From contig JAJYRD010000027.1 in assembly GCA_021794275.1 (NCBI GenBank), forward strand, positions 23,575 to 87,574: a stretch of DNA of 64,000 bases, read 5' to 3'. Position 1 is the stretch's first letter, and each line of letters starts with the position of its first letter. Shown here piece by piece: positions 1-64,000 of this stretch. The DNA is from Pseudomonadota bacterium (lineage in GTDB: Bacteria > Pseudomonadota > Gammaproteobacteria > Acidiferrobacterales > Acidiferrobacteraceae). The notes below the pieces were generated by a model. That model had not been told where the DNA came from. It saw nothing but the letters and a program-made list of their open reading frames with translations, and did no database searches. The translations under genes were made by a program, and so were the position numbers.

Positions 1-7
1 ACCCGTC

Positions 8-337
8 ATGCTGATTGCAGCCATCGCAATCGAACTTACGACCCCGGTCTGCATCGTCATAGGATGGCATCCGGCGGTCGCCGCCATCGTGTTGGCAGCT
101 TTCTGCGTAGCCACAGCCATTCTTTTTCATCCTTTTTGGAGGTTTCCCGGTTTCTGGGCGGGTGGAAACCCGGAAGGCGCGGCGCATTTCTGGGACTTCT
201 TGAAAAACTTTGGACTCGTGGGCGGCCTTTTGCTGGTCGTCTTAGCGGCCACGAGCATAGCGCCGCCCGCGCACGTCGTAGCGTCCGTAGCCCGGCCACC
301 TGCCGCGACGGGGCCGGTCATGGGCCACGCCCGCTGA
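8..337 (+). CDS. DoxX-like small membrane protein, probably 5'-truncated by the window edge
   Basis: ORF 109 aa with hydrophobic segments and HPFWRFPGFW / HFWDFLKNFGLVGGLLLV pattern typical of DoxX; starts 8 nt into the window. Confidence 0.6.
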   Translation: MLIAAIAIELTTPVCIVIGWHPAVAAIVLAAFCVATAILFHPFWRFPGFWAGGNPEGAAHFWDFLKNFGLVGGLLLVVLAATSIAPPAHVVASVARPPAATGPVMGHAR

Positions 338-349
338 ACGGAGGACCTC

Positions 350-838
350 ATGGAGACATCAGCTGCAGACGAAAGACCCGAGGAGAAGATGGCGGATCGC
401 GAGGAGCCGCCACGGATCAGCTACTGGCATATATGGACCGATGAACAGGGAGTGAGCCGGCAAAGCCGCTGTTCTCTGGACCATTTTTTTCTGAAGGGGA
501 TAGGGGGAGCGGCGGCGCAGTGGAATGACGCCCAGCCTGAAGAACGAGGCTCGGTCGTGTTTACCGTGCAACCGGTAGGCTGGATCGGGGAATGGCATGA
601 GAACCCGGCGCCGCAGTGGATCGTCCCGCTCGCCGGGCGCTGGTGGGTAGAATCCATGGATGGCACCCGCGTGGAGATGGGGCCCGGTGACCTTTCGCTC
701 GGCGAAGACCAGCATTGCGTGGCGGACACCAAGGGGCGCAAAGGTCATCGGTCCGGCACGATAGGGTCTGAGCCCGCGGTTCTCATGACGGTACGCCTGT
801 CGCATGCCGCGCCGCGCCGTCCGTGTCATAGGCGATAG
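350..838 (+). CDS. cupin-domain protein
   Basis: WIVPLAGRWWVESMDGTRVEMGPGDLSLGEDQHC cupin-like motif. Confidence 0.55.
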   Translation: METSAADERPEEKMADREEPPRISYWHIWTDEQGVSRQSRCSLDHFFLKGIGGAAAQWNDAQPEERGSVVFTVQPVGWIGEWHENPAPQWIVPLAGRWWVESMDGTRVEMGPGDLSLGEDQHCVADTKGRKGHRSGTIGSEPAVLMTVRLSHAAPRRPCHRR

Positions 839-842
839 CGTC

Positions 843-1751
843 ATGGACCTGTATGACTTCGTCGACCCACAGTTTCGGTCCTTCGTTCTGCCCAACGCCG
901 CCCTCGAAACCCTGGGGACGGGATTCCGGTGGCTCGAAGGTCCTGTATGGTTTGGCGACCACGACTGCCTGCTCTTTAGTGACATTCCAAATGATCGTGT
1001 CATGCGGTGGTCTGCAAACGGTGGCGTCAGTGTCTTTCGGTCCGACTGCGGCTTCGAAAACGGCCATGCGCGGGATCGCGAGGGCCGCCTCATAAGCTGC
1101 TCGCATCGCGACCGCTGCGTCCGCCGCACCGAGTGGGATGGACGCGTCACTGTGCTCGTATCGCATTATCGGGGCTCGCGCCTCAACGCGCCAAACGATG
1201 TGGTGGTCAAGAGCGATGGCTCAATCTGGTTTTCGGATCCACTCTACGGGATCAACACCGATTACGAAGGCGGCAAACAGACGGCCGAACTCGCGCCTGC
1301 TGTCTACCGGCTCGACCCGGCACGCGGACAACTCGACATCGTCGCAGACGACTTCGAGGGCCCCAACGGCTTGTGCTTTTCGCCGGACGAACGTGTGCTC
1401 TACATCGCGGAGACCGGGCAGCAATTTTCCGCCGATCCCGCGCGCCATATTCGTCGGGCTGCGCTTACGGAAGACGGGACACGACTTGCGCATGCGGAAA
1501 TCTTCCATGACGTCATACCGCGCGGCGCCGACGGGCTTCGTTGTGACGAAGAGGGGAACGTCTGGGCAAGCGCAGGCGACGGAGTCCACTGCCTGAATCC
1601 CGACGGCGCGTTGCTCGGCAAGATCCGAACCGGCCTTCCGGTCTCGAACCTGGCGTTCGGGGGCCGCCATCGCAGCCGGCTTTTCTTGTGTGCGGGACAG
1701 ACCCTCATGAGCATCTACGTCAATCGCCGCGGCGCCGCGGCGCCGCGATGA
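843..1751 (+). CDS. SMP-30/gluconolactonase family protein
   Basis: LEGPVWFGDHDCLLFSDIPNDRVMRW, RLNAPNDVVVKSDGSIWFSDPLYG, GPNGLCFSPDERVLYIAET motifs; internal ATG at 843 preferred. Confidence 0.85.
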   Translation: MDLYDFVDPQFRSFVLPNAALETLGTGFRWLEGPVWFGDHDCLLFSDIPNDRVMRWSANGGVSVFRSDCGFENGHARDREGRLISCSHRDRCVRRTEWDGRVTVLVSHYRGSRLNAPNDVVVKSDGSIWFSDPLYGINTDYEGGKQTAELAPAVYRLDPARGQLDIVADDFEGPNGLCFSPDERVLYIAETGQQFSADPARHIRRAALTEDGTRLAHAEIFHDVIPRGADGLRCDEEGNVWASAGDGVHCLNPDGALLGKIRTGLPVSNLAFGGRHRSRLFLCAGQTLMSIYVNRRGAAAPR

Positions 1752-2647
1752 ACGAGCGGCTGCCAAGATCGCCCTCCCGGATCGCACGCCTGGCACTGAA
1801 TGTCGCCGACATCACGCGAAGCGCCGCCTTCTATGAAGAGGCTCTGGGGTTCAGGGTCCTGGCGGCAAGCGAAGCGGGTCCGAGCGAGCGCGTCGCCCTC
1901 CTTGGAGGCCGTTTCGAATCGCTCACCCTGTCTCTCGGCGCCGCGCGCCTCGAGCTTTCGCGATTTCTCGAAGGCTCGACACCCTACCCGGCGCGAAGTC
2001 TGGCCAACGATCTCTGGTTTCAGCACTTCGCGGTCACCTGTAATGACATCGACGCGCTCGCAGATGCCGTGGCACGCCTGGGCGCCGAGCCGATCACCTG
2101 CGGCGGACCGCAGAAACTGCCGGCGGCGAGCGGGGGCGTAACCGCCTACAAATTCCGGGACCCGGACGGCCATCCCCTGGAGCTGCTCGTACCCACGGGC
2201 GATGCCAAAGACGGCATCGTGACGGAATCAAAAGCGGACAACACGGCGACCATAGACCACACCGCCATGAGCGTCGCCGACACCGGCCACGCCATCGCCT
2301 TCTATCAGGAGATCCTGGGCCTTGATATCGGCGGGGACCAAATCAATACCGGCATTGAGCAAGACCGCCTGGACGGCCTGTCTGGGACCCGCGTCCGGGT
2401 CGTGAGTCTGCGGGCGCGCGCTCCCGGCCCGCACCTGGAGCTACTGGGCTATGAACGCCCGCGCGGGCGGAACGGTGCTTGGACCCCGACGGACATCGCC
2501 GCTACGCGTACGGTCTTCGAGGTAGCCGACCTGCAGGCCCTGGAACGCCGCCTCGAGCAGGCCGGCGCGGAAATCCGCCGCGCCGCCGACGCCGTCTTGG
2601 GGCACGACCCGGACGGACACTGGCTGCTGTTCGAGCAGAAGGGCTGA
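1748..2647 (+). CDS. two-domain VOC (glyoxalase/dioxygenase superfamily) protein
   Basis: two repeats of VADITRSAAFYEEALGFRV / VADTGHAIAFYQEILGLDI; ATGA overlap with the upstream gene. Confidence 0.8.
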   Translation: MNERLPRSPSRIARLALNVADITRSAAFYEEALGFRVLAASEAGPSERVALLGGRFESLTLSLGAARLELSRFLEGSTPYPARSLANDLWFQHFAVTCNDIDALADAVARLGAEPITCGGPQKLPAASGGVTAYKFRDPDGHPLELLVPTGDAKDGIVTESKADNTATIDHTAMSVADTGHAIAFYQEILGLDIGGDQINTGIEQDRLDGLSGTRVRVVSLRARAPGPHLELLGYERPRGRNGAWTPTDIAATRTVFEVADLQALERRLEQAGAEIRRAADAVLGHDPDGHWLLFEQKG

Positions 2648-2678
2648 GCGCTGCGGATGGGCCTGCAGGGCGGCGCAC

Positions 2679-3689
2679 CTAGCCGACCGAGCCTGGCGAC
2701 CCGCGCGATTCCATAAAAGCGCCTGCCAGGGCCTCCCGAGAAGGGGCGGTGGGAGCCGCCGGAGCGCGGGCCAGGGCCAGGTCTTTGATATCCATCCAGC
2801 TGCGCCGGAGCTCGGGCAGGGGACAGCCGAGCTCCGCCTCGAGCGCGAGCAACTCGGGCGTGTAGATGTCCTGGAGGAATGCGACGGCGCGCGGATCGAT
2901 CGGCGGCTTGGGCGCGTCCTTCTGCATCCAGTTTTCCCATATGTATTCGCCTAGGCGTCGAGGGATGACCCGCTCCCCCAGGAACCGGCTCACGGGATGT
3001 CCAGCAAGACGTCTCGCCCACCGCCCCTTGGGCTGCTTGTAGTGGTTATGAGCCTCCGCGGTATCGACGGACGCCATGGGCCCTTCGGGGATATCGAGAA
3101 AGCGCGCGACGCGCGTAAGCACTGCATATGGGTCCTTCTTCAGGTCCTCAAGCAGCAAGATGAGCACCCGCTCGCGTCCGAACAGGGCGCGATAGCGTCT
3201 TATTTGCTCCGTATAGAGTCCAAGCTCGACATAGAGCTGAGAGATCCCCCACCCCTTGTCGGGTCGGCCCCAATCGATCTGCAGGGCCTCGAAAAACGGC
3301 CGGTCGATGGCGCCCTCCGAATAATCCATCAGATATTGCGCATAGGCGCGCTCGATGGGATCGCGCAAGATGACAATGATGTGCGCCTGCGGGGATACCG
3401 CCGCGATGCCGGCGGCGGCCTGCGCGGACCACAGGTATGAGGGGCTCGCGTCACCGCGAAACCGCATGTCGGAGGCGCGTTCATAGAGGCCTCGATAGCT
3501 CGCCTCGTCAGCGACGAAGGTAATGAGGTGTTTCTGCGCCTCCGATGGCGCGGGCCTCGTAAAGAAATGGGGTTCCTTCATCTCCGGAAAAAAGATGTCC
3601 GGATGCTGCTTAAGATAGGCATAGAGCGAGGTCGTGCCGCTCTTGACGGCCCCGACAATGAAAAGATTGGGCCACACCGTTGTCGTCAT
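2679..3689 (-). CDS. PAPS-dependent sulfotransferase family protein
   Basis: 5'-PSB-like GAVKSGTTSLYAYLKQHPDIFFPEMKEPHFF and 3'-PB-like VILRDPIERAYAQYLMDY. Confidence 0.85.
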   Translation of the reverse strand: MTTTVWPNLFIVGAVKSGTTSLYAYLKQHPDIFFPEMKEPHFFTRPAPSEAQKHLITFVADEASYRGLYERASDMRFRGDASPSYLWSAQAAAGIAAVSPQAHIIVILRDPIERAYAQYLMDYSEGAIDRPFFEALQIDWGRPDKGWGISQLYVELGLYTEQIRRYRALFGRERVLILLLEDLKKDPYAVLTRVARFLDIPEGPMASVDTAEAHNHYKQPKGRWARRLAGHPVSRFLGERVIPRRLGEYIWENWMQKDAPKPPIDPRAVAFLQDIYTPELLALEAELGCPLPELRRSWMDIKDLALARAPAAPTAPSREALAGAFMESRGSPGSVG

Positions 3690-3779
3690 CGCGTCTCCTC
3701 CGTCATCCGACGATCCCTTGAGACTTTCCCGCGCGTTGGCGATCTTAGCAACGTCAAAAGCTCTTGCCCATCCGGCTTC

Positions 3780-4802
3780 TCAGCGCACGGATGGTTCTAC
3801 CGGCTGGTCGCGCCTCTTGCGCTCGCCACGCAACCATACCAACAGCACGGGTAGCGAAATACCGACCTGCCGCACACGCCGCACGGCCGATAGGGCAAGC
3901 GCGGCGTCCGCCGGAAGGCCCGCGGCCGCCCCGACCAGAATCAAGCCGCCCTCCTGCACTCCGAGCGTGCCGGGGACCATGAAGGCCGCGCTTTGCAGGG
4001 CCTGCGTCAGGGATTCGAACAGGAGCGCGAGCCTCAGACCGGCCGGCTCATGGAGGAGCCGCAATATGACCCAGAATTCGCCGGCACCGCCCGCGAGACT
4101 TACTACCTGCCAAAAGGTACAGCGCGCAAGCGCCATGGGGCGCCGGTAAAGGGTTAGCACCATATCGTCGACGGCGTGGGCTTGGGCGGCGGTACCTGCG
4201 CTCGCGCCGCCGAAGCGCGATATGGCTCGATGCAGACGGGTAAAGGGTCGCGATCGGCGCTGCAGGAGCACGAACACCAATCCTGCGGGCAAGGCCACCG
4301 CGAGCCCCCACCAGAGGCGCTGAATGAGCGGCGCGGTCCCTATATACGACAACAGGAGACCGATACCAAGTAAGGTGAAACCCATCTGCGCGAAGAGGTT
4401 CATGGTGACCTCCACCACGATCCCGGCAACCGCAATGGGTGCGGGTACGCCCCGGCCAATCAAAGAACGGGCGGCGGCAACCTCCCCGCCCACATGCGCG
4501 ACCGGCAACAGAGTATTGATGGCATTGCGCACGAAGGCCATCCAGGTGAGCAGCCCGAGGGAGGCGGCGCGGGGCTTGGGAAAGAGCGCGCGCCAGCCCT
4601 CGGCGCTCGCCATGATCGCCGCAAGCCGTACCGGTAGAAGCCAGAGCATCCCAAAGCCCGCGAGGGCCACCAGATGCAGGATGCGCGCCGGATCGTGGCG
4701 TGCAAACAGCAAGACGGCACCCGTAAGGCCAAGGAGGCCCGCCACGATCGGCAGAACCCGCGCCCATGCGCGTATCCCGCCCACGCCCCGCGCTTCGTCC
4801 AT
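3780..4802 (-). CDS. HpnL-like / lysylphosphatidylglycerol synthetase TM-region family protein (copy 1)
   Basis: multi-TM; LLPVAHVGGEVAAARSLIGRGVPAPIAVAGIVVEVTMN and MVPGTLGVQEGGLILVGAAAGL; paralogous to 8707..9780. Confidence 0.75.
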   Translation of the reverse strand: MDEARGVGGIRAWARVLPIVAGLLGLTGAVLLFARHDPARILHLVALAGFGMLWLLPVRLAAIMASAEGWRALFPKPRAASLGLLTWMAFVRNAINTLLPVAHVGGEVAAARSLIGRGVPAPIAVAGIVVEVTMNLFAQMGFTLLGIGLLLSYIGTAPLIQRLWWGLAVALPAGLVFVLLQRRSRPFTRLHRAISRFGGASAGTAAQAHAVDDMVLTLYRRPMALARCTFWQVVSLAGGAGEFWVILRLLHEPAGLRLALLFESLTQALQSAAFMVPGTLGVQEGGLILVGAAAGLPADAALALSAVRRVRQVGISLPVLLVWLRGERKRRDQPVEPSVR

Positions 4803-4862
4803 GTTAAAGCCTCTCCCTGGCCATCGGCCCTCAAGTCCCTTCTGCGCCCCTGCAGCGTCGCC

Positions 4863-5579
4863 TCATCGCGGGCTGCCGGAAATGGCGACAGCGGCCGCCG
4901 CAGCCAAGGTCCTCTGCGCCTCCGAAAAATGGCGACGCAGGCGCACCGCCGCGGCCCATGTGGCCGGCCCTCCCGCGAGCGCCTTCACAAGCGCCGCCGC
5001 GCGTGGGCGCCCCCATTCATCAACAGCCGCAAGCAGTCGCTCTGGGAGCGGCTCGTCGTAGGGATCGACGACCGCACGCAAGGCCAAAAAACGCAGGCCC
5101 CGTTCCGATGCCACACGCGCGAGCGCCGCGCTCTCCATGTCGACCCCCGAGGCCCCGTATCTCTGGAAGAGATCTTCCTTGCGCCGAACCGCATAAACGG
5201 GTGCCGCGACTGACAGCAGGACATCGGCCGTCCACACCAAAGGCAGGCTCTCGGCGAGATCCGCAGGCACATCCGTTTGGTGGCATGCCCCCCGCTCGTC
5301 GCACACCGTGCGCGGGCAGAGCAGGGAGCCAGACGGCAGGCCCGGTGCAAGTCCTCCGCACGTCCCGAAGCTCACGAGAGTCCGAACGCCCCGCGCGGCC
5401 AGGTCAAGACCCATGTCCCGGGCACGCCCAGCGCCCATCCCACACACCCCCAGCCAATGGCCGCCTGGAAGAGCGACCGGGCGGCCGCGCGCTGGGCGCC
5501 CGAAGGCGCGCGCCTCGGCTACGAGCGCCACCACGAAACCATAGGGGGGGCCTAGCGGACCGCTTGCTCGCGATAACAC
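4863..5579 (-). CDS. hpnG: hopanoid-associated nucleosidase/phosphorylase HpnG
   Basis: VSFGTCGGLAPGLPSGSLL, GVDMESAALARVASERGLRFLALRAVVD purine phosphorylase-like; located next to shc. Confidence 0.85.
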   Translation of the reverse strand: MLSRASGPLGPPYGFVVALVAEARAFGRPARGRPVALPGGHWLGVCGMGAGRARDMGLDLAARGVRTLVSFGTCGGLAPGLPSGSLLCPRTVCDERGACHQTDVPADLAESLPLVWTADVLLSVAAPVYAVRRKEDLFQRYGASGVDMESAALARVASERGLRFLALRAVVDPYDEPLPERLLAAVDEWGRPRAAALVKALAGGPATWAAAVRLRRHFSEAQRTLAAAAAVAISGSPR

Positions 5580-7495
5580 GCCAAGGCCCAGAGCGGGAAG
5601 TAGCGCGCGTAGCCGTGGTATTTGAGGTAGAAGACACGCGGGAAACCGGGCGCCGTGAACTCGATATCCTCCCAGAGCCCGCCGGGCTCGCGGTGCGCGA
5701 GCAGATAGCGCACGCCCCGGCGCACCGGCTCACTGTCCCCTTCGCCGGCGGCGAGCAGCGCCAGCAGCGCCCACGCGGTCTGGAAGGCGGTGCTGCGCGA
5801 ACCCATACCGGCGGTCGCCGGATCGTGATAGCAATCATTGCTCTCACCCCAGCCCCCGTCCGTGCGCTGAATGGAGTTGAGCCAACGGACCGCGGCCCGA
5901 ATCGCGGGATCATCGCGATCGATCCCGGCGGCGCGCAAGCCTACCAGGACCGACCAGGTCCCGTAGATATAGTTCGTTCCCCAGCGGCCAAACCACGCCC
6001 CATGCGTCTCCTGCTCGGAGCGCAGGTAGCTTACTGCGCGTTCTATCGCCCCGCGATAGCGGTCATCGCTCGTGGCGCGCGCGAGCAAGGTGATGCAACG
6101 CGCGGTGACATCGCTTGTCGGCGGATCAAGCAGCGCCCCATGGTCGGCAAACGGGATTTCGTTCAAGTAATAATGGGTGTTATCGACATCGAACGACCCG
6201 AAGCCACCGTTGCGCGACTGCATACCCGCAACCCAATCCGCGGCGCGCTGGATCGACGCCGCGAAGGTCCGGTCGCGCGACTCCTCCATCGCCCACGCCA
6301 CGACACTCGTATCATCCAAATCCGGATAGTGGCCGTTCTCAAACTGGAACGGCCAGCCCCCGCCTGGAAGGTTCGGACGGCTGTCGCGCCAATCGCCCGG
6401 CTCATCGAGGAGCTGACGATCGCGCATCCAGGAGAGCCCGCGCCTCACGGCATCCTTCGTACCATCACGGTCCACCGCGAGCAGCGCGAGGCACACGAGT
6501 CCCGTGTCCCAGATGGGTGAGACGCAGGGCTGGCAGTAGGCCTCGTCGTCACTCACGAGCAAGAGTTTCTGGATCGCGATCAGGGCATCGCGTCTGTAGG
6601 GATGGTCGGCCGCATAGCCGCGCGCGGCCAAAAACTCGTACGCGTTCACCATCGCCGGAAAGATCGCCCCAAGCCCCCCGGTCCCGTTCAGCCGCTCCAC
6701 GATCCAGGCCTCGGCTCGCGCCAAGGCCCGCGCCCGCAGGCGCCGGGGGATGCTCCTCTCGAGACGCAACCCGATACGCTCGAGTTTGCACAAGGCAAAG
6801 TTCATGAACGAGCGCACCGGGAAATAGTCGCGCTCTTCGTCGGGAGGCCGCACGAAGAGTTCAGCTATGCCGATGCCACGCGGATTGCGGGCGCGAACCT
6901 TGAGGCTGCAGAGGCCGAGAAGCGGCACCATCACCGTCCGCGACCAATAGGAGACCTTGGCAAGGGTGATAGGGAACCACCGGGGGGCCAACACGAGTTC
7001 CACGGGCATGAATGGTATGGCGCGCCACGGGACCTGCCCGAACTGGGCGAGCGCTATGCGCGTAAAGACATTGCAGCGCGATGCCCCGCCGTGCTCCAGG
7101 ATGAGCGCGCGGGCACGGGCCATATGTGGGGCATTGACGTCGTCACCTGCGAGCTTCAGCGCATAATAAGCCTTGACCGAGGCGCTCATGTCGAAACGCC
7201 CGTCGTAGTACAAGGGCCACCCGCCCTCCTCCACCTGCCGACGGCGGATATAGCGCGCAAGCTTTGCCTCGAGATCGACGTCGATCTCGTCCATGAAATG
7301 CATCATGAGGATGTATTCAGACGGGATCGTACAATCGGCCTCGAGCGGCCAACACCAATAGCCTTCCGGGGCCTGCTCCGCGAGTATGCCGTCGCGCGCC
7401 TGCGCCAAGGCCGCGTCGAGAAAAGCGATCTCCGCGTCTTGCGCCAAAGACTCGCGCCTCTCCCGGTTCTTAGCCGGAACGCCCTGACTCTTCAT
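5552..7495 (-). CDS. shc: squalene-hopene cyclase
   Basis: catalytic DLDD (YPDLDDTSVVAWAM), QW repeats (QRTDGGWGESNDCYHD, GNGGF-type), start MKSQGVPAKN. Confidence 0.95.
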   Translation of the reverse strand: MKSQGVPAKNRERRESLAQDAEIAFLDAALAQARDGILAEQAPEGYWCWPLEADCTIPSEYILMMHFMDEIDVDLEAKLARYIRRRQVEEGGWPLYYDGRFDMSASVKAYYALKLAGDDVNAPHMARARALILEHGGASRCNVFTRIALAQFGQVPWRAIPFMPVELVLAPRWFPITLAKVSYWSRTVMVPLLGLCSLKVRARNPRGIGIAELFVRPPDEERDYFPVRSFMNFALCKLERIGLRLERSIPRRLRARALARAEAWIVERLNGTGGLGAIFPAMVNAYEFLAARGYAADHPYRRDALIAIQKLLLVSDDEAYCQPCVSPIWDTGLVCLALLAVDRDGTKDAVRRGLSWMRDRQLLDEPGDWRDSRPNLPGGGWPFQFENGHYPDLDDTSVVAWAMEESRDRTFAASIQRAADWVAGMQSRNGGFGSFDVDNTHYYLNEIPFADHGALLDPPTSDVTARCITLLARATSDDRYRGAIERAVSYLRSEQETHGAWFGRWGTNYIYGTWSVLVGLRAAGIDRDDPAIRAAVRWLNSIQRTDGGWGESNDCYHDPATAGMGSRSTAFQTAWALLALLAAGEGDSEPVRRGVRYLLAHREPGGLWEDIEFTAPGFPRVFYLKYHGYARYFPLWALACYREQAVR

Positions 7496-7529
7496 GCCGT
7501 GCGATTCCTCGAGCAATAACGCCTTTCGG

Positions 7530-8588
7530 TCAGACGCCGCGCGATGCGCGCGGCGCGCCTCCCGAAAGCGCGAACAAGACGCGCAAAAGCGCATCGTGAC
7601 TGGCCGACACGCGGCTCACCGCCACTGTCGCCTTGACGCTACGCCGCGTGATCTTCACATCCTGGCCGCTACGGAAATCCCGCCTCTTGTCGATCTTGCG
7701 CAAGGTCAAAACCGCCATCCCAAGGGCCCAGAGGCAAAAGTTCCTAAGACCCGCCTCCGCGCGCGGGAGCAATAGCACATAATCAAGAGCCCGGCGCGCG
7801 TGCGCGCGCGCCACGTCGATGAGTTCGCCGAGCCCTTCGCCGAAGCGCGGATCGCCCGGGCCCTGTTCCAAATCCGCAAGCGCGAAACCGTGGCGGGCAA
7901 ACACGTCACGCGGCAGCCAGCAGGCCCCGCGCCGCCTATCCTCCCAGATATCCTTTAGGATGTTCGTCATCTGAAGAGCCTGCCCAAACGAGACCGCAAG
8001 CACCATAAGGCGATCCTCATGGCGCCTTATCTGCGGCGAGTACTCGCAGAAGAGCCTTGTGAGCATCTCCCCCACGACGCCCGCCACGTAATAGCAGTAG
8101 CGATCCATGTCGGCCAGGGTCGGCAGACCTGCGGGGTCTTTGCGTTCCTGGAATTCCGCCATACCATCGGCCATGATCGCCACACAGGTCTCGAGCGCTT
8201 GGCGCTGACCTATTGTGAAACCGTCCCCGATCGCGATCACGCGCTCGGTCTTGCGCACCAGCAAGCGCTCGGCTTTCGGCACCGTAGGGGCCAAAACGGC
8301 GTCCAGATCGCGGGCGAACTCGGCGGCCTCGGCGCGCCGCGCCACGACTTCCGCGAAGAAAGTGCAGAAGTGGCGCTTTTGCACACTGCTCAAACCTGGG
8401 TCGTCTTCGATAGTATCGACGATGCGGCAGAGCAGATAACCATTGCCGACCACCTCCCGCAACCCCGGCGGAAGCTCGGGGATTGTCAAGGCGAAGGTGC
8501 GCGATACGTCCCGCAACATGGCGGCCTGGAACCGCTCATCGTCACGGCCGTCTCTGTTCATCACTGGGTCTTGGACCGATACGGACAT
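7530..8588 (-). CDS. squalene synthase (farnesyl-diphosphate farnesyltransferase, eukaryotic/Methylococcus-like type)
   Basis: aspartate-rich motifs RIVDTIEDD and NILKDIWEDRRRGACWLP; SRTFALTIPELPPGLR N-terminus. Confidence 0.88.
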   Translation of the reverse strand: MSVSVQDPVMNRDGRDDERFQAAMLRDVSRTFALTIPELPPGLREVVGNGYLLCRIVDTIEDDPGLSSVQKRHFCTFFAEVVARRAEAAEFARDLDAVLAPTVPKAERLLVRKTERVIAIGDGFTIGQRQALETCVAIMADGMAEFQERKDPAGLPTLADMDRYCYYVAGVVGEMLTRLFCEYSPQIRRHEDRLMVLAVSFGQALQMTNILKDIWEDRRRGACWLPRDVFARHGFALADLEQGPGDPRFGEGLGELIDVARAHARRALDYVLLLPRAEAGLRNFCLWALGMAVLTLRKIDKRRDFRSGQDVKITRRSVKATVAVSRVSASHDALLRVLFALSGGAPRASRGV

Positions 8589-8706
8589 GGGCCTCTTCCT
8601 GATGCGCTATCGGTTATGCGATTTCCTGGGCCACGGCGGGCAAACTCTCCCATGGAGGCCCGCACCTTACCATAAAGCCACCTCTTCTTGAACCCGCTTC
8701 GCCCCA

Positions 8707-9780
8707 CTAACCGCCCATTGGCGCCGCCTCCACGGACGAAAGGCGCCGTAGTCGCCACTCTTGCCACTGCCACGAGATAAGCACAGGCAGCCCAATGGCG
8801 AACTGACGCAAACGGCGGCCGAGCGCGATGCCGAGGGCCGCGTCCGGCGCAACCCCGAGTAGCACGGCAAGCCCGACGAATCCGCCTTCTTGCACACCGA
8901 GGGCGCCTGGCACGACAAACGATACACTGTGGACGGCCTGGATCAGGGCCTCGAAGACAAACACCTGTTCGACCGTAAGCGGGACATGCATCAGCGCCGC
9001 CAAAACACCGATCTCGGCGGCACCTCCCAGAAATCCCGTAAGCTGCCAAAACGCGCAGCGCAACAGGATCACGGGTCGCCGGTAGAGATCCGACACCCGG
9101 CGATCAAGACCGGGGAGGAGCGGAAGGTCCTGGCGCCCCATCATCCGCAGGACACGTCCGAGGGTGCGATCAACAAGTTCGCCGAGTCCGACGCGCAGTT
9201 GGACTGCGACAAAGGTTGCCACCACGATCACGGCGCCCGCGGCCCCCAGCCACAATCCTGGGAGCGCAATGCGCGCGCCCACCATAGGCAGCATGAGCGC
9301 GATGCCGCAGAGGGTCGTCGCGACCTGCAGCACCAGCGTGACGCTCGTCTCCACGACCACGCTTGCCGAGGCGCTCGCGCCACTCACGCCCTTCAGACGC
9401 AGAAGCCGGATAGCGACGAACTCGCCGCCCACGCGGGCTACCGGCAGAAAGGTATTCACGGCGTCGCGCACCATGCCAAGCCATATGAGCAGCCCCCACG
9501 AGATACCGCGCCGGGGCCCAAGCAAGGCCTTCCACCCACGCACCTCGCAGGCCACAACCAGGGCGCGCAAGGGGATGAGCCACAAGAGTCCAGCCCCCGC
9601 ACCCATCAAGAGCCCCGCTACGGCCCTCCACCCGAGACGTTCAAGCAGCCATCCGGTGAGCACGAGCCCGCCCATGGCCAGAAAACCCATGACGACGGCG
9701 CTCCATGGGCCACGCACACCCTGTGGCGCCCCGGAGATGCGCACACGGCGTCGGCGGCGGTCCGAGGGCCCCCTATCCAT
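8707..9780 (-). CDS. hpnL: HpnL-like lysylphosphatidylglycerol synthetase TM-region family protein (copy 2)
   Basis: FLPVARVGGEFVAIRLLRLKGVSGASASASVVVETSVTL and VVPGALGVQEGGFVGLAVLLG. Confidence 0.8.
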   Translation of the reverse strand: MDRGPSDRRRRRVRISGAPQGVRGPWSAVVMGFLAMGGLVLTGWLLERLGWRAVAGLLMGAGAGLLWLIPLRALVVACEVRGWKALLGPRRGISWGLLIWLGMVRDAVNTFLPVARVGGEFVAIRLLRLKGVSGASASASVVVETSVTLVLQVATTLCGIALMLPMVGARIALPGLWLGAAGAVIVVATFVAVQLRVGLGELVDRTLGRVLRMMGRQDLPLLPGLDRRVSDLYRRPVILLRCAFWQLTGFLGGAAEIGVLAALMHVPLTVEQVFVFEALIQAVHSVSFVVPGALGVQEGGFVGLAVLLGVAPDAALGIALGRRLRQFAIGLPVLISWQWQEWRLRRLSSVEAAPMGG

Positions 9781-12430
9781 TCGAGGCCTGTCGTAGACTC
9801 AGGATTGCGGGCAACACGAGAAGGATCGTGATGAGCGCCGCCCCCATCGCTATGAATAGGGTCTCTCCCAGGACTGCCATGCCCGGATTCGAGGAAGCGG
9901 CCAGGCTTCCAAACGAACACATGGTGGTCAAGGCGCTGAACACCACTGCCTCCGATGTGCTGGTGTCGAGCAAGAGAGCCGTGCCCACGCCGCGTCGCCA
10001 ACGCACCACGAGATAGATACTAAACGCGACACTCAAGCCTATGAGCAAGGGGAGAACGATGATGTTGGCGAGATTGAACGATATTCCAAGCACCCACATC
10101 ACCGCCACGGCGGTCATAGCCGCCAGGATCAGGGGGGCCAGGATGGTGAGTGCGTCCGCCAGATTCCTCAGGGTAAGCAGCAACACCATCGTGATCAGCA
10201 CAAAGGACAAGGCAGTCGCCTCCTTGAAGGCATCAACCACGGCGCGACCACCCTGCACGAGCAGCACGGGCGGTCCGACGGCGTCCGGGGCGAGGCGTTC
10301 GACATTGAGCGCGAAACGACGGATGTTTCGATTGCGATTCAAATTGAGCGAGGAGAACACCTCGACGCGGGCCTGGCCGGTGGCGCTTATGAATTGGCGC
10401 TTTAGCGAGACGGGCAGGCTCGCAAGCGTCACGCGCCGAGCGCTCAATGCCGCCTGCAGGCCCGAGAGCTGCCAGGGTAGAGTACCGATGACGCGCCGCT
10501 GCAGGGTCAAAAGCGCTGCGCGGTCGTGCCCGAATTTTGCCAGATAGGGAGTAAGGGTGGCCTCCAGGCCGCGCGCGGCCTGCACGGTGGGCCCGTGGCC
10601 GCGGGTCGCAACGAACCCTCTCAGACTCTTCGTGAGACCCTCAAGCGCGGCGCGTATATGCGGGGCACTCGGAGGATTCGTGGCATGCGGATGGATCGAA
10701 AACGGCGGCACGAGGAGGGCCATCTGGGAGATCACGGCAAGCTTCGCGCCCTGATGCGTCGGCACGAAACTATCGGCAGTGAGGACGCGGCCCACGGTTG
10801 GGTGTCCCGCAAGGTGCGAGGCCATGCGGCGAGCGGCCGGCAGATTCGGCTCCAGAATGTCAATCGGGTAAGGCGAGATGCGGCTATTCTTAAGCAGCGA
10901 CTCGAATGTCGATACCGCTTCGCTATGCTGGTTCTGCAGATGCATGGGGTCGAAATCGAAGCGGCTCGCGAGGATCATGGGGATGAGGCCTACGGCGACC
11001 ACCACCGCGCCCACCACGATGCCCCGCGGATGACGCGCCACGGGGATACGGGCCAAGAGCGCCCGCAGGCGCCCGCGCGGGCGGCCCTGTGGATGGCCGT
11101 TGATCAGGATCGTGAGCAAGGCCGGGGTCACGGTCAGGTTGGCAAAGAGCGCAAGGAACATTCCCGTGCCCGAGATGATGCCGAGATCAACGATGCCGGC
11201 GTAACTCGTCGGCACGAAAGAAAAGAAACTGATGGCGGCCGCCACTGCCGCGAGACTCAAAGCGCTGCCGGCCCCACGCGCGGTGGCGCAGATCGCCTCG
11301 CCATTGTCGCCGTGCGCGCCTTCCTCCTGATAGCGTATACAAAACTGGATCCCGAAGTCGACGCCGAGACCGACGAACAGCACCGCGAAGGCAACCGAAA
11401 TGAGATTCATGGGGCCGGTCGCAAGCAAGGCGAAGGCCGCGGTCCACGTCAAACCCATGAAGAGCGTAAGCAGTATGATCGCGACGTAACGGGGGCGCCG
11501 CAGACCGAGCACCAGCATAACGAGAACCAGGGTAAGCGAGAGACCCGTGGCAAGCCCCGCGCTCTGCGACACGGTCTTCACTTGCTCATTGTCGAGGGCG
11601 GCGGATCCTGTGACTCGGACGGTCACCCCATGTGCGGGATCAAGCCCGAGAGCCCGGGCGCCCGCGCGGACGCTGCGCAAGGCGGTCCGTACAGGTGCCC
11701 CCCCCTTATAGTCGTAGCGAGGCTTCACCACGACAAAGCTATCACCGGCAGCCCCTGCACCCGGTGCGGCCATGCCCATGAGACTCCCCCACGGCATCTG
11801 CACGTAGTGTCCACGCGCCTGACCCCGCAATGTGGTCCGAAATCCGTTCAGTACGGTGGCAAGCCCGGGGAGTGAGGCGCCGTGAGCCCGGGCGCGCCCC
11901 AAGGCCGCCTCGAGCAGTCGCGTGAAACGCGGCAAGGTCGGGTGAGCGGCCAGCGTCGCCATGAAAGGTTGCGCCTGAGACAACCGATCGGAGAGCCGCC
12001 AAAGGGCCTTCTGGGGGAGATAGAGCAGACCCTCGCGCGCAAAGAAACGGCCTCCGTCCGGCTGGTTGACGAAGGTTATGCCGCGTCCATGGCGACGCAG
12101 CCACCCCGTGAGACGCGCCGCGTCCCGACGCGCGAGCGCCTGCGAGCGGCTGTGCAGGACGACCAGCAAGGTCTTGTTCAATCCCGGAAAGGCTCGGTCG
12201 AAGCGCACCTGCGCGCGCTCGAAAGGCAGGTCCTGCGAGAGCATCTTGCCCATATTGGTGCTTATGGCAAAGTGCGTGACGGTATAGGTGAGCGATGCCG
12301 CACTCAACAAGGCGGCAGCCAGAAGTACCGGCCAAGCATGGCGGCGGGAAAAATCGGCAAGCCCGATCAAGATCCCGTAGTACAGGCGGTCGAGCCGGTC
12401 GACGCCGCCTGACTGGCGCTTGTCACGCAT
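9773..12430 (-). CDS. hpnN: hopanoid transporter HpnN, RND (MmpL-like) family
   Basis: 885 aa, two MMPL/SSD-like domains (VLFVGLGVDFGIQFCIRYQEE; PLLIGLSVAFSIYLVVRWRRG); in hopanoid cluster. Confidence 0.88.
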   Translation of the reverse strand: MRDKRQSGGVDRLDRLYYGILIGLADFSRRHAWPVLLAAALLSAASLTYTVTHFAISTNMGKMLSQDLPFERAQVRFDRAFPGLNKTLLVVLHSRSQALARRDAARLTGWLRRHGRGITFVNQPDGGRFFAREGLLYLPQKALWRLSDRLSQAQPFMATLAAHPTLPRFTRLLEAALGRARAHGASLPGLATVLNGFRTTLRGQARGHYVQMPWGSLMGMAAPGAGAAGDSFVVVKPRYDYKGGAPVRTALRSVRAGARALGLDPAHGVTVRVTGSAALDNEQVKTVSQSAGLATGLSLTLVLVMLVLGLRRPRYVAIILLTLFMGLTWTAAFALLATGPMNLISVAFAVLFVGLGVDFGIQFCIRYQEEGAHGDNGEAICATARGAGSALSLAAVAAAISFFSFVPTSYAGIVDLGIISGTGMFLALFANLTVTPALLTILINGHPQGRPRGRLRALLARIPVARHPRGIVVGAVVVAVGLIPMILASRFDFDPMHLQNQHSEAVSTFESLLKNSRISPYPIDILEPNLPAARRMASHLAGHPTVGRVLTADSFVPTHQGAKLAVISQMALLVPPFSIHPHATNPPSAPHIRAALEGLTKSLRGFVATRGHGPTVQAARGLEATLTPYLAKFGHDRAALLTLQRRVIGTLPWQLSGLQAALSARRVTLASLPVSLKRQFISATGQARVEVFSSLNLNRNRNIRRFALNVERLAPDAVGPPVLLVQGGRAVVDAFKEATALSFVLITMVLLLTLRNLADALTILAPLILAAMTAVAVMWVLGISFNLANIIVLPLLIGLSVAFSIYLVVRWRRGVGTALLLDTSTSEAVVFSALTTMCSFGSLAASSNPGMAVLGETLFIAMGAALITILLVLPAILSLRQASNG

Positions 12431-12447
12431 GGACGTCCCTCTATTCC

Positions 12448-13302
12448 TTAGCCGAGATCACCGAAACCTACACGCACGATACCCTCTTCTCGCAAGGCGG
12501 CCGCCACCTTGAGGCTCACCAAGGCCTCGAACTCGGCCTTCTTCCTGTAACCCAGCGCGAGCGCCCCCGCGTCGTCATCTACCGCCGGGTGACAATAGAG
12601 CTCGGTGACGCCCGACGGGAGATTCCCGAGAAGCTGCATCACCGCGGCCTCATCCAGCGCGCCCGACTGCAGGAGTCCCATCACGGCATCGTTATGCAAG
12701 ACACCAGCCCGGTCGAGCCTCTGCCGCATGAGCCAGGTCCAGAGACCCGTCACGCTCGCCGCCTTCCAGTGCTTACGCCAAGCCCTGGGCGAGACCGCGA
12801 CCGTGGACGGCTCGTAGGGCAGGCGCACTGCGCGCATCCCGTAACGACGGCCGATCCTCAGAATCAAACCGAGGACGGTCGGATGGAGATGCATGTGCTT
12901 ATGGGCATTGACATGATCCAAAGGAAGGCCGGTCCGCATGAAGGCCGCGAACTGCGCCTCGATCTCGTCCGCCAGTTGTCGTCTCGCCTGTGGTCTGAAA
13001 AAAAACCGGAATCCGGCGTGTACCAGCCTGCCGTCCAACCGTCCATGCGCGTCACACAAGGCCGGAATCCGCTCCGGAGCAAGCACCGGCCTCCCCTCGG
13101 CGACCACGACGTGCAGGCCCACGCGAAGCCTAGGCAGTCGGCGGGCGCGCGCGACCGCATCCTCGGCCGCCTCTTCCCCGACCATCAGGCTGGCACAGGT
13201 CAATATACCGTCGCGCGAGGCGCGCTCAACCGCTTCATTCACCGCCCACGAGAGCCCAAAATCGTCAGCCGTGACGATCAGTCGGCGCGAAGCCTGTGAC
13301 AC
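12448..13302 (-). CDS. hpnK: HpnK, YdjC/ChbG-like deacetylase
   Basis: LIVTADDFGLSWAVNEAVERA, GLHVVVAEGRPV, HVNAHKHMHLHPTVL motifs. Confidence 0.9.
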   Translation of the reverse strand: MSQASRRLIVTADDFGLSWAVNEAVERASRDGILTCASLMVGEEAAEDAVARARRLPRLRVGLHVVVAEGRPVLAPERIPALCDAHGRLDGRLVHAGFRFFFRPQARRQLADEIEAQFAAFMRTGLPLDHVNAHKHMHLHPTVLGLILRIGRRYGMRAVRLPYEPSTVAVSPRAWRKHWKAASVTGLWTWLMRQRLDRAGVLHNDAVMGLLQSGALDEAAVMQLLGNLPSGVTELYCHPAVDDDAGALALGYRKKAEFEALVSLKVAAALREEGIVRVGFGDLG

Positions 13303-14721
13303 CTAGCGCTGCCTGAAGAACCGAAGAAACTCGACCCCTTCGCGCAAACGCCGCCCCATCATCTGCGGACTCTTGACCATCTCGCCCAGCATCTCGGCGA
13401 CCTTCCCGGAGCGAAAATAGAACTGCTTGTAGAACGACTCCACGGAATCGTAGATCTCGGTATGGTTCAAGTGCGGGTAGCTCAAAGCGCTCATCTGCAC
13501 GCCGCGGTCGTTTACGAGATGCTGACTGTTCTCCTCCTGCAGCCAGCCGTTTTCCAGGGCCTGCTTATACAAAAAGGTCCCAGGATATGGCGCCGCAAGC
13601 GATACCTGGATGGTATGCGGATTGATTTCCTTGGCAAATCGTATGGTCTCCTCGATGGTCTCGCGGGTCTCGCCTGGCAGTCCGAGAATGAATGTGCCGT
13701 GGACCGTGATCCCGAGCTTGTGGCAGTCGCGGGCGAACTGTCGCGCGATGTCGAGACGCACGCCCTTTTTGACGTTGTTCAGGATCTTCTGGTTGCCGGA
13801 TTCGTAACCCACGAGCAGCAAACGCAGGCCGTTGTCGCGCATGACCTTCAGTGTCTCGTAACGCACGTTGGCCTTGGCATTGCACGACCAGGTCACGCCG
13901 AGCTTACCGAGTCTGCGGGCGATCTCCTCAGCCCGCGGGGCGTTATCCGTAAAGGTATCGTCGTCGAAGAACACCTCGGCCACTTGGGGGAAGTATCGCT
14001 GGATCAGCTTGACCTCTTCCACGACATGCTCGGCGCTACGCACGAGATAGCGATGACCGCCGACGGTCTGCGGCCAGAGACAGAAGGTGCACCGTGACTT
14101 GCACCCACGCCCGGTATAGAAGGAGACGTAGGGGTGCTTCAAATACCCTATGAAGTAATCCTCGACGCGCAGATCACGCTTATATACCTCGGTGACGAAG
14201 GGCAGCTGATCCATGTCCTCGATGGGCGCGCGATGCGGGGTATGAACCACGCAGCCCTGCTCGTCGCGAAAGGTAAGCCCGTCGATCTCCGCGTAGGGGC
14301 GGCCCTCAGCGACCTCCTTGATCGTAAAGTCGAAGTCCTCGCGTGCCACAAAGTCGATGGCAGACGACGCAGCAAGCGATTCCTCGGGGGCTACCGCCAC
14401 CTTGGCACCGACGAGGCCTATCTTGAGGTCAGGGTAGGTCCGCTTCAAGGCCTCCGCGACCAAGACATCGTAGGAGAACGAGGGCGAACTCGTGTGCAGG
14501 ACCGCCATCTCGTAGCCCTGTACCATGGGCAACACGGTATCGAGATCCAATCCCGCCGCCGGGGCGTCGATGAGCTTGCTGCCAGGCACCAGGGCGGCTG
14601 GTTGTGCGAGCCATGTCGGGTACCAGAAGGACCGCACCTCGCGCTTGGCCTGGTATCGTGATCCAGCACCCCCATCGAAACCCTCGTAGGACGGCGGATG
14701 CAGGAAAAGGGTCTTCATCAT
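13303..14721 (-). CDS. hpnJ: HpnJ, B12-binding radical SAM protein
   Basis: radical SAM CxxxCxxC GRGCKSRCTFCLWPQTVGGHRY; MKTLFLHPPSYEGFDGGAGSRYQA. Confidence 0.92.
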   Translation of the reverse strand: MMKTLFLHPPSYEGFDGGAGSRYQAKREVRSFWYPTWLAQPAALVPGSKLIDAPAAGLDLDTVLPMVQGYEMAVLHTSSPSFSYDVLVAEALKRTYPDLKIGLVGAKVAVAPEESLAASSAIDFVAREDFDFTIKEVAEGRPYAEIDGLTFRDEQGCVVHTPHRAPIEDMDQLPFVTEVYKRDLRVEDYFIGYLKHPYVSFYTGRGCKSRCTFCLWPQTVGGHRYLVRSAEHVVEEVKLIQRYFPQVAEVFFDDDTFTDNAPRAEEIARRLGKLGVTWSCNAKANVRYETLKVMRDNGLRLLLVGYESGNQKILNNVKKGVRLDIARQFARDCHKLGITVHGTFILGLPGETRETIEETIRFAKEINPHTIQVSLAAPYPGTFLYKQALENGWLQEENSQHLVNDRGVQMSALSYPHLNHTEIYDSVESFYKQFYFRSGKVAEMLGEMVKSPQMMGRRLREGVEFLRFFRQR

Positions 14722-14727
14722 AAGGAC

Positions 14728-15855
14728 TTACTCCCGGTTTGCTTTTATGCTCCCATCGTTGCCGACGGCGAGAACTGCTCCGCCCCAGCTGACTTTGCGG
14801 CCAAGAAGTCCCACCACCCAAAGACCGCATAGCAACGCGTCTGCCAGAGGAACGAGCCCGAAGCGCCGGCGCACACCAAGGCGCCTGCTGGCCTCGGAAT
14901 GTAACACGAGCCGCAATATCATCGCCAGAAACGCAAGGCCCCACATGAAACCCTGGTCGGCGATGAGGGCCGCACCCACCGCGATTGGCAGCCCGAAAGT
15001 GACGCCCGAAAAGAAATATCCCCAAGGGTTGATGAGGCGGATGGTGCGCAGCCATCGCAGCTGGTGAGCCGCAAGATCAGCAAATCGCGGCTCATCGACC
15101 ACCGTCTCGACCAGATAGGACGACAGCACGGTACACAAGCCGAGCGCCCGGGCGCGCGCGCCGAGTTGATAGTCGTCTGCAAGTTGCGCGGCCAAGGCCT
15201 CGAATCCTCCCACCGCGGTCAGGGTCTGGCGCCGCAAGGCGATAGTCGCCCCGAATGCGAAATCCGAGGACCCGAGGGTCTTTGCCAAAAGTACCTGAGG
15301 TGCAAACCAGTCCTGTATGAAGAGCGCCCCGATCCGGTCCCACACTCGGCCAAAGGGCGCCCCCCGATACAGGCAGGTCACAATCCCGACCTTCGGATCC
15401 TGCACAGGGCCCGCCAGGCATTGCAGATAATCTGCACCCACGAGGATGTCGGCATCGGCCAGCACCAGGATGTCATAGCGGACGTGGCTCATGAGATTCG
15501 CGAGATTACCGACCTTGGCGTTGCCGCCATGGCGCGTGGGGTCAATCACGAGCGTGAGGGCACGGTCCGGAAACTCCGCCTGGAGCCTGCGTACGATCCT
15601 GATCGCCGGATCCTCCGGATCCTGGACCCCAAACACGACCTCATAGACCGGATAATCTTGGCTGCAGAACGATCGCAAGCATTCGTAGAGACGCGGTCCT
15701 TCACGAAAGAGCGGCTTCAAGACCGAGATCGGCGGCAGCTCAGCCGCCCGCGGCTCGCGCCGTGGCCAGGAATTCCACGCAAGGATCTGTGCTACGAGCA
15801 CAAAAACGCCCATGATCGCGACGCCGTGGACCGCGACCGATAGCCACCCGACCAT
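14728..15855 (-). CDS. hpnI: HpnI, hopanoid glycosyltransferase
   Basis: GT2 motifs ISVLKPLFREGPRLYECLRSFCSQDYPVYEVVFGVQDPEDPA and VLADADILVG; start MVGWLS overlaps the hpnA stop (ATGA). Confidence 0.9.
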   Translation of the reverse strand: MVGWLSVAVHGVAIMGVFVLVAQILAWNSWPRREPRAAELPPISVLKPLFREGPRLYECLRSFCSQDYPVYEVVFGVQDPEDPAIRIVRRLQAEFPDRALTLVIDPTRHGGNAKVGNLANLMSHVRYDILVLADADILVGADYLQCLAGPVQDPKVGIVTCLYRGAPFGRVWDRIGALFIQDWFAPQVLLAKTLGSSDFAFGATIALRRQTLTAVGGFEALAAQLADDYQLGARARALGLCTVLSSYLVETVVDEPRFADLAAHQLRWLRTIRLINPWGYFFSGVTFGLPIAVGAALIADQGFMWGLAFLAMILRLVLHSEASRRLGVRRRFGLVPLADALLCGLWVVGLLGRKVSWGGAVLAVGNDGSIKANRE

Positions 15856-16856
15856 CAGTTTGGGCCCGCGCCGTTTGCGTCCGCCCGGCCCAAGAACCAA
15901 GCGACAGCATCGGCCAGCGCCTCTTCGGCGGGGCGCGGCGCATAGCCTAGGTCGCGCTGGGCCTTTATCGAGTCGAAGAACATATGCTTCGACGCCATGC
16001 GCAGTTCATCCAGGGTGACAAGGGGTGTGGCGGACTTGCGCACGCGCGCGTAGGCCTCGGACGCCAGGGCGACCGGCCAAAGGAGGTGGCGTGACAGACG
16101 CACCGAGGGTGGCTTGCGGCCGGCAGCGCGTGCAATGATCATCAAGATTCTCTCGAGTGTCAGGTTTTCGCCACCCAGGATGTAGCGCTCCCCCACCCGC
16201 CCCCGCGCGTGGGCGAGCAGGTGCCCCTGCGCCACATCATCCACATGAACGATATTGAGGCCTGTGTCGACATAGGCTGGTATGCGCCCCCAGGCCGCGT
16301 CGCGCACCAACCGCCCGGTCGGAGTCGGCTTGATGTCGCGCGGCCCGACGGGCGTTGAGGGATTCACGATCACCGCGGGAAGACCGAGACGTATCAAGCG
16401 CCGGACTTCCTCCTCGGCGCGGAACTTCGACCGCTTGTAGGGCCCTATCATGTCGGCCATCGTCACCGGCGTCTCCTCGTCGGCAACACCCCCCGGGACA
16501 GAACCCAGGGTGGCGACGCTGCTCGTGTAGACGACGCGCCGCACACCGGCCGTCAAGGCCTCCTCCATGAGCGCGCGCGTCCCCTCGACATTGGCGCGGA
16601 ACATGGCCTCGTGATCGGGCGCCCATAGCCTGTAATCCGCGGCCACATGGAACAATGCGTCGCAATCGCTCATGACCCCCCGCAGCGACGCAGGTACGAG
16701 CAAGTCGCCACAGACGCGCTCTACGGGGAGCTCCGCGATATTCGCAAGCGTACTCGTCTTGCGCACGAGAACGCGTACCCCGTGCCCGTGCGCGAGCAAG
16801 GCGCGGGCGACCGCCGAGCCAACGAAGCCGGACGCCCCTGTCAGCAATGCCTTCAT
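15855..16856 (-). CDS. hpnA: HpnA, hopanoid-associated NAD-dependent sugar epimerase
   Basis: TGASGFVGSAVARALLAHGHGVRVLVR; VYTSSVATLG; YKRSKFRAEEEV SDR motifs. Confidence 0.92.
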   Translation of the reverse strand: MKALLTGASGFVGSAVARALLAHGHGVRVLVRKTSTLANIAELPVERVCGDLLVPASLRGVMSDCDALFHVAADYRLWAPDHEAMFRANVEGTRALMEEALTAGVRRVVYTSSVATLGSVPGGVADEETPVTMADMIGPYKRSKFRAEEEVRRLIRLGLPAVIVNPSTPVGPRDIKPTPTGRLVRDAAWGRIPAYVDTGLNIVHVDDVAQGHLLAHARGRVGERYILGGENLTLERILMIIARAAGRKPPSVRLSRHLLWPVALASEAYARVRKSATPLVTLDELRMASKHMFFDSIKAQRDLGYAPRPAEEALADAVAWFLGRADANGAGPN

Positions 16857-16871
16857 CGCTCCTCCACGGGC

Positions 16872-17729
16872 CTATCCCACGGGCACAGGCGGTCTGATAG
16901 CCACCGGCGCCCGTCCCGGGACTGTGACCACCGGCAGGGCCTTGGGCGCAGGATCTGCGAGCGGCGGGGGGTCACGCGGCGCAGGTGAAGGACTGGGCGG
17001 CAGCATCATCTGCTCCACCGCCTTCAGGGGGAGATGGCCGCCATCCTGGAGATAATTCCTATGCTGGAGATAGGCATCGCGCGCAAAGACGTACTTGTCG
17101 ACTGCGTTCTCGCGCATGTAGCGCAAGGAACTGCTGGCGTTCGCGCGCGCATTGATGACATCGAATACGGTCAGAGGAATCGTGAGCGCCGAATTGCCGA
17201 CGTAGTAAAGTACGTTGGTGAATATGCCCATGATGAGGCTTGGGGCGTTGCGCAGGGTATCGGGGCCCACGAAGGGCAACACTAGGTAGGGTCCGCGCCC
17301 CACACCCCAGCGCCCGAGCGTGAGACCCGCGTCCTCGACATGCGCCTTCAGGCCGAGCGGGGTCGCGACATCGAAAAGGCCGAAGAGACCCAGGGTACTG
17401 TTCACGACGAAGCGACCGATGTCGCCGGCGCCCTGCTTGATCCGCCCTTGCAGGAAATCGTTCACGATGACGTCCGGGTATGCGACGTTGTGGAAGAAGT
17501 TGGTGAGCGAGGCTCGCAAGGGCTTAGGCGTCACGGTCTTATACATGCGCGCCACGGGGCTCATGATCAGGCGATCCGTGTCGCTATTGAAGGCGTAGAA
17601 TCGCCTGTTCATCGGCTGCAAAGGGTCGGGGCCGCTGGTGGTCGCGCACCCCGCCATGAACAAAAGACAACCAAGACCAAAGGTCCGCCCGATGATCCGT
17701 GTCGTTCGTCGGCAGAGGTCATCCGCCAT
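16872..17729 (-). CDS. MlaA/VacJ family lipoprotein
   Basis: lipobox LLFMAGC; DPLQPMNRRFYAFNSDTDRLIMSPVARMYKTVTPKPLRASLTNFFHNVAYPDVIVNDFLQG. Confidence 0.9.
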   Translation of the reverse strand: MADDLCRRTTRIIGRTFGLGCLLFMAGCATTSGPDPLQPMNRRFYAFNSDTDRLIMSPVARMYKTVTPKPLRASLTNFFHNVAYPDVIVNDFLQGRIKQGAGDIGRFVVNSTLGLFGLFDVATPLGLKAHVEDAGLTLGRWGVGRGPYLVLPFVGPDTLRNAPSLIMGIFTNVLYYVGNSALTIPLTVFDVINARANASSSLRYMRENAVDKYVFARDAYLQHRNYLQDGGHLPLKAVEQMMLPPSPSPAPRDPPPLADPAPKALPVVTVPGRAPVAIRPPVPVG

Positions 17730-17760
17730 GAGACCGCGCTGCTGTGACCGCCTCCACGCC

Positions 17761-18402
17761 CTACCTCTTCGGCGCGCCGCGGCTAAGCTCCGTGACCTTG
17801 GCGCGTAAAATCGAAAGCAAAACCGGGAACCCTTTCTTGCGAATGATGGCCGTGTACTGAGCACGCTTCAGCGCGAGGTCGCTCACACCATTGGCCACGA
17901 TATTAACGATCTCCCAACGCCCAGCGCTCCGGGCCAACAGGTAATCGATGGTCGCGTCCTTATGTCCGTGGGTCGTAAGCTCGGTCGCGACCAACACATC
18001 GCCCTGCGCCACCGTCTGCGAGGCGGTCCGGCGGAAATCCTGCCCGGAATAGCGTCGAAACTGGGCCGCATAGGTGGCGACGGTCAGGCGCGCGAATTCA
18101 GTCACGAACGCCCGGTGCTCGGCAAGCGTGAGCTTGTGCCAGTAGGGACCCAAGGTCAACTCCGCGATATAAGGAAGATCATGGCTCGCGCGCACGGCCG
18201 GCAAAAGCTTCCGATAGCGCCCCTCGAATCCAAGCGATTTGCCCGCCTTCATCACCGCAAGCAGCGTATCCTGGAATTGCCGCACCACGGAGACCGCGGG
18301 CCCCGTGCGCGAAGCCCACGCGGGCGTGCCTGCCATCACCACCCAAAGAAAGGCGATCGCCCACGAGGCCGCCCGTCGCTGTCCCGTCTCTTGCCGTCCC
18401 AT
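17761..18402 (-). CDS. hpnM: HpnM, MlaC/Ttg2D-like phospholipid-binding family
   Basis: signal peptide then VVRQFQDTLLAVMKAGKSLGFEGRYRKLLPAVRASHDLPYIAELTLGPYW; in cluster. Confidence 0.88.
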   Translation of the reverse strand: MGRQETGQRRAASWAIAFLWVVMAGTPAWASRTGPAVSVVRQFQDTLLAVMKAGKSLGFEGRYRKLLPAVRASHDLPYIAELTLGPYWHKLTLAEHRAFVTEFARLTVATYAAQFRRYSGQDFRRTASQTVAQGDVLVATELTTHGHKDATIDYLLARSAGRWEIVNIVANGVSDLALKRAQYTAIIRKKGFPVLLSILRAKVTELSRGAPKR

Positions 18403-18443
18403 AGCCTCTCCTTCTGCCATTGCGGCGGTTCCCGCCCGGCCGA

Positions 18444-19571
18444 TCAAGCCGACCCGCGCCGATAATCGCGACCTTTCCATCGGGACCGGAACCCGCGAGC
18501 ATACCACAGCGCCGACGTGAAGGTCATAAGCAGAAAGGCGATCCCGGCGACCGGCAGGGCGGGAATCGAAAGCGGCGACTGGCGATAGAAACGCGCGGTC
18601 GGCACATAACTTACAGCCATGAACGCGAGCGCCGCAGCACCGAAGGCCTGGGCCGCCCCTCCGCCCATGATGATCGCCAGGACCGGTGCCACGAATACAA
18701 GCAGCATGACCGCCGCGCACACCGCGAGCAGGGTGTATGAGTAGCGCAGCTGCGTAAAGGCGGTACGCGCGACCATGCGCCAGAATCCGGCGAAGCCCGT
18801 GGCCCGCAGCATGACTGCCGAACGGCTGAGCCCGATCCATATTCCACCCGCGCCACGGGCTTTTATGAGACGCGCCAAGGTGCAATCGTCTATCACCGCG
18901 TCCCGCAAGGCCCCGAAACCCCCGATATCGGCGAGGGCCTCGGTTGCGACAAGGAGACAACCGCCCGCGGCCGCGGCCATCGAAGCTCCGTGCCTATTGG
19001 CCAAACGGAATGGATAGAGAAGCTTAAAAAAGTAAATGAAGACCGGCATCCACCAGCGATCCCAGAACCCGCTCATCGCCGGGGTCGCCATAAGCGAAAC
19101 GAGCGCCAAGCGATCGTGTCGGGCCTTCTCCACGAGCGTCGCCACAAGGCCGGGCGCCAAGGCGATATCGGCATCCAACAGCAGCACATAAGGGCTTGCG
19201 ACAACCCTGCGCCCTTGTTCGAGCGCCCAGAGCTTGCCAGTCCAGCCGGCCGGGAGCGGGGGCGCCTGGATCAGGCTCAAGGACGCAAGGCCTGCCCCCC
19301 GAGCAACCTCCGCAGTATCGTCGCTCGAGCCGTCATCGACTACGATCACGGCCAGGGACGGGCCCTGGGCCGCAAGCGCTCCGAGCGACCGCCCGATCAC
19401 CGGCGCCTCGTTGCGCGCCGGCATAAGGACCGTGACGTCGCCCAAGGAGACGCGCGTGGGCGCCGTCGGATCGGCCTCTAGCCGCTCCACGGTGCGCCAC
19501 GGACGCCAGGGTACGAGTAACAAGGCAAGCCACGCGGACGCCGCGACCGCCGCAAGGTCCGCCCACGCCAT
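18444..19571 (-). CDS. hpnB: HpnB, hopanoid-associated glycosyltransferase
   Basis: GT2 VTVLMPARNEAPVIGRSLGALAAQGPSLAVIVVDDGSSDDTAEVA; LLLDADIALAPG; in cluster. Confidence 0.88.
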   Translation of the reverse strand: MAWADLAAVAASAWLALLLVPWRPWRTVERLEADPTAPTRVSLGDVTVLMPARNEAPVIGRSLGALAAQGPSLAVIVVDDGSSDDTAEVARGAGLASLSLIQAPPLPAGWTGKLWALEQGRRVVASPYVLLLDADIALAPGLVATLVEKARHDRLALVSLMATPAMSGFWDRWWMPVFIYFFKLLYPFRLANRHGASMAAAAGGCLLVATEALADIGGFGALRDAVIDDCTLARLIKARGAGGIWIGLSRSAVMLRATGFAGFWRMVARTAFTQLRYSYTLLAVCAAVMLLVFVAPVLAIIMGGGAAQAFGAAALAFMAVSYVPTARFYRQSPLSIPALPVAGIAFLLMTFTSALWYARGFRSRWKGRDYRRGSA

Positions 19572-19587
19572 CGCGTGCGCTGCGCGC

Positions 19588-20697
19588 CTAGCCCACGCTC
19601 TTCGGCGAGGCCCTGCGCACGGTCACCACCACCCCTTGATCCTCGCGGGCAGGTTCCGGATCCGGCGCCATGGGGCCCGTCACGCGGGGGCCGCGCAGAA
19701 AGACCTTCAACGCCTTAAGCGGGTGCGCAAACGTATCATTGACCGCCGTCCCCTCGTAACCGCAATGGACCATGCAGTTGTCACACTTGGGATGCCGTCC
19801 GGTTCCATAGCGCTCCCAGGGCGTCGTCTCGATCAATTCGGCAAAGGTCGCGGCATACCCCTCGTCGCTCAGCAGGTAACAAGGCTTCTGCCAACCGAAT
19901 ACATTACGTGTCGGATTGCTCCAAGGGGTACACTGATAAGTCTGGTTGCCGGCCAGAAAGTCCAGAAACAGACTCGATTGATTGAAGCGCCACTTGGCGC
20001 GCCGCTCGCGCCCGAGCCCGAATACGTTGCGAAACAGCGTCTTGCTCTGGGCACGCCGCAGGAATACATCCTGGCGGGGGGCGCGCTCGTAGCTGTATCC
20101 GGGCGATACGGTCACGCCTTCCACGCCCAGACCGTTCACGAAATCAAAAAACTCGGCAACCTCGGCCGGGTCCTCGTCTTGAAACAAGGTGCAGTTCACG
20201 GTGACCCGGAAGCCGCGGTCGCGCGCCATCTTGATCGCCTCGACGGCCTTGTCGAACACCCCTTCCCGACACACCGACCGGTCATGGCGCTCACGCAGGC
20301 CGTCCAGGTGTATGGAGAAGGTGAGATACGGCGAGGGCGTATACTCGTCGATCTTGCGCGGCAACAAAAGGGCGTTCGTGCACAGATAGACGAACTTCTT
20401 GCGCGCCACGATGCCAGCGACAATTGCTGGCATATCCTTGTGGATCAGGGGTTCACCCCCTGGGATCGAGACTATGGGCGCACCACACTCGTCCACCGCC
20501 TGCAGGCATTCCTCGACGCTCAGGCGTTTGTCCAGTATCTCGTCTGGATATTCGATCTTGCCACAGCCGGCGCATTCCAGATTGCAGCGAAACAAGGGCT
20601 CGAGCATCAACACCAGCGGGTAACGCTTGTTGCCCCGCAACTTCTGCCCGAGGATGTAGCGTCCGACGCTCCACTGTTGTCGTATGGGCACTTGCAT
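19588..20697 (-). CDS. hpnH: HpnH, adenosyl-hopene synthase, radical SAM
   Basis: [55 protein letters not shown]. Confidence 0.95.
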
Positions 20698-20724
20698 AGT
20701 GATCTCCTACTCCTTGGACCCCCT

Positions 20725-21684
20725 CTAAAGGGGAGTCCGAGCCTTTTTCAGTAAAGCGACCGGCAGACGAAACGTCGTCGTCTCGGGTTCCGCGGCCATC
20801 TCCGTGACCTGCACGACACCGAAATCCTCGAGTTTCTTCAGGACGCCCCGGACCAGTATCTCGGGGGTCGAGGCGCCGGCCGTTATGCCAACACGCACCG
20901 ACCCCTCGAACCACGCGGAATCAAGTTCACTTGCGTCCTGAACAAGGTAGGCGCGCGTCCCGGGCTGTTCGCCCACCTCGCGCAATCGATTCGAATTCGA
21001 GCTGTTACGCGCGCCGACTACAAGCAACACATCGACACGCCCGGCGAGCTTGCGGACGGCATTCTGCCGGTTCTGTGTGGCGTAGCAGATTCCACTCAGG
21101 TCCGGCCCCTGGATCGCCGGGAACCGCGCCCGCAAAGCCGCAATGACATCCTTGGTATCGTCCACGCTCAAAGTTGTCTGGGTCACATAGGCGAGCTTGG
21201 TCTCGTCCGCCACCGAAAGACGCGCCACGTCATCGACATCCGAAACGACATAGACGGGCCCCGGGATGCGCCCCCGCGTACCCTCCACCTCCGGATGACC
21301 GGGGTGGCCTATGATGATCACCGCGTACTTCTGAAGGCTGTAACGCTGCGCCTGGTAGTGAACCTTGGTAACCAAAGGACAGGTGGCATCGAGCACACCG
21401 AGATGACGCTCGGCCGCTTCGTCGACCAGGGCCGTGGCCACGCCATGGGCACTGAAGATCGTGGGCGCCCCCTCGGGGACCTCCGCCAATCGCTCGACGA
21501 ACACCGCCCCTCGCGACTTCAGGTCCTCGACAACATGTTGATTATGAACGATCTCGTGCAGCACGTACACAGGCGGCCCGTAGACCTCCAGGGCCCGCTC
21601 AACGATCTCGATCGCGCGCACGACACCCGCGCAAAACCCGCGCGGCTGAGCAAGCACGACGTCCATTTCGGGTTTCGATTCCAT
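20725..21684 (-). CDS. ispH: IspH, 4-hydroxy-3-methylbut-2-enyl diphosphate reductase (copy 1, hopanoid locus)
   Basis: [41 protein letters not shown]; three conserved Fe-S cysteines. Confidence 0.95.
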   Translation of the reverse strand: MESKPEMDVVLAQPRGFCAGVVRAIEIVERALEVYGPPVYVLHEIVHNQHVVEDLKSRGAVFVERLAEVPEGAPTIFSAHGVATALVDEAAERHLGVLDATCPLVTKVHYQAQRYSLQKYAVIIIGHPGHPEVEGTRGRIPGPVYVVSDVDDVARLSVADETKLAYVTQTTLSVDDTKDVIAALRARFPAIQGPDLSGICYATQNRQNAVRKLAGRVDVLLVVGARNSSNSNRLREVGEQPGTRAYLVQDASELDSAWFEGSVRVGITAGASTPEILVRGVLKKLEDFGVVQVTEMAAEPETTTFRLPVALLKKARTPL

Positions 21685-21817
21685 GTCCCGCAGTCTTCTC
21701 CCGATCGCATCCGAGGCTCGGTGGCCGCGCGCCACCGCAATCCCGATACCTTAGCATGCTACTGAACGGCGAGGCCAGGGCACAGGTGCCTAAAGTCCCG
21801 CCCGCCGGACGCCGCCC

Positions 21818-23104
21818 TCATGCAATCCAGCTCTTCACAAGCATGAGCGCCGCCGCGATCATGACGAGCGTCGCGACCCAGCCGATGATCAGTAGCGCGT
21901 TGGACACGATAAAACGTCCCATCACGCTTCGGCGGCGGGACAAAATCATCATGAACACGAGGAGCGGTACGGCGACAATGCCATTCAAGGCGGCGCTCAG
22001 ATAGAGCGCGCGCATTGAGTCTACAGGGAGAAACGCGACACCGAGGCCGGCCACACATACGGCTACCAGCACGAGATAGAAACGCGGGGCCGCGCCCACG
22101 CGCGCCTCCAGCCCTTGAGGCCAGCGGAAAACACCGGCGAGCGCATAGGCGCAGGCCCCGGCCATCGCCGGAATCGCCAGAAGACCGGTGGCCACGAGCC
22201 CCGCCGCGAACAACGCCTGGGTCCAGGGGCCAGCAAGCGGCGCCAGGGCGGCGGCGGCTGCAGCCGCTGTATCGACGTGACTGATGCCATGCGCCCCGAG
22301 GGTGGCGGCGGCGGTCACGACGATAAAAAAGCCCACGATCTGGGAAAGCGCCATGCCGATGTAGGTGTCGAAGCGGATTCGACGCAGTTCCCGGGGCGCC
22401 TGCGCGGGTCTTACGACGAGAGGCTGCTTGCCAGGATCGCGCTGCGCGATCTCGGCCTCCTGGCCCGCCTGCCAAAACAAGAGATAGGGACTGATAGTTG
22501 TCCCTGCGATCGCCACCAGGGCGGTAGCGTAGTGGCGCCCCGGCATAACCGTGGGCACGAGATTCACGAGCGCCTGATGCCAGTCGACGCGCACTGAAAA
22601 GGCGGTGATGACATAGGCGAGCAAGGAAAGCGACAACACCTCAAGCACGCGTGCGTAGCGCTCATAACGGATCCAGACCTCGAGACTCACAATGACGACA
22701 AGAAAGCCCACGGCATAGGCTAGGCGTGGACCGCCCCACAAAAGGCGTGCGGCCCCTCCCATGGCCATGAGATCCGCGCCGATATTGATGACATTGGCGA
22801 CCAGCAAGGCCGCCACCAGTGAGTAACAGATCCACGGCGGAAAATGTTCACGCAGATTCTCGGCGAGCCCCTTGCCGGTCGCCCGCGCCATCTGTGCGCT
22901 TACTTGCTGGATGACGGCCACCAGTGGATAGAATACCCAGAGCGTCCAGAGCATCTGGTAACCAAAGCGGGCGCCCACCTGGGAGTAGGTGGCGATATTG
23001 CTTGGGTCATCGTCCGCGACCCCCGTCAAAAGGCCGGGGCCCAGATCGCGCAGTCCGATCCTTCGCCTGGCCCCGCTCTGCCTCACTGGGTTAGCTGCCA
23101 TCAT
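21818..23104 (-). CDS. Nramp family divalent metal transporter
   Basis: GPGLLTGVADDDPSNIATYSQVGARFGYQMLW (DPSN motif), multi-TM. Confidence 0.9.
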   Translation of the reverse strand: MMAANPVRQSGARRRIGLRDLGPGLLTGVADDDPSNIATYSQVGARFGYQMLWTLWVFYPLVAVIQQVSAQMARATGKGLAENLREHFPPWICYSLVAALLVANVINIGADLMAMGGAARLLWGGPRLAYAVGFLVVIVSLEVWIRYERYARVLEVLSLSLLAYVITAFSVRVDWHQALVNLVPTVMPGRHYATALVAIAGTTISPYLLFWQAGQEAEIAQRDPGKQPLVVRPAQAPRELRRIRFDTYIGMALSQIVGFFIVVTAAATLGAHGISHVDTAAAAAAALAPLAGPWTQALFAAGLVATGLLAIPAMAGACAYALAGVFRWPQGLEARVGAAPRFYLVLVAVCVAGLGVAFLPVDSMRALYLSAALNGIVAVPLLVFMMILSRRRSVMGRFIVSNALLIIGWVATLVMIAAALMLVKSWIA

Positions 23105-23398
23105 CGCAGGGTAGAGGGCGGCGCCCAAGGCCACCAGCGACCATGGGACCAGGGACGGACGCCGGCCGGATGGGCCGCGCGCTCGCGTCCCGGAATTTAA
23201 AACGCCCATTGCGCCAGCGCGCGCGTCGGCTACATTTCCCCTAGGCGGACGAGAAAACATTATGCCGAGCCAGCGAAGTGGGTTCGCAAGCCGTGCCCTT
23301 AAGGCGCCCGGACCCGAACGACCGGCCAGGAAACCTGCGATCCGCCGAAGACCCCCGGGCACCCCGGGCCTCTAGCGATTACTCAAGGAAGGTACGTC

Positions 23399-24286
23399 AT
23401 GACGAGATGTGTAAGGCTTGCAGCCGCGTGTCTATCTGGGACGATAGCTCTGCTATCCCCATTGGCGGCGATCGCCGGCGCTATCCCTTATGCGATCCAA
23501 CGCGCCGAACGCGGCTTCTCGGTGGGTATAGGCTACCTCAATCAAAACTATACCGAGACCGCAGGCGGCGCGGTCATGGACCAGGAGACCGGGTCGATAC
23601 CCCTCGCATCCCTCGCCGCATCCTCCCTAAGTGGCGACCCACAGGGCGGGACCTACTGGCGCGTAGAGGGACGCTATGCGCATGGCGACACGAACTACAA
23701 CGGGCACTTCCTGAATGGTGCACCCGCGCAGACGACCACCGCCAATACCATCGTGGACGTGAACGGGCGTGTGGGCTTCGCCTATGGTCTGTATCGGCGC
23801 ATGGCGCTCATCCCCTACTTTTCGATCGGCATACACCGCTGGCAGAGAAACGTGGGCAATGGGCAGGGGGCCGGGGGCATAGAAGATTATACGAACGGCA
23901 ACTTCGGGGGAGGCCTCTTGTGGGAGATGGCCCTCGCGCCGCGCGTCGTGCTCGCAGTTCATGCCATGGGCGGCTTCACCTTCGGGGCCCAGATCACGGC
24001 CACCGATCCGGTGTTCATCGACTCCAGTACGAACACCGTCTATTACGCACGCGAGACCAAGGCGCTCGGCGATCGCGCCTACGAAAGCGGCGGCGTGCGC
24101 GCGACCTACCTCATAAACCGGGTGTGGCGTACATTCTTGACGGTCGACGTCACCCATTTCGGCTATGGCGCCTCCTCGAGCACACCGATATTCAGCTCGA
24201 ACGGCGCCGGCCAGAACGGTTATTACGAACCAAACAGCCGCACGACAGAGGTCCTGGTCCTGGCTGGTGTCGGCGCACACTTCTGA
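23399..24286 (+). CDS. outer-membrane beta-barrel-like secreted protein, function unknown
   Basis: N-terminal signal peptide (LAAACLSGTIALLSPLAAIAGA), alternating amphipathic segments, C-terminal Phe. Confidence 0.6.
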   Translation: MTRCVRLAAACLSGTIALLSPLAAIAGAIPYAIQRAERGFSVGIGYLNQNYTETAGGAVMDQETGSIPLASLAASSLSGDPQGGTYWRVEGRYAHGDTNYNGHFLNGAPAQTTTANTIVDVNGRVGFAYGLYRRMALIPYFSIGIHRWQRNVGNGQGAGGIEDYTNGNFGGGLLWEMALAPRVVLAVHAMGGFTFGAQITATDPVFIDSSTNTVYYARETKALGDRAYESGGVRATYLINRVWRTFLTVDVTHFGYGASSSTPIFSSNGAGQNGYYEPNSRTTEVLVLAGVGAHF

Positions 24287-24341
24287 CACCCCGCTTAGTG
24301 CGGCTCGCCCGAGCGCACGTAAGCGCCCGCTAAGTCCCCGT

Positions 24342-24372
24342 GGCCCTCTCGATCCTTCACGACGAGAGGGCC
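24342..24372. terminator. 10-bp perfect inverted repeat, possible terminator or RNA hairpin (no T-tract)
   Basis: GGCCCTCTCG-atccttcacga-CGAGAGGGCC. Confidence 0.35.
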
Positions 24373-24594
24373 ATGTCGCCATCACGGCCCCTCCTCCCCG
24401 GGGCATCGCGCGAGGGGCCGCGTGGCGCCTTGCGCTCCCTCATGCGCGTCGGTAGGCTCAGCGTAAAACGCGCCGGACCGAAGACGACGCGAGCAGCCGG
24501 GTGAGCCTGCCGCAGCAACGTGGCAGCGGCGGACACGACCCTTCGCCAGACCAACACCTAGACCGGACCATCACTGAACCCCGGGAGGGAAACG

Positions 24595-24987
24595 ATGCGG
24601 ATAGCTCACACCATGATACGGGTCGTCGATCTCGAACGATCCCTGCGCTTTTATGAAAAAGCCCTCGGCATGCGCGTCCTGCGGCGAACGGACTATCCCG
24701 AGGGGCGCTTCACTCTGGCCTTCGTGGGCTACGGTGATGAACGGGACGGCGCGGTCCTGGAGCTCACCCACAACTGGGACACGACACACTATGACATGGG
24801 CACGGCCTTCGGACATGTCGCCCTCGAGGTCGACGACGCCTCCGCCGCCTGCGAGCGCGTGGCGGCGGCGGGCGGGCGCGTGACCCGGCCGGCGGGCCCC
24901 ATGAAACACGGAACCACGGTGATCGCCTTCGTCGAGGACCCTGACAGCTACAAGATCGAATTCGTCGAAAGGCGCGCGCCGCGATGA
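24595..24987 (+). CDS. gloA: lactoylglutathione lyase (glyoxalase I)
   Basis: MRIAHTMIRVVDLERSLRFYEKALGMRVLRRTDYPEGRFTLAFVGY. Confidence 0.93.
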   Translation: MRIAHTMIRVVDLERSLRFYEKALGMRVLRRTDYPEGRFTLAFVGYGDERDGAVLELTHNWDTTHYDMGTAFGHVALEVDDASAACERVAAAGGRVTRPAGPMKHGTTVIAFVEDPDSYKIEFVERRAPR

Positions 24988-25508
24988 CGTTGGGGGAGGC
25001 TCCCGAAACGACCGACACGCTTTATGATTTTCGGGTGCGCACGCTCGCAGGGGCGGATCAGGACTTGAGCGCCTACCGCGGGCAGGCGCTCCTTATCGTC
25101 AATGTCGCAAGTCGCTGCGGCTTCACGCCCCAATACGAGGGCCTGGAGGCCCTCTACCGTCGCTACCGCGACCAAGGCCTCGTGGTCCTGGGCTTTCCGT
25201 GCAACCAATTCGGCGGTCAGGAGCCGGGAACGGCTGCCGAAATCCAAACCTTCTGCCAGGAACGCTACGGCGTCACGTTTCCGATGTTCGCCAAAATTGA
25301 CGTCAATGGGCCCGCCGCCGACCCCCTCTTCCGTTGGCTTGTCGCACGCGCCCGAGGCATCTTTGGCACACGCGCCGTCAAATGGAACTTCACGAAATTC
25401 CTGGTTGATCGCAACGGCCGCGCGGTGCGTCGCTACGCGCCCCGGGCCCGCCCCGAGAGCCTTGCAGCGCCGGTGGAGCGCGCGCTCACAGAGCGCCAGG
25501 CCTCCTAA
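24984..25508 (+). CDS. glutathione peroxidase (Cys type)
   Basis: LLIVNVASRCGFTPQYEGLEALYRRY, FPCNQFGGQEPG. Confidence 0.93.
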   Translation: MTLGEAPETTDTLYDFRVRTLAGADQDLSAYRGQALLIVNVASRCGFTPQYEGLEALYRRYRDQGLVVLGFPCNQFGGQEPGTAAEIQTFCQERYGVTFPMFAKIDVNGPAADPLFRWLVARARGIFGTRAVKWNFTKFLVDRNGRAVRRYAPRARPESLAAPVERALTERQAS

Positions 25509-26668
25509 CGCGCCTGCCGTCGCCCTTGGTGCTGGGCCAAGGTCGGGTAATCCGTGTAGCCCTCGGCTCCCCCTCCATAGAAGGTCTGCGGATCCGGAGC
25601 ATTCAGGGGCGCGGCCTTGCGCAGACGCTCGGGCAGATCGGGGTTCGCAAGAAACAAGCGCCCGAATGACACGAGATCGGCGTCGCCGGAGGCCACGACC
25701 TCCTGGGCCTTCGGTCCATCGTACTCACCATTGACCATGAGCACACCTTGGTAGAACGACCGGAAATAACTGATCGGGATCTGCGGCCCGCCGTGACGCA
25801 GATCGCCCTCCAAGGCCTCCATGATGTGGATGTAGGCAAGCCCGTAGCCCTCAAGAGCCTTCACTATGGCCGTGAAGGTGGCCCACGGGTCTGAATCGCG
25901 CATGTCGTTCATGGCTCCGCTTGGCGAAAGCCGTATCCCGACCCGTCCGGGCGGCCAGACCTCGAGCACGGTCTCCAGGACCTCGAGTGGGAAACGCAGA
26001 CGATTCTCGATCGGGCCGCCGTAAGCGTCAGTGCGCTGGTTGGAACCGTCGCGCAGAAATTGATCCAGGAGGTAACCATTGGCGTTATGGATCTCAACCC
26101 CGTCGAAGCCCGCCGCTTGCGCATTCTGGGCCGCGAGGCGGTATTGATCGCGGATGAGCGCGAGTTCCTCGACAAGCAAGGCGCGGGGGGTCACGAAATC
26201 CTGCGGCCCCTGGTAGGTCATCGCTTGGCCCGCAGGCTTGATCGCACTCGGAGCGACCGGGAGCGCGCCATCGGGCTGCATCGAAGGATGGGATATGCGG
26301 CCCACATGCCACAACTGCAGAAACATCTGCCCACCCTCGGCATGCACCGCGTCAGTCACCAGTCGCCAACCAGCGACCTGTTCGTCGTTGTAGATGCCGG
26401 GCGTATCCGGGTAGCCCAGCCCTTCGGGCGAGACCTGGGTGGCCTCACTGATGATGAGACCGGCGGAGGCACGCTGGCGATAATACTCGGCATTCAAGCC
26501 CTGTGGCACGAAGCCTGCGCCTGCGCGATTGCGCGTGAGGGGCGCCATAACGATGCGATTATGCAGCCGCAACTGCCCGACAGTGAGCGGCGAGAACAAG
26601 GAGGACGTTTGACGCCGCTCCGCAGTGTCGCCGGGGCCCTGATAAGGCTTGGTCGAACCATGATCCAT
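25505..26668 (-). CDS. alkene reductase, Old Yellow Enzyme family (NemA-like)
   Basis: LFSPLTVGQLRLHNRIVMAPLTRNRA; AAGFDGVEIHNANGYLLDQFLRDGSNQRTDAYGG. Confidence 0.93.
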   Translation of the reverse strand: MDHGSTKPYQGPGDTAERRQTSSLFSPLTVGQLRLHNRIVMAPLTRNRAGAGFVPQGLNAEYYRQRASAGLIISEATQVSPEGLGYPDTPGIYNDEQVAGWRLVTDAVHAEGGQMFLQLWHVGRISHPSMQPDGALPVAPSAIKPAGQAMTYQGPQDFVTPRALLVEELALIRDQYRLAAQNAQAAGFDGVEIHNANGYLLDQFLRDGSNQRTDAYGGPIENRLRFPLEVLETVLEVWPPGRVGIRLSPSGAMNDMRDSDPWATFTAIVKALEGYGLAYIHIMEALEGDLRHGGPQIPISYFRSFYQGVLMVNGEYDGPKAQEVVASGDADLVSFGRLFLANPDLPERLRKAAPLNAPDPQTFYGGGAEGYTDYPTLAQHQGRRQAR

Positions 26669-26885
26669 CGAACCTCCTACGGACAAGCGGACCAGAACGC
26701 CGGGAGTGGTCTGGCACCATGCCTCAGGCACATGATGCCCTTCAGCGCAGCTCCGCCGACACAACCTATGCACCACAACCTGACGTTCGAGACAAGCTAT
26801 GATGCGGCCCTGCCCTCATGATCCGCAAAGGCCTTTGGCCGGGGGTCCTCCCCGCCGGTGGACCTCTAAAGGTAAAGGGCGGCCC

Positions 26886-27728
26886 CTACGCCGACTCGGC
26901 GTCGCGTGGGAGGATCTCGGCCGCCTGCAAGCGCGCGGCCGATCGCGGGTCGTGGGCCGGGAGATAGACCATGGGCTCGAGGCGGGCGTAGGCCACTATA
27001 CGGGCGAGTGTGCGCACGGCGGTACGGGGAAAGAACGTGACCCCGTCAGGCCGGCCCGCGCGCAGGGCATCCTGGGTATAGCTCGCGTCGCCGGCGAGAA
27101 AATAGCTTAGCGCACCCGTGCGCACGACCACCGAGACATGCCCGGGCGTATGCCCGGGGGTCGGGACTACGATCACGTCGCCGGCCTTCGTGATCGCGCA
27201 GGTTCGTGGGAACGGCCCCAAGGGCGGTCCGGAGAAGTCATAGAAACGGGGCGTGAAGCCCTGCGACCAATGGCGCGCAAGGTAGCCGCGCAGCGCCCCG
27301 CCCACGCCTTGAGCGATCCGCCATTCCTCGGCCGATACATAGACCGCGCTCGCACGCAGGTGATGCAGGCCACCAGCGTGATCGGTATGCAGATGGGTCA
27401 GCAGGACCTTCCGCACCTCCGCCACCCGTAGGCCAAGCCGCATGAGTGCGGGTCCCACCTCATCATCGGCGGTGATAGCGAAGTCGGTGGACCTGCGGTA
27501 ATACGGATGCCAGCGGGGGAAATATCCCTCCGCGCACACCCGGCAAGTCTCGCCGCTGTCGACCAGGATCGGGCCCTCGGGGTGATCGATGAGCCAGGCA
27601 TGGATGGGAAGCCAATCGGTCCAGCGAGGGTCGCCCATAACCCGCCACGGCCCGCCGAACTCACGCAGGAGCTGGCTGCTTTTCACGCGTACGTGGCCCG
27701 TGCTTATCGGATGGATGCGAACGCTCAT
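26886..27728 (-). CDS. N-acyl homoserine lactonase-like metallo-beta-lactamase-fold protein
   Basis: LTHLHTDHAGGLHHL and VPTPGHTPGHVSVVV; AHWQ-independent MBL motifs. Confidence 0.75.
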   Translation of the reverse strand: MSVRIHPISTGHVRVKSSQLLREFGGPWRVMGDPRWTDWLPIHAWLIDHPEGPILVDSGETCRVCAEGYFPRWHPYYRRSTDFAITADDEVGPALMRLGLRVAEVRKVLLTHLHTDHAGGLHHLRASAVYVSAEEWRIAQGVGGALRGYLARHWSQGFTPRFYDFSGPPLGPFPRTCAITKAGDVIVVPTPGHTPGHVSVVVRTGALSYFLAGDASYTQDALRAGRPDGVTFFPRTAVRTLARIVAYARLEPMVYLPAHDPRSAARLQAAEILPRDAESA

Positions 27729-27961
27729 ATTCAGATCTCCTTTCGTGTTAGGCCACGCCCGAAGGGAGGCGGCGCCTGGTAAGCAGTCGTTCACCTCGGG
27801 GTCAAAATTTTTTGGCTTCCTGCACAACCATGAGACGGGGCGCATAAGCCACGAACCGGAGCCCGCATGCGCGAGCAACAGACACCGCCCGGCGAGCGCG
27901 CACCTTGGTCGCGGGCCCGATCATGACCGATCCTGATCCGTTGCGCTTTAAGGGGCTGCGC

Positions 27962-28600
27962 TCAGTCGATCCTGTGGCCCCCATCTCCTGCGACGAGCCG
28001 CTCCACAATCCGACCAAGAAATGCAGCGTCCTCGCGCGGCGCCCCGCTGAACTCTCCAAAGTAGCGCAGCTTCGCGTACTGACTAAGCGACCCCACGAGC
28101 ACGGCGATCAGGTAGGGGATCTCGTGCGCGTCCCCGATCACGCCCTCATCCACCCCCTGCTGGAAGAGGTCTGTCAAGAGTCGCACCACCGAGTGCGGAC
28201 GCAGGCGCTCCGATACCCCGGGCCACATGAGCCGCACTTGCTCGCTTACATAAAGCACGGCCTCGGGCTGTGTCGCCAAAAGCCTTCCTGAAGCGTCGAT
28301 CAGTGATCGCAAGTTGGTATGGAAATCCCGCGAAGGCTCCACAGCAGCCCGAAGGCGCTTGGCCACGAGCCCATAACATCGCTCGAAGAGATAGCGCGCC
28401 AGGGCCTCCTTGTTCTCGAAAAACTTATAAAGGACCGTGCTGCTATAAGCGCTTGCCGCGGCGATGTCGCGCAAACTAGCCGCGCACAGCCCATCGCGCA
28501 CAAAGAGCGTCAGGGCCACGCGCACGATCTCGCGCTTGGAGGGCGCGTCGCCGGGATTCACGAGGAAGTCCAGGTCCCCTATATCGTCCATGGCCGCCAT
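27962..28600 (-). CDS. TetR/AcrR family transcriptional regulator
   Basis: REIVRVALTLFVRDGLCAASLRDIAAASAYSSTVLYKFFENKEALARYLFE HTH. Confidence 0.88.
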   Translation of the reverse strand: MAAMDDIGDLDFLVNPGDAPSKREIVRVALTLFVRDGLCAASLRDIAAASAYSSTVLYKFFENKEALARYLFERCYGLVAKRLRAAVEPSRDFHTNLRSLIDASGRLLATQPEAVLYVSEQVRLMWPGVSERLRPHSVVRLLTDLFQQGVDEGVIGDAHEIPYLIAVLVGSLSQYAKLRYFGEFSGAPREDAAFLGRIVERLVAGDGGHRID

Positions 28601-28671
28601 GGTAAACGATCGATAACTCTCCTGTCAAGCACTCCTTGGCGGCGCGCTGGGCAACCAGGACGGCCAACGCC

Positions 28672-28847
28672 CAGCAATTCTCAATGTGAAGTTGTAAGGC
28701 CTCGGAGCTATGGTGGGAGAACCCGAAACGCCCGGTGACGGCATCGGGACAAGGGTGTTTGAGGGCGTCCATACCGGACGTTGGCGCTCATTAGCACACC
28801 CCAAGCCACCGGATACTCATTGGCCATTGCCACATTGAGAATTGCTG
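28672..28847. mobile_element. MITE-like non-autonomous element, 176 bp, with TIRs and target duplication
   Basis: CAGCAATTCTCAATGTG ... CACATTGAGAATTGCTG perfect 17-bp inverted repeats flanked by direct repeats GCCAACGCC (28663-28671 and 28848-28856). Confidence 0.7.
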
Positions 28848-29227
28848 GCCAACGCCACCAAGACTAGCCAGGGAAGCCTCGACAGTGCATTCTGAGCGCG
28901 GGGGACCAAGATAGAGAGGCCGCCGCCTGCATCTTTTTAAAAATCCGACGGGAATACTCCCCGCGGCCACCCTCTGGATGCGCCAAGGTCATCTCTGGCG
29001 CTGCCACGAGGCGCGGGTGCGAATGTCTTGGTCTGCGTTGGCAGGGGGGGGGTGGCGGTGGGCGACACCCGGAGATGGCGAGGAAGGTGTGCAAGAAGGG
29101 TGCCGCAATGGATTATTGCGACACGCCCGCACAATCATAATGTACTACGCCCAAATGGGCACCGGGAGACAGGAACGACCAGGATCGGGAGAGAAGTCCA
29201 TCCGGAACACGCGAAGAGGCAAGTGCC

Positions 29228-31030
29228 GTGAAACGAAACGACACTGGGTCTACTGAAATCGAATTTCTGCACCGCCTGGCCCGCGAGCTCGACGTCAGCC
29301 GGTTCTTTCGCATCGCGGCCGAGGGATTGGCGGACCGTTTGGGCGCGGACGGCGCGGCGCTCCTCTTGCGAGAAGAACATGACAAGCTTCGCTACCGCTT
29401 CTTTCACGGCGTACCGACGCCGCACGGGTCGCTCGGCGGCCGCTGCTTCAACGACAGTCTTGGCGTCGCAGGCGCCGCCCTGCACGCGCGCAAGCCGATC
29501 TTCGTAGCCGACTACGCGGCAAGCCCCTACGCCATGCCCGAATTCGTCCAGGCGGGCCTAAAGGCGAGCCTTTGCAGTCCGGTCATGGCCCAGGGCGAGG
29601 TCTTGGCGATACTCGCCATCTCCTGGTTTCACGCCCCGCAACGACTGCCCGATGATGCCGCTATCCGTTTCATCGGGATCGTATCGGATTTCGTCGGCAG
29701 CGCCCTGCATCGCCACCGGACAGAACAACGCCTGCTCGATCTCGCCACCCACGACCCGCTCACTGGGGCCGCCAACCGCAATCTGTTCTTTGACCGCCTC
29801 GAGCACGCCATGACTACCGCCTTAAGACGCGAGCGGCTCACGGGTGTGATCACTTTCGATATCGACAACTTCAAGATCATCAACGACAAGCTCGGACATC
29901 TCATGGGCGACGCCCTGCTCGTCGAAGTCAAAAATCGCGTCCTGGATCTGATCCGTGCAAGCGATACCCTCTCGCGACTTGGCGGCGACGAGTTTGCGCT
30001 CATCCTGGAAGGCGTGCGCTACTACGACGATATCGAAATAGTCATCGAACGCATACGCCAGGCCCTGCGCATTCGCTGGGGGCCCGCCACCTTGCAGATC
30101 GCAGTCAGCATCAGTCTTGGCTACACCGTGTACCCGATTGACGACAGCAAAGGCCAGGCGCTTCTGCACAACGCTGATACAGCCATGTACGAAGCCAAGC
30201 GCGCCGGCGGCAACAGGGCGGTGCTCTTCGCGTACGCCATGGCGCGCGCCGCGACCCACAAGGGCGATCTCATCGTCGAATTCGGCAAGGCCCTGGGGCA
30301 AGGGGAGATGGTGCTCCACTTCCAACCCATAGTCTCGATCGCAACTGGGGAGATCGTCTCCGCCGAGGCCCTGATCCGGTGGCGCCACCCGACGCGCGGC
30401 CTCCTTGCGCCACCGCAGTTCATGGCGGCCCTCGAACACGCCTACAACAGCCTGAAGCTTGACGCCTGGGTCATAGGCGAGGCCTTAAAGATCCTTGCGC
30501 GCTGGCAGGGCAAGGGGATATTCAAGACGCTGCACATCAATCTTTCGGCATCATCGGTCGAGAATCACCAATTCTGCGAGATCCTGGAGGGTATGCTGGC
30601 CACCACCCCGTCGCCCGTCGACCCCCACTACCTTGGCATCGAACTCGTCGAATGGAGCACGATCCAGGACATCGAATCGGCGCGCGCCCTCATTATAGGC
30701 TGCCGCACGCTCGGCATCTCCGTGGCCCTGGACGACTTCGGCACGGGCTACGCGTCGCTCCAGCATCTGCGATCGCTCCCCATCGACAGCATCAAGATCG
30801 ACCGCACCTTCATAGCGGGGCTTGCCGAGGATCCCGCCGACCGCGTCCTCGTGCAAAGCATGATCAACGCGGCTCAGGCCTTCGGTATCGAGGCGGTGGC
30901 CGAGGGCATAGAGACCGGCGAGCAAAAACAAATCCTCATGGCCATGGGTTGCACTCGGGGGCAGGGCTACCTCTTCGCCCGGCCCATGCCCGAAGACGAG
31001 CTGTGGCCGGATGCGTCCGAGCCCCACTAA
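29228..31030 (+). CDS. GAF-GGDEF-EAL cyclic-di-GMP protein
   Basis: RASDTLSRLGGDEFALIL and SAEALIRWRHPTRGLL; N-terminal GAF-like region. Confidence 0.93.
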   Translation: MKRNDTGSTEIEFLHRLARELDVSRFFRIAAEGLADRLGADGAALLLREEHDKLRYRFFHGVPTPHGSLGGRCFNDSLGVAGAALHARKPIFVADYAASPYAMPEFVQAGLKASLCSPVMAQGEVLAILAISWFHAPQRLPDDAAIRFIGIVSDFVGSALHRHRTEQRLLDLATHDPLTGAANRNLFFDRLEHAMTTALRRERLTGVITFDIDNFKIINDKLGHLMGDALLVEVKNRVLDLIRASDTLSRLGGDEFALILEGVRYYDDIEIVIERIRQALRIRWGPATLQIAVSISLGYTVYPIDDSKGQALLHNADTAMYEAKRAGGNRAVLFAYAMARAATHKGDLIVEFGKALGQGEMVLHFQPIVSIATGEIVSAEALIRWRHPTRGLLAPPQFMAALEHAYNSLKLDAWVIGEALKILARWQGKGIFKTLHINLSASSVENHQFCEILEGMLATTPSPVDPHYLGIELVEWSTIQDIESARALIIGCRTLGISVALDDFGTGYASLQHLRSLPIDSIKIDRTFIAGLAEDPADRVLVQSMINAAQAFGIEAVAEGIETGEQKQILMAMGCTRGQGYLFARPMPEDELWPDASEPH

Positions 31031-31198
31031 AGGCACAGCACGGCATCCCATTCCCGGCTGATCGCACGAGGAGACAGCGACAACCGAGGCGGGCCTTGAT
31101 CTTGATCACAGCCGCCACGATTTCCCGGGTCGCCACCTTCGTCTTCAGGCCTCATACTGGCGCCAATCGCCATGAGCGCCTAGGCTAATGGCAGACCT

Positions 31199-31666
31199 TT
31201 GGGGAACGCCGTGGGGACAGGAATCGCACTGGCGGTCTTGGCGGCGGTGGCACTCGCCATCGAACTTTCGTCCATGACCTTTTATCTGATTGCCGTGGCG
31301 CTGGCCCTGGCCGCGGGGAGCGCGGTCGCGCTTGCAGGAGCGGGTTCCTCGTGGGCGCTCGCCACGGTCGCCCTCGGCGCGTCCGCAGGGCTCCCGGCGG
31401 CCCACATCGCGCGCAAACGTCTATCACGCCCGACGCATGAATCCGAGGAGCTAAACGACCCGGATGCCGGACACCTCGTACGCGTGGAATCTGTCGCGCC
31501 CGAGGGCCTGCGGGTCGCCTACCGCAACAGCTCGTGGACAGCGCGCCTCACGGACCAGTATCGCGATATGACGGTCTCCCCAGGTGACCTTCTGACCATC
31601 GTCCACCGTGACGGCAATGATCTTCTGCTTGCGCCGCCTACGGCGCGGGCCTCGATACGACAATAA
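31199..31666 (+). CDS. NfeD family protein
   Basis: two N-terminal TM segments then small OB-like domain; directly upstream of SPFH gene. Confidence 0.75.
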   Translation: MGNAVGTGIALAVLAAVALAIELSSMTFYLIAVALALAAGSAVALAGAGSSWALATVALGASAGLPAAHIARKRLSRPTHESEELNDPDAGHLVRVESVAPEGLRVAYRNSSWTARLTDQYRDMTVSPGDLLTIVHRDGNDLLLAPPTARASIRQ

Positions 31667-31690
31667 AAAGGCGACCTTGAAGGAGGAGCC

Positions 31691-32635
31691 ATGGGAGCAG
31701 GCATCGTCATTGTAGTGATCTTGGCGTTCATCGCGCTATTCATCGTGATCAAAGGTATACGGGTCGTCCCCCAGCAACGCGCGTTCGTTCTCGAGCGCAT
31801 GGGTCGTTTCCACGACATATTGCAGCCCGGACTCAACATTATTTTCCCCTTGATCGACCGGGTTGCGTATCGCTTCGACCTGCGCGAGACACCGATCGAT
31901 GTGCAAAAGCAGGTCTGCATTACCCGGGACAACACTCAGATCGCGATCGACGGGGTCTTATATCTGCAGATCACAGACCCCAAGGCCGCGGCCTACGGGA
32001 CCACCAACCCGACGACCGCCATGATCCAGCTCGCGCAAACCATCCTGCGGGCCGACGTCGGCAAGCGCGCCCTGGATGAGGTCTTGTCGCAGCGTGCCGA
32101 ACTGAACGCGACGGTCGTACAGGAACTCGACCGGGCGGCGGTCACCTGGGGCCTCAAGGTCTTGCGCTACGAGATCCGCGACATCACCCCCCCTGCGGAC
32201 GTGGTGCGGGCCATGGAGCTCCAGATCACGGCCGAACGCGAGAAGCGGGCCACCATCGCCACCTCCGAGGGCGCCAAGCAGCAGGCCATCAACATTTCGG
32301 AGGGCGAAAGGCAACAGGCCATAAACCGTGCCGACGGCGCACAACAGGCGCAGGTCCTGCGCGCCCAAGGCGAGGCCCAGGCGATCCTGCTCGTAGCCAA
32401 GGCGACCGCCGAGTCCTTGAAGATCGTAGGCGACAGCCTGAAAGACGAAAGCGCGCGCCAGGCGATGGCCATGCGCGTCGCCGAGTCGTTCATAAGCCAA
32501 TGGGGCGCGATCGCCAAGGAGTCGAACGTCATGATCGTGCCCGCCGACATGGGCGATCTGTCGAAGATGGTGGGCACGGCATTTCGCATCACGGAAGGCC
32601 TGAAGACCACGCCCGATCCGCGTGGCGGGAGGTGA
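31691..32635 (+). CDS. SPFH/Band 7 stomatin-like protein (paraslipin/QmcA-like)
   Basis: IRVVPQQRAFVLERMGRFHDILQPGLNIIFPLIDRVAYRFDLRE. Confidence 0.93.
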   Translation: MGAGIVIVVILAFIALFIVIKGIRVVPQQRAFVLERMGRFHDILQPGLNIIFPLIDRVAYRFDLRETPIDVQKQVCITRDNTQIAIDGVLYLQITDPKAAAYGTTNPTTAMIQLAQTILRADVGKRALDEVLSQRAELNATVVQELDRAAVTWGLKVLRYEIRDITPPADVVRAMELQITAEREKRATIATSEGAKQQAINISEGERQQAINRADGAQQAQVLRAQGEAQAILLVAKATAESLKIVGDSLKDESARQAMAMRVAESFISQWGAIAKESNVMIVPADMGDLSKMVGTAFRITEGLKTTPDPRGGR

Positions 32636-32723
32636 CGCCTCGCGAGGCGCCGGGCCAGGTCCCGCTCGTCCTTGACACGCGCGCCGGCTTTCGCCATTCT
32701 CGGCCGATCGTGAACGGAAGCAC

Positions 32724-33542
32724 ATGCTCGCCTATCCCCACATAAATCCCGTCGGATTTCATATAGGCCCGATACCGATCCACTGGTACGGCCTCCTCGA
32801 AATCATAAGCTTTGTCATCGGCACGATCTGGCTGATCCGGCGCGGGCGCCGCGCCGAGTGGCAATGGACGAAGGAGCAGGTCCTCGACCTCGAATACTAT
32901 CTGTCCGTGGGGGCCATCGCTGGCGGCCGCCTGGGCTATGTCCTGTGGTATGACCTGCCCTACTACCTCGGCCATCCGATCCAGATTTTGGAGGTCTGGG
33001 ACGGGGGCATGTCCTTCCATGGCGGCCTCATAGGCGTCATCCTCGGCTGCTGGGTCTACGGCCGCAAACACGACCGATCGGCGATGGCTGTGCTCGACTT
33101 CGTGGCGCCAGCGGCCCCCATCGGGCTAGGCCTTGGGCGGCTTGCGAACTTCATCAACGATCAATTGTTCGGGCGCGTGAGCCACCTCCCGTGGGCGGTG
33201 ATCTTTCCTGCGGGCGGCCCCGAGCCCCGTCAGCCCTCGCAGATCTACGAGTTTTTGTTGGAGGGGGTGGCGCTGCTCATCATCCTCGCGGTCTACGGCC
33301 GCAAGCGCCGCCCGACGGGCGCAGTCGGCGCCCTCTTCGTCCTCTTCTATGGGATCTTCCGCTTCCTGGTCGAATACACGCGCCAACCCGACATACAGCT
33401 AGGCTTCGTGCTCGGAAGGCTCGATATGGGACAGGTTCTGTCGGCACCCATGATCCCGATCGGGATTGCGCTGCTCTACTGGGCCTACCGCGGCGGCTTC
33501 GAGACACCTGAGCGCAATCGCGCAGCGGGCGGGTCCGCATGA
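32724..33542 (+). CDS. lgt: prolipoprotein diacylglyceryl transferase
   Basis: GGMSFHGGLIGVILGCW, LGRLANFINDQLFGRVSHLPWAVIFPAGG, RQPSQIYEFLLEG. Confidence 0.95.
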   Translation: MLAYPHINPVGFHIGPIPIHWYGLLEIISFVIGTIWLIRRGRRAEWQWTKEQVLDLEYYLSVGAIAGGRLGYVLWYDLPYYLGHPIQILEVWDGGMSFHGGLIGVILGCWVYGRKHDRSAMAVLDFVAPAAPIGLGLGRLANFINDQLFGRVSHLPWAVIFPAGGPEPRQPSQIYEFLLEGVALLIILAVYGRKRRPTGAVGALFVLFYGIFRFLVEYTRQPDIQLGFVLGRLDMGQVLSAPMIPIGIALLYWAYRGGFETPERNRAAGGSA

Positions 33543-34000
33543 CCGCGGCTCCCGAAAAGGCCGGCGCGCGCATGAGCGCCACGCGTGGAGCGGAGAGCTC
33601 CGCCACACGCCGCTTCGCACGCGTCATGATCGGCTTCACGATCCTCTACGGCCTCCTGGCCGCGATCCTGAGTTTCCATATCGTAGTCGAACAGCAAGCC
33701 GTCCGCCGGCACCTGGACACAGCGCTACGCGTGCGCCCTGTCGGGCCCTTTGCGTCGATACGGGCATCGCGCGCCGTAGCCCGCGCCTTCGTGGCACGCC
33801 TGAACGCGGCCTTCGGACACAACCCCTGCGGGCCGGGGCCTGCCTTCGCTCTCGCAAGGCCTCACGCCATGGCGCGCCGCGACTGTCTCGTGGTCATAGC
33901 GCCTGGCCGCCACCGCCTCCATGTGCGCGCCTATGACACCCAGGGTCACCACATGGACAATGTCTTCGAACGCCTGAATCCGCCCCCGCGCCACTTATAG
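33539..34000 (+). CDS. hypothetical single-TM protein
   Basis: ORF overlapping lgt stop (ATGA), one TM segment. Confidence 0.5.
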   Translation: MTAAPEKAGARMSATRGAESSATRRFARVMIGFTILYGLLAAILSFHIVVEQQAVRRHLDTALRVRPVGPFASIRASRAVARAFVARLNAAFGHNPCGPGPAFALARPHAMARRDCLVVIAPGRHRLHVRAYDTQGHHMDNVFERLNPPPRHL

Positions 34001-34230
34001 GCGGCGAGCCTGCGACATAGCGCGTGACATCTCGGCCCTCTTTCCCCACTGACACGACCGACCGCGGCTCCCACAAGCCGCGCCTCGTGTCGGCCAACCT
34101 TTGCGTCCCGTCAGCCTCCCGTCATATCCTGACAGCCATGATGACCCCGACCCCCGTCGACCGGATGCGGGGCGCCCGCGCGTTGCGGGCCCCGGCGCGC
34201 CGCTAAATCTAGCCCACGGAGCCGCACCCC

Positions 34231-36714
34231 GTGTCGACGCCCACGCCCCCAGCCCCCTCATCGCCGCCTCGCCCGGGACGGCGCTTCTGGGTGCTGCTTG
34301 CGCTTGCCATCGCGGCTTTGAACGGCCTGCTCGCGATCGGGGCCTGGACGTGGTGGACCTGGGACCATCTCCCCCGCGTGCGCGCCCTCGAGGACTGGCA
34401 CCCCGAGCAGCCGCTGCGCATTTATGCCGCGAACGGCGAACTCCTCCAGGCCATCGGGCCGCAGATCCGATTCGCGCTGCCGCTCCAGAAGATCCCGAAG
34501 GGCCTCCAGGAGGCCTTCATCGCCGCCGAGAACGGCAAGTTCTATAGCCGCGACCCCCTGTATTACCCGGTGAGCTACCCAGGCATCCTGCGCGCCGCCT
34601 TCGTTGACATTCTGCACATGGCGCCCGTGCAAGGGGCGAGCACCATCACCGAGCAGGTCGCGCGGAATTTCTATCTCTCGCCCAAAAAGACGATCGCGCG
34701 CAAGGCGGCGGAGATCCTGCTCGCCTACAAGCTCGCCGACCGCCTCAACCGCGGGCAGATCCTCGACCTCTATCTGAACAAGATCTATCTCGGGCAGGGC
34801 GCCTATGGGGTCGAGGCCGCGGCCCGCACCTATTACGGCAAGAACGTCTCACAGCTTTCGCTCGCCCAAGAAGCGACCCTGGCCGGGCTCCCCGCCGCGC
34901 CCTCGTACTTCAACCCGGTGAAGAACCCGCAGCTCGCGCGCAAGCGCCGTGATTACGTCCTGCACCAGATGTACGCCGACCATGACATAAGCCACCGCGC
35001 CATGGTCGAGGCCGAGGCGCAACCCGTGCGCACGCGCTACCACGCGCCCGCCAACAATGTCGCACCCTACGCCACCGAGTGGATCCGCAAATGGCTCGTC
35101 AAGCGCTTCGGGGCGAACTTCACCTATCGGCGCGGGCTGCGCGTCTACACCACGATCTCCCGCAAGGACCAGCGGGCCGCCGACAGGAGTCTCGCCGTGG
35201 GGCTCGAGAACTACGCCATGGGCCTGGACAGTCTCGACCCGAAGACCTGGGCGGGGCCCGTGGCGCTCTTGAAGGGCAAGGCCCTCAAAGCGGCGCTTGC
35301 CGGTGGCCGCCCGCCCCAGCTCCCGGATCGGGATCCGGCCAATCTGCGCTGGGGGGTGGTCGTAAAGAGCAACGCCAAGGAGGCGAGCGTGCGCCTCGAG
35401 GGACAGAGGACTGTTATCCTCGATGGACGAGACATCGCCTGGGTGCGGCTCGCCCCACGAGGCCTGCAGGCGTCCGCCGTCGATCAGGTCCTGAAACCGG
35501 GTGACCTCGTATGGCTGCGCCACTATGTCGCGGACACAGGCGCAGGCGCTGGCAACCGCCAGTGGGCGGGGACCGCCGTGTGGCACCGCGTGCCGAATGC
35601 CGGCTGGCAACTCACAGTGGTGCCCAAGGCCCAGGGGGCGCTAGTCTCCATCGACGCCAAGACCGGGGCGATCCTGGCCTTGAGCGGCGGCTACAGCTAT
35701 AAATTGAGCCACTTCGATCGTGCGCTCTACGCCTATCGGCAGCCGGGATCGGGTTTCAAGCCCTTCGTCTACGCGGCCGCCATGGACGGTCCGGCCTTGA
35801 AGGCCGCGGGCGTCCGTCATTACCTCACACCGGTCTCGCTCATCAAGGACACCCCCCTCTCCGTACACTTGGCCGACGGCACCGACTACCGCCCGACGAA
35901 TTACAGCAACACCTTCTCGCGCACACCGATCGCCGTGTGGCAGGACCTGGCGGACTCCCACAACGTCCCGAGCGTGCGTCTCTTGCTGCACATCGGCATC
36001 CCGTTTGCCGCATCCTACGTCCACCGCTTCGGCTTCCCGACCCAGCAGATCCCACAGGTCCCATCGATGGTGCTCGGCTCCGGGGACTACACCCCCATGC
36101 AGATCGCACGCGGCTACGCGGTGTTCGCAAACGGCGGCCGCCGCCCCCGGCCCTACCTCATCTCGCGCATCCAGACCGCGAGCGGCGAGCACATCCCGCT
36201 TGGCGACTGCGCGCTCGGCTATAAGTCCACGCCCGACACAAAGACCGCCATCCCGCCGGGGGTCGCCTTCCTTATGACGCGCATGATGGAACGTGTCATA
36301 CGCCAGGGCACCGGGGTCGCGGCCCAGATCCTTCATCGCCGGGCGCTCGCCGGCAAGACCGGCACCACCAACGACGAGAGCAACGCGTGGTTCACGGGCT
36401 ACAATCCGCAGGTGGTGACGACGGTGTGGGTGGGCTATGACGACAACCACAGCCTGGGACGCTGGGCGGCGGGCGCCCGCGAGGCGCTCCCCATCTGGAT
36501 ACACTTCATGAAGACGGCCCTTCGCGGCCAGCGGGGCCTGCGCTTCACCATACCGCCTACGGTCGTGCGCCGGCACTACGACCCCAAGACCGGCGGCCTT
36601 GCCTACTCAGGTCGCCACGAGGCCTACTTCCTCAAGGGCTACCTGCCGGAGAACGGTGGATCGGGCCTCGGGGTCATCAAGAACTTCCTCCATAGGCTCG
36701 CGAACTTCCTGTAG
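34231..36714 (+). CDS. bifunctional penicillin-binding protein 1 (GT51 + transpeptidase)
   Basis: AFIAAENGKFYSRDPL, GASTITEQVARNFYLSPKKT, PGSGFKPFVYAAAM, LAGKTGTTNDESNAWFTGYNPQ. Confidence 0.92.
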   Translation: MSTPTPPAPSSPPRPGRRFWVLLALAIAALNGLLAIGAWTWWTWDHLPRVRALEDWHPEQPLRIYAANGELLQAIGPQIRFALPLQKIPKGLQEAFIAAENGKFYSRDPLYYPVSYPGILRAAFVDILHMAPVQGASTITEQVARNFYLSPKKTIARKAAEILLAYKLADRLNRGQILDLYLNKIYLGQGAYGVEAAARTYYGKNVSQLSLAQEATLAGLPAAPSYFNPVKNPQLARKRRDYVLHQMYADHDISHRAMVEAEAQPVRTRYHAPANNVAPYATEWIRKWLVKRFGANFTYRRGLRVYTTISRKDQRAADRSLAVGLENYAMGLDSLDPKTWAGPVALLKGKALKAALAGGRPPQLPDRDPANLRWGVVVKSNAKEASVRLEGQRTVILDGRDIAWVRLAPRGLQASAVDQVLKPGDLVWLRHYVADTGAGAGNRQWAGTAVWHRVPNAGWQLTVVPKAQGALVSIDAKTGAILALSGGYSYKLSHFDRALYAYRQPGSGFKPFVYAAAMDGPALKAAGVRHYLTPVSLIKDTPLSVHLADGTDYRPTNYSNTFSRTPIAVWQDLADSHNVPSVRLLLHIGIPFAASYVHRFGFPTQQIPQVPSMVLGSGDYTPMQIARGYAVFANGGRRPRPYLISRIQTASGEHIPLGDCALGYKSTPDTKTAIPPGVAFLMTRMMERVIRQGTGVAAQILHRRALAGKTGTTNDESNAWFTGYNPQVVTTVWVGYDDNHSLGRWAAGAREALPIWIHFMKTALRGQRGLRFTIPPTVVRRHYDPKTGGLAYSGRHEAYFLKGYLPENGGSGLGVIKNFLHRLANFL

Positions 36715-36828
36715 CGAGACCCCGCACGCAGCCGCCGGTTGACCTCTCCGTCACAACACGCCCCCGCGGGCCAGGCCTCTTGCCCATGGAGGAACGCACG
36801 CCAAGGAGCGACCCGGAGGCCCTGAACC

Positions 36829-37974
36829 TCAACAACCCGGATACTTTTGCCGGACCCGCTCCTGAAGGGCGCGGTCCGGCTTCGCCCCCACATCGTCATA
36901 CTCGCCGATATCCCACGTCATGAAGGCCGCCAGATCCTGGGCGAGTTCCGCGATGACCTCACGCAGTTCCAAGGGCTCGAGAAAGGAGGGCGGAATGGCC
37001 TCAACCCCCCACAAGGCCCCCAGGATGTTCCCGGTGATCGAGCCGGTCGAATCGGAGTCGCCGCTATGATTCACCGCGCGTATGACGCCGTCGGCGAAGT
37101 CCTGCGCGGTGAGCGCGCAATAGACCGCAATACCCAAAGCCTCCTCGGCGATCCAGCCCCCGCCGATGCGAGCGATGGCCTGAACGGGATTGTCAGAAAG
37201 ACTTGCCGCGCACGACTCGCCCTGCGTCAATGCCTCCTCGGTCTCCCGTCCCTCCGGCTCGTCGGCGAGACATTCATGGACGACGGCCAGGGCCTCCTTG
37301 AGATCGCGCCCCTGGACGACCTCGGCGATCAAGACCGCAAACGCCCCGGCGGCTATATAGCCGGTCGGGTGGCCGTGGGTAAGGGCCGCGAGCGACTTGC
37401 CAAGCCTCATCGTCTCGCGTGGCGCGGCACCCTGCTGCCCCAAGACCAGACCGACGGGCGCCATGCGCATCACACCCCCGCAACCCTTGCTGTCATTGCA
37501 GGCCGGATCCCCCATGGACCGCATCGCCCGAAGCGCGGCAAGACAGGTCTCCCCCGGCCCCCGGCGATGATGGAGATCCGCGTGAGAATAAAGCCAGCCC
37601 GCCCTGTCATCATCCTCGTCGCCCCATGGCGCCTGTCTGCTTTGGGTCTTAAGCCAACGGGCATAGGCGGCCGCCACCATGCCCTCGGTACTTGCAATGC
37701 CCCTCCTCATCAGACGGACATGCCGGCGTATCAGGCCCTCGGCGGTAAAGAGCGTCATCTGGGTGTCGTCCGTGATCGCGCCCAGGCGCCCGTAGGCCGG
37801 CGCGTAGGACGTGATCCCGGCGGGCCCGAAGCGTTGGATGATTTCCGGATACTCAAGAAACTCCACCGGCGCACCCAGGGCGTCACCCACCGCACCGCCC
37901 AAAAGACACCCCGTGAAACAGCGGCCCAAAGAATCGCTTCCCAATTTCAAGTCCCCACGATGCAACGGGCTCAT
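36829..37974 (-). CDS. ADP-ribosylglycohydrolase family protein
   Basis: GCLLGGAVGDALGAPVEF, TDDTQMTLFTAEGLIRR, HSGDSDSTGSITGNILGALWG. Confidence 0.92.
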   Translation of the reverse strand: MSPLHRGDLKLGSDSLGRCFTGCLLGGAVGDALGAPVEFLEYPEIIQRFGPAGITSYAPAYGRLGAITDDTQMTLFTAEGLIRRHVRLMRRGIASTEGMVAAAYARWLKTQSRQAPWGDEDDDRAGWLYSHADLHHRRGPGETCLAALRAMRSMGDPACNDSKGCGGVMRMAPVGLVLGQQGAAPRETMRLGKSLAALTHGHPTGYIAAGAFAVLIAEVVQGRDLKEALAVVHECLADEPEGRETEEALTQGESCAASLSDNPVQAIARIGGGWIAEEALGIAVYCALTAQDFADGVIRAVNHSGDSDSTGSITGNILGALWGVEAIPPSFLEPLELREVIAELAQDLAAFMTWDIGEYDDVGAKPDRALQERVRQKYPGC

Positions 37975-38148
37975 ACAACGACAGACCTCTTCGTCACATA
38001 CATCTACGCAAGCCCCCATGGCCTCGGCCGACCTCGGGCCGCCAGCAACTGAGCAACTCCTCACATCAACCGCTCCCGATAAATGTCCACTGTTCTCAAA
38101 ATCGCCGCCATATTAAAGTCGTCCCAAAGGTCAGCAATGGAGCCCGAT

Positions 38149-38460
38149 TCTTGGACACTAGATCAGGTGGATATCTGCCCTTACAGGTACGCAACAAGGA
38201 GCAGAAATCCTATGAGCAAGACCGGTCGTAATCACGCCCCGCAATTCAAGGCCAAGGTGGCCCTCAAGGCCCTGGCTGGGGAAAAGACCATCCACGAGAT
38301 CGCAGCCAAACACCAAGTCCATCCCAACCAGGTGACCCAGTAGCGTAGGCAGCTCATCGACCAGGCGGTAAGCCTCTTTGGCAAGGCCGCCCTGGGGGTC
38401 GATCCCGCGGGGGACCGGGAGGCGCTGTTGGCTAAGATCGGACAGCTGACAGTCACAGGC
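38149..38460 (+). pseudogene. truncated IS3-family transposase orfA with in-frame TAG
   Basis: MSKTGRNHAPQFKAKVALKALAGEKTIHEIAAKHQVHPNQVTQ* then RRQLIDQAVSLFGKAALGVDPAGDREALLAKIGQLT; W codon replaced by TAG at 38341; orfB absent. Confidence 0.8.
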
Positions 38461-38604
38461 TTTGGCGGTTTATGCCATGCACCGAACTGTTGAGCGACGC
38501 TCGGGGACCGCGCATCCGTATGAGCGACCCCGGATGATTGTTGTTAACAGCGCGACGCGAACTTCCGACGCGAGCTTCCAAAGATCCGGCGCCGACGAAG
38601 GCTT

Positions 38605-38721
38605 TTATCCGTGGCGATGCCGACGCCCTTTCCGCTCGCGCTTCAGATACAAAATCACCCCAAACCCCGCCAGATTCGCCAGTCCCATCACGACGATAAA
38701 CGCGATCCAGTATTCACTCAT
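38605..38721 (-). CDS. predicted 38-aa single-TM small protein
   Basis: MSEYWIAFIVVMGLANLAGFGVILYLKRERKGRRHRHG*: one TM helix followed by a basic tail. Confidence 0.4.
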   Translation of the reverse strand: MSEYWIAFIVVMGLANLAGFGVILYLKRERKGRRHRHG

Positions 38722-38731
38722 GCGTGGCCCC

Positions 38732-38920
38732 TTAATCGCCCAAGAATGACGGCACCCATATCGCGAACCATTGTAAATTCGCAAACCCTATACCGGCAAG
38801 AACCAGCTTTACCCAAGCCACAGGATGCGCGTCCAGAGCCGTATAACCAAATGCTCCGAACTCAGCAAAAGCCATAAGGTTAAACACGCCATCGATGTAC
38901 TTTAACTGATCGTTGTTCAT
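38732..38920 (-). CDS. predicted 62-aa small membrane protein
   Basis: MNNDQLKYIDGVFNLMAFAEFGAFGYTALDAHPVAWVKLVLAGIGFANLQWFAIWVPSFLGD; hydrophobic, tightly spaced with the 38-aa ORF. Confidence 0.4.
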   Translation of the reverse strand: MNNDQLKYIDGVFNLMAFAEFGAFGYTALDAHPVAWVKLVLAGIGFANLQWFAIWVPSFLGD

Positions 38921-39545
38921 TGGTTACCCGAAGCCGCCCATGGGATCATCTGCCGAAAACAGCGTGTGTGTTTCTGGAACATTGGGGACCTTGCGTTCCA
39001 CGGTGGCGATAACCCCCATAACGCGAGACCCCTGAAAGAGTCGCGACCTCGCCTCGTGGCGTAGTTTACGGACAGGCAGACACCGCGATATCGGTCGCCT
39101 TGCAGGGCCCACCAAAGCCGTTTGAGAAAATCCAGGCGCACGCGCACCCACCCTCTCCGGCCCTCCGAGGCCAGCCAGACAAGAACGGCATCCGGCGCGT
39201 TATCACCGTTTTGATCCCGGAGATGAGGGACGCCCCGCCCTCATTCAGACTCGAACTGGTGGTGCGGCCCAGGTGTCCCCACGGGATTGCCGCGATTTCC
39301 CCGCGACGCCTCGCCTTCTGGATCACCCAGGCGATTGATGTTTGGGCGAACCTCGGCGTCGCAATTGACTTGTATGGCGGATGCTTGGTCGAACCACAAC
39401 CCTTCGAGCGAACGAGCACTGACCCATTCTCGGGTCTCTACCGGTAAGCCGACGCGAACACTTTATTGTGGATGGCCCTCCTGCCACCAGCCCGCCAAGC
39501 GGAGGGGCGTGATGCTCGCTAAGGGGTTCTCTGACGCATAGGTTT

Positions 39546-39591
39546 TATGGTGCCGGTGAGACGAATCGAACGCCCGACCTACTGATTACGA
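39546..39591 (-). repeat. displaced tRNA-Thr 3' half (attachment-site copy, element left end)
   Basis: 46 bp identical to 43832-43877: tatggtgccggtgagacgaatcgaacgcccgacctactgattacga. Confidence 0.93.
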
Positions 39592-39714
39592 CTCAGCTAA
39601 ATCCCGCCTACCATCCATCCTACATGAAACCCCATCCCTTTTAATTCTCTTGAATGTCCCTTGTTTTAAGCCTATTCTTCGTCCCAAGTTGTTTGAGTCG
39701 AATTGACGCCGCAA

Positions 39715-39744
39715 TCCTACACCCGTCCTACGTGGGTCCTACAC
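39715..39744 (+). repeat. TCCTACAC/TCCTACGT direct repeats at exact 11-bp spacing (putative integrase arm-type sites, left)
   Basis: motif starts at 39715, 39726, 39737. Confidence 0.6.
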
Positions 39745-39756
39745 GGAGGAACGCCT

Positions 39757-40955
39757 ATGAAGATCACCAAGCGGACAGTAGACGCCCTGATACCCCCGGA
39801 GAAGGGCTACGCGCTCCACTGGGACGATGAGATCAAAGGCTTTGGGGTCCGCATCACGGAGAGTGGTGCGTGCTCCTTCGTGCTGGAGAAGAGCATCAGC
39901 GGCAAGCATCGGCGCATGACGCTCGGCCGGTATGGCGATGTCACCGTGGAATAAGCCCGCACGGACGCCAAGGTGAAGGCCGGACTCATCGCATCGGGGG
40001 GCGATCCGGTAGCGGACAAGCGCCGTGCCCGCGCTGCCGAGGTGAAGCTTGGGGAGGCCCTGGCCGATTACTTTACGTCGCGCAAGAATCTCAGCCCCAA
40101 GACCGTGCATGACATGCGGGCGACTCTTGAGTGGGGCTGCCCGATCTGGCTGACCCTGCCCACGGCCCGGATCACGCGCACCATGGTCGAGCGCCGCCAT
40201 AGGGAGTTAGGCGAGAAGGGACACGGGGGGCCGCGAATAAGTGGGGGCGCTATCTGCGGGCACTCCTGAACTTTGCGGCCAGTAAGTACACCGATGCCGA
40301 GGGGCAACCCATTCTCACGGATAACCCCGTCAAGGTGCTATCGAGCACGCGGGCTTGGTACCGCGTGGAGCGCCGCCAAAGCGTGATCCAGCCGCACCAA
40401 CTGGCCGCATGGTGGGGGGCCGTGCAGGGTCTACGAAATACCACTCACCGCGACTACTTCATAACCCTGCTACTCACTGGCCTACGCAAAGAAGAAGCCC
40501 GCACGCTGCAATGGGCGGACGTGGATTTTCAGGCTCGGACGCTCACCGTCCATGGCACCAAGAACCACTCAAGCCACACCCTGCCCATGGGTCCATATCT
40601 CGCAAGCCTACTCAATGCCCGCGAGCGCCTGGGGCCTTCGGTATTCACGTCCACGCAAGGCCAGATCGGCAACCTGCGCTACAGCCTGGAGGGGATCGCC
40701 AAGGCATCAGGCGTCAAGTTCATGATCCATGACATGAGACGCACCTTTGCGACTCTCGCGGAGTCTCTGGACGTACCGAGCTACGCCCTAAAACGCCTGA
40801 TGAACCACAAGACCCAAGGGGACGTGACCGGGGGCTATCTCGTAATCACCACGGAACGGCTGCGGGCACCCATGGAGAAGATCGAGGACTTCGTATTGAA
40901 GGCGGCCAAGATACGGGAAAGCGCCGAGATCGTGGCCCTGGACCGGGCTTTGTGA
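39757..40955 (+). pseudogene. tyrosine recombinase/integrase (DUF4102 N-terminus), disrupted
   Basis: MKITKRTVDALIPPEKGYALHWDDEIKGFGVRITESGACSFVLEK ... MTLGRYGDVTVE*ARTDAK; C-terminal GLRKEEARTLQWADVD, HDMRRTFATLAESL, LMNHKTQGDVTGGYL; in-frame TAA at 39952 and frameshift at G-run 40225-40230. Confidence 0.9.
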
Positions 40956-40969
40956 CTCCGAAAAGGGGC

Positions 40970-41010
40970 TTGGCGCGACTCCCTATACGTCTTATACTGT
41001 AACCTATAAG
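40970..41010 (+). promoter_or_regulatory. sigma70-like promoter with overlapping palindromic operator upstream of higB
   Basis: TTGGCG (40970-40975), 17-nt spacer, TATACT (40993-40998); CTTATA-8-TATAAG inverted repeat at 40991-41010. Confidence 0.5.
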
Positions 41011-41018
41011 GTGGCGGC

Positions 41019-41297
41019 ATGATCCAGAGCTTCCGGCATAAGGGTCTCAAGCTGTTCTATGAGACGGGCAGTAAGGCCGGGATAGTCGCCGACCATGCCA
41101 AACGGCTGCGCGTGCTTCTCGCCCGCCTGGACGCTGCAAGCAAGCCCGAGGACATGAATCTGCCGGGAGCGCGCCTACACCCATTGAGCGGCGAGTGGCG
41201 CGGTTACTGGGCGGTCAACGTGTCGGGCAACTGGCGGTTGATCTTTCGGTTCGAGGGGGCGGAAGCCCATGACGTGGATTACCGCGATTATCATTGA
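41019..41297 (+). CDS. higB: HigB-like RelE-superfamily toxin
   Basis: [22 protein letters not shown]... [40 protein letters not shown]. Confidence 0.9.
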
Positions 41298-41308
41298 AGG
41301 AGCTTGTT

Positions 41309-41581
41309 ATGATGCATAATCCTCCCCATCCTGGCGAAGTCATACGTGAGCTCTGCTTGGAACCCTTGGGTTTGTCAGTTACGGCGGCTGCCGAGGCGCT
41401 GGGCGTGACGCGCAAGGCACTCTCCGAGATCCTGAACGGGCATACCGGGATCGCCCCGACCATGGCCCTGCGGCTTTCTCTGGCATTTGGTGGCAGCGCC
41501 GAAAGCTGGCTCATGCAGCAGGCGCAATACGACCTTTGGCGGGTAGGCAAGAATCCGCCCAAGGTTCGACGTATCGCATAA
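41309..41581 (+). CDS. higA: HigA-like XRE-family antitoxin
   Basis: [73 protein letters not shown]. Confidence 0.92.
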
Positions 41582-41588
41582 TAGACCC

Positions 41589-42377
41589 ATGGTCCACGTC
41601 GCCGATCTCCCTGACCGTGTGCCGGGCGAGTGCGTCTGGCGCGACCGCCTGCCGGACGTTGACCCTGAATTGCTCGCGGCACTCAACCGAAGCGGCAAGA
41701 ACCGCGTAGACAATTTCCTCGTTCTCGCTTTCCGAGATATAGACCGGGGCCGCGTAAAGGGCCTGACGTGGCCGGCCGGCTGGAAGAACGGGGCCGGGCA
41801 CCCCGTCAAGCGATTGGCCGATCACATGGACATGTTCCAGAGAGAGGGATACGAAAGCGCACGGCGCATGCGTGACACCTTGCCGGAGCTGCGGCGCATC
41901 ATAGCAAGCCTCAAGAAGGCCGAGACGGCCCTTGAGTCGGTACCGGCCCGCCCTGGCGCGCCCCTGTCCCACCTGCGGGCGACTCAAGGGAGCCCGTGGA
42001 CGCCGTGGGAACTGCAAACGACGCTCCAGACGCCAAACCGCGACCATCTGCCCGCCCTGCGCGTCATCATTGAGCGGACGCAGAAACTGTACAACGAGAC
42101 AAAGCGCGGCCCCATAAAACGCTTCGCGGAGCGGTTTATCCTCGTTCGCAACATACCCCGTAGACTGATGCGCGAGCAACGCGTCCTGGCGCTCGCGTAT
42201 CTGGTTAAAGCCTACCATCTCGATACCGGACGGATACCAACCCTCGTTAGCGAGGACTGGCAACGCGCCCCCGCCAAAGGCAGCTTTGATGCCTATCTAT
42301 CAACGTTCTGTTGTCTCGCGATTGTGCCCGAGGGCGCTATGCGCGAGCTATTCAAGCACCACAAGCCCCAACCCTAA
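41589..42377 (+). CDS. 262-aa protein of unknown function, third gene of the higBA operon
   Basis: ATG 7 nt after higA stop, same strand, within the integrated element; no family recognised. Confidence 0.65.
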   Translation: MVHVADLPDRVPGECVWRDRLPDVDPELLAALNRSGKNRVDNFLVLAFRDIDRGRVKGLTWPAGWKNGAGHPVKRLADHMDMFQREGYESARRMRDTLPELRRIIASLKKAETALESVPARPGAPLSHLRATQGSPWTPWELQTTLQTPNRDHLPALRVIIERTQKLYNETKRGPIKRFAERFILVRNIPRRLMREQRVLALAYLVKAYHLDTGRIPTLVSEDWQRAPAKGSFDAYLSTFCCLAIVPEGAMRELFKHHKPQP

Positions 42378-42488
42378 CCCTCGCGGCACTGTCAGATTTC
42401 GGGCACTTTTTGCCAAAAGTGGCCCCGTGTTACGACACCCGCCTTCCGGCATGCTCACCCCTGACTTCAAACAAACAGGGGTATCGAA

Positions 42489-42728
42489 ATGTTACAGCAA
42501 GCACTATCTGCCACATTATCCGCCATTGAACCCGACGCGCTTTACACCCAACTTGAGTTAGCCCCGGTCCTGCGTAAGTCGATTGCCTGGTTCGAACGGA
42601 GCCGCTGGGCGGGCACTGGCCCTGCGTATGTAAAGGTCGGTCGCCAGCCTCTCTATCGCGGCTCCGATGTTTTGGCGTGGCTAGATTCGCGCACTCGCGT
42701 ATCGACCTCGGATCAGGGGGCCGCATGA
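42489..42728 (+). CDS. AlpA/excisionase-type helix-turn-helix DNA-binding protein
   Basis: YTQLELAPVLRKSIAWFERSRWAGTGPAYVKVGRQPLYRGSDVLAWLDSRT. Confidence 0.75.
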   Translation: MLQQALSATLSAIEPDALYTQLELAPVLRKSIAWFERSRWAGTGPAYVKVGRQPLYRGSDVLAWLDSRTRVSTSDQGAA

Positions 42729-42926
42729 GCGCCCGCACGGCTCGCCGAAAGGTGGCGGTGATCCTGTTTCGGATCGCTAACCTCCTTCGCCCAAGAAGTC
42801 ACCGCTTCGTAAGAAGCCGGGCGCGAAGAAGGTCGGCCGCAATACCAAGACGAGCACGGGATTTTATTGACGTTTCTTAACCTTTCTTAACCTTCGGTAG
42901 CACTTCGGGATAAAGGCGCGGTGCTA

Positions 42927-43166
42927 TTAACGAATGTTAACTTTTGTGTACGTCCCAGCCCGTTTCACGGCAGCCGGCGATACGCCGTGTGCCGTGGCGA
43001 GACGGTCGGCGGTATCTGGCAAGCAAGGATCAAGTTGAGCTTTGCTTGATCCACCGATAGCACCCGCTTCGGCCTTTGTTTTCTTCGCCCGGTTATACCG
43101 TCTGCCAAGCAAGAGCTTGAAGGCGTCGGGGGTGAGATTGCAGCGCCCCAACTGATTGGCATCCAT
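42927..43166 (-). pseudogene. C-terminal fragment of plasmid/phage ParB-like-type protein
   Basis: DANQLGRCNLTPDAFKLLLGRRYNRAKKTKAEAGAIGGSSKAQ...TADRLATAHGVSPAAVKRAGTY; no intact N-terminus. Confidence 0.55.
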
Positions 43167-43512
43167 CCAGTCTAGCCGCCAACTGTTGCCAACGGCTGGA
43201 CTGGGTTTTGGTGACGCCGAGATCGGATAGGGTTGGGGGTGGATTAGCAGAAACCGGTAGCACCGTGCTACCGGTTTTCTCGGTGGGTCTTCCCCCCTCA
43301 GCCTTCACCGCCGCCGCCAGTAACTCCCCGGCCCGTCGTTCGGCGCGAACCTTAATCTCCGTGGCCCAAGCGAGCAATCCCGTGGAGCGGCCTTTTCGTA
43401 TCGTATCAACCGTATCGTAGCGTAGCGTATCAATCGTATCGTATCGGACGAATCCCAGCGGTAGCGGTATGGTCGGCGTCTCTGGCCGCACCCTGGCCAA
43501 GGTGGAGCGCAT
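43093..43512 (-). pseudogene. N-terminal fragment of a phage/plasmid-type protein, frame-shifted into the downstream fragment
   Basis: EIKVRAERRAGELLAAAVKAEGGRPTEKTGSTVLPVSANPPPTLSDLGVTKTQSSRWQQLAA then out of frame with 42927..43166. Confidence 0.5.
43397..43447. repeat. GTATC-rich imperfect tandem array
   Basis: cgtatcgtatcaaccgtatcgtagcgtagcgtatcaatcgtatcgtatcgg. Confidence 0.7.
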
Positions 43513-43537
43513 CGAGCGCGAGGGGGTGCCGGAGGTA

Positions 43538-43668
43538 TTTCAGATAGGTTTCGGACAGGTTTCTGACAGGGCGCCAGAATCCATAAGCGTAATCAAATCA
43601 ATGGTGTAGCGCTAACAACTCTCACGATTTCCGACAGGGTGTCGGCATGATTTCCGATAGGGTATCGG
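43538..43668. repeat. five iteron-like TTTCNGAYAGG repeats, last two extended into palindromes
   Basis: starts at 43538, 43549, 43560 (contiguous 11-mers), 43628, 43651; CCGACA-GGG-TGTCGG and CCGATA-GGG-TATCGG. Confidence 0.75.
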
Positions 43669-43761
43669 ATATTTTTATGAGCGGTGGGGGCAGGGCGAAG
43701 GCCGAGCACAGCGGTACCGGCACAGGCTGGCCGATCCGTGGGCAAATATCCCCGAAATCGC

Positions 43762-43787
43762 TCCTACGTCCTACACTGGTCCTACAC
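43762..43787 (+). repeat. TCCTACGT/TCCTACAC repeats (putative integrase arm-type sites, right)
   Basis: motif starts at 43762, 43769, 43780. Confidence 0.6.
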
Positions 43788-43833
43788 TGAAAAACTGGCT
43801 CTTCGGTGAATCGCTGTAAGTCATTGATTTATA

Positions 43834-43909
<76 letters not shown>

Positions 43910-43955
43910 TTGGTGGCCCGCTACTATAACCGTTGGGCCACGGAAAATGAAGGCT

Positions 43956-44390
43956 TCAGGCGACCGTCTCGGCCGCGGGGCGCAACCGCACGATCACCTC
44001 CACCCCCTCCACCTCCGTCCCCTGGGGCAGGGGCGGAAGGCCGTCGACCGACATCGTGTGCTCCTCTATATCGAAGAGTTCACCGGTTTCGACGTTGTAG
44101 AAGTGGTGATGGGGCGCCGTATTCGAGTCGTAGACCACCCGGTTCGGGTCGATCACGACCTCGCGTATGAGGCCTTTTTCGGCGAACACGCCGAGGGTGT
44201 TATAGACCGTGGCCTTGGAGACGTGCGATCCATCGCGGTTCACGAGCCGAAAAACGTCCTCGGCTGCCATGTGTATCCGCCGATGCAAGAGAAGCCGCGC
44301 GATATCGACCCGCTGAGCCGTGGGATTGATCCCGCGGTCGCGCAATAGATCCGCCAACTCCTGACTCGTGTGGTCCTGAAAAGCTCTCAC
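43956..44390 (-). CDS. Fur-family transcriptional regulator
   Basis: GINPTAQRVDIARLLLHRRIHMAAEDVFRLV...VSKATVYNTLGVFAEKGLIREV; HHHF motif. Confidence 0.9.
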   Translation of the reverse strand: MRAFQDHTSQELADLLRDRGINPTAQRVDIARLLLHRRIHMAAEDVFRLVNRDGSHVSKATVYNTLGVFAEKGLIREVVIDPNRVVYDSNTAPHHHFYNVETGELFDIEEHTMSVDGLPPLPQGTEVEGVEVIVRLRPAAETVA

Positions 44391-44394
44391 GACT

Positions 44395-45507
44395 TTATTT
44401 TAGCACAGGGGCATCGCGCGCGCCCTCCGCTACCCGGTCCAAGCCGTAGGGGCGCGGGTCGAGGGTCCCGTCCCGCTCCAGAACGAGATCGGCCGCGAGG
44501 CGGGCCGAGGCGGGCGCGAGCACGATCCCGTTCCGGAAGTGCCCCGTGCTTACGAAAAGCCCTCGAATCTCCGGATGCTCCCCGATGAAGGGGACCCCGT
44601 CGGGCGACGAGGGCCGCAGGCCCGCCCACTGGTGGGTGACAGGGTACGCGGCCAGTTCAGGCCAGATGCCATGGGCGGCGGCGATCAAGTCATCCCGTGC
44701 CACCTCGGTCGTTTCCTTCACGAAGCCCACGCTCTCCATGGTGCTCCCGACGAGGACCGCCCCATCGCGCCGCGGCACCAGGTAGCGGCCGCCCTTCAGG
44801 ATCATGGGCTTAAGAAACCCTGGCGGTGTCTGGATGACAATCATCTGCCCCCGCATCGGCCGCACCGGCAAGGCAAGACCGTACCGTTCGAGGAGGCTGC
44901 GCGTCCACGCCCCGCCGCACACGACGACCCGGGAGACCGCGATCGTCTCCCCGTTCACCACAAGCCCCGTGAGGCGCTCGCGCTCGCGGGTGACGCCCTC
45001 GACCATAGTCTCTTCATGAATCGCAATCTTCAGTATACGAAGCTCCGCCTCCAAGGCACGCAGGAGGCGCGGGCTGCGCACATGGGCCACGGCCGGCATC
45101 CAGAAGCCTGCCCCGTCGACACCGCGATCGGGGCAGATCTCGCCGAGGCTCTTGGGCTCGAGCGACACCGTGAAGTGATCGGCCCAGCGCCGCGCCTCGG
45201 TCCCCTCGTCCTCGCCCAGGCGCATGAGGCCCGAGGGCGTCCATTCCGGGTCGATGCCAGTAGAGCGCGCCAAGGACTCGCAGAGGGCCGGATAGGCCTC
45301 CATGCTCGGCTGCGCGAGACGCGTGACGGGGTCGGGATAACGCCAGGGATGCAGGGGCGACAATATGCCACCGGCCGCCCACGAGGCCTCGCGCCCAAGG
45401 TGCCCCTGCTCGAAAAGCCGGACTTCGTGACCCGCCAGGGCCAGTTCACGGGCGGTCAAGAGGCCTATGACGCCGCCTCCCACGACAACGATCGGACGGG
45501 TTCGCAC
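44395..45507 (-). CDS. thiO: glycine oxidase ThiO-like FAD-dependent oxidoreductase
   Basis: IVVVGGGVIGLLTARELALAGHEVRLFEQGHLGREASWAAGGILSPLHPWRYPD. Confidence 0.88.
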   Translation of the reverse strand: MRTRPIVVVGGGVIGLLTARELALAGHEVRLFEQGHLGREASWAAGGILSPLHPWRYPDPVTRLAQPSMEAYPALCESLARSTGIDPEWTPSGLMRLGEDEGTEARRWADHFTVSLEPKSLGEICPDRGVDGAGFWMPAVAHVRSPRLLRALEAELRILKIAIHEETMVEGVTRERERLTGLVVNGETIAVSRVVVCGGAWTRSLLERYGLALPVRPMRGQMIVIQTPPGFLKPMILKGGRYLVPRRDGAVLVGSTMESVGFVKETTEVARDDLIAAAHGIWPELAAYPVTHQWAGLRPSSPDGVPFIGEHPEIRGLFVSTGHFRNGIVLAPASARLAADLVLERDGTLDPRPYGLDRVAEGARDAPVLK

Positions 45508-45528
45508 GAGTAGACTCTCACATGTCAG

Positions 45529-45554
45529 GCCCCCCGCAAGACGTCACGGGGGGC
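45529..45554. terminator. 8-bp perfect inverted repeat between thiO and ispH copy 2
   Basis: GCCCCCCG-caagacgtca-CGGGGGGC. Confidence 0.35.
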
Positions 45555-45588
45555 GGGGCTTTGGACCTTTGCCTTCAGGTCCCCGGTA

Positions 45589-46530
45589 TTACGAGCGACG
45601 CGTGGCGGCCCGCGCCAAGGCCTTGGGTAGCGAGAAGACCACGGTCTCGGCGGGCCCCTCCTCTTCCTGCACCAAACGCGCGCCCCACTCCCCCAAGCGA
45701 CGTATCACTGCCTCCACGGCATGTTCGGGCGTCGAAGCGCCCGCAGTAATGCCCACGGCACTGCTTTGCGTAAACCAGGCGCACTCCAGCCCCTCGGCCC
45801 CCTCCACGAGGTAGGCCGGCACCCCCATGCTTTCGGCGAGCTCGCGTAGACGGTTGGCATTGGAGCTGTGCGCGGAGCCCACCACCACCACGACATCGCA
45901 GTGGCGGGCCAGCGTGCGCACCGCGTCCTGGCGGTTCTGGGTCGCGTAGCAGATATCATCGGTGCGCGGGCCCCGGGCCTCCGGGAAGCGCGCGCGCAGC
46001 ACTTCTATGAGGCGCGCCGTGTCCTCAACGGACAAGGTGGTCTGCGTGACATAAGCAACGCGCGCCGGATCCTTCACAGGCACCGTGGCAAGATCATCCT
46101 CGGTCTCGATCAGATAAACTCCGTCACTGACCTGCCCCAGAGTCCCCTCGACCTCCGGATGCCCCGCGTGACCAATCAAGAGACATTCGTGGCCGGCCTC
46201 CCGCCAGCGGATGACCTCCCTGTGAACCTTGGAGACCAGGGGGCAGGTGGCGTCGAACACCGTGAGTTCGCGCTCGCGCGCCGCCTCGGTCACAGCGCGG
46301 GCCACGCCGTGGGCACTGAACACCACGCGCGCCCCCGCCGGCACATCCGCCAGATCCTCGACGAATACCGCGCCTTGCGCGCGCAAGCCCTCGACAACAG
46401 TCTTATTGTGGACCACCTCGTGCCGCACATACACCGGCGCCCCGAACTCCTCCAACGCGCGCTCGACTGTCGCTATGGCCCGTTCCACGCCTGCGCAGAA
46501 GCCCCTCGGATTTGCGACATAGATCCTCAT
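45589..46530 (-). CDS. ispH: IspH (copy 2)
   Basis: [40 protein letters not shown]. Confidence 0.96.
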
Positions 46531-46549
46531 ACTCGCTCCTCGGAGACGC

Positions 46550-46987
46550 TCAGTTGCCCCCGACCGCCACGACATCGACATCGAATATCAGATCGTGGCC
46601 GGCAAGGGGATGACTGAAGTCAACCTCGACACCCGCCTCCGCCACCGCCACCACCTGTCCCATGGCCTCGCGGCCATCAGGCAGTGTAAAGCTAAACGCC
46701 ATGCCTGGGATAAGATCAATGTCCACCGGGAAGTCCTCGCGCGGCAGGATCTCGCGGGCATTATCCTCTTTCTCCCCATAAGCGTCCGCGGCGGCTACGA
46801 AGAAGCGGCCGCGCTCACCCGCAGCTAGCCCCACAAGGCAGCGCTCGAGCCCCTCCGGCAGATCGCTGCGCCCTATGACCACCTCCCAGGGCGCCTCATG
46901 CGGCTCGGTCCCCTCGACGCGAGTCCCATCGGCGAGCGACAAGATGAATCGTAGTGCCACCCGCGACCCGAAGCCGATCCGCGCCAC
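46550..46987 (-). CDS. fkpB: FKBP-type peptidyl-prolyl isomerase (SlpA/FkpB)
   Basis: [22 protein letters not shown]...[18 protein letters not shown]. Confidence 0.9.
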
Positions 46988-46993
46988 GCGCAG

Positions 46994-47467
46994 TTACTCC
47001 TTTTTCGCCGTGCCGCGCTGCCCGCGCCAGGCGTCGACGCCAAGGAGCACAGCCCCGACCGTGATCGCGCTGTCGGCCAGATTGAAGGTGTACCAGTGCC
47101 AGGCGCCGATGTGGAAATCGATGAAGTCCACCACCTCGCCCAGCCGCACGCGATCGGCAAGATTACCGGCAGCACCGCCCAGGATCAGCATCAGCGCAAT
47201 CGCGGTCAGGCGGTCGCGGCGGCCGCCACGGGCGAGAAAAACGATGATGGCGGCGACGATCGCCACGGCCACGGCGATGAAAAAGGCGTTTTGCCAGCCG
47301 TCAGCGTTACTTAGAAAACCGAACGCGGCCCCGCGGTTGTAGACCAACACCAAATTCAGAAAGCCCGTGAGATGGACGGGCGCCTGCGCCAGATACTGGA
47401 CAGCCAAGACCTTGGTCCATTGATCGAGCGCGAATACAGCTACCGCAATTAGGAGATAGCCGAGCAC
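46994..47467 (-). CDS. lspA: lipoprotein signal peptidase
   Basis: ALDQWTKVLA, VYNRGAAFGFL, GGAAGNLADRVRLGEVVDFIDFH. Confidence 0.96.
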   Translation of the reverse strand: MLGYLLIAVAVFALDQWTKVLAVQYLAQAPVHLTGFLNLVLVYNRGAAFGFLSNADGWQNAFFIAVAVAIVAAIIVFLARGGRRDRLTAIALMLILGGAAGNLADRVRLGEVVDFIDFHIGAWHWYTFNLADSAITVGAVLLGVDAWRGQRGTAKKE

Positions 47468-50290
47468 CTAGGCGTACCTCCGGGCCTGCGCGACACCGGT
47501 CAGCGTGTCCCGACAGCGCCCGCAGAGTTCGGGGTAATCGGCAAACACACCCACTTCCGGCCTATGATGCCAACAGCGCGCGCACTTGGCGTGCGGCGAG
47601 GGCCCTACGACTGCGAAGAGGTCGCCTCGCTCGGTGGAGGCCGCCCCCTCGGGGCACGCATCGAGCGCGTGCAACCGTGCCTCCGAGGTGATGAACACGT
47701 AGCGCAGTTCACCCGCGAAATCGGCAAGCCGCGCATGGAGCTCGGGCCCAACGTAGAGATCGAGTTCGGCGTCGAGCGAGGAACCGACCGCACCACTCAC
47801 CCGCAGCCGCTCGAGCTCCGGACCCACCGCCTGACGCAGATCGAGGAGCAAGGACCAAAAGGCGAGATCGTGAGCGCCCGTGGCCGGAACCTCGACATCG
47901 TGCCAGGTGTTCAAGAAGACGCTTTCGGCGCGTGCGCCCGGCATGTACTGCCAGACCTCTTCGGCCGTGAAGCTCAAGATCGGCGCCAAGTGGCGGACGA
48001 AGACCTCGAGCATGCGCCAAAGCACGGTCTGGGCGGAGCGGCGTTCGCGACTTTCCGTGGGTGAGGTGTAGAGCCTGTCCTTTAGGACATCGAGATAGAA
48101 AGCGCCGAGGTCGACCACGCAAAAATGGTGCAGCCTCTGGTACACGATGTGGAATTGAAAGTCTTCGTAGGCCTCACGCACCGTACGGTCGAATTCCGCG
48201 GTGCGGGCAAGCGCCGCCCGATCGAGCACCAGGAGATCGTCGAGCTCTACGGTATCTGTGTCGGGATTGAAGCCCGCGAGATTGGCGAGCAGATAGCGCG
48301 CGGTGTTCCGAAGTCGGCGATAGGCCTCGGTGACGCGCTTTAGGATCTCGGGTGAAAGCGACATCTCGGCACGGGTGTCAGTCGCGGCGACCCAAAGCCG
48401 CAGGACGTCGGCGCCCAGGGACTTCGTGATCTCCTGGGGCTCTATCCCGTTGCCTCGGGACTTGGCCATCTTCTGACCTTGAGCGTCGACCGTGAAGCCG
48501 TGGGTGAGGACCGCCTTGTAGGGGGCCTTCCCGGAATCGGCGACCGAGGTCAGAAGCGACGACTGGAACCAGCCGCGATGCTGGTCCGAGCCCTCGAGAT
48601 AGAGATCCGCAGGGCGGGCGAGGTCGGGACGCACGGCGAGCACGCAAGCATGCGTCGAGCCCGAATCGAACCAGACATCGAGCACGTCGCGCAAGGCCTC
48701 GTAGTCTTGGGCTTCGGCGCCCAGCCAATCGGAGACCGGCCGATCGAACCAGCCGTCCACACCCTCCACCTCGATGACGCGCGCCACCTCCTCCATGAGG
48801 GCGTCGGTGCGCGGGTGCAGTTCGCCCGTCGTCTTGTGCAGGAAGAACGGAATGGGCACGCCCCACACGCGCTGGCGCGATATGCACCAGTCGGGCCGCC
48901 CGGCAACCATCTGCGCGATGCGCTGCTCGCCCCAGGAGGGCATCCAGCGCACCTTTGCTATCGCCGCCAAGGCGTCGCGCCTAAGGCCCGCGTCCTCAAG
49001 CGATATGAACCACTGGGCGGTCGCCCGGAAGATGATCGGGGTCTTGTGGCGCCAGCAGTGCGGGTAGCTGTGGGTGATGGTGTCCATGGCCCAGAGCGCC
49101 TCGCGCTCGCGCAGCACATCGACTAGGCGCCGGCCGCCATCGACGATCGAGAGCCCCTCCACGAAAGGCGTGCCCGGCAGGAAGCGCCCGTCGCCGCCGA
49201 CCGGCCCCTCGACAGGCAGGTCCTCGCCGCTTGCGCGCGCGTAGGCACGGGCCGCCTGGTAATCCTCTTCGCCGTGCGCGGGGGCGATGTGCACAAGCCC
49301 CGTGCCGGCCTCGGTGGTGACGTGCGCGCCCGCGATCACAGGCACCGCGCGATCGAGGAAGGGGTGGGTGAGTCTGAGCCCCGTGAGCGCATCCCCGCGC
49401 ACAGTGATATCCGTCGCCGCATCGTCTAGCTTATAGCGTACGGCGACCACCGCGGCGAGATCATCCGCCACCAGCCAATGGCCGCCATCTCTGCGCATCA
49501 GCCGATAGACGATGTCATCGTGCACGGCGACTGCGCGGTTCGCAGGTAGCGTCCAGGGTGTGGTGGTCCAGATGGGCAGCCATACGGATCCCGGGCGCGC
49601 CGCCGCTCCCAGGCGACGCCAGAAATCCGCCGTGTCGATCACGGCAAACGGCACGTCGACTGCGAGCGAGCGGTGATCGGCATAGTCGACCTCGGCCTCG
49701 GCCAGGGCCGACTGGCAGTCGATACACCAGTGCACGGGCTTTTCGCTGCGATAGACGTGGCCGCGCGCGCGGATGCGGGCAAGCTCGCGCACGATGCCTG
49801 CCTCGATCGCGTAATCCATGGTGAGATAGGGGTGGGCGAAATCCCCGAGCACGCCCAGCCGAACAAAGTCATCCCTTTGGGCCGCGACCTGGCGCGCCGC
49901 GTAGTCGCGACAAGCCTTGCGGAAGGTACGCGCGTCGACGTCGCGCCCGCACCGCCCGACCGTCTTCTCCACGGCCAGTTCGATCGGCAGCCCATGGCAA
50001 TCCCAGCCCGGGACATAAGGGGCATCAAAACCGGCAAAGCCTTTCGCCTTGACGATGATGTCCTTCAGGACCTTGTTCACGGCATGTCCGAGGTGGATGG
50101 CGCCGTTCGCGTAAGGGGGGCCGTCATGCAGGACATAGCGCGGGTGACCGGCATGGAAGGCGCGCAGCTGCTCGTAAAGGCCGAGCCGCTCCCAGGCCTT
50201 AACCTGTTCGGGCTCGCGCGCAGGCAAACCGCCGCGCATCGGAAAGTCCGTATGCGGCAGATTGAGCGTGTTCTTGTAGTCCGCCGTCAT
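47468..50290 (-). CDS. ileS: isoleucyl-tRNA synthetase
   Basis: [23 protein letters not shown] (HIGH-type), [12 protein letters not shown] (KMSKS-type), C-terminal Zn motif. Confidence 0.97.
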
Positions 50291-51228
50291 GATCCCACTG
50301 TTCCCCGTTTGGCAAAAAAGCTTCGCGCCGACATCCGGTCCTGATCGATCTGCGCCGCGAGTGCTGCGAGCGACGGGAACCTGCGCTCCTCGCGCAGCCG
50401 CGCGAGGAAACGCACATCCAGGCGCCGTCCGTAGAGGTCACCTGCGAAATCGAGCAGATGGACCTCGAGTAATACCCGTCCCCCGCCCACCGTCGGACGT
50501 CGCCCGGCATTGGCGACCCCCGTGTATTCCCGGCCGTCATCGCTGCGCACCACGACGGCGAACACCCCAGTCAGGGGCGGAGGATCGGGCATGACGATAT
50601 TGGCGGTGGGGAAACCGAGCTGTCGCCCACGGGCATCGCCGGCAACCACCACCCCCCGCCATCCGTAGGGTTCCCCGATAAGTCGCTCGGCCTCGCGCAT
50701 GTCGCCGCGGGCAAGCGCCTCCCGCACGCGCGTACTGCTCACCCTCTGCCCGGTCTCGGTGAAGGTTGCCGTCGATTCGACGAAAAAACCGTGACGCCGG
50801 CCCACGTCCTTAAGTAACGCGAAATCCCCGGCGCGCCCCGCCCCGAAGCGAAAGTCGTCTCCAATGACGAGGCCGCGTGCGCGCAAAGCTCCTACTACCA
50901 CGTTCTCCACGAAATCGATCGCCGCGAGATCTGCGAGCAACTCGTCGAAGCGCAGCACCATCACGAGATCGACGCCCGCGTCGCGGAACGCCCGAAGTTT
51001 CGCGGACAGCCGCATGAGTCGCGGGCGCGCCGTACCTCGCGCGAAATACTCCTGCGGTTGCGGCTCGAACAACATAAGGAGCGAGGGCGCGCCGCACTCC
51101 CGGGCACGCGCCTTCAGGAGCCCGACCAGCTGCCGGTGACCCTGATGAAAGCCGTCGAAATTCCCAATAGTGACGACCGCCCCACGATGACGGGGATGGA
51201 CGTTGTATAGCCCCCGAATACACTCCAT
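50287..51228 (-). CDS. ribF: bifunctional riboflavin kinase/FAD synthetase
   Basis: [32 protein letters not shown]. Confidence 0.94.
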
Positions 51229-51374
51229 GCCGGCGCTAACCGAAAGCAAAAAAGCTTAAACTATCGCGAAGAGCGGGTCCAGGCAGGCCACGCGCAGACG
51301 GGCCGCCCGCGACCCTGCCTGGCTGGGCGTCATATCGGAAGGCGGGACTCACGCCCATCCGCCAAGGCAACCGC

Positions 51375-51782
51375 TCAACAGGCCCAATCCGGGTCCAACT
51401 CCTCGATTACCTCGCGCAAGGGACGGCGCGTGGCGTAATCCTCACGATAACTGTGATAATAGGCGAGACGCAATTCCGGGAAACGCCAGCAGAGATAGCC
51501 GTCGCCAGTGTCGAAATCCACGAGCCAGAGGCCCTTCACGACCACGCCCAAGCGACTCATCTTGCTCACCCAGCGCTTCACGACGCACGCGTAATCCTCT
51601 TCCACCTCATAGAGCGCGCCACTTCCCGGGGGGAGCGTCGACAACAAGCGACGCAGAGGCTCGAGCTCACGGTAAGCGCCATAGGTGATACGCCGCACCA
51701 AAGGAAAGAGTTCCTGGGCCTCCGCGAGGGTAAAGACGCGCGAGTCCCCGGGTGACCCGATCTGCCAAATTGCCGCTGTCAT
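51375..51782 (-). CDS. DUF2203-like protein
   Basis: RVFTLAEAQELFPLVRRIT...GLWLVDFDTGDGYLCWRFPELRLAYYHSYREDYATRRPL. Confidence 0.65.
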   Translation of the reverse strand: MTAAIWQIGSPGDSRVFTLAEAQELFPLVRRITYGAYRELEPLRRLLSTLPPGSGALYEVEEDYACVVKRWVSKMSRLGVVVKGLWLVDFDTGDGYLCWRFPELRLAYYHSYREDYATRRPLREVIEELDPDWAC

Positions 51783-53359
51783 ACGTCGTCCGCACCTATC
51801 GACTGCAACCGTAACGCCCCGGGACGAACCCCCAAAACCCACATCACTGTAACATAGAGGGCAAGTCCCGCCGCAATCCACGCGCCCAACATCAGAGCCC
51901 GCATCGCGCCCGAGGCCGCCTCATATACCTGCGGAGCGCGGTCGGCAAACCCGAGCACTCCGCCCATGACGGCGCTCGCCGAACCGACCTGAACCCAGAG
52001 CCGCGCCCAGCCGGGCCTGGGGTGATAGACCTGCTGGCGCCGCAGGCCGCGATAGAGCAGCCAGGCATTCAGTATGCCCGACAGGGATGTCGCAAGCGCG
52101 AGCCCCGCGTGCTTCAACGGCCATATCAGAGCCACATTGAAGCCCATGTTGGCGATAAGCGCTATCGTGCCGATCTTGACCGGCGTGCGGGTATCCTGTC
52201 TTGCATAGTATCCGGGCGCCAAGACCTTGATGAGGACGAAGGCCGGCAGACCGATGGCGAAGGCTACGAGCGCGCGGCCCGTCATGGCCGCGTCGAAGGC
52301 ATTGAACGCGCCGTAGCGATACAAGGTAAAGATCATGGGCATCGCGAGCACGATCAGGGCGACCGCCGCGGGGACCGCGATCACGACGACCCAGCGCAAG
52401 GCCCAGTCCAGGGTATGCCCGAAGTCCTCCACCGAGGCCTTGGCATGCTTGGCGGAGAGATGCGGAAGGATCACCGTGCCCAAAGCCACACCGAATATGC
52501 CTAAGGGAAACTCGAGCAAACGATTGGCGAAATAGAGCCACGAGACGCTCCCTGTAACAAGAAACGAGGCGAGCATGGTGTCGACGACGAGATTGATCTG
52601 GGCGATGGAGGAGCCAAAGATACCCGGCACCATGAGCCGAAAGACACGACGCACGCCCGGATGGAGGAAAGAATAGCGAAAGCGTGGCAGAAAGCCCGCC
52701 CGGCGCAGAAACGGCACCTGGAAAAGAAGCTGCAGGATGCCCCCCACGAAGACCCCCCAGGCCACGGTCACGGCCGGGCTTGCCGTGCCGGGCGCAATGA
52801 CACCCGCCGCCACGATCAGGCTCAGGTTCAAGATCACAGGGGTGAAGGCGGCGGCCGCGAAGCGTCCCCGGGTGTTCAAGATGCCGGCGGCCATGGCGAC
52901 TAGCGAGATGAAGAAGAGATACGGAAAGGTGATGCGCAAAAGCCGCACCGCCAGATGGTATTTGGCAGGTTCGGCGAGGAAACCTGGCGCCAGCACCCAG
53001 ATGATGACGGGCGCCGCCAGCACCCCGATCGCCGTCACCACCATGAGCACCAAGGCGAAGCTTCCGGCCATGTGATCGATAAAGTCGCGCGCCTTCGCAT
53101 CCCGCGCTTCCCCATCCTCACTGAGATGGGCGGCGAACACAGGCACGAAGGCCTGCGCGAATGCCCCCTCGCCGAACACCCGCCGCAGAAAGCTCGGTAT
53201 CCGGAAGGCCACGAAGAAGGCGTCGGCCAAGGCTGTAGTGCCGAGGAGGCGCGCAAGCAGGATATCGCGCACAAAACCCGTGATGCGCGAGACAAGCGTC
53301 ATGCCTCCGGTGGCGAAAAGCGAACGAACAAGGCGGTTGGCCACCCCTCTCCCCTCCAA
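51779..53359 (-). CDS. murJ: lipid II flippase MurJ/MviN
   Basis: SLFATGGMTLVSRITGFVRDILLARLLG; multi-TM MATE-like. Confidence 0.96.
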   Translation of the reverse strand: MEGRGVANRLVRSLFATGGMTLVSRITGFVRDILLARLLGTTALADAFFVAFRIPSFLRRVFGEGAFAQAFVPVFAAHLSEDGEARDAKARDFIDHMAGSFALVLMVVTAIGVLAAPVIIWVLAPGFLAEPAKYHLAVRLLRITFPYLFFISLVAMAAGILNTRGRFAAAAFTPVILNLSLIVAAGVIAPGTASPAVTVAWGVFVGGILQLLFQVPFLRRAGFLPRFRYSFLHPGVRRVFRLMVPGIFGSSIAQINLVVDTMLASFLVTGSVSWLYFANRLLEFPLGIFGVALGTVILPHLSAKHAKASVEDFGHTLDWALRWVVVIAVPAAVALIVLAMPMIFTLYRYGAFNAFDAAMTGRALVAFAIGLPAFVLIKVLAPGYYARQDTRTPVKIGTIALIANMGFNVALIWPLKHAGLALATSLSGILNAWLLYRGLRRQQVYHPRPGWARLWVQVGSASAVMGGVLGFADRAPQVYEAASGAMRALMLGAWIAAGLALYVTVMWVLGVRPGALRLQSIGADDV

Positions 53360-53531
53360 GAATCCTGGCCGCGCCCGAAGGCGTAAAGCCCGCGAGTATA
53401 GCGCCCGACGCCGGCCCTACAAGCCGCGCGCCCACCAGGCGCGCAAGCGGGTGTCTCCTGGGCGCGTACGCCGGGGCGCAGGATGCAATATAAAAAGCCT
53501 TACGACCACTCCGACCCGCCCAGCGCCCACA

Positions 53532-53560
53532 TTGACAAGCCCCCGGGGGCGCGGCATAGT
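53532..53560 (+). promoter_or_regulatory. sigma70-like promoter upstream of rpsT
   Basis: TTGACA-17-CATAGT. Confidence 0.5.
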
Positions 53561-53598
53561 GTGCCGCTTTTCAAACCCCTCTTCTCAGGAGCAGGCTT

Positions 53599-53868
53599 TT
53601 GGCGAATACAGTTCAGGCAAAGAAACGGGCGCGGCAGGCCGAAATCCACAGACAGCGTAACGTCGCGTTCCGCTCGCAGATGCGCACCGCCATCAAGAAA
53701 GTCCTGAAGGCGGCGCAAGACAAGGACACCGCGGGCGGCCAGGTCGCGTTTCGCGAGGCGAGTTCGGTGATCGACCGCGGCATCTCGCGGGGCCTCGTGC
53801 ACCGCAATACCGCCGCCCGCTACAAGAGTCGCCTGAACGCCCGCCTGCACCGCGCAAGCGTCGCCTAA
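53599..53868 (+). CDS. rpsT: 30S ribosomal protein S20
   Basis: MANTVQAKKRARQAEIHRQRNVAFRSQMRTAIKKVLKA. Confidence 0.97.
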   Translation: MANTVQAKKRARQAEIHRQRNVAFRSQMRTAIKKVLKAAQDKDTAGGQVAFREASSVIDRGISRGLVHRNTAARYKSRLNARLHRASVA

Positions 53869-53899
53869 GAAAGATGACCCGGCCCCGTTCGCGGGCCGG

Positions 53900-55015
53900 T
53901 CAGACGATCACGAGGTTGTCGCGATGGATGACCTCGGGCTCGCCCTGGTAGCCCAGCACCTGCTCGATCTCCTCGCTCGGCCGCCCCGTGATGAGGCGCA
54001 GTTCGGTCGCCGCGTAATTGACGAGCCCGCGCGCCACCTCGCGGCCATCTGGCCCCACGCACGCCACCATCTCGCCGCGCGCGAAGGTCCCCTCGACGCC
54101 CCGGACTCCGACCGGCAGAAGACTCTTGCCGCCGTCCCGCAACACGCGCGCAGCCCCTTCGTCCACCATAAGGCGGCCGCACACCGAGAGGCGCGCGGCA
54201 AGCCAGCGCTTACGCGCGGCAAGCCGCGTCGTCGCGGGATAGAGGTAGGTCCCGAGGGGCTCGCCCCCAAGCACTCTCGGTAGGACATCGGGTTCGCGCC
54301 CGGCCACGATCACCGTAGCCGCCCCTGAGCGCGCCGCCTTTTGCGCGGCTATGAGCTTGGTGCGCATGCCGCCACGGCCAAGCTCGCCTGGGTTGCCAGC
54401 CATGGCCATATAGACCGGGTCCCCTGCCGGGGCCACGGAGATCAGACGCGCGGCAGGGTTGACCCGTGGATCCTCCTCGTAGAGGCCGGATTGGTCGGTG
54501 AGAATGATGAGCACATCCGCCTCGATCAAATTGGCCACGAGGGCCGCCAGGGTATCATTGTCGCCGAAGCGGATCTCTTCGGTCGCGACCGTGTCATTCT
54601 CGTTGATGATCGGCACCACGGCCAGGGACAGCAAGGCGCGCAAGGCACTGCGGGCATTCAGATAGCGCTTGCGGTCGGCCAGGTCATCGTGGGTCAGCAA
54701 GACCTGCGCCGCATGCTGGCCGTGGCGTGAAAACGCCGTCTCGTAGGCCTCGATGAGCCCCATCTGACCGAGCGCCGCCAGCGCCTGCAGCTCATGGAGC
54801 GCGCGCGGGCGCTTCTTGACGCCCAAGCGCTGCATGCCACAGGCCACGGCCCCCGACGACACCAGGACCACGTCACGCCCCTGTGCGCGCAGCCGGGCGA
54901 GCTGCCCTACCCAGTCCTCGAGGGCTACCCGATCGAGTCCGCTGCCGTGATTCGTAAGGAGACTGCTGCCGATCTTCACCACGAGCCGCCGAGCGGGCCC
55001 CAGGTCGCTACGCAT
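53900..55015 (-). CDS. proB: glutamate 5-kinase
   Basis: [46 protein letters not shown] domain. Confidence 0.96.
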
Positions 55016-56075
55016 CCTCGGACTCCGCGTCGGCGGCCGCAGATCCACTGTCCGGCGGCGCAGGGGCCAGAGCCTCAAGGCGCTGCATCAGCCGGCCCAT
55101 GAGCGCGGAACACCCGAGGCCCTTGATGGCCGATACCGCGGCGTATGGGCCATCCCAGCCAAGCGCTGCGCGCAGGACCTCAAGACGCGAGGCGCGCTCG
55201 GCTTCGGGCCACAGATCGACCTTGTTGAAGACAAGCCATCGCTCCTTGCCACCGAGATCATCATGGAAGAGCCGCAACTCCTCCTCGATGACGCGCACGT
55301 CCGCAGCCACATCGGTATCGGGATCGAGGGGTGCCACGTCGATGAGATGCAGAAGCAGCCGGGTGCGCGAAAGATGGCGCAAAAACTGCGTGCCGAGTCC
55401 CGCCCCCTCATGGGCACCTTCGATAAGACCTGGGATGTCGGCAATCACGAAGCTGCGATGGCGCTCGACGGTCACGACGCCGAGTTCAGGGTGCAGGGTC
55501 GTAAACGGGTAATCGGCCACCTTGGGCCGCGCCTCGGAGACCGCCCGCAGGAAGGTCGACTTGCCGGCATTCGGCAGGCCCACGAGGCCCACGTCGGCCA
55601 GTACCTGGAGTTCGAGGAAGAGTTCGCGTGCCTGCCCTGGGGCACCGGGGATGGTCCGCCGTGGGGCGCGATTGGTACTGCTTTTGAAACGCGTGTTGCC
55701 AACACCGCCACGACCACCTTGAGCGACGCAGAGTCGCGCGCCGTCACGGGTCAGGTCGCCCAAAAGCTCACCGGTCTCGGTATCGCGTACGAGCGTGCCA
55801 ATGGGGACTGCGACCACAAGATCGGAGCCGTTGCGCCCCGAGCGCTGTCGCCCGGCCCCGCCCTCGCCGTTCTGGGCGCGAAACTGGCGGGTGTAGCGGA
55901 AATCAGCAAGGGTATTGAGGCCGCTGCGGGCCTCGAAAAAAATACTGCCACCGGCCCCGCCGTCCCCGCCGTCGGGTCCTCCGCGCGGGACGAACTTCTC
56001 GCGACGGAAGCTCAAGGCCCCGTTGCCCCCATCGCCCGCATGGACATGGACGGTGGCCTCATCGACGAACTTCAT
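55008..56075 (-). CDS. obgE: GTPase ObgE/CgtA
   Basis: [43 protein letters not shown]. Confidence 0.97.
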
Positions 56076-56117
56076 GTATCCCTCCCCGAGGACGCCGGGG
56101 CTGCGGCGGTGAAGTCC

Positions 56118-56378
56118 TTAAGGCGCCGAGTCGACGCTGACCGTCTTGCGACGCTGCGGCCCCTTGACCTCGAACACGACATGCCCTTCGGCACAGGCGA
56201 ACAAGGTGTCATCCTTGCCGATGCGGACGTTGCGGCCAGGATAGAAGCGTGTGCCGCGTTGGCGCACAATGATATTGCCGGGGATGACCTTCTGGCCTCC
56301 GAAACGCTTGATGCCGAGACGCTTCGATTCGGAGTCGCGACCGTTGCGGGAACTACCGCCTGCCTTTTTATGTGCCAT
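56118..56378 (-). CDS. rpmA: 50S ribosomal protein L27
   Basis: [29 protein letters not shown]. Confidence 0.98.
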
Positions 56379-56387
56379 GACCGCTCC

Positions 56388-56720
56388 TTACGCCTGCGCC
56401 GACTGTTCGCTCTTGCCCGCTATGGCCAAGATCTTCAGTTCCGTATAGTTTTGACGGTGACCGGCGTGCTTGCGGTAATGCTTGCGCCGGCGCGTCTTGA
56501 AGATCCGGATCTTCTCGCCGCGACCGTGGCCCTCGACGCGTGCCGTGACCGTCTCCGACAGGGCCGGGGCGCCGACGCGAACGTCCGCGCCATCGGCGAT
56601 CAGCAGGACCTTACCCAAGGTCACGTCCTGACCCACCTCGACAGGCAGCGTCTCGACCCGCACGGTCTCGCCCACCGCCACCCGATATTGTTTACCACCC
56701 GTCTCGATCACCGCGTACAT
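56388..56720 (-). CDS. rplU: 50S ribosomal protein L21
   Basis: [25 protein letters not shown]. Confidence 0.98.
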
Positions 56721-56917
56721 GCGTTCAGTAGCTCCCCAACCGACTTTAATTCTCGAAGGACCGGCCGGGTAGGCCGGGCGGTCCGTTAAAGGTCGCGATT
56801 CTAGTGGCTTTGGGGAGACGGGTCAATGCACCAACCTGGCCGGCAAGCGGAATAGTGGCGACCGCCTGTCAGTCGCTTGACAGCGGGCGTCGTTCCGGCA
56901 GAGCATGACGGCGCCTT

Positions 56918-57931
56918 ATGATAGGGGAGCCCATGTCTACGCCTGCGCCTGTCGGCCGCCCGGCCTTTGACCTCGACGGTATCCACGCGCTCATTAAAAA
57001 CGAGAGCGCGGCCATGGATCGAGAGATCACGAAACGGCTCGACTCGGAGATCGTACTGATCAACCAGCTCGGGCGCTACATCATTCAGAGCGGCGGGAAG
57101 CGCGTGCGCCCGGCGGTGCTTTTGCTCGTCGCCAAGGCCTTCGCCTACGAGGGCGCGGCCCATATAACGCTCGCCACGGTGATCGAGTTCATCCACACCG
57201 CGACTTTATTACACGATGACGTCGTAGACGGCTCGGCCATGCGCCGGGGACGCGCAAGCGCCAATGCCGTGTTCGGGAACGAGGCGAGCGTGCTTGTAGG
57301 AGACTTCCTCTACTCCCGAGCCTTCGAGATGATGGTGGAGGTCCGGAGCCTGCGGGTCATGGAGATCCTCGCCCGCGCCACGAACACCATAGCCGAGGGC
57401 GAGGTCATGCAGCTCATCAACTGCAATGATCCGGATATCGAGGAGACGCAATATCTCGCAGTCATCCGCAGCAAGACCGCGAAACTTTTCGAGGCGGCCG
57501 CCGAACTGGGCGCGGTTTTGGGTGGGGTGCCGGCGATGGAACCGGTGTTGGCCGCCTACGGCCGTCACCTGGGGACTGCCTTCCAGCTCGTCGACGATGC
57601 ATTGGATTACGGTCGCGACAACGCCCGGCTTGGCAAAAACATCGGTGACGATCTGGCGGAGGGCAAGACCACGCTGCCGCTCATCCACGTCCTGCGCACG
57701 GGCACGGAGGCCGAGCGCGCGCTCGTGCGCTCGGCCATCGAGCAAGGCGGGCTCGACCGCATCGACGGGGTCGTGGCCGCCATTGAATCCACTCAGGCGA
57801 TCGCGTACACTTGCGCGCGGGCCGAGGGCGAGGCCGACAGGGCACGGGCGGCGCTCCAGCCTTTGCCCGATTCCCCGTACAAGCAAGCGCTGTTGGATCT
57901 GGCCCATTTCTCCGTTCATAGGGACCATTGA
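56918..57931 (+). CDS. ispB: octaprenyl/polyprenyl diphosphate synthase
   Basis: LLHDDVVDGSAMRRGRASAN; QLVDDALDYG. Confidence 0.94.
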   Translation: MIGEPMSTPAPVGRPAFDLDGIHALIKNESAAMDREITKRLDSEIVLINQLGRYIIQSGGKRVRPAVLLLVAKAFAYEGAAHITLATVIEFIHTATLLHDDVVDGSAMRRGRASANAVFGNEASVLVGDFLYSRAFEMMVEVRSLRVMEILARATNTIAEGEVMQLINCNDPDIEETQYLAVIRSKTAKLFEAAAELGAVLGGVPAMEPVLAAYGRHLGTAFQLVDDALDYGRDNARLGKNIGDDLAEGKTTLPLIHVLRTGTEAERALVRSAIEQGGLDRIDGVVAAIESTQAIAYTCARAEGEADRARAALQPLPDSPYKQALLDLAHFSVHRDH

Positions 57932-57952
57932 AGGCCCTGAACGGCACATCGA

Positions 57953-58029
57953 CGGGGTGTAGCTCAGCCTGGTGGAGCACTAGCTTCGGGAGCTAGGGGC
58001 CGGAGGTTCGAATCCTCTCACCCCGACCA
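57953..58029 (+). tRNA. tRNA-Pro(CGG)
   Basis: CGGGGTGTAGCTCAGCCTGGTGGAGCACTAGCTTCGGGAGCTAGGGGCCGGAGGTTCGAATCCTCTCACCCCGACCA. Confidence 0.96.
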
Positions 58030-58052
58030 ATTTTAGAGAGCGTTGCCTATTC

Positions 58053-58301
58053 GTGAAGCTCCTGGTCGATCTTCTGGTGGCATGGGCCCTTTGGTTACTG
58101 GTCCGCCGCCTGTTTCGTTCGCAACCCCCTTTGCGTAGTACGTCGCGGCCCACGCCCATACGAAGGCGCGTGCGCGCCGCGGGCGACATGGTGGCCTGCG
58201 CCCATTGCGGCCTCTATGTGCCGCGCTCCGAAAGTATTTCCGGGACCCACGACACGGCCTTTTGTTGCCTTGAGCACAAGGAAGCCGCCGCTCGGCGCTA
58301 A
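58053..58301 (+). CDS. PP0621-like small TM / zinc-ribbon protein
   Basis: N-terminal TM, MVACAHCGLYVPRSESI...FCCLEHKEAA. Confidence 0.75.
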   Translation: MKLLVDLLVAWALWLLVRRLFRSQPPLRSTSRPTPIRRRVRAAGDMVACAHCGLYVPRSESISGTHDTAFCCLEHKEAAARR

Positions 58302-58341
58302 GACTTTGCTATAGCGTCCAAACTATGCTAATTCAGAGCGT

Positions 58342-59994
58342 ATGAGCGCTACCCATAATGCCCTGGATCTGGCCGCGGACGGCGTCGAGACGCCGTTACT
58401 GGTGCGCGAACAAAACTGGCTGCTCTTAAGCTACTTCAATGGCTACCGGCTGGCGCTCGCGCTACTCGCCTGTATCGCCGGCTTTTGGGCAGGATCGCTT
58501 GCGCCGTTTGCAAGCACCGACCCGCGGCTGTTCCTCGTGGTGGCGCTGCTCTATGCGGCCGTCTACCTGGTTGCAATCGACACCACACGCCGCAGGGTCG
58601 GGGACTTCGAGACCCAGGCTGCGGTACTCGCCTTCTGTGACGTGGTGGCACTCATCCTGTTGATGCACGCAAGCGGCGGGCTCGCGAGCGGCACGGGCGT
58701 CCTGCTCCTCGTGTCGACCGCCGGCACGAGTTTCCTCTTGAGCCGCCGCCTGACCATCTTTTTCGCGGCGCTCACGACCATAGGTGTGCTCCTGGAGCGG
58801 GCGTGGCCCTACCTTACCGGCTCGCAGAACGGCCTGCCGGCAAGCTACTCGCAGGTGGGCCTCTTCGGCCTCGTGCTGTTTGCGACCGCAAGCCTCGCCC
58901 ATCTCGTCGCGGATCGCTTGCGCCTTACCGAGGCGCTGGCCGAGAAGCAGGAGATGAGCATCCTGCATCTGGGGCGTCTGAACGAACAGATCGTGCAACA
59001 CCTCCAGTCGGGCGTGCTCGTAATCGGATCCGCGGGCCAAATCCAGCTTGCCAACAAGACCGCTCAGACCTATCTTGGCCTGACACCCTCCCCCGCCCAG
59101 CCGCCGCTGCAGACCGTAGCCCCGGCGCTTTTTGAGCAGTGGAGCGCGCAGGGCCGCGGGAAGGTGGGCGGCCGCCGACTCTTCCTGTCGCCGACGGGTT
59201 ACTCGCTCCTGCCGCGATTCAAGGGCTTGGGGCGCGACGCGGCTGCTGGCACGCTCATCTTCCTGGAAGATATCGCAATCGTGAAGCAGCAGGCGCAGCA
59301 GCTGAAGATGGCAGGACTTGCACGGCTTACCGCGGGCATAGCCCACGAGATCCGTAACCCATTGAGCGCGATTACGCATGCCGCACAATTGCTGACCGAG
59401 ACCCCGGATCTTGGCACCGAGCCACGCAGCCTCGCGACCATCATCGACGACCAGGGGCGGCGCATGAACACCATCGTCGAGAACGTCCTGCAGCTCGGAC
59501 GGCGCGACCGCACGAACGTCACACGCTTCCCCCTTCACGCTTGGCTTGCGGACACGCTGCCGGCCGTGGCCACCGCGCTCAACGTCCCCCTGAAGGCGCT
59601 GAACCTCCTGATTGAACAGCCGCAGACCGTGTGCTTCGACACCGACCACCTGTTCCAGATCATCAACAACCTCTGTCACAACTCACTGAAACACAGCCCC
59701 CCGTACAAAGACGTGCCCGTCGTCAAGCTCCTGGTCGGCGTAGATGGCGAAGGCCACAGTGTGCTTGACGTCATCGATTGGGGCGAAGGCATCAAGGAGG
59801 CGGTGGCTGAGCGCATCTTCGACCCGTTCTTCACCACCACGGCCCGCGGTACGGGGCTTGGCCTCTATATCGGGCGCGAGCTCGCCGAGGCCAACGGCGC
59901 GCGGCTCGATTATCGCCCAGCGGCCACGGGCTGCCAGTTCCGCCTGACCTTTGGACGACTCAACGACTGCACGGATGCCGCCTTCACGTCATGA
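58342..59994 (+). CDS. pilS: sensor histidine kinase PilS
   Basis: GIAHEIRNPLSAITHAAQLL H-box; GTGLGLYIGRELAEANGARLDY; next to pilR. Confidence 0.92.
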   Translation: MSATHNALDLAADGVETPLLVREQNWLLLSYFNGYRLALALLACIAGFWAGSLAPFASTDPRLFLVVALLYAAVYLVAIDTTRRRVGDFETQAAVLAFCDVVALILLMHASGGLASGTGVLLLVSTAGTSFLLSRRLTIFFAALTTIGVLLERAWPYLTGSQNGLPASYSQVGLFGLVLFATASLAHLVADRLRLTEALAEKQEMSILHLGRLNEQIVQHLQSGVLVIGSAGQIQLANKTAQTYLGLTPSPAQPPLQTVAPALFEQWSAQGRGKVGGRRLFLSPTGYSLLPRFKGLGRDAAAGTLIFLEDIAIVKQQAQQLKMAGLARLTAGIAHEIRNPLSAITHAAQLLTETPDLGTEPRSLATIIDDQGRRMNTIVENVLQLGRRDRTNVTRFPLHAWLADTLPAVATALNVPLKALNLLIEQPQTVCFDTDHLFQIINNLCHNSLKHSPPYKDVPVVKLLVGVDGEGHSVLDVIDWGEGIKEAVAERIFDPFFTTTARGTGLGLYIGRELAEANGARLDYRPAATGCQFRLTFGRLNDCTDAAFTS

Positions 59995-61352
59995 CGCTAC
60001 CTCAAGTCCTCATCATCGACGATGAAGCGGATATCCGCGCGCTCCTGGAATTAACGCTCGGGCGCATGAATATCGAGACGCGCTCCGCCGGAGATGTGGC
60101 GTCTGCCTTCGCGCTGCTCGAGGAGTACCGCTTCGACCTTTGCCTCACGGACATGCGCCTGCCAGATGGTGACGGCTTGGACATCGTCCGCCACATCGAA
60201 GAGCACCACCGCGGGCTCCCCGTGGCGGTCATTACGGCACACGGCAGCATGGAGACGGCCATTGCCGCCTTGAAGGGCGGCGCCTTCGACTTCGTATGCA
60301 AGCCTCTAAACATCAATGAATTGCGCGCACTCGTGCGCAGCGCGCTGAACCTGTCGAAGCAGGCGCCGAGCGATGGCTCGAACGCCGCCACCAAGCTGCT
60401 CGGCGACTCCCAGACCATGAAGAGCGTACGCGCCCTCATAGAGCGACTGGCGCGCGGCCAAGCGCCGGTCTACATCACCGGCGAATCGGGCACAGGGAAA
60501 GAACTTGCGGCGCGCCTCATCCACGACCTGGGACCACGTGCTGGGCGGCCATTCGTCGCCGTGAACTGCGGGGCCATCCCAGAGCAGCTCATGGAGAGCG
60601 AATTCTTTGGTCACAAGAAGGGCAGTTTCACGGGCGCCTTCAGCGACAAGGACGGGCTCTTCAAGACGGCAACCGGCGGCACCCTGTTCCTGGATGAGGT
60701 GGGCGACCTGCCGGTGCCGATGCAGGTCAAGCTCCTGCGCGCCATCCAGGAGAAGGCCGTGCGACCGGTGGGCAGTCAGCAGGAGGTGGCGGTCGATGTG
60801 CGCATCCTGTCGGCCACGCACAAGAACCTTCATGACCTCGTGCGCACAGGCGCCTTTCGCCAGGACCTCTATTACCGCCTCAACGTCATAGAACTTGTGA
60901 TCCCGCCCTTGCGGGAACGCGCTGAGGACATCCCCGCGCTCGCCGCGCACCTGGCCACCAAGCTGTCCACGGGCCGCCCGCTGCCGCTCACGGTCCAGGC
61001 CCTGGCCACCCTCAAGAAATACGCCTTCCCCGGCAATGTCCGCGAGCTCGAGAACATCATGGAACGGGCGCTCACCTTATGCGAAGGTGACGAGATCGAT
61101 GTCGCGGATCTGCGCCTGCCAGGTCAGGTAGGCGCGCGTCTGACCGAAGAGACGGCAGACGAGCACACACCCTTCGAGGCCGCGAACTACACAGGCGAAC
61201 AGTCCCTGGATGAACACCTGGCACAGGTCGAGCGCGCCGCCATCGAAAAGGCCTTGCGCGATACCCATCAAAACAAGACCGCAGCGGCCCGCGAACTTGG
61301 CATCACCTTCCGGGCGCTACGCTACAAGCTCGAAAAACTCGGCATCGAGTAA
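59991..61352 (+). CDS. pilR: sigma-54-dependent response regulator PilR
   Basis: receiver + AAA+ (GESGTGKELAARLIH, ESEFFGHKKGSFTGAF) + Fis HTH. Confidence 0.95.
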   Translation: MTLPQVLIIDDEADIRALLELTLGRMNIETRSAGDVASAFALLEEYRFDLCLTDMRLPDGDGLDIVRHIEEHHRGLPVAVITAHGSMETAIAALKGGAFDFVCKPLNINELRALVRSALNLSKQAPSDGSNAATKLLGDSQTMKSVRALIERLARGQAPVYITGESGTGKELAARLIHDLGPRAGRPFVAVNCGAIPEQLMESEFFGHKKGSFTGAFSDKDGLFKTATGGTLFLDEVGDLPVPMQVKLLRAIQEKAVRPVGSQQEVAVDVRILSATHKNLHDLVRTGAFRQDLYYRLNVIELVIPPLRERAEDIPALAAHLATKLSTGRPLPLTVQALATLKKYAFPGNVRELENIMERALTLCEGDEIDVADLRLPGQVGARLTEETADEHTPFEAANYTGEQSLDEHLAQVERAAIEKALRDTHQNKTAAARELGITFRALRYKLEKLGIE

Positions 61353-61577
61353 GGCTGGGCGCCTATATGCCGGGTCCGGCGTTTCGGCGCCCCCGGTCCA
61401 CGCAACCCCTGCCTCCTGGCCTTCATAGACCGCCGGGCGCGCCTTGAGCCCCCCGCCAATCGTCTCCTAGTCACGAGACGCTCCTACCTCAGCGGGCCCA
61501 TACCCCTCAAGCCCGACCCAGCCGCCCACAGGCCTCGGCAAGAGGCCCGGGACCGGTCCGCCATGTCGGAAGCGCCC

Positions 61578-64000
61578 TCAAAAGAGCTGGCGCCAGCCGG
61601 CCGGGCCCTCGGCCGGCGGCCCACTCCCGAAGAGGGGCGGCGGCTGCTTGATCCCCGTCGGCCCGTTGGGCCCGCCACCCCCGGTACCACCCGGCGTCCC
61701 CCCGCCCTGGGATGCCGGCGGCGACTCCCCAAGCGAGGAGGCAAGCTGAATGCGCATGACCCCATCGAAAAGCGCAAGTGCCGGCGTGTACGCCGTGCCA
61801 TACCCCACAAAGATCGGGCCCGTCACGAAATTGCCTTGCGCGTCCTGGAAGGTGTCCAACGGGAATTGGCCCAAGCCCAGCTGGTAAAGATAGAGGTAGG
61901 CCTTCGGATCCGCGCAGGGGTCGGTCGATGTGCTGCTCGGCGGCACGGTGACGGGCAGCATGACCGCGCCATTGGCAATGATGGCGTTGTCGGTGATGGC
62001 GGATCCCGCGGGCAGGGCCGCGATATTGGAGTCGGACGTATACGCCCCGCTGGTCGCATTCCAGAGGTCGCCACCCGCGCTCGGGTTGGCGCTTGCCATG
62101 GTGGTCCACGCCGGCTGCCAGCCCACGGAGCCATCTTGCAGCAGGGTAAAACGCGTCGCTGACTGGACGCGCAGATACTCGACCCCGTTATAGAAGGCGC
62201 CGCCGATGGAGGTGAGCCCGGACGCCCCACCCGAGGTGGTGGCCGAGGTCCCGAAGTTGGCCGCCACCGAGGTATTGCTCGAGCTGTCATTCAGGACAGT
62301 CCACGTGCGGCTCGACCCGAAGTTCGAGAGAGCACCTCCGCTCGTAAAGGCCTGTGCCTCCCAAACGTTGGAGGACCCATCGCCCACATACATATTCCCA
62401 TTGGGGTCGATATAGGGTTGCGTGGTCGCCGCAAAGGGCAGGGTATAACTGGTGCTCGCCCCGGTGCCGACATCGGTCACCACCATAGTGCTCGTCACGG
62501 TGCTTCCGCTCGTGACCGTAAGCACGGTCGTCACATAAGCCGTACCCGATGACGGCATGGGCCGGAACACGACCGGGACGAGCCCTGGGTTCGGTTCGGT
62601 CGCGTTGCTGGTATCGACCTCCCAGGCCTCGCTGTTCAGGGTCGCACTGGTCGTTGTGCTCGATGAGGTACCGGAAGGCGCGTTCGTGAGCTGCAGGGCG
62701 TATTGCGCCAAGCCTTGCCCTGCCACGCCGACGATGTAGGTATGCCAGTTGTTGTTCGCATCCTGGGCATCGACCGCACGGACGCCGCCGCCCATGTTCG
62801 AGTTCTGCCAGAATGTCGAGTAGTTCTGGAGCTCCTGCAGCATGACGCGCGGGATCCAGCCCCACACCAGGGCCCCGGTCGTGGCATCGGCGGCGTACAC
62901 GAAGCCGTCATTGTCGCCAAACAACACGACGGGCTCGCGCCCCTGCTCGTTTTGCGCGTAATTCACGTAGCTCGAGTCGGTCAGAAGGCCGCCGTTATCG
63001 GGCGCACCAAGATAGACGGGCGGGACCGACGCGGTCATGCCCCAGTACCAGGACGCCCCGCGCCCACCCAGATAGGCGTCATTGCTGTAGGACGGATCAA
63101 TCGTGTAATTGATGATATCGCTGACGGTGAGCGTCGAAGGCAGAGTACCGAAGGCGCTTGCGTTTGCGCTGTTGTTCATCCCGCTCAACGGCGTGATCGG
63201 GCCCACCGTGGCGGGAGCGACCGCAGGCCCCGTCGAGTAGAGGTCCGTGGACCGCTGGCCGGGATTCTGCGCGGTGGTAGTGGTCGTCCCGAACTGGCCC
63301 TCGATGTCCCAAGTGGGGGTCGTGGCGACAGTCCCATTCGCCTGGATCGCGTAAGCGAGCAGATCGCCCTCGCCGAGTCTTGGCGTGCTCGTGACCATAT
63401 ACTCGAAGGAGTTCGTGCCCACACTCGTGCTCGATCCGCCGTTGGCGGAGAACACCTGCGCCTCGATACTGTTCAGGATCGCCGTGAAGGCCTGCTGGAA
63501 TTGCGCCGGGCTTTGGGCGCTGTAGGGTAGCACTGGACTGTTCGTAGTCCCACCCTGCCCGGCCGTCGCCAATTGTTCGAGGACGCTATAACCCGCCTTG
63601 GCCTCGGCCGAGCACGACGGGCCGGCCGAGGGCGGACAGTTGATATTGGGCCCAATGCCCAGGACGTAGGTCTTGATGCTCCCGACCCCGTTGCTCGAGT
63701 TGTTGTAGAGGTTTTGAACGGCCGTGATCGCCTCGTTCACGGCGTTGTCGTTGCTCTGTGTCTCCCCATACATGCTCGCCGCCGCACTCCCAAGCGGCGG
63801 GTAGACATGGCCGTGCAGGCCCATGGTGGGCTGGCCGTCGGTAATCAGGATCACGTATTTGGGCGCGCACGCGGGCTTGGGGCCGCTCGTGCCCGTGAAA
63901 TACTGCAGGGCACTCTGCAAAGTCCCCGCCATCGGCGCGTACTCGGAATCGGCGACAATGCTCGAGCCGGCCGGGAACTGTTCGGCCGCCAGATCCGTGT
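61578..64000 (-). CDS. pilY1: type IV pilus adhesin/assembly protein PilY1, N-terminus beyond window
   Basis: vWA-like KYVILITDGQPT; C-terminal beta-propeller region PVVLFGDNDGFVYAADATTGALVWGWIPR; open to the window end. Confidence 0.85.
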   Translation of the reverse strand, partial: TDLAAEQFPAGSSIVADSEYAPMAGTLQSALQYFTGTSGPKPACAPKYVILITDGQPTMGLHGHVYPPLGSAAASMYGETQSNDNAVNEAITAVQNLYNNSSNGVGSIKTYVLGIGPNINCPPSAGPSCSAEAKAGYSVLEQLATAGQGGTTNSPVLPYSAQSPAQFQQAFTAILNSIEAQVFSANGGSSTSVGTNSFEYMVTSTPRLGEGDLLAYAIQANGTVATTPTWDIEGQFGTTTTTAQNPGQRSTDLYSTGPAVAPATVGPITPLSGMNNSANASAFGTLPSTLTVSDIINYTIDPSYSNDAYLGGRGASWYWGMTASVPPVYLGAPDNGGLLTDSSYVNYAQNEQGREPVVLFGDNDGFVYAADATTGALVWGWIPRVMLQELQNYSTFWQNSNMGGGVRAVDAQDANNNWHTYIVGVAGQGLAQYALQLTNAPSGTSSSTTTSATLNSEAWEVDTSNATEPNPGLVPVVFRPMPSSGTAYVTTVLTVTSGSTVTSTMVVTDVGTGASTSYTLPFAATTQPYIDPNGNMYVGDGSSNVWEAQAFTSGGALSNFGSSRTWTVLNDSSSNTSVAANFGTSATTSGGASGLTSIGGAFYNGVEYLRVQSATRFTLLQDGSVGWQPAWTTMASANPSAGGDLWNATSGAYTSDSNIAALPAGSAITDNAIIANGAVMLPVTVPPSSTSTDPCADPKAYLYLYQLGLGQFPLDTFQDAQGNFVTGPIFVGYGTAYTPALALFDGVMRIQLASSLGESPPASQGGGTPGGTGGGGPNGPTGIKQPPPLFGSGPPAEGPAGWRQLF

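Follow-up and report, generated by a model that had tools for sequence, protein, structure and literature searches.

The DNA analyzed here, referred to as the window, is a single stretch of 64 kb, and it contains a 4.3-kb integrative element flanked by an exact 44-bp repeat of the 3' end of a tRNA-Thr gene. A short repeat array sits within this element, whose other features are as follows:

39548–39591: attL, an exact 44-bp copy of the 3' part of tRNA-Thr
39715–39747, plus strand: probable integrase arm-type sites of the left end, TCCTACAC/TCCTACGT in three copies at 11-bp spacing
39757–40955, plus strand: integrase pseudogene with an arm-binding domain (Arm-DNA-bind_3) and a catalytic domain, interrupted by a TAA at about 39952 and by a frameshift
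42489–42728, plus strand: intact gene for an AlpA-like small HTH protein
42956–43536: decayed divergent HTH gene pair
43762–43790, plus strand: probable integrase arm-type sites of the right end, TCCTACGT/TCCTACAC in three copies
43834–43877: attR, the same 44 bp inside an intact tRNA-Thr(CGT) gene (43834–43909, minus strand)

The order runs from the left three TCCTAC arm sites through the broken integrase, a HigB/HTH pair, a protein of unknown function and the AlpA-like gene, and continues with the decayed divergent HTH genes, the array (43538–43668), the right three TCCTAC sites and attR. The HigB-like toxin and HTH antitoxin genes (41019–41581) look intact, and this pair could be the reason why the otherwise broken element persists. 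The AlpA-like protein matches its families weakly (HTH_17 below the cut-off, phrog_66 excisionase at E = 4e-4), and its relatives in the family are 75–83% identical. Upstream of its gene lies an intergenic stretch (42387–42430) that reads TGTCAGATTTCGGGCACTTTTTGCC(G)AAAAGTGGCCCCGTG, includes an inverted repeat and is near-identical in two related loci, L035 and L037; it is probably an operator or a structured leader. Just left of the element, a truncated ORF (38211–38343), which we take to resemble the start of an IS3-type transposase OrfA, ends at an in-frame stop.

The array itself is composed of five exact copies of the 11-bp word TTTCNGAYAGG, all on the same strand, spanning 43538–43661 and starting at 43538, 43549, 43560, 43628 and 43651. 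Copies 1–3 are in tandem at 11-bp spacing, while copies 4 and 5 lie 23 bp apart, and each of the latter extends into a perfect 6-3-6 palindrome, with one compensating change between the two. The parts are:

43538–43570, plus strand: three tandem 11-bp direct repeats, TTTCAGATAGG / TTTCGGACAGG / TTTCTGACAGG
43563–43577: imperfect palindrome at copy 3, CTGACA-GGG-CGCCAG, with 4 of 6 inner pairs, or 6 of 9 with the flanks
43571–43627: A+T-rich spacer separating both repeat sets
43628–43645, plus strand: copy 4, TTTCCGACAGG, extending into the perfect palindrome CCGACA-GGG-TGTCGG (43631–43645)
43651–43668, plus strand: copy 5, TTTCCGATAGG, 23 bp from copy 4, extending into the perfect palindrome CCGATA-GGG-TATCGG (43654–43668)

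Re-reading of the sequence and a motif scan thus confirmed, at their positions, all five 11-mers and both palindromes described in the first-pass annotation. The spacer has 46% G+C, compared to 64% for the window, which places it among the lowest 0.8% of windows of 57 bp. Both the helix-phased direct repeats of a single word and the adjoining A+T-rich stretch are origin-type features. In the element, TTTCNGAYAGG is found at the right end only, while the TCCTACAC word occurs at both ends and recurs in L046, at the right end of an element that sits at tRNA-Phe; this recurrence supports TCCTACAC as the integrase arm-site word. TTTCNGAYAGG was therefore rejected as the arm-type site, and arm sites of a second integrase were likewise discarded, as no further attachment-core copies were detected inside the element.

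We then evaluated how unusual the array is. The five copies are the only exact matches to TTTCNGAYAGG in the window, where nine matches with at most one mismatch were counted against 4.3 expected. When clusters of any 11-mer were sought (at most two mismatches, same strand, within 131 bp), the largest in 40 dinucleotide-preserving shuffles of the window held four copies, one fewer than the real array, and a similar pair of 6-3-6 palindromes within 150 bp was found in none of 40 dinucleotide shuffles. The array is thus real and statistically unusual. Moreover, differences among the copies are confined to 2 of the 11 columns (chance about 1–5%), with all four bases seen in column 5 and C or T in column 8. 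Within the palindrome, copies 4 and 5 differ by a single compensating exchange, from C-G to T-A; when two transitions are placed between duplicates, the palindrome is retained in 6 of 153 placements (4%). This covariation is one event, and as evidence for selected symmetry it is suggestive, not strong. Copy 3 also forms a partial palindrome, with 6 of 9 pairs matching once the flanks are counted (chance about 0.7%), in which the variable column 5 is still paired, as T-A instead of the C-G of copies 4 and 5, meaning that both variable positions keep pairing across the three palindromic copies. The selection for inverted symmetry suggested earlier therefore draws on one compensating pair and on copy 3.

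The palindromes could also act as RNA, either as a plus-strand terminator (a hairpin followed by ATATTTTTA) or as a small structured RNA of the minus strand, although we consider this very unlikely. The minus strand of 43615–43685 folds into two hairpins better than shuffled sequences do (z of -3.3), but such folding is expected of any perfect palindromes, and the plus strand reaches a z of only -1.0. Similarly, a terminator-like site is present at 43653–43669, but such matches are not commoner than in shuffles; tRNA was the only Rfam family found, and the three tandem copies would be left unexplained.

Searches for the array outside the window returned the source genome only, both when 57 genomes of the order were scanned with the two-copy pattern and when the tandem pattern, at most one mismatch allowed, was run against 399 genomes of the phylum. 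With at most two mismatches, 16 other genomes among 369 of the class contained one scattered match each, compared to 11 for a reversed-pattern control; the class and phylum samples amount to about 770 samplings in total, partly overlapping. In IMG/VR, the exact tandem pattern gave no match, and the palindrome pattern gave 16 loci, which is not above a rough chance estimate. No DNA similarity of the array region to plasmids and phages exceeded chance. The rest of the 2.68-Mb source genome contains nine matches, all single and scattered, and the repeats are not a dispersed chromosomal family. Copies of the CGATAGGGTATCGG type in sister genomes were set aside as single sites without tandem repeats.

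Integrase and AlpA searches identified relatives of the element in the same genus and family. Two of them, L035 and L137, display a fuller plan, with an AlpA-like protein, an AAA_25 primase/helicase-type protein and small genes, and near the right end of L139 a nuclease, a DUF5681 protein and an HTH gene pair show how the missing middle was ordered. The L137 island also has a terminase small subunit (7601–8071) adjoining tRNA-Met, which suggests that the island family is phage-satellite-like. Between them, the relatives carry the satellite-like set of integrase, AlpA-like, replication and packaging genes, of which the copy in the window has only the broken integrase and the AlpA-like gene; from this copy, all that once separated the end of alpA (about 42781) from the HTH pair (about 42956) appears to be missing. 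A similar right-end remnant of an island occurs in the same genome beside the tmRNA gene (L047, 846–1100), with TGGGACA repeats near its attachment end. Homology to L047 ends at 43536, one base short of the array, and the approximately 225 bp from the array onward match nothing else compared, relatives included. In addition, the same tRNA-Thr locus of a sister genome (L053, 5338–8506, and L142) is occupied by a different element with the same flanking core repeat; by this comparison, the tRNA-Thr locus is a shared integration hot spot.

The array was absent from every related locus compared, including L137, the only relative that combines a related AlpA-like protein (75% identical) with a right end. 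Loci L037 and L035, whose AlpA-like proteins are 77–80% identical, have zero copies in the DNA covered; two adjacent near-matches in L035 (3821–3846) are located inside a gene and were attributed to chance. The first-pass annotation had proposed a comparison of homologous elements, and took a lack of conserved repeats there as speaking against a functional array; with no related element carrying the repeats, this comparison went largely against it.

One explanation for such a distribution is a neutral remnant, in which slippage would have generated the three 11-mers and local duplication the 23-bp pair, in decaying DNA and with no protein recognizing them. The element is indeed broken and deleted, the array is confined to one of the genomes sampled, and it begins one base past the end of the L047 homology, as at a rearrangement junction. 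However, changes restricted to 2 of 11 columns and pairing retained at both variable positions in the three palindromic copies speak against it, and we regard this explanation as rather unlikely.

Another possibility, which we hold to be doubtful, is that the repeats, phased at 11 bp in the right attachment region, are bound by the AlpA-like protein or by a repressor since lost, which would control excision or transcription. Unlike the integrase and replication genes, the AlpA-like gene is intact, and the array is located approximately 95–225 bp inward of the right-end arm sites. A parallel is offered by RdfS of a Mesorhizobium element, a filament-forming factor that occupies the attachment region with about one subunit for every 10 bp (PMC11963761). 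Arrays of the Xis/AlpA/RdfS type and the one described here share a phasing of about one helical turn and a place within the right end of an element that is integrated at a tRNA gene and has an AlpA-like gene. However, RdfS has no consensus word (PMC11963761), whereas the array has a strict one; the array is situated inside of the arm sites and not between arms and core; and it is missing in relatives with similar AlpA proteins, with L137 as the sole test at a right end and L037 and L035 pointing in the same direction. Furthermore, motif scores in the conserved region upstream of alpA are ordinary (ranks 218 and 344 in the 64 kb), and a link of that region to the array was rejected on this ground. 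The AlpA/Xis option raised earlier hence retains its position and its 11-bp phasing, but the ordinary motif at alpA, the existence of separate TCCTACAC arm sites and the relatives without the word all weigh against it.

Our preferred reading, which we put forward tentatively, is that the array is an orphaned origin/operator remnant, namely a binding array left behind in a deleted, tRNA-integrated satellite-like island. It is based on the direct and inverted repeats of one half-site arranged around an A+T-rich spacer, which is the layout of an iteron origin. In its favor, clustering and paired palindromes exceed what shuffles produce, variation is limited to 2 of 11 columns, and the 11-bp spacing is kept on one strand. 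In this model, the 11-bp word TTTCNGAYAGG would be the half-site for one protein: on the three tandem copies, one helical turn apart, monomers would line up along the same face of the DNA, and dimers would occupy the copies that extend to CCGAYA-GGG-TRTCGG. The binder would be an oligomeric DNA-binding protein, possibly an initiator, and the array would presumably no longer work. A comparable arrangement is known from pPS10, where RepA binds the iterons as a monomer and an inverted-repeat operator as a dimer (PMC4857107). Like iteron origins with an autoregulatory operator of the pPS10 kind, the array combines direct and inverted repeats of a shared half-site beside A+T-rich DNA; it differs from them in its 11-bp units, in having no initiator gene, and in that relatives have another candidate origin. 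Usual plasmid iterons are longer than an 11-bp half-site.

As the fuller relatives encode a primase/helicase-type replication protein, the island family probably replicates or did so in the past. Nevertheless, no initiator gene was detected among the ORFs of the element, no Rep3_N protein in the source genome and no HTH_36 protein in 18 genomes of the family. Moreover, intact relatives lack the array and carry different repeats, CACAAGRTGCCCA, in two direct and two inverted copies 19 bp apart (L035, 2936–3010; L139, 10462–10532). These lie within the AAA_25 primase/helicase-type gene, in its 3' part, and are a better candidate origin for the island family. The plasmid-type origin advanced earlier is thus favored by the repeat sets around an A+T-rich spacer, and disfavored by the missing initiator gene and by the relatives' other candidate array. 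A partition site (parS or ParR-type repeats), also advanced then, was discarded, as partition-gene families are absent among the ORFs of the element that were tested. Reading the repeats as a protein-binding array in a mobile element remains fair. It is improbable, though conceivable, that an undescribed initiator or regulator uses the array as its origin and operator, with the 11-bp half-site serving as a monomer site in tandem and as a dimer site when mirrored, in satellite-like islands of this bacterial family that have yet to be sampled intact.

A further parallel was sought in viral sequences. Scanning IMG/VR for two copies of TTTCNGAYAGG within 30 bp yielded 19 loci, including four independent arrays inside phage replication-initiation genes (the L144 family, L146, L161 and L162), and in the L144 family and L146 the spacing is 23 bp, as it is between copies 4 and 5. 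These in-gene iterons share the 11-bp word in pairs, but they lie within initiator genes, whereas the array in the window is in no recognizable gene. A scrambled-motif control gave 20 loci, of which two fell in genes for primosomal proteins and one in a rolling-circle initiator. As the scrambled motif also falls in replication genes, the resemblance is not specific, and short clustered phage repeats often mark replication genes whatever their sequence. Therefore, what was at first a strong case for a specific parallel was weakened by the control, and remains a lead.

Overall, what is orphaned in this decayed satellite-like island is probably a binding array, of a kind already known. If it is a working origin or operator, it would provide a short, strict binding word with which to track the module that replicates or controls satellite-like islands in this little-studied bacterial group. 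As it stands, the array is mainly a caution: in a broken element, and where no relative shares the array, even clean-looking symmetry cannot by itself assign function. Finally, a second local repeat array is present between the decayed HTH genes (43394–43446), consisting of TATCGTATC and variants, which read RYDTIDTLRYDTVDTIR on the minus strand.
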